Assembly (NCBI GenBank): GCA_900544445.1
Contig: UQVK01000090.1
Coordinates: forward strand, 1-15,962
DNA from: an uncultured Lachnospiraceae bacterium
GTDB taxonomy: Bacteria; Bacillota; Clostridia; Lachnospirales; Lachnospiraceae
Length of the DNA: 15,962 bases
Direction: 5' to 3'
Below are positions 1 through 15,962 of the stretch, piece by piece; the stretch's first letter is position 1; the number at the start of each line of letters is the position of its first letter. The notes beneath the pieces are model-generated. The model did no database searches and was not told the origin of the DNA. It worked only from the letters and a program-made list of their open reading frames with translations. Made by a program: the position numbers and the translations under genes.

Positions 1-1
1 T

Positions 2-667
2 TCTTACCAAAAAGGAGTCATTTTCTTCCAAAGACACAAACTTTTTTACACTACCCTTGCGGCCCATCCAACCTCGATTGTTTTTGCCTTCTTAGGCTGT
101 CTTGTTCTGGTACCTGCCTACCCTTACAGCGTTATTTTTATGTTTGGCTGTTTCGCACCTTACCTCACGTTTTTGAACGCGCGGGAAACAAATGACGTCT
201 GGTACACGGCCGTTTTACCGGTAACAAAGCGGGAAAGCGTTCTGGGGAAATGCCTGTTTGTGGTTTTCATCCAGATGTTTCAGCTGTTTTTCTCTATCCC
301 GTTTACACTTTTACGAAATACTTTGAATATAGCGAACAACCCTGTAGGTTTAGACGCGACCGCTGCATGGTATGGTTTGGGATTTATCTTGTATGCGATA
401 TTCGATCTGGTATTCCTCACCACATATTATAAAGACGGTTACAAGGTTGGAAAATCGTTGATCCTCGCGGCAATTCCCATGGTTCTTCTCATGGCAGCAA
501 CAGAAGCCACTGCTCACATTCCGTCACTCGCTTGGATGGACAGTTACAAGCCAAAGCATCTGCTGATGCAGCTGCCGATTTTAATAGCCGGGATTGTCTG
601 CTATGGCGCATTGATTCCGTTGGCATATCGGATTTCCGCAAAACGTTTTGAAAAGGTTGATTTGTAA
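2..667 (+). CDS. ABC-2 type transporter permease (5' end not resolved)
   Basis: Membrane subunit of an ABC exporter of the ABC2_membrane_5-like type; such proteins normally work with a separate ATPase encoded next door, which would lie left of this window. The frame is open from base 2. Visible are a hydrophobic segment around the HPTS motif, the RETNDVWYT / LPVTKRESVLGK region typical of these permeases (the cytoplasmic loop after the second membrane segment), several later hydrophobic helices, and the C-terminus SAKRFEKVDL. Homologous proteins usually begin just before a KLFYKE-like motif; here KLFY is at about base 38. An SD-like AAGGAG sits at 12-17, but no in-frame ATG, GTG or TTG occurs before the ATG at 140, which would cut off the first membrane helix. 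The start may have been lost or lie upstream. The stretch is AT-richer than its neighbours and converges with the next gene 17 bp away. Family assignment is from recognised sequence pattern; substrate unknown. Confidence 0.82.
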   Translation, partial: SYQKGVIFFQRHKLFYTTLAAHPTSIVFAFLGCLVLVPAYPYSVIFMFGCFAPYLTFLNARETNDVWYTAVLPVTKRESVLGKCLFVVFIQMFQLFFSIPFTLLRNTLNIANNPVGLDATAAWYGLGFILYAIFDLVFLTTYYKDGYKVGKSLILAAIPMVLLMAATEATAHIPSLAWMDSYKPKHLLMQLPILIAGIVCYGALIPLAYRISAKRFEKVDL

Positions 668-684
668 AGTCGGTGTATCAGTAA

Positions 685-1095
685 TCAGGGGGCGTCAGCA
701 GGGAGTGCTTCCGATCCGCTTCCTGCCAGCTCCCGGCTCATCTCAAGCAGCGGAAAAATCCGTTCCTTTTTTACCGTTCCATCCAGCAGGATGGTAATCC
801 AGTGATTCTTGTTCATATGATACCCCGGCAGAATTCCACCCGCTTTTCCCTCCGCGCACAGGGCTCCGGCAAGCGCCAGATCACATTTCACATCGAGAAT
901 GTCCGTCTCCTCTTCTCCGGAAAGGCCGAGCCTGTTTCGCGGCACCCGGAGCAACACGGCGAACCATTTCCGGTTGTCCGGGCGTCGTAGAACGGCGTTG
1001 CCGGGAGAGGTCCGCCACAGGTATTCCGGCTTCACGCCGTACTGGCGGAAGGCATATTCCAGTATTTCATCGCGGAAAGAAACAGATGCGGTCAC
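685..1095 (-). CDS. MmcQ/YjbR family DNA-binding-like protein
   Basis: A 136-residue protein of the MmcQ/YjbR family, small proteins with a CyaY-like (double-wing) fold; members are often annotated as DNA-binding but have no firmly known function. Family hallmarks are present: PEYLW (residues 23-27), NAVLRR-DNRKWFA (33-46), the DILDVKCD block (65-72), and the characteristic YHMNKNHWITILLDG (92-106). The frame extends back to a GTG at 1119 that overlaps the ung stop, but a clear AAGGGAG stands about 7 nt before the GTG at 1095, so I chose that start; the protein then begins MTASVSFRDE and has normal length. It is the last gene of the hisH-hisF-ung operon and starts 20 nt after the ung stop codon. 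No terminator with a T-tract is visible in the 17 bp before the convergent permease gene. Confidence 0.9.
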   Translation of the reverse strand: MTASVSFRDEILEYAFRQYGVKPEYLWRTSPGNAVLRRPDNRKWFAVLLRVPRNRLGLSGEEETDILDVKCDLALAGALCAEGKAGGILPGYHMNKNHWITILLDGTVKKERIFPLLEMSRELAGSGSEALPADAP

Positions 1096-1115
1096 GCTTT
1101 TTTCTCCCTTCCATA

Positions 1116-1799
1116 TCACTGCTCAATATTTTCAATCTGCCAGTCGATGGGCTCCACCCCATTGGCCTTCAGGAAATCGTTCGCCTTGCTGAAATGCCTG
1201 CAGCCGAAGAAGCCGCGGGAGGCGGAGAAGGGACTCGGATGGGGAGCCGTCAGGATCAGATGCTTCGGATTGGTGAGCATGGGAACCTTGCTCTGTGCCG
1301 GACGTCCCCAGAGCATGTACACAATGGGGCGGTCCTGCCGGTTGACTGCGGCGATCACCGCGTCCGTGAACTGCTCCCAGCCCTTTCCCTGATGGGAATT
1401 TGCCTGATGGGCGCGTACCGTGAGCACAGTGTTTAAAAGCAGCACGCCCTGATCCGCCCACTTTTTGAGATAACCGTTATTGGGAATGTAACAGCCCAGG
1501 TCATCGTGAAGCTCCTGATAGATATTCTGCAGAGACGGAGGAATGTTTTTCTGCTCCGGCTTTACGGAAAAGCTCAGTCCATGTGCCTGATTCACGTTGT
1601 GATAAGGGTCCTGCCCCAGGATCACCACCTTCACCTGACTTAAGGGAGTAAAATGAAAAGCGTTGAAAATCTCATCCGCCGGCGGAAACACCACATGGGT
1701 GGAATACTCCTGTTTGATGAAATGAAAAAGCTGTGCATAGTAAGGCTTGCGGAACTCCCCGCTGATCTCCGTAAGCCAGTCGTTCTGTATCATTGCCAT
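1116..1799 (-). CDS. ung: Uracil-DNA glycosylase, family 1
   Basis: Removes uracil from DNA as the first step of base excision repair, in the cytoplasm. The 227-residue length is normal for family 1. The water-activating motif GQDPYH is at residues 62-67 (catalytic Asp64), the Gly-Asn uracil pocket region LLLNTVLTV is at about 120-128, and the DNA-intercalation loop HPSPFSA is at 187-193 with catalytic His187, the same numbering as the E. coli enzyme. Start: ATG at 1799 with AAGGA upstream; a second ATG two codons later is possible. It lies 28 nt after hisF and just before the mmcQ gene in the same orientation, so it is probably co-transcribed from the hisH promoter at 3271-3299. Nothing looks damaged. 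Confidence 0.98.
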   Translation of the reverse strand: MAMIQNDWLTEISGEFRKPYYAQLFHFIKQEYSTHVVFPPADEIFNAFHFTPLSQVKVVILGQDPYHNVNQAHGLSFSVKPEQKNIPPSLQNIYQELHDDLGCYIPNNGYLKKWADQGVLLLNTVLTVRAHQANSHQGKGWEQFTDAVIAAVNRQDRPIVYMLWGRPAQSKVPMLTNPKHLILTAPHPSPFSASRGFFGCRHFSKANDFLKANGVEPIDWQIENIEQ

Positions 1800-1827
1800 T
1801 TTTCTGAATTCCTTTTTCTTTGGTTTT

Positions 1828-2589
1828 TTACAGCCGCACGGATACTCCCCGTCCTCTCAGATATTCCTTCACTTCCCGGATGGTAAGTTCCTTATAATGG
1901 AACAGAGAAGCCGCGAGAGCCGCTTCCGCCCCGCCCTCCGTGAGCGCATCGTAGAAATGCTCCGGCGCCCCCGCTCCGCCGGAGGCGATCACCGGGATGG
2001 GGACCAGGCCGGACACCCGTTTTGTCAGTTCAATATCGTAACCGGCCTTCGTACCGTCGCAGTCCATACTGGTTAAAAGAATCTCTCCCGCTCCCAGCTG
2101 ATACACCTTTTCCACCCAGGAAAGCGCGTCGATTCCGGTATCGATCCTTCCGCCGTGCTTATAGATGTTCCAGCCGCTTCCGTCCGCGCGGCGCTTTGCG
2201 TCGATGGCTACCACCACGCACTGGCTTCCGAATTTATCCGCCGCTTCACAGATCAGCTCCGGCCGGTCGATGGCCGCAGAATTGACGGATATTTTATCCG
2301 CGCCTTCCCGCAGAAGCGCCCGGAAGTCCTCCACCGTGCGGATGCCGCCGCCCACCGTGAAGGGAATGAAAACCCGCTCCGCCACACGGCGCACCATATC
2401 CGCCACCGTTTTCCTGCCATCCGAGGATGCGGTGATATCCAGAAATACCAGTTCGTCCGCTCCCGCCTTATCATAGGCCGCGGCAATCTCCACGGGATCG
2501 CCCGCGTCCTGCAGATTCACAAAATTAACGCCTTTTACCACACGTCCGTTATTCACGTCCAGACAGGGAATGATTCGTTTCGTATACAT
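1828..2589 (-). CDS. hisF: Imidazole glycerol phosphate synthase, cyclase subunit
   Basis: HisF takes the ammonia released by HisH and PRFAR to make imidazole glycerol phosphate and AICAR, linking histidine and purine synthesis in the cytosol. The 253-residue (beta/alpha)8 barrel starts with the canonical [10 protein letters not shown]. The two catalytic aspartates are in place at D11 (PCLDV) and D130 (VVAIDAKR). Phosphate-binding stretches GGGIR (80-84) and the later [12 protein letters not shown] are visible. I chose the ATG at 2589 (preceded by GGGAGC about 8 nt away) rather than the ATG 19 codons upstream, because family members begin MxTKRIIPC. It follows hisH by 34 nt and precedes ung. 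No other histidine gene is in the window. Confidence 0.98.
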
Positions 2590-2623
2590 ATCTTTGCTCC
2601 CGCTGCCCGAAGGCCAGCTTCTT

Positions 2624-3229
2624 TTATATGGAAAGAAAATTTTCAAGAATCGTCAGCCCCGTTTCAGAGCTCTTCTCCGGATGGAACTGACAGGCGAACA
2701 GGTTCCCGCTCTCCACGGAGGCATGCACCAGCGTGCCGTACTCCGTCGTGGCCGTCACAATTCCCTCGTCCTGCGCCTTCAGATAATAGGAGTGAACAAA
2801 ATATACATAGGAATCCTCTGGTATACCGCGAAACAACCGTCCCGGATTGGGATATTTCAGAGAGTTCCAGCCAATATGAGGGACCTTCAGGCCGGGAAGC
2901 TCCGGCAGCCGGAGGATTTCTCCCTGCAGAAGACCCAGACCGGGCACTCCCGGACTCTCTTCACTTTTTTCAAACAAAAGCTGCAGTCCCAGGCAGATGC
3001 CAAGAAACGGAGTGCCCCGATCCGCCGCCTGACGGATCACCTCCACAAGCCCCATGGCATGGAGCCGCTTCATCGCGTCCCCGAAGGCTCCCACCCCCGG
3101 CAGGATCACCCGGTCTGCAGCAAGGATTTCTTCCGGCTCGGAAGTCACAGTGACTTCTTTTCCCAGATAGCGGACCGCCTTCTCCACGCTCCTGATATTT
3201 CCGGCATCATAGTCAATGATTGCTACCAT
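2624..3229 (-). CDS. hisH: Imidazole glycerol phosphate synthase, glutamine amidotransferase subunit
   Basis: HisH is the class I glutaminase that feeds ammonia through the HisF barrel. The 201-residue protein has the full catalytic triad: nucleophile Cys79 in [10 protein letters not shown], and His183 and Glu185 in FHPEKS. The oxyanion region PGVGAFGD (44-51) and the HisH-specific IGWN (119-122) and YFVHSYY (143-149) are also present. ATG at 3229 follows AAAGGA by about 9 nt. It is the first gene of the operon hisH-hisF-ung-mmcQ and has a convincing promoter 40-70 nt upstream. hisH directly before hisF is a known clostridial arrangement; pairing with DNA-repair genes rather than hisA/hisI is less usual. 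Confidence 0.98.
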
Positions 3230-3270
3230 CCGTGTATTCCTTTCTCTTTTCTACTTTATCTCGTTAACGC

Positions 3271-3299
3271 AGTATAGCACATCTACAGCCAGAACGCAA
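3271..3299 (-). promoter_or_regulatory. Sigma-A promoter for hisH operon
   Basis: On the minus strand a -35 TTGCGT (3294-3299) is separated by 17 nt from a -10 TATACT (3271-3276), which is preceded by TGC, giving an extended -10. The predicted start site is near 3264, about 35 nt before the hisH ATG. It lies in the gap between the sirtuin-like gene and hisH, so the his-ung-mmcQ operon has its own promoter. Confidence 0.75.
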
Positions 3300-3322
3300 G
3301 CTCCGCATTCTTCCGGCAGTTT

Positions 3323-4129
3323 TTACTCCAGCAGAAACTCCACCGGATCCGCCTGAATGGGCGTGCCTCTGTCCTTCAGCTCAGCCGTCATCTGATACAG
3401 CCTGCCGTGTACCCGGATCAATTCCGATTTCTGATTGAAAAAAGCCACCCGTTCAAAAGGAAAACGGATCACGGAAGGATATTCCATCCCGGCTCCCAGC
3501 TCCAGGATACAGAGCTTATGATTCAGCGTTCCCTGCAGCCATTTCTGGTATTTTTCCCACTGCGGAAGGTACCCCTCCTCCAGATAACCGGGCGTGGTGA
3601 TCTGATTGAAGGCAAGCAAATGGCCGCATACAGGACAACGGGGAAATTCCATTTCTGAAAGCGCCGCTCCCTGCCTCAGCTGTTCCAGCGGCTTTTCCCA
3701 GAGGGAAGAATCGAAGAAAATCTCCGCTTCCTGTCCGGCGGAAATTTCCCGAAGCGAAGGACACTGAGGATTCGCGCACTGAAGTTTCCGGAAACCGCCG
3801 CAGGGAGCCACAATCCTTCCTTCGTCCAGTCCTGCTCCAAATACGGCGTCATCCGTACAGAGCGTAACGACAAAACAGTTTTTCCCGGAAAGCAGAACTG
3901 CCAGCGCTTCATAGGCTTCTTTTTTCCGTTCATCCGGATGATCCTTCAGCCAGGCAAGCCGGAGATACTGCTCCAGAACATCCCTCTGTTCTCCCTCATG
4001 CGCCTGAGCCCGGAGCCGCACGTATCCTGCGTCCTGCTCCATCCCGTGAAACCTCTCCTCCAGCTCCTTTCCGATCCCCACAAGGACCATCTGCGCATCC
4101 GCGATTTTTTCCCGAATTTCCTCCGTCAT
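3323..4129 (-). CDS. Degenerate sirtuin (SIR2)-like zinc protein
   Basis: A 268-residue protein that I align to the SIR2 fold by pattern. The zinc ribbon is complete: C118/C123 and C165/C168 (CGH). The second half keeps the sirtuin-like run NQITTPGYLEEG, WEKYQKWLQGT, LGAGMEYPSVIRFPFE (211-226) and FFNQK. The catalytic half is altered. The N-terminal GAGxS NAD motif is replaced by VGIGKELEE (17-25), the segment matching TQNID reads TLCTD (89-93), and the position of the catalytic histidine (xxHG) reads APCGG, with Cys110. Deacylation in the usual way therefore looks unlikely; NAD or ADP-ribose binding is possible. A strong GGAGAGGAG precedes the ATG. It has its own promoter (4244-4272) and a roughly 107-nt leader. 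No macrodomain or lipoyl gene, the partners of SirTM-type sirtuins, is nearby. Similar proteins are, to my memory, found in Lachnospiraceae; function is unknown. Confidence 0.6.
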   Translation of the reverse strand: MTEEIREKIADAQMVLVGIGKELEERFHGMEQDAGYVRLRAQAHEGEQRDVLEQYLRLAWLKDHPDERKKEAYEALAVLLSGKNCFVVTLCTDDAVFGAGLDEGRIVAPCGGFRKLQCANPQCPSLREISAGQEAEIFFDSSLWEKPLEQLRQGAALSEMEFPRCPVCGHLLAFNQITTPGYLEEGYLPQWEKYQKWLQGTLNHKLCILELGAGMEYPSVIRFPFERVAFFNQKSELIRVHGRLYQMTAELKDRGTPIQADPVEFLLE

Positions 4130-4181
4130 CTGTACTCCTCTCCGTTTCCCGTATGGAAAATGAAATTCCTATTGAATGAAA

Positions 4182-4229
4182 ATCCGCTGCGGAAACGATC
4201 CCTCTTCAGGTCTCATCTCTGCAGCGGAT
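4182..4229 (-). promoter_or_regulatory. Leader hairpin before sirtuin-like gene
   Basis: Perfect 9-bp inverted repeat ATCCGCTGC (4182-4190) and GCAGCGGAT (4221-4229) with a 30-nt loop, inside the predicted 5' leader. On the transcript the 3' arm is followed by TTTCATT, so it could act as a weak attenuator or protect the leader. It does not match a riboswitch or T-box consensus that I recognise. Confidence 0.4.
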
Positions 4230-4243
4230 CATTGATCTGCTCC

Positions 4244-4272
4244 ATCATATCACAGGAATCCGGTTCCGGCAA
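4244..4272 (-). promoter_or_regulatory. Sigma-A promoter for sirtuin-like gene
   Basis: Minus strand: -35 TTGCCG (4267-4272), 17-nt spacer, -10 TATGAT (4244-4249). Predicted start near 4237, leaving a leader of about 107 nt before the ATG at 4129. The promoter sits between the Rpn gene and the sirtuin-like gene. Confidence 0.65.
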
Positions 4273-4321
4273 GAAATACCGGTTCTGCCGGCCTGTCGAT
4301 CCGGCCTGAAACGTAACTGTT

Positions 4322-4346
4322 CACCGGCAGGCCAGCGGGCAGCGGC
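4322..4346. repeat. 25-bp direct repeat, copy 1 (downstream of Rpn gene)
   Basis: A 25-bp sequence beginning CACCGGCAGGCCAGC and ending GGGCAGCGGC on the plus strand, identical to 5766-5790 and in the same orientation. Identity stops abruptly on both sides. This copy begins 14 nt beyond the Rpn stop codon. On the transcript its flanks CTGTT and AACAG can pair, giving an imperfect hairpin without a T-tract. Confidence 0.8.
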
Positions 4347-4359
4347 TAACAGCGGAATC

Positions 4360-5388
4360 CTATATGATGGACAGACATCCCTCTTCCTGTAAAAAGTGTT
4401 CCAGATATTCTGACGCCCCTTTTTCCGACATTCCAAAGTACTTTTCCAGCTTTCTCCCAATCTGCTTCCGGCTGCTTCCATTTTCCAGATTGTCCAGAAT
4501 CATCGCCCGAATTCCCTCTTCACGGCCTTCTTCTCTTCCTTCTTCTCTTCCTTCTTTTCTTCCTTTCTCCATCCCTTCCTCTACTCCGTCCATAAAAAAG
4601 CTGCTCATTTCCTCGTACATGTCATATTCCCCTTTCTCGTTCCGGTACTCCTCCGCATTCTCCAGAAGCTGCCTGTTGTCCGTCATTACCGCAATCGCCT
4701 CCAGCGTTTCTCTGTCCAGTTTTCGATAGGCCTCCTGCTCTCCAATAAACCTCCGCATTTCCCTGCGATCCTTCCGGAAGGGAAGAACCGCAAGCAGTTC
4801 TCTCAGCGAAGTCCGGAATGCTCCATAATCCATCGGCTCATCCGCCCGAATCAGAATCACCGGATAATCGCGGAATATTCTGCGGAAAGCATCCTCTTTT
4901 TCAAAGCTCATCATATCGCTCAGATACAGTGGTCCGTCCCAAGGTTCGATCCCATGGTACAGACATACGGTATAAACAGGGAACAGCCGATCCGTACTCC
5001 GTATCCGCCCCAGCCGCTCTGAAGCGTTCCGGTAATCCTCAGCCTTCTCATTCTTCTTCTGAATTGCCCTTGCCTGGCGCAGATATTCCTGTGTATCATA
5101 GTTCATGCAGCGAAGCGGCATTCCGTAATCCACCGTTTCCTGAGCTTCCAGTGCAACCAGCCGCAGGATGCTTCCTCCGTTTCTGACCCGCCGGATAATA
5201 TCACGAGTGCGGGCTCGATATTTTAGATTCCGCCCCTTCCCTTCCTTTTCGGTATAGTGCTCCGACGCATCCTCGAGCTGCCCCGGATCTACCGCCTGTA
5301 TGCCGCCGAACACAGCGCCGTTCATCAGATCGGCAAATCTGGCATTGTCCTCCAGATAACTCAGAATGGCCTCATTCTTTTCTCCCAT
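4360..5388 (-). CDS. Rpn family recombination-promoting nuclease / putative transposase (PD-(D/E)XK)
   Basis: A 342-residue member of the Rpn/YhgA-like (PDDEXK) family; characterised E. coli RpnA-type proteins are DNA endonucleases that raise RecA-independent recombination. The N-terminal nuclease core shows FADLMNGAVFGG (18-29), a conserved acidic residue in TRDIIRR (D63), and the catalytic strand LVALEAQETVDYGMPLR with E81-x-Q83, followed by RCMNYD. The middle contains PVYTVCLYHG (about 136-145), also typical. The C-terminal tail carries a charged EGRE repeat (about 275-293), encoded by 12-bp tandem repeats, and then a helical end. ATG at 5388 follows AAAGGGAG by about 10 nt, and a consensus promoter lies at 5528-5556. 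The gene and its promoter are bracketed by an exact 25-bp direct repeat. Specific role in this genome is unknown. Confidence 0.9.
   Translation of the reverse strand: MGEKNEAILSYLEDNARFADLMNGAVFGGIQAVDPGQLEDASEHYTEKEGKGRNLKYRARTRDIIRRVRNGGSILRLVALEAQETVDYGMPLRCMNYDTQEYLRQARAIQKKNEKAEDYRNASERLGRIRSTDRLFPVYTVCLYHGIEPWDGPLYLSDMMSFEKEDAFRRIFRDYPVILIRADEPMDYGAFRTSLRELLAVLPFRKDRREMRRFIGEQEAYRKLDRETLEAIAVMTDNRQLLENAEEYRNEKGEYDMYEEMSSFFMDGVEEGMEKGRKEGREEGREEGREEGIRAMILDNLENGSSRKQIGRKLEKYFGMSEKGASEYLEHFLQEEGCLSII
4527..4562. repeat. 12-bp tandem repeat inside the Rpn gene
   Basis: Three tandem copies of CTTCTTCTCTTC (third copy with one change) at 4527-4538, 4539-4550 and 4551-4562. On the coding strand they encode the EGRE repeat in the tail of the Rpn protein. 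The unit is a multiple of three, so copy-number changes would keep the frame. Confidence 0.85.
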
Positions 5389-5527
5389 TTTCTACAGTCT
5401 CCCTTTCCCGGCAGGCATGCAGAAGCTACCCCTGCCGTTTTCCTTTTTCTGTTTTCCAACCTCTGTGTAATACGGCAGACTCGCCAAAAGAATAACGCAG
5501 ATCGTCAGATATGTTGCTGATAAAATC

Positions 5528-5556
5528 ATCATAAACAAAAGGGGATGAAATGTCAA
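5528..5556 (-). promoter_or_regulatory. Consensus sigma-A promoter for Rpn gene
   Basis: Minus strand: perfect -35 TTGACA (5551-5556), 17-nt spacer, -10 TATGAT (5528-5533). Predicted start near 5521, giving a leader of about 130 nt before the ATG at 5388. No second gene is convincing in that leader. Confidence 0.8.
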
Positions 5557-5591
5557 TCGATTTTTCCTGACTTCCTGACGGATGTAGATCA

Positions 5592-5736
5592 ATCGTTACA
5601 GCTCAGCCTTCGGCAGCGCTGTAACGGCATCCTGCCATTCCAAGCGCTTCGCGCCTGGCCGGCCGGATGCTTCCAGCCGATCTGTTTTCGTACGGTCTGC
5701 GCAGTGCATGCGCAGACCTGTCTGAGTAGTAACGAT
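5592..5736. repeat. Inverted-repeat-bounded palindromic unit
   Basis: The left end ATCGTTACAGCTCAG (5592-5606) and the right end CTGAGTAGTAACGAT (5722-5736) are inverted repeats matching at 13 of 15 positions. The left end also forms its own hairpin, CGTTACAGC (5594-5602) with GCTGTAACG (5618-5626). The interior includes the hairpin at 5694-5718. This resembles a REP/MITE-like remnant of about 145 bp with no coding capacity. Other genomic copies cannot be tested here. Confidence 0.45.
5694..5718. repeat. Perfect 10-bp-arm hairpin
   Basis: GGTCTGCGCA (5694-5703), 5-nt loop, TGCGCAGACC (5709-5718). It lies about 125 bp beyond the GH2 stop codon. No T-tract follows on either strand, so a classic intrinsic terminator is not supported. 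Confidence 0.7.
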
Positions 5737-5765
5737 CAATCCGACGCCGATCAGCGGATGACCGA

Positions 5766-5790
5766 CACCGGCAGGCCAGCGGGCAGCGGC
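5766..5790. repeat. 25-bp direct repeat, copy 2 (upstream of Rpn gene)
   Basis: Identical over 25 bp to 4322-4346, same orientation, 1,444 bp apart. It lies 53 bp beyond the GH2 stop codon. The two copies enclose the Rpn gene, its promoter and the palindromic unit. Confidence 0.8.
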
Positions 5791-5842
5791 ATCTGACACT
5801 GCCGGAGCCACTGTCCGAATCCCGGACCGAGGCCAGGCGCTC

Positions 5843-8356
5843 TCACAAAACGGCGATCACGCACTGGGCGGGCTGCATTCCAGCCGCATAAGCGGTCAGC
5901 TTCACCCGTCCGCAGCCTGTGATGAGAAGGCCGGCGTCCGCTCTTCCCCGGTAAAGGTGGATGGAATCGCCGTCCAGCGCTTCCGCGCCCTTGATATCCC
6001 CGTTATCCACGCCGATCAGGCGGGCAGGCCCTTCCACCACAAAGGTCACCTTCGCACTCTCCCGGAACACAGGACAGCCCTCCGCGTCAAAAGCACGCAC
6101 CTTGCACAGCATCCGGTAAGGCTGGGGCTGATTTTCTTCCCTGTCCGTATCCGCTCTGGGAAGCGCGATCTCCTGTTCCTCCTGTTCAAAAGCGAGGCGG
6201 ACGGCGATTCCCGGCGTCTCCACGACCTGGCGGCAGACCTCTTTTCCGCCGTTCATGCCGATTACCGTCACCGTTCCCGGCATCCAGGGGAGATACCCCT
6301 TCACCAGACCGTTCGGATATTCCTTCACCGGACGCAGGGAATATTCCTTTTCCAGAGAGGTTTTTCCATCCTCCGCGAAACGGCCCTCGTTCAGAATGAT
6401 CCGGACCCGCTCACAGTTGGTGGCGATCCGGTACGGAAGCACCGCCCGCTGCAGCCAGGGAAATTCCCAGTGGGTCACATAGGCCGGGCTGTCCCAGTGT
6501 TCCTTCACGCCTTCGTCGGGCAGAGAGCCGTCCAGCACGGCGAAATGCACCATGGGTTCCTCCGTCCAGTAGCTCTGATACTGCCAGGCTGCGGGGCGCT
6601 TTTCCATGTCGGCGGCAAACAGCGCGCCCGACCAGCCCTTTGCGGGCCAGCCCATGGACTCTCCCCAGTAGTCGATACCCGTCCAGATGAAACCGCCGAT
6701 GCAGTAATCCTTTTCCACCACATCCATCCAGGGACATTCCTCAGAAAAATTCTGGAAACGCGGCCCCTCTCCCCGGAAAAACAGATAGGTTTCCGTTCCC
6801 AGAATGGCCTTGTCGGGAATCAGTTCATGGATTCTCTCATACCACTGCTCCTGGTAATTGCAACTTAGGAAATCCACCTTCTCCGCGATTTTCTGAATCT
6901 GCCGGATGCGGTCGTCCACGTCGAAGATTTCACCTGTTTTCATCTCATCCACGAACTGCTGGATATCCTCCACCTGGGACATATCCACTTCCTCTGTGGG
7001 GTAGGCAAAATGGGGATTCATGGCAAGGCTCACCGGTCTTGTGGAATCCAGCGCCTTCACCGTCTGCACATGCTTTTCCAGCCGCTTGAGCATGGAGGGG
7101 TACGACTGGTTTTCCACCTCGTTTCCCACCCCCCAGAACAGAATGCAGGGATGGTTTCTGTCCCGCTTCACCATGCAGGAAAGGTCCTTCTCCCACTCCG
7201 TTTCATAGAATCGTCCGTAGGCGCCGCCCGTCCACTTGTCAAAGGCCTCCTCATAGACATAGAAGCCCAGCTCGTCGCACAGCTCCAGCATTTCCGGCAG
7301 ATACAGGTGATGGGCCAGACGGATGGCGTTGCAGCCGATCTCCTTCAGGGAAAGCAGGCGCTCCCGCCACAGCTCCTTCGTGACAGCGGTGCCGAAGCAG
7401 CTGATATCCTGATGGACGCAGACGCCCTTCAGCTTCACGGACTCTCCGTTGATAAAAAGTCCCCTGTCCGCAGTCACCTCCACGCTGCGAAAGCCCACCG
7501 GAGTGGTCACCTCGTCTGTGATGTCAGGCGCGTCAGAGCCATCCTTCTCTCCGGCTGCATCTTCCGCCAGAAGCTGCAGGGTGAGTTCATACAGCTTCGG
7601 GTTCCGGTCGCTCCAGGCCTGAACATCCGGCACACACAGGGCGAGAACGCCTTCTCCTTCGGCCTGCGCAAGAACGGGAGGCGGGGCGGCCGCGCCGGGC
7701 GTTCTTTCTGTTTTCTCCCCTGCATCCTCTGCTCCGGCATTCCCGCGAGTCTCCCGCAGCAGGGCGCGCACCCGGCCTTCACAGCCCGGATTCACGGTAA
7801 GCAAGGCGGCCTGCCTGGCAGCCTTTTCTTCCGCTCCGTTTTTCAGTCCGGTTTCCAGGCGGGTTTCCACGCGAACCTCCTCCCGCTCCAGATGCCTTTC
7901 CGGCAGACATTCCAGATACACGCTCCTGTAGATGCCCGCTCCCGTATACCACCGGTCCACCGGAGCCGTGGTGTTGTCCACCTCCACCAGAATTTCATTT
8001 TCTCCGTCCGCAAGCGCTTCCGTCACGTCCAGCGTGAACGTGCTGTAGCCGTATTTTCTGCCTCCCACATAGGTTCCGTTTACCGTCACCCGGCTGTTTT
8101 CATACACCCCGTCAAAGCGCAGGCGGTAAATCGTCCCCGGCTTCTTTTCCAGCCGCAGCGCGCGCCGGTACCAGCCCGTCCCCCAACGGTCAAAGAAGCC
8201 CTGAGCTTCTCCCTGCTTCATGTTCCGGTCAAAGGGACTGGAAATCATCCAGTCATGGGGCAGCGTCACCTGCGTAAACAAAAGTCCCTCTTTTTCCATT
8301 CCCGGTCTCTGCAGCGCGAACTGCCAGTTCTGATTCAGACTTAATATTGTTCTCAT
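5843..8356 (-). CDS. Glycoside hydrolase family 2 protein (beta-galactosidase-like)
   Basis: Retaining exo-glycosidase of 837 residues. The N-terminal jelly-roll sugar-binding domain (about 1-150) shows LPHDW (32-36), GWYRR (61-65) and the GAGIYRSVYL block (139-148). An immunoglobulin-like domain follows, interrupted by a low-complexity Ala/Glu/Pro-rich stretch at about 165-240. The TIM barrel starts near GVCVHQD (311-317) and holds the acid/base Glu413 in the GNE motif and the probable nucleophile Glu522 in GTETYL. C-terminal beta domains, including a DUF4982-like region around 640-710, complete the protein. There is no signal peptide, so it probably acts on imported oligosaccharides. ATG at 8356 has an AAGGGAG that overlaps the stop codon of the GH28 gene 12 nt upstream, so the two are co-transcribed and probably translationally coupled. 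A substrate linked to pectin side chains (beta-galactoside) is inference from the partner gene. Confidence 0.93.
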   Translation of the reverse strand: MRTILSLNQNWQFALQRPGMEKEGLLFTQVTLPHDWMISSPFDRNMKQGEAQGFFDRWGTGWYRRALRLEKKPGTIYRLRFDGVYENSRVTVNGTYVGGRKYGYSTFTLDVTEALADGENEILVEVDNTTAPVDRWYTGAGIYRSVYLECLPERHLEREEVRVETRLETGLKNGAEEKAARQAALLTVNPGCEGRVRALLRETRGNAGAEDAGEKTERTPGAAAPPPVLAQAEGEGVLALCVPDVQAWSDRNPKLYELTLQLLAEDAAGEKDGSDAPDITDEVTTPVGFRSVEVTADRGLFINGESVKLKGVCVHQDISCFGTAVTKELWRERLLSLKEIGCNAIRLAHHLYLPEMLELCDELGFYVYEEAFDKWTGGAYGRFYETEWEKDLSCMVKRDRNHPCILFWGVGNEVENQSYPSMLKRLEKHVQTVKALDSTRPVSLAMNPHFAYPTEEVDMSQVEDIQQFVDEMKTGEIFDVDDRIRQIQKIAEKVDFLSCNYQEQWYERIHELIPDKAILGTETYLFFRGEGPRFQNFSEECPWMDVVEKDYCIGGFIWTGIDYWGESMGWPAKGWSGALFAADMEKRPAAWQYQSYWTEEPMVHFAVLDGSLPDEGVKEHWDSPAYVTHWEFPWLQRAVLPYRIATNCERVRIILNEGRFAEDGKTSLEKEYSLRPVKEYPNGLVKGYLPWMPGTVTVIGMNGGKEVCRQVVETPGIAVRLAFEQEEQEIALPRADTDREENQPQPYRMLCKVRAFDAEGCPVFRESAKVTFVVEGPARLIGVDNGDIKGAEALDGDSIHLYRGRADAGLLITGCGRVKLTAYAAGMQPAQCVIAVL

Positions 8357-8368
8357 GTGTTTTCTCCC

Positions 8369-9880
8369 TTACCGGATCACAACGCCTTTTACCCGTTTCA
8401 TGCGCACGTCGTCTCCCTCTTCGGCTTCCACGGTCACATTTTTCAGGAAAAGTCCTTCCACGTTTTCCGCATACATTCCCCATTTTCCCTTCGCCGTCAC
8501 ATGTTCCAGGCGGATGCGCCGCGCCGGGCTTTCCGGAAGTCCCACGATATAAACCGCGTTGCCCTCGACTGTTTCCAGGTTGATGTTTCGAAAAACGATA
8601 TCCTGAATGATGCTCGTTCCCTCTCCCACAGGCAAGGCTTTTGCCGGATCATAGCTGTCTTCCCCGTAAAAATAGTCCAGATAAAGCGCTCCCTTGAACC
8701 ATTTGGTGCTCTTGATGCTCTCATCCCGGTTGACCAGACGGCAGTTGTCATAAAGCACGTTCTCGATGAATGCCCCTCTGCCCCTGGGCGCCTTCACGCT
8801 GGCGATGGAAAAGGAATCTTCAAAGGTGCAGTCCTGCACCAGCACGTTACGGATGCCGCCCGCCATCTCGCTTCCCATGGCCACGCCGAAGCCGGAATGG
8901 AAGCTGCAGTTAGTGATCCGGATATCCTCGGAAGGGATTCCCACCGCGCGGCCCTCCTCATCCCGGCCGGATTTGACCGCGATACAGTCATCCTGGCTGG
9001 TGATATCGGAATGGAACACACAGACATCCCGGCAAGAATCCGGGTCGAAGCCGTCTCCATTGAAAATATTGCCGTAGCGGTTCCCGTTTTCGTCATACTT
9101 GCTGTTGATGGTGACCCGGTTCATGCTGATATGATTGCAGTAGACCATGTGGACGCACCAGAAGGGCGACTGACGGGCCGTGATGTCCTTCATATAGACC
9201 CCGTCCACGTTTCTGAAGCAGATCAGGTTCCCCCGCCTACCCTGTCCACCGTCCAGTTCCGCCTTCAGCAGCGCGTTTCCGTTTCCGTCGATGGTTCCGC
9301 CTCCGGCAAGGGTGATGTCATGCCCCCGTCCTTCCTCTTCCTTCGTGTTGATCAGACTGGCATGACAGAGCTGCTGCCTGCCCTCATACAGATAGGTCAT
9401 CAGCGGATAGTCCTCCGGCCTGTCGCTGCCAAGAAGCCTCCCTCCCTTTTCCACGTAAAGGGTCATCTCGCTTTTTAAGAAAAGCGCGCCGGTTAAAAAG
9501 ACGCCCTCCGGCACATAAACCATGCCGCCCGGCGCACAGGCGTCGATGGCGTTCTGAATGGCCTGTGTGTTCATGGTGCTTCCGTCTCCCACAGCCCCGA
9601 ATGCGGTCACGTCAAACACCTGCGGCTTTTTTCTGGTTCTCGCCGTCACCAGGTTGCTCAGGGGCAGAAAGCCCTCTCTCATCACCGCGCCGAGACGGAT
9701 GGTGTACTCCGTATCCGGCGTAAGATTTTCAAAGGTATAATCCGTTTCCTTCACCCTTGCGGCCTCTCTGCCGTTTAAGTACAGCACGTACTCCTCAATG
9801 CTCTGCGCATCCTCCGGTTTGTCCCATACCACCGCGATGCTTGTGTGTGTCTGCGCCGAAGGCGCAAGAAGCAGTTTCAT
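8369..9880 (-). CDS. FN3-GH28 polygalacturonase-like glycosidase
   Basis: A 503-residue pectin-type glycosidase. Residues about 3-85 form a fibronectin III-like domain (WDKP, YTFENLTPDTEYTIRL); a right-handed beta-helix follows, beginning at VFDVTAFGAVGDG (88-100). GH28 catalytic acids are present: D276 in NGDGFDPD (274-281) and the pair D297-D298 in QDDCIAVKSG. The usual GHG histidine region reads SGFGVAMGSE, with Phe331, and the RIK region reads SVKAPRGRG. These changes point to a non-classical exo-acting subgroup rather than an endo-polygalacturonase. No signal peptide is visible, so action inside the cell on oligogalacturonides or rhamnogalacturonan fragments is likely. ATG at 9880 follows GGAGGG; promoter and operator lie at 9943-10000. 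It is the first gene of the GH28-GH2 operon. Confidence 0.92.
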   Translation of the reverse strand: MKLLLAPSAQTHTSIAVVWDKPEDAQSIEEYVLYLNGREAARVKETDYTFENLTPDTEYTIRLGAVMREGFLPLSNLVTARTRKKPQVFDVTAFGAVGDGSTMNTQAIQNAIDACAPGGMVYVPEGVFLTGALFLKSEMTLYVEKGGRLLGSDRPEDYPLMTYLYEGRQQLCHASLINTKEEEGRGHDITLAGGGTIDGNGNALLKAELDGGQGRRGNLICFRNVDGVYMKDITARQSPFWCVHMVYCNHISMNRVTINSKYDENGNRYGNIFNGDGFDPDSCRDVCVFHSDITSQDDCIAVKSGRDEEGRAVGIPSEDIRITNCSFHSGFGVAMGSEMAGGIRNVLVQDCTFEDSFSIASVKAPRGRGAFIENVLYDNCRLVNRDESIKSTKWFKGALYLDYFYGEDSYDPAKALPVGEGTSIIQDIVFRNINLETVEGNAVYIVGLPESPARRIRLEHVTAKGKWGMYAENVEGLFLKNVTVEAEEGDDVRMKRVKGVVIR

Positions 9881-9908
9881 GTCCTCTTTTCCCTCCGTAA
9901 TTTTTTGG

Positions 9909-9937
9909 CGCTGCGGCCTGGAAATGACCGCGCAGCG
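9909..9937. repeat. Leader hairpin of GH28 operon
   Basis: CGCTGCG (9909-9915) pairs with CGCAGCG (9931-9937) in the predicted 5' leader, between the palindromic operator and the ribosome binding site. It has no T-tract on the transcribed strand, so it is a leader structure rather than a terminator, if it forms. Confidence 0.4.
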
Positions 9938-9942
9938 GCTGA

Positions 9943-9958
9943 ATGTAAGGCCTTACAT
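9943..9958. promoter_or_regulatory. Perfect 16-bp palindrome, candidate repressor operator
   Basis: ATGTAAGG followed directly by CCTTACAT, a perfect two-fold symmetric site covering about +9 to +24 relative to the predicted start at 9966. This is a classical place for a roadblock or initiation repressor such as a GntR- or LacI-type dimer. The regulator is not in the window. Confidence 0.6.
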
Positions 9959-9972
9959 CGGTCTTTTTGCCT

Positions 9973-10000
9973 ATTATATCAAAAAGAAGGACGTTTTCAA
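9973..10000 (-). promoter_or_regulatory. Sigma-A promoter for GH28-GH2 operon
   Basis: Minus strand: -35 TTGAAA (9995-10000), 16-nt spacer, -10 TATAAT (9973-9978). Predicted start near 9966. The -35 hexamer contains the TGA stop codon of the truncated GNAT gene. Confidence 0.8.
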
Positions 10001-10419
10001 GGTGTAATTTTTTTATTCCCCCATGTAATTCCCATGCGCCCGTTTTTACATCCTGCGCAGCCTTTGCGTCCCTGTTGTCTGGCATCCATGATCAGCTGCT
10101 CCATAATCCGGGATGCATATCCCCTGTTCTGACAGCGCGGCGAAGTATTCACCCCCAGAATCGCCTGCCAGGTTCCTTTTTCATCGTGCCAGGCCGTGTT
10201 ATGAAACATGTCGTCCTCAATCTTCGGCTGATTGATTACCGGTCCGTTGATAAACGCCGCAATTTCTCCTTCCTCCTCGAGAATCCAGAAATGTTCCGGA
10301 TAGACATTCAGCCTCTTTTCATATTCTTCCGCCGAAATCCTCTCTTCCGGAGAGTAACACTCTTCTCCGATTCTGTTCAGCGCCTCCAGATCCTGTTTCT
10401 CTGCATGACGAATCCGCAT
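9997..10419 (-). CDS. GNAT family N-acetyltransferase, C-terminally truncated
   Basis: A 140-residue protein of the acetyl-CoA-dependent GNAT superfamily. The N-terminal half is normal: MRIRHAEKQDL, then FWILEEEGEIAAFINGPV (about 44-61) and the acetyl-CoA loop region LGVNTSPRCQNRGYASRIMEQLI (about 88-110), where the pyrophosphate-binding motif reads CQNRGYA. Related proteins continue after QGRKG with a strand and helix of the type LTCKDxLIHYYEKFGF and about 25 more residues; here the sequence turns into CAGCKNGRMGITWGNKKITP and stops. The stop lies inside the -35 box of the glycosidase promoter. Start: ATG at 10419 with a perfect AAAGGAGG; the frame runs further upstream but without support. 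It is probably a non-functional remnant or a minimal variant. Confidence 0.75.
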   Translation of the reverse strand: MRIRHAEKQDLEALNRIGEECYSPEERISAEEYEKRLNVYPEHFWILEEEGEIAAFINGPVINQPKIEDDMFHNTAWHDEKGTWQAILGVNTSPRCQNRGYASRIMEQLIMDARQQGRKGCAGCKNGRMGITWGNKKITP

Positions 10420-10439
10420 AAAATCCTCCTTTATAAACA

Positions 10440-10496
10440 GCCGCCGCAGAACATTTCCGGATTCTGTTTCCATCCACCGGTCTGCTCTGCGGCGGC
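10440..10496. repeat. 11-bp-arm inverted repeat between hypE and GNAT
   Basis: GCCGCCGCAGA (10440-10450) and TCTGCGGCGGC (10486-10496) are perfect inverted repeats with a 35-nt loop, filling most of the gap after the hypE stop. On the minus strand the stem is followed by TGTTTATAAAGGAGG, so it ends right before the GNAT ribosome binding site. It may be a weak terminator of the hyp transcript or a leader structure; the lack of a T-run makes a strong terminator unlikely. Confidence 0.55.
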
Positions 10497-10529
10497 CACG
10501 CCTTTTTGGGTTTTCCGTTCCGCTTTCTT

Positions 10530-11516
10530 TCAACAGATTCTGGGCAGTCCTTCCCCGATCAGCTCCGACACCACTCGCAGCCCGCCCAGGGACGTGTGCA
10601 GAAGCACCTTTCCGTCCTCTCTGTGGGAAATGCTCCCAATCAGGGCGGCATTTTCGCCGTAGCGGCTTTTTTTCATGCAGGCAAGGGCCAATTCCGCGTC
10701 CGCCGCATCCACCACCGCCGTCATTTTTCCCTCGTTTCCCATATACAGAGGATCCAGGCCCAGCAGGCCGCAGAAGCCCTTCACGGGAACGGATACCGGC
10801 AGGGCCTCCTGGGAAAGTTCCACGCAGCAGCCGGAAGAGCGGGCGAACTCGGAAAGCACCGTGGCAAGGCCGCCTCTGGTCACATCCCGCATGGCGTGAA
10901 CGTGCACCCCCGCCTGCTGCAGGGCGGACACCATCTCTCCCAGCGGGGCGCAGTCGCTTCTGATCTCATTCTCAATTCCCATCCGGGAGCTTAAAATCGC
11001 CGCGTGATGCTCTCCCAGAAAGCCGGATACCAGAACCGCGTCCCCTTCCCGGCAGGCGGATGCGCTCACGCAGACGCCTTCCGGAAGGAAGCCCACGCCC
11101 GCCGTGTTGATGAACACGCCGCCCTTTCCTTCCACCACCTTGGTGTCTCCCGCCACGATCATGACTCCCGCCTCCGCTGCGGTTTCCGCCATGGACACGG
11201 CGATTCTCGCAAGCGCTTCTCCATCCGCCCCTTCTTCAATGATGAAGCCGCAGGTCAGATACTTCGGCACGGCGCCGCTCATCAGCAGGTCGTTTACCGT
11301 TCCGCACACGCACAGCCTGCCGATATCTCCTCCGGGAAAAAAGAGCGGGTCCACCACAAAGCTGTCCGTGGTCATGGCAAGCCTTCCGCTTCCCTCCACC
11401 ACAGCGGAATCCTCCATTTTATCCAGAACCTCATTATGAAAATTTGCTTCAAAAATCTCCCGGATCAGCTGCCCGGTCTCCCTGCCGCCGCTTCCGTGAG
11501 CCATTGTAATTTTCAT
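10530..11516 (-). CDS. hypE: Hydrogenase maturation protein HypE (carbamoyl dehydratase)
   Basis: HypE receives a carbamoyl group from HypF on its C-terminal cysteine and dehydrates it with ATP to a thiocyanate, the source of the CN ligands of the [NiFe] active site. The 328-residue protein has the N-terminal AHGSGG (6-11), the MEDSAVV and MTTDSFVV blocks (34-55) of the PurM/AIRS fold, AGDTKVVEG (122-130) and MRDVTRGGLA further on. It ends in PRIC, with the essential terminal Cys328. ATG at 11516 has an excellent AAGGAGG; the upstream extension of the frame is only hairpin-repeat sequence. It is the last gene of hypC-hypD-hypE and is separated from hypD by a 171-nt hairpin array instead of the usual short gap. 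Confidence 0.98.
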   Translation of the reverse strand: MKITMAHGSGGRETGQLIREIFEANFHNEVLDKMEDSAVVEGSGRLAMTTDSFVVDPLFFPGGDIGRLCVCGTVNDLLMSGAVPKYLTCGFIIEEGADGEALARIAVSMAETAAEAGVMIVAGDTKVVEGKGGVFINTAGVGFLPEGVCVSASACREGDAVLVSGFLGEHHAAILSSRMGIENEIRSDCAPLGEMVSALQQAGVHVHAMRDVTRGGLATVLSEFARSSGCCVELSQEALPVSVPVKGFCGLLGLDPLYMGNEGKMTAVVDAADAELALACMKKSRYGENAALIGSISHREDGKVLLHTSLGGLRVVSELIGEGLPRIC

Positions 11517-11528
11517 CGTTACCTCCTT

Positions 11529-11659
11529 GCCGAAGCGTTTTACGCTGAGGCCGCGAGGAGAAATCACGCAGGTGATTTCTCCTCTACGATCACAGCAGTT
11601 TTGTGCTTCAGCGCAAAACTGCCGATTGAAAAATAAGTCATCAGGCTTATTTTTCAATC
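11529..11659. repeat. Array of four consecutive hairpins between hypD and hypE
   Basis: Four adjacent inverted repeats. H1: GATTGAAAAATAAG (11624-11637) with CTTATTTTTCAATC (11646-11659), 14 bp. H2: GCAGTTTTGTGC (11595-11606) with GCGCAAAACTGC (11611-11622), 12 bp with one wobble. H3: GAGGAGAAATCAC (11555-11567) with GTGATTTCTCCTC (11572-11584), 13 bp. H4: AGCGT (11534-11538) with ACGCT (11542-11546), extended by GCC/GGC at 11529-11531 and 11549-11551, immediately before the hypE ribosome binding site. Loops are 3-8 nt. No coding function; the array lies inside the predicted hypCDE transcript. Confidence 0.85.
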
Positions 11660-11687
11660 TCACCATCCTTTCCCATTTTTTCCTGCC

Positions 11688-12830
11688 CTACCATCCCCCG
11701 GACTGCCAGCAGGAAAAGCAGCTTCCTTCCGTGGAAACCATGCAGGCGCCCTGGGGCGTCTGGGGCGTGCATACCCTGCCGAACAGCGGGCATTCCTGCG
11801 GCCGGATCCTTCCCATCAATACCTGCGCACAGCAACAGGCGGGATTTCCTCTCGCATCCTCCATCAGTTCCGCGCTTCCCGCATCGAAGGCTTCATATTC
11901 CTTCCTCAGCTTCCTTCCGGAACCCGCGATCACGCCGATCCCCCGCCAGGCTGCGTCACAGGGCTCGAAAAAGCGGTCCACCCGCTCCCGCGCCTCCGTA
12001 TTCCCTTCTTCCGTTACCGCCGAAGGATACATATTCAGCACCCGTCCCTGCCCCTGAAGCTTCACCAGGGCGGCGATGGCAGCCAGGATTTCCTTTCCTT
12101 CAAAGCCCGCCACCACAAAGGGGAGGCCATACTTTCGCGCCAGAGGCTCGAAGATACGGCTGCCTGTGATTACGCTCACATGTCCAGGGGCGAGAAAGCC
12201 GTGAATCCTTTGGGATTCACGGTTTTCTCGAAATATCTGCTCCCTGGCGGGAGCAGATATTTCCCCGGCGGGCTGTATCCGAATAGATTCCTGTATTTCC
12301 CCAGTGGTGTAAACATCGGCAGAATTATGGGCGCAGATCCAGTCGATTGCAGGGGGCATCACCTTCAAAGAGGTGAGAAGGCGCAGATTCTTAACGCCCT
12401 GCTCCAGCGCTTCCTGCACCAGAAGGGCATAAACAGGCGTTGTGGTCTCAAAGCCCACCGCCGCAAAAATGTATCCATGATCCGGGTCCGCTTTTGCAAG
12501 CCTCAGCGCGTCCATAGGGGAATAGACCATCCGCACGCTGCATCCCTGAGCGCGCGCCTCACCCAGGCTGATAGCGCTTCCGGGGACGCGGAGCATATCG
12601 CCGAAGGTCACGATGCAGTTCTTCGGATCCATTCCCAACTCGATCAGACGGTCAATATAAGCGCTCACCGTCACGCAGACCGGGCAGCCGGGACCGGACA
12701 CCAGCTCAATGGAGGGCGGCAGCAGGGCGGGAATCCCGTTTCTGTGAATTTCCGCCGTGTGGGTGCCGCACACCTCCATGAAGCGGAGCGGCTTTCCGTC
12801 ATAGCTTTGGAGATACTCAAGGATTTTCAT
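11688..12830 (-). CDS. hypD: Hydrogenase maturation protein HypD with in-frame insertion
   Basis: HypD is the [4Fe-4S] scaffold that, with HypC, assembles Fe(CN)2CO for [NiFe] hydrogenase. The 380-residue product keeps the family signatures: MEVCGTHT (18-25), SGPGCPVC (45-52, Cys49/Cys52), FGDMLRVPGS (77-86), AVGFETTTP (124-132), APGHVSVITG (214-223), and the C-terminal cysteine region from QEC through FGRVCTP and GACMVSTEGSC (about 346-371). About 36 residues at 173-208, rich in Glu, Arg and Gln, have no place in the family pattern, where PPAIDWIC is soon followed by GFxxPGHVS; removing them gives about 344 residues, a normal length. That segment is encoded by two hairpins. ATG at 12830 with GGAGGT; it overlaps hypC by 14 nt. 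Whether the protein is still functional is open. Confidence 0.95.
   Translation of the reverse strand: MKILEYLQSYDGKPLRFMEVCGTHTAEIHRNGIPALLPPSIELVSGPGCPVCVTVSAYIDRLIELGMDPKNCIVTFGDMLRVPGSAISLGEARAQGCSVRMVYSPMDALRLAKADPDHGYIFAAVGFETTTPVYALLVQEALEQGVKNLRLLTSLKVMPPAIDWICAHNSADVYTTGEIQESIRIQPAGEISAPAREQIFRENRESQRIHGFLAPGHVSVITGSRIFEPLARKYGLPFVVAGFEGKEILAAIAALVKLQGQGRVLNMYPSAVTEEGNTEARERVDRFFEPCDAAWRGIGVIAGSGRKLRKEYEAFDAGSAELMEDARGNPACCCAQVLMGRIRPQECPLFGRVCTPQTPQGACMVSTEGSCFSCWQSGGW
12191..12263. repeat. Two abutting hairpins inside hypD
   Basis: Hairpin A: CGAGAAAGCCGTGAATCC (12191-12208), TTTG loop, right arm 12213-12230, matching at 17 of 18 positions with the odd one a wobble. Hairpin B: GAAATATCTGCTCCC (12230-12244), TGGC loop, GGGAGCAGATATTTC (12249-12263), a perfect 15-bp stem. 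They share base 12230. Together they encode most of the extra HypD segment. The 12191-12208 arm encodes I209-L213 of HypD (IHGFL), just ahead of the conserved APGHVS. Confidence 0.9.
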
Positions 12831-13047
12831 CCGCCATGACCTCCTCCAGCTCGTCAAACAGCTCCTGCATCCGGTCTCCCTCTTCTTCGGAAAGCACCTG
12901 CAGAATACAGCCCGCATGCACCAGCACCCGGTCTCCGGGCTTCACCTTCACCAGTCCCGCCTCCGCTGTCACCTGATTTCCCTGAAAATCCACCACAGCC
13001 TTATTTTCCTTTATCGACAACACCCTTCCGGGCAAAGCAACACACAT
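12817..13047 (-). CDS. hypC: Hydrogenase maturation chaperone HypC
   Basis: Small chaperone (76 residues) that carries the Fe(CN)2CO unit with HypD and delivers it to the hydrogenase large subunit. It begins MCVALPGRVL; Cys2, exposed after Met removal, is the essential ligand, which fixes the start at 13047 rather than at the in-frame GTG 21 nt upstream. The HypC/HupF signature PGDRVLVHAG is at 37-46, and the acidic C-terminal helix EEEGDRMQELFDEL follows. The ribosome binding site (GGAAAAG) is weak. Its 3' end overlaps hypD by 14 nt. A TATAAT promoter lies about 140 nt upstream. Confidence 0.97.
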   Translation of the reverse strand: MCVALPGRVLSIKENKAVVDFQGNQVTAEAGLVKVKPGDRVLVHAGCILQVLSEEEGDRMQELFDELEEVMADENP

Positions 13048-13120
13048 ACTTTTCCATTGACCGCACACCGTACGGGCAGCCGCCCGTCGGACAGTCTTTC
13101 CTTTCTTCAGCCTCCGACAT
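13001..13120 (-). CDS. Possible 39-residue Cys-rich leader peptide overlapping hypC start
   Basis: Open frame of 39 codons starting at ATG 13120 and running 47 nt into hypC in another frame. It begins MSEAEERKDCPTGGCPYGVR and carries CPTGGCP and a later CC pair. It lies entirely inside the hypC leader. There is no good ribosome binding site (only AGAAGAG about 11 nt upstream). Supporting a role: hypC itself has a weak ribosome binding site and could be translationally coupled. Against: short, overlapping, and unsupported by any homolog I know. Confidence 0.2.
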   Translation of the reverse strand: MSEAEERKDCPTGGCPYGVRSMEKYVCCFARKGVVDKGK

Positions 13121-13192
13121 CCGAAAGTCTGCTCTTCTTACGACAGTTGAAACGGGGCTCAGGCCGTTTCCATTGCCGCCAAATCATTTTCT

Positions 13193-13220
13193 ATTATACT
13201 CGTTTCCAGCCGATTTTCCA
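13193..13220 (-). promoter_or_regulatory. Probable sigma-A promoter for hypCDE
   Basis: Minus strand -10 TATAAT (13193-13198) with a weak -35 TGGAAA (13215-13220) at 16 nt. Predicted start near 13186, giving a leader of about 138 nt before hypC. The leader contains a short GC hairpin (ACGGGC/GCCCGT around 13071-13086). Confidence 0.5.
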
Positions 13221-13239
13221 GCCCTTTCAGCGACGTTTC

Positions 13240-13273
13240 CCGGCCCCGGCAGTGCCTGGCCGGTCTATTTTTT
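13240..13273 (+). terminator. Candidate intrinsic terminator in the hypC/plsY-like divergent region
   Basis: CCGGCC (13240-13245) pairs with GGCCGG (13258-13263), with further GGCA/TGCC pairing inside, followed by TCTATTTTTT (13264-13273). The shape fits a plus-strand intrinsic terminator, but no plus-strand gene precedes it. It could stop transcription antisense to the hyp genes before the plus-strand promoter at 13321. Confidence 0.45.
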
Positions 13274-13320
13274 CCCCCGGTTTTTCTTAGTCATACATCT
13301 GATCCTGCGAAAAAAAATTC

Positions 13321-13349
13321 GTGACGAAAACGGCACATCCATGTATAAT
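13321..13349 (+). promoter_or_regulatory. Probable sigma-A promoter for PlsY-like/GT28 operon
   Basis: Plus strand -35 GTGACG (13321-13326), 17-nt spacer, -10 TATAAT (13344-13349). Predicted start near 13356, about 70 nt before the TTG start of the PlsY-like gene. It argues against the long upstream extension of that frame. Confidence 0.55.
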
Positions 13350-13424
13350 CATACAGTGGTCTGTTTTTTCTCTCCAGGGACCATACAAATATCGGCAGCA
13401 TATGCTTTTAAGAGGGTGAGACAT

Positions 13425-14075
13425 TTGTACAGAACGTTGCTTTACACAATCCTTGGCTACCTGTCCGGCAGCCTTCTTTTTGCGAAATTTTTCAGCCGTC
13501 TTCTCGATGGGGAGGACGTTACTGCGGAAAGCCCGGACAAAAATCCCGGCGTCTACAATGCTTTTCTCTATGGCGGGAAATTCTGCGGCATCCTGACGCT
13601 GTGCTGTGATCTGCTAAAAGGATTTTTTCCTGTTTATCTTTATTCCCGAGCACCTGATCTGTCTCTTTTCCCCGCCGGAAATGGTCCTGCCATACCTGTC
13701 GTTTCCGGAGGCGGGCTGGCTCTGGTTCTTGCTGCGCCCGTGCTGGGGCATATTTTTCCGCTCTGGCACAGATTCCGCGGAGGGAAGGGCATCACCGTGA
13801 CCTTTGGCGTGCTCCTCGGCCTGCTTCCTCAGGCCGGTCCGGTGGTGATTCTGGCCTGTGTGTTCCTCTTTTTCTCTCTGGTCGTAAAAATTACGCCCAA
13901 CTGCCACCGGACGCTTTTTACCTATCTGGTCTCCGCTGTCCTCATGGTGGTGTTTTTCCCCGAAACTCCTGTTTCTGCGGGTTTCTGGATCATCACGGCG
14001 GCGGTCGCTGCAAAGCTCCTTTCCGGCTCCGAAATTCGAGAAAGATGTGAGGTAAAAGCATTATGGAAGCACTGA
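13425..14075 (+). CDS. PlsY-like glycerol-3-phosphate acyltransferase family membrane protein
   Basis: PlsY transfers an acyl group from acyl-phosphate to glycerol-3-phosphate in the membrane, the first step of phospholipid synthesis. This 216-residue protein has about five hydrophobic segments and variants of the three PlsY loop motifs: GSLLFAK (15-21), DKNPGVYNAFLYGG (38-51, matching GNPGxTN) with CDLLKG (61-66), and GHIFPLWHRFRGGKG (108-122). The departures (VYNAF for ATN, CDLLKG) suggest a divergent branch rather than the housekeeping PlsY. I chose the TTG at 13425, preceded by GAGGGTGAG, because the conserved membrane start TLLYTILGYLSGS follows directly; the frame is open to 13173, but that part overlaps a promoter. 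It overlaps the glycosyltransferase gene by 13 nt, so the two probably act together on membrane glycolipids. Confidence 0.82.
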   Translation: MYRTLLYTILGYLSGSLLFAKFFSRLLDGEDVTAESPDKNPGVYNAFLYGGKFCGILTLCCDLLKGFFPVYLYSRAPDLSLFPAGNGPAIPVVSGGGLALVLAAPVLGHIFPLWHRFRGGKGITVTFGVLLGLLPQAGPVVILACVFLFFSLVVKITPNCHRTLFTYLVSAVLMVVFFPETPVSAGFWIITAAVAAKLLSGSEIRERCEVKALWKH

Positions 14076-15181
14076 TTCTTTCCTGCGGCACGGGCGGCGG
14101 CCATCATTCCGCCGCGCGGGCGGTGGCAGATGAACTGAAGCGGCGGGGACATACCGCTGTTTTTCTTGACCCCTTTACCCTTGCCGGCAGAAAAACTGCC
14201 GCGCTGGTGGGCAACAGCTACATCCGTGTGGTGCAGAATTCCCCCAGACTGTTCGGTTTTGCCTACTCCCTGGGCGAGCATTACCGCAGGCTCCCCGTCA
14301 CTTCGCCGGTCTATCAGGTGAACAGCCTGCTTGCCGGGCATTTGAAGCGTTATCTGGAAGAGAATCACTTCGATGTGATTTTCATGACCCATATGTATCC
14401 GGCGCATGTCCTGACGGCTCTGCGAAAGAAGGGAACCGCCCTACCAGCCACCATTCAGATTGCCACGGACTATACCTGCATTCCTTTCCTGGAGGAAGGC
14501 ATCTGCGATTATTATGTCATCCCTTCTGCGGAGCTTTCGGAAGAATTTACCGGGCGGGGCATTCCTGCCGAAAAGCTTCTTCCATTCGGCATACCGGTGA
14601 ACCGGAAATTCACCCTCTCCTTCTCTCAGCAGGAGGCCAGAAAAAGGCTGGGGCTTCCGGAAAAGGGCCTCTGCTGTCTGCTTGCCGGCGGCAGCATCGG
14701 CGCCGGAAGCATTCCGCAGGCGGCCGATATTCTGCGCTCTTTTCTGGCGGGCGAAGAAAACGGCACGCTCGTCATTCTCTGCGGAAAAAGACGGGGACTG
14801 TACGAAAGGCTCTGCAAAAAGTATCAGGCTGACAGCCGGGTTCTGGTTCTGGAAAGCACGCCGCGCATGGCGGAATATATGCGCGCCTGCGATATTTTTC
14901 TCACCAAGCCGGGCGGCCTTTCCTCCACGGAAGCCGCCGTTTCCGGCGTACCGCTGATCCTGCTCTCCCCCATTCCGGGCTGTGAGACGCACAACGCCGC
15001 CTGGTTTTCCTCCCACCGGATGGCCCTCACTGCGGAGCATCCGCAGACGGATCTGCTTTCCGCCCTCACCGCCATGCAGAATGTACACGGTCTGAAGGAG
15101 GAAATGCTCCAGGCCCAGCGGACATACGTCAATCCGAATTCCACCCGGGATCTTTGCGATTTCGCAGAACGTCTGCTCTGA
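14063..15181 (+). CDS. MGDG synthase/UgtP-type diacylglycerol glycosyltransferase (GT28)
   Basis: A 372-residue GT-B fold glycosyltransferase that would transfer glucose or galactose from a UDP-sugar to diacylglycerol, at the inner face of the membrane. The N-terminal MGDG-synthase domain shows LILSCGTGGGHHSAA (4-18), the segment FDVIFMTHMYPAHVL (103-117) and ATDYTCIP (134-141). The C-terminal nucleotide-sugar domain has LLAGGSIGAGS (206-216), the GKRRGLYERL region, ACDIFLTKPGGLSSTEA (275-291, the donor-binding KPGGxSxxE) and PIPGCETHN (303-311). The ATG at 14063 is preceded by GAGGT inside the PlsY-like gene. Length and motifs are complete. Murein MurG is related but lacks the GGGHHSAA pattern in this form. 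It converges with hypF, 17 bp away. Confidence 0.92.
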   Translation: MEALILSCGTGGGHHSAARAVADELKRRGHTAVFLDPFTLAGRKTAALVGNSYIRVVQNSPRLFGFAYSLGEHYRRLPVTSPVYQVNSLLAGHLKRYLEENHFDVIFMTHMYPAHVLTALRKKGTALPATIQIATDYTCIPFLEEGICDYYVIPSAELSEEFTGRGIPAEKLLPFGIPVNRKFTLSFSQQEARKRLGLPEKGLCCLLAGGSIGAGSIPQAADILRSFLAGEENGTLVILCGKRRGLYERLCKKYQADSRVLVLESTPRMAEYMRACDIFLTKPGGLSSTEAAVSGVPLILLSPIPGCETHNAAWFSSHRMALTAEHPQTDLLSALTAMQNVHGLKEEMLQAQRTYVNPNSTRDLCDFAERLL

Positions 15182-15198
15182 CCGGCGCCGCCCTGCGC

Positions 15199-15962
15199 TC
15201 AATCCTGCAGGGCGATCCAGGCCTGTCCCAGACAGATGCCTCCGTCGTTGCCCGGCACCTGCTCATTGACATACACCGAAAAACCGTCCGCCTCCAGCAG
15301 CGCCCTGCAGCGTTCCTGCAGCAGTACATTGGCGAACACGCCGCCGCTTAAGGCAATCTGGCGGATTCCCGTTCTCTCCCGCAGCCGCCTGCACATGGCA
15401 AGCACCATCCGGGCCAGCGCCTCATGGAAGGCCAGAGCGAGCGCCTGCGCCCGCTCTGGCTTTATTCCGCATTCTCCTTCTTCAGAAAGCTCCCGAAGCA
15501 GCGCTTCCAGAAGCGTCCTGCGGTCCGCAATCAGCCTCTTTCCTTCTTCCCGTATCGGGAAGGGAAGTTCCAAGGGAAGTTCCCTTCCCCGGCCCCCGTT
15601 CTCCGGCCTCTCTTCCCGCCGTTTTCTTTCCTTCCAGGCCGCATTTTCCAGCGCAATGGCGCATTCCCCTTCATAGCTGTTAAACTCCCGGATGCCAAGC
15701 AGAGCGCTCACCGCGTCAAAAAGCCGTCCCATACTGGAGCTTTGCTGTACGTTGATCCCGAGCTTCAGCGCTTTTCTGACCATCTCCACCTTGGAAGCGA
15801 CCGTTCTGGAAAAGGAAGCGTCTTTCCCTTCCGAAAGGAAGGCGAGATGGCAGGCGGCTGTCAGGGACGCATCTTTGGAGGAAGCATCCCCGCCCGTCAG
15901 CGGTATCTCCTCCAGATGGCCGCAGCGTTGAAAGGAAGCCCCTTCACAGACCAGAAATTCCC
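15199..15962 (-). CDS. hypF: Carbamoyltransferase HypF, C-terminal part (5' end beyond window)
   Basis: HypF converts carbamoyl phosphate to carbamoyl-AMP and passes the carbamoyl group to the C-terminal cysteine of HypE. The visible 254 codons are the end of the Kae1-like transferase domain: CGHLEEIPLTGGDASSKDA near the window edge, QSSSMGRLFDAVSALLGI with EFNSYEGECAIALE, FHEALARMVL, LSGGVFANVLLQERC, and the nucleotide-binding VPGNDGGICLGQAWIA before the stop. The frame stays open through base 15960, so the acylphosphatase, zinc-finger and YrdC-like domains must lie outside. A Glu/Arg/Pro-rich linker in the middle is encoded by short repeats (15557-15589). It belongs functionally with hypCDE but is separated from them by two opposite-strand lipid genes. 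Confidence 0.96.
   Translation of the reverse strand, partial: EFLVCEGASFQRCGHLEEIPLTGGDASSKDASLTAACHLAFLSEGKDASFSRTVASKVEMVRKALKLGINVQQSSSMGRLFDAVSALLGIREFNSYEGECAIALENAAWKERKRREERPENGGRGRELPLELPFPIREEGKRLIADRRTLLEALLRELSEEGECGIKPERAQALALAFHEALARMVLAMCRRLRERTGIRQIALSGGVFANVLLQERCRALLEADGFSVYVNEQVPGNDGGICLGQAWIALQD
15557..15589. repeat. Short inverted and direct repeats inside hypF
   Basis: GGGAAGGGAA (15557-15566) and TTCCCTTCCC (15580-15589) form a 10-bp inverted repeat, and GGGAAGTTCC occurs twice (15562-15571 and 15574-15583). They encode part of the low-complexity linker of HypF (ELPLELPFPI). Confidence 0.6.

Follow-up and report, generated by a model that had tools for sequence, protein, structure and literature searches.

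How a gene for a conserved hydrogenase maturase comes to hold, within an open reading frame, two abutting hairpins with nearly perfect stems, and what keeps their arms paired, are the questions that this locus raises. The DNA analysed here is a stretch of 15,962 nucleotides (the window), which resembles genomes of Eisenbergiella from a chicken-gut clade, the nearest being G001, with 47% of sampled 31-letter words in common.

The double hairpin and its host gene

The host gene, hypD, encodes a product that matches the NCBIfam equivalog TIGR00075 at 361 bits (cut-off 192.8), and the listed open reading frame that extends to 12917 consists of hypD together with an upstream read-on into hypC. The features on which the argument rests are as follows.

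10530 to about 11516: hypE, with AIRS domains, flanking hypD on one side
11688–12830, minus strand: hypD coding sequence, 380 amino acids, stop codon included in the span; TIGR00075 match, PDB relatives 2z1d and 3vyr
12817–13068: hypC (PF01455), flanking hypD on the other side
15199–15789: C-terminal domain of HypF (PF22521)
12201–12332, minus strand: variable loop of HypD, codons 167–210, between WIC and GFLAPGHV, delimited from the loop lengths of relatives and from low pLDDT
12191–12230, minus strand: hairpin 2, with 5' arm 12230–12213, loop 12212–12209 and native 3' arm 12208–12191, which encodes IHGFL
12230–12263, minus strand: hairpin 1 (A type), with 5' arm 12263–12249, loop 12248–12245 and 3' arm 12244–12230
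12264–12266, minus strand: GGG of a possible closing helix (three-way junction), pairing in the predicted fold with CCC within 12187–12190
12187–12190, minus strand: CCCC partner of that helix, of which the predicted fold uses 12188–12190
12267–12302, minus strand: decayed hairpin unit (B type), resembling the intact hairpin 1 of G001, with a fold of its own of only -4.8 kcal/mol

The arms of hairpin 2 (12191–12208 and 12213–12230) are 18 nt long and complementary at 17 of 18 positions (94%), those of hairpin 1 (12230–12244 and 12249–12263) are 15 nt long and 100% complementary, both loops measure 4 nt, and base 12230 is common to the two hairpins. The 81-nt stretch that contains them folds with a z of -10.0 as RNA (minus strand) and of -11.1 as DNA (plus strand); in neither case did any of 200 shuffles do as well. 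Among 1000 codon shuffles of hypD the longest stem was 14, and 15 was reached in 0; the hairpins in the window lie far beyond chance expectation. The possible GGG/CCC closing helix, for which the covariation counts took 12187–12189 as the partner instead of the 12188–12190 of the predicted fold, is weakly kept among relatives, with 78.6% of cells paired over 3 pairs, or 72.7% without G001.

Loop length was counted as the residues after WIC minus the three that precede GF, which gives 41 for the window, 6 for E. tayi (P0033, whose loop is that of genome G002) and 55 for merdavium, the two extremes within Eisenbergiella. Among the closest 31 protein clusters (P0001–P0031), the stretch after WIC has at least 29 residues in 27, the exceptions being P0026 (17), P0027 (16), P0030 (20) and P0031 (10). 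Of P0032–P0120, 57 of 89 proteins could be parsed, 32 falling outside the pattern; in the parsed set the loop has 3–6 residues in 50 (exactly 4 in 43) and 10–22 in five, and P0036 and P0040, with loops of 41 and 46, are clade-type sequences fused to other protein parts. A tandem repeat in P0030 sits at the same place as the hairpin insert. P0026 and P0022 differ at 3 of 336 residues outside the loop yet by 24 in loop length (a comparison of proteins only), so the loop site varies among close relatives.

The earlier note on this DNA had described two abutting hairpins, with arms of 18 and 15 nt and 4-nt loops, in an intact hypD, and had read them as an in-frame insertion of about 36 extra residues. 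The coordinates and the TIGR00075 match agree with that description, the in-frame insert is supported, and its size is right, since the loop exceeds those of relatives with 4–6 residues by 35–37. An ordinary family variant, with the same 36 residues conserved in relatives without hairpins, was the case that would have told against the insertion; what was found instead is a set of inserts that vary in both length and sequence. Modelling of the fold, which the note had also proposed, shows the insert as a loop of low confidence within a HypD fold that is otherwise predicted with confidence: the predicted structure has a mean pLDDT of 88, the solved structures nearest to it in fold are HypD chains (3vyr and 2z1d, for example), and runs with pLDDT < 50 are confined to residues 171–192 and 194–204. 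The model thus suggests a flexible or poorly ordered loop, of which low pLDDT is to be expected, a prediction that cannot prove the insert harmless.

Strong intragenic hairpins on both sides of which conserved protein resumes could also point to programmed bypass, in which the ribosome would skip the hairpins and the insert would never appear in the protein. No stop codon was found inside the 27 HypD matches listed, the inserts of different length are open and in frame as translated DNA would be, and a take-off stop codon is lacking, all of which makes bypass highly improbable. As a separate observation on this stretch, 28 of the 31 closest clusters have His just before GFLAPGH (codon 210 in the window); Asp stands there in P0028, the intestinipullorum type without hairpins, as well as in 71 of the 89 other listed proteins.

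Distribution, copies and serial units

Both hairpins are present in five distinct sequences, namely the window, G001 (whose insert is also that of L030), Candidatus E. stercorigallinarum, stercoravium and merdavium. Hairpin 2 alone is found in merdipullorum (G008, which encodes exactly P0027, the protein carrying that name), and intestinipullorum has a long loop with no stem above 7. In a survey of 58 loci and the window (of 80 loci, 21 fell outside the filter and the truncated L076 was left out; merdipullorum was not part of it), stems of at least 10 occur in 6 of 59 HypD genes, that is, the window and the five named records, all of the same Eisenbergiella clade. The hairpins are not universal among relatives that have hypD, as those of a functional RNA element would be. 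Because most of these relatives are metagenome-assembled genomes, an inverted chimera arising in assembly or amplification deserves mention, but the G001-type insert is identical in L029 and L030, assemblies that bear separate names, and the window and stercorigallinarum types are found in the representatives of two protein clusters (P0001, 268 members; P0018, 117 members), so that an artefact is the least probable of all the explanations considered.

A tree of hypD without the loop groups the window with G001 (100/100) and does not resolve the order of four of the other species. The window and stercorigallinarum diverge by 10.6% in the rest of hypD and show zero differences in the arms of hairpin 1, which fits either constraint or exchange. 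Along hypD, divergence ranges from 0 to 7 per 90 bases between the window and G001 and from 5 to 16 between the window and stercorigallinarum, for which the minimum (5–6) lies just past the insert and at one other place; a short exchange between these two lineages (mosaic recombination) may have occurred.

No copy of the hairpin sequence outside hypD was found at E < 0.01 by model R1 in 13 genus genomes, with 150 of 943–2045 candidates scored per genome and the window's own assembly not among the 13. Matches at E < 1e-14 were obtained in four of these genomes, all at hypD, and G008 gave a weaker hypD match (E 0.0018); a DNA search of the 13 genomes had a best match outside hypD of E 0.045. The remaining R1 matches (E 0.017 to 0.9; G001:C12, G005:C48, G012:C60, G006:C28 and G011:C33:222897) are to different hairpins: at four of these five loci two hairpins abut, with a stem sequence unrelated to that of hypD; the open stretches around them look spurious, some with short GCCGCC-rich repeats alongside.

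These searches bear on the idea that a mobile element resembling the palindromic ones of Rickettsia entered the gene in frame and was then inherited or passed between strains. Such an element would agree with an in-frame palindromic insert in a metabolic gene, with the near-identity of the insert in the window and stercorigallinarum, and with the presence in the genus of a dispersed triple-hairpin repeat and of other abutting hairpins with unrelated stems. Because neither search found another copy in the 13 genus genomes, because hairpin 2 has native sequence of the gene as its 3' arm, and because a BLAST comparison between the insert and the triple-hairpin copy in the window gave no match at E 1 or below, we consider it very unlikely. 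The nucleotide search among relatives that the earlier note had suggested led, in these 13 genomes, to hypD only, and its comparison with Rickettsia palindromic elements is not supported. Its other proposal, an inverted copy of native gene sequence, fares better: the RIHGFL-coding 3' arm of hairpin 2 belongs to the native gene, and its 5' counterpart behaves like an inverted copy of it. Overall, its in-frame insert, its native and inverted arms and, in the predicted model, its loop are supported, whereas a dispersed element is not. The GFLAPGHV-coding stretch is present in the short-loop genomes G002, G004 and G013, so the source arm pre-existed, a conclusion that holds for hairpin 2 only.

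Hairpin 1 appears to belong to a series. The decayed unit of the window (12267–12302) aligns locally with the intact hairpin 1 of G001 (score 35, z 8.5, 0 of 300 shuffles), and the decayed unit of G001 aligns with the intact hairpin 1 of the window (score 36, z 9.6, 0 of 300), so that these two sisters hold opposite units intact. In stercorigallinarum, an A-like stretch lies upstream of the intact A unit (score 27, 0 of 300 shuffles), together with a second upstream stretch of weaker likeness to B (scores 20 and 22; 2 of 300 each). A simple history inferred from these likenesses would start from an ancestral series A-B-A-hairpin 2, with later losses. The intact hairpin 1 directly adjoins hairpin 2 in all five double-hairpin sequences, a regularity that position-specific selection would also produce. 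By eye, the 5' arm of the B unit resembles the short native loop of E. tayi. The earlier note held neither the decayed unit and the possible closing helix, nor the serial units and the genus-wide range of loop lengths, nor the tendency of the arms to co-vary between species.

Mirrored changes and what may keep the arms paired

Covariation commonly counts as strong evidence that an RNA structure is under selection. Across the five double hairpins, 94.8% of 174 cells are paired compared with 86.2% in shuffles (0 of 500 as high), and 11 of 35 pairs have changed on both sides, with a score of 0.354 versus 0.160 (each 0 of 500). Since G001 has a unit of another type as its hairpin 1, so that its differences there are not substitutions, the covariation was recounted without G001. 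Paired cells then amount to 95.0% versus 90.2% (3 of 500), double-sided changes to 8 of 35 pairs versus 3.2 in shuffles (2 of 500), and the score to 0.257 versus 0.147 (2 of 500). For hairpin 2 alone, in six rows including merdipullorum, 95.1% of cells are paired versus 90.3% (1 of 500), 4 of 17 pairs have changed on both sides (11 of 500), and the score is 0.275 versus 0.174 (1 of 500). The count of pair types is not above shuffles, either without G001 (161 of 500) or for hairpin 2 alone (196 of 500), and with slid partners as a control at most 57% of cells pair in all three covariation counts. These figures come from five double hairpins and one single one, few and related; the cells count sequences and not events, and the shuffles ignore relatedness.

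The double-sided changes in hairpin 1 (without G001) rest on one sequence, merdavium, in five of six pairs; in a pairwise comparison with the window, each arm has 5 changes, all of them mirrored (5/5), with no loop inversion. All six sequences encode RIHGFL in the 3' arm of hairpin 2 and differ there only silently, and the 5' arm of the five double-hairpin sequences encodes FRENRES, FRGIHGP, FRESRES, FRGNRES and FRGNRES. With silent changes on one side and amino-acid changes on the other, it is the pairing that has been kept and not the peptide that the 5' arm encodes. Over the five pairs of stems, the cells without a Watson-Crick pair comprise 3 G.T, 5 A.C and 1 A.G; with merdipullorum included, hairpin 2 shows 6 wobble and 5 non-standard cells. 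The numbers are small, and wobbles show no clear surplus over other mismatches in these stems; hairpin 2 of merdipullorum contains three wobble pairs. Judged from the aligned sequences, changes in the stems thus tend to be mirrored on both arms, a signal that template switching and selection for pairing both predict.

Template switching has been proposed to create and to mend stems in single events, its part in keeping stems being less clear (PMC8794818), and the homogenisation of inverted-repeat arms by template switching has been proposed for yeast coding genes (PMC8604942). We lean, with slightly better than even confidence, towards template switching during replication as the origin of the double hairpin, which would be a local by-product in a loop of HypD that tolerates it. 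In an ancestor of the Eisenbergiella clade, the polymerase would have copied the native RIHGFL-coding stretch in inverted form just upstream, giving hairpin 2, next to which at least two more units (A and B) would have arisen. Mismatches in the stems would occasionally have been overwritten by new switches that copied one arm from the other, leaving arms that are complementary and yet drift, and units no longer adjoining hairpin 2 would have decayed. Selection would meanwhile keep the frame open, the insert being translated into a loop with little order. Template switching accounts for the inverted native copy, the mirrored changes, the decay of some units and the absence in relatives.

Selection on the fold itself would explain the same covariation, the compensatory substitutions following from it, and accounts better for a unit that is intact only beside hairpin 2. 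Here an mRNA or single-stranded DNA three-way junction would act within hypD, for example by making ribosomes slow down between one half of HypD and the other. The very stable fold and covarying stems, the decay of upstream units alone, the silent 3'-arm changes matched by amino-acid-changing ones in the 5' arm, and the wobble pairs of merdipullorum all agree with such selection; relatives with one hairpin or none, the poorly kept closing helix, the lack of a clear wobble surplus and the 0 matches to Rfam at gathering threshold in the window argue against it, and we judge it somewhat unlikely. We lean to switching because some relatives do without the double hairpin and no clear wobble surplus is seen (in small numbers), and are held back by the wobble pairs of merdipullorum and by the lack of any loop inversion among the compared hairpins. 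Inversion with compensation is regarded as the strongest support for switching in PMC8794818, where it is rare as well. The recount without G001 lowered our confidence in switching a little and made fold selection a little less doubtful than before.

The two processes may both be at work. In one combined form, which we regard as unlikely, the hypD loop would be a self-renewing, selected double-hairpin device, in which selection keeps a nucleic-acid three-way junction in its position beside hairpin 2 and template switching supplies ready-made compensations; if so, this loop of a hydrogenase maturase would be a fast-evolving segment of variable length.

Known systems and other hairpins of the genus

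The hairpins of microRNA and rRNA genes discussed by Monttinen and Loytynoja (2022; PMC8794818) have perfect stems ascribed to single steps and multi-base compensations ascribed to copying from arm to arm, as the hairpins of hypD would have on the switching reading, whereas hypD is a bacterial protein gene with several units in series, in which hairpin 2 has one arm with silent changes only and another in which residues change. Yeast inverted repeats (PMC8604942) share, on the same reading, the homogenisation of arms in protein-coding DNA and the clustered amino-acid changes, but are described there as existing short repeats in one yeast species, compared with gained hairpins of 15–18 bp and a lengthened loop in several bacterial species. 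The mitochondrial palindromes of Nematomorpha (PMC6649704) are likewise perfect inverted repeats in protein-coding genes; they are numerous, reach 284 bp and encode conserved protein in both arms, whereas hypD has conserved protein in one arm of one hairpin only, at a single locus. Rickettsia palindromic elements (PMC10969869) are also in-frame palindromic inserts in metabolic genes whose protein is kept, but they are outlined as multi-copy families of about 150 bp in unrelated genes, and no other copy of the hypD insert was found.

In titles and abstract openings of the open-licence literature, no description of coding hairpins in Eisenbergiella hypD was found. The type of mechanism is already described, and what is new is a double hairpin built in series within the coding sequence of a bacterial gene. 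That the hypD stems covary across species even though some relatives do without them calls for caution in covariation-based RNA discovery. Codon degeneracy, which separates the silent from the amino-acid-changing arm of hairpin 2, offers a natural test of whether switching alone can keep stems paired, and the locus points to a way in which an enzyme that is otherwise conserved can gain a loop of some 30–50 residues step by step.

Stems of at least 14 inside long open reading frames number 10 in 796,038 bases of the three small-clade genomes G001, G009 and G011, compared with an expectation of 0.33 from codon shuffles; six are in hypD (in all three genomes), two in a dispersed repeat whose open reading frame was judged spurious, and two others in G011. 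In 400,000 bases of G013, 3 such hairpins were counted against an expectation of 0.33. The hypD gene stands out for coding hairpins, yet others exist in open reading frames of the genus. One, at G013:C1 4176749–4176796 (within L193), has a 20-bp stem and an 8-nt loop in an open reading frame of 243 residues. The HypF-like open reading frame of the window contains a hairpin with a 15-bp stem and 3-nt loop at 15557–15589, in coding sequence and by eye not present in the aligned stretch of G009, and another with a 13-bp stem and 4-nt loop at 15431–15460.

Abutting double hairpins with unrelated stems were also seen at L122:1501-1560, L114:1501-1562, L116:1501-1559 and L124:1501-1575, several beside GCCGCC-rich palindromes, and these are perhaps further intergenic repeat families. 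The spacer between hypD and hypE (11517–11665 in the window) carries three successive hairpins of a dispersed repeat of about 125–135 bp. An origin of the hypD insert from this repeat was rejected, as the sequences differ: R1 scores the spacer repeat at 19.5 bits, and BLAST of the insert against 20 loci around other copies returned only 18 bases (E 0.19). The triple-hairpin repeat has matches in 10 of the 13 genus genomes, 3 to 70 per genome including pieces, and none was found in G002, G004 and G013. Among 22 aligned copies, most start with a stretch resembling TTGAAAAATAAG, and GGAGG, a Shine-Dalgarno-like motif, flanks many on one or both sides, as if the repeat were placed at ribosome-binding sites; in L142, three copies follow one another in tandem.
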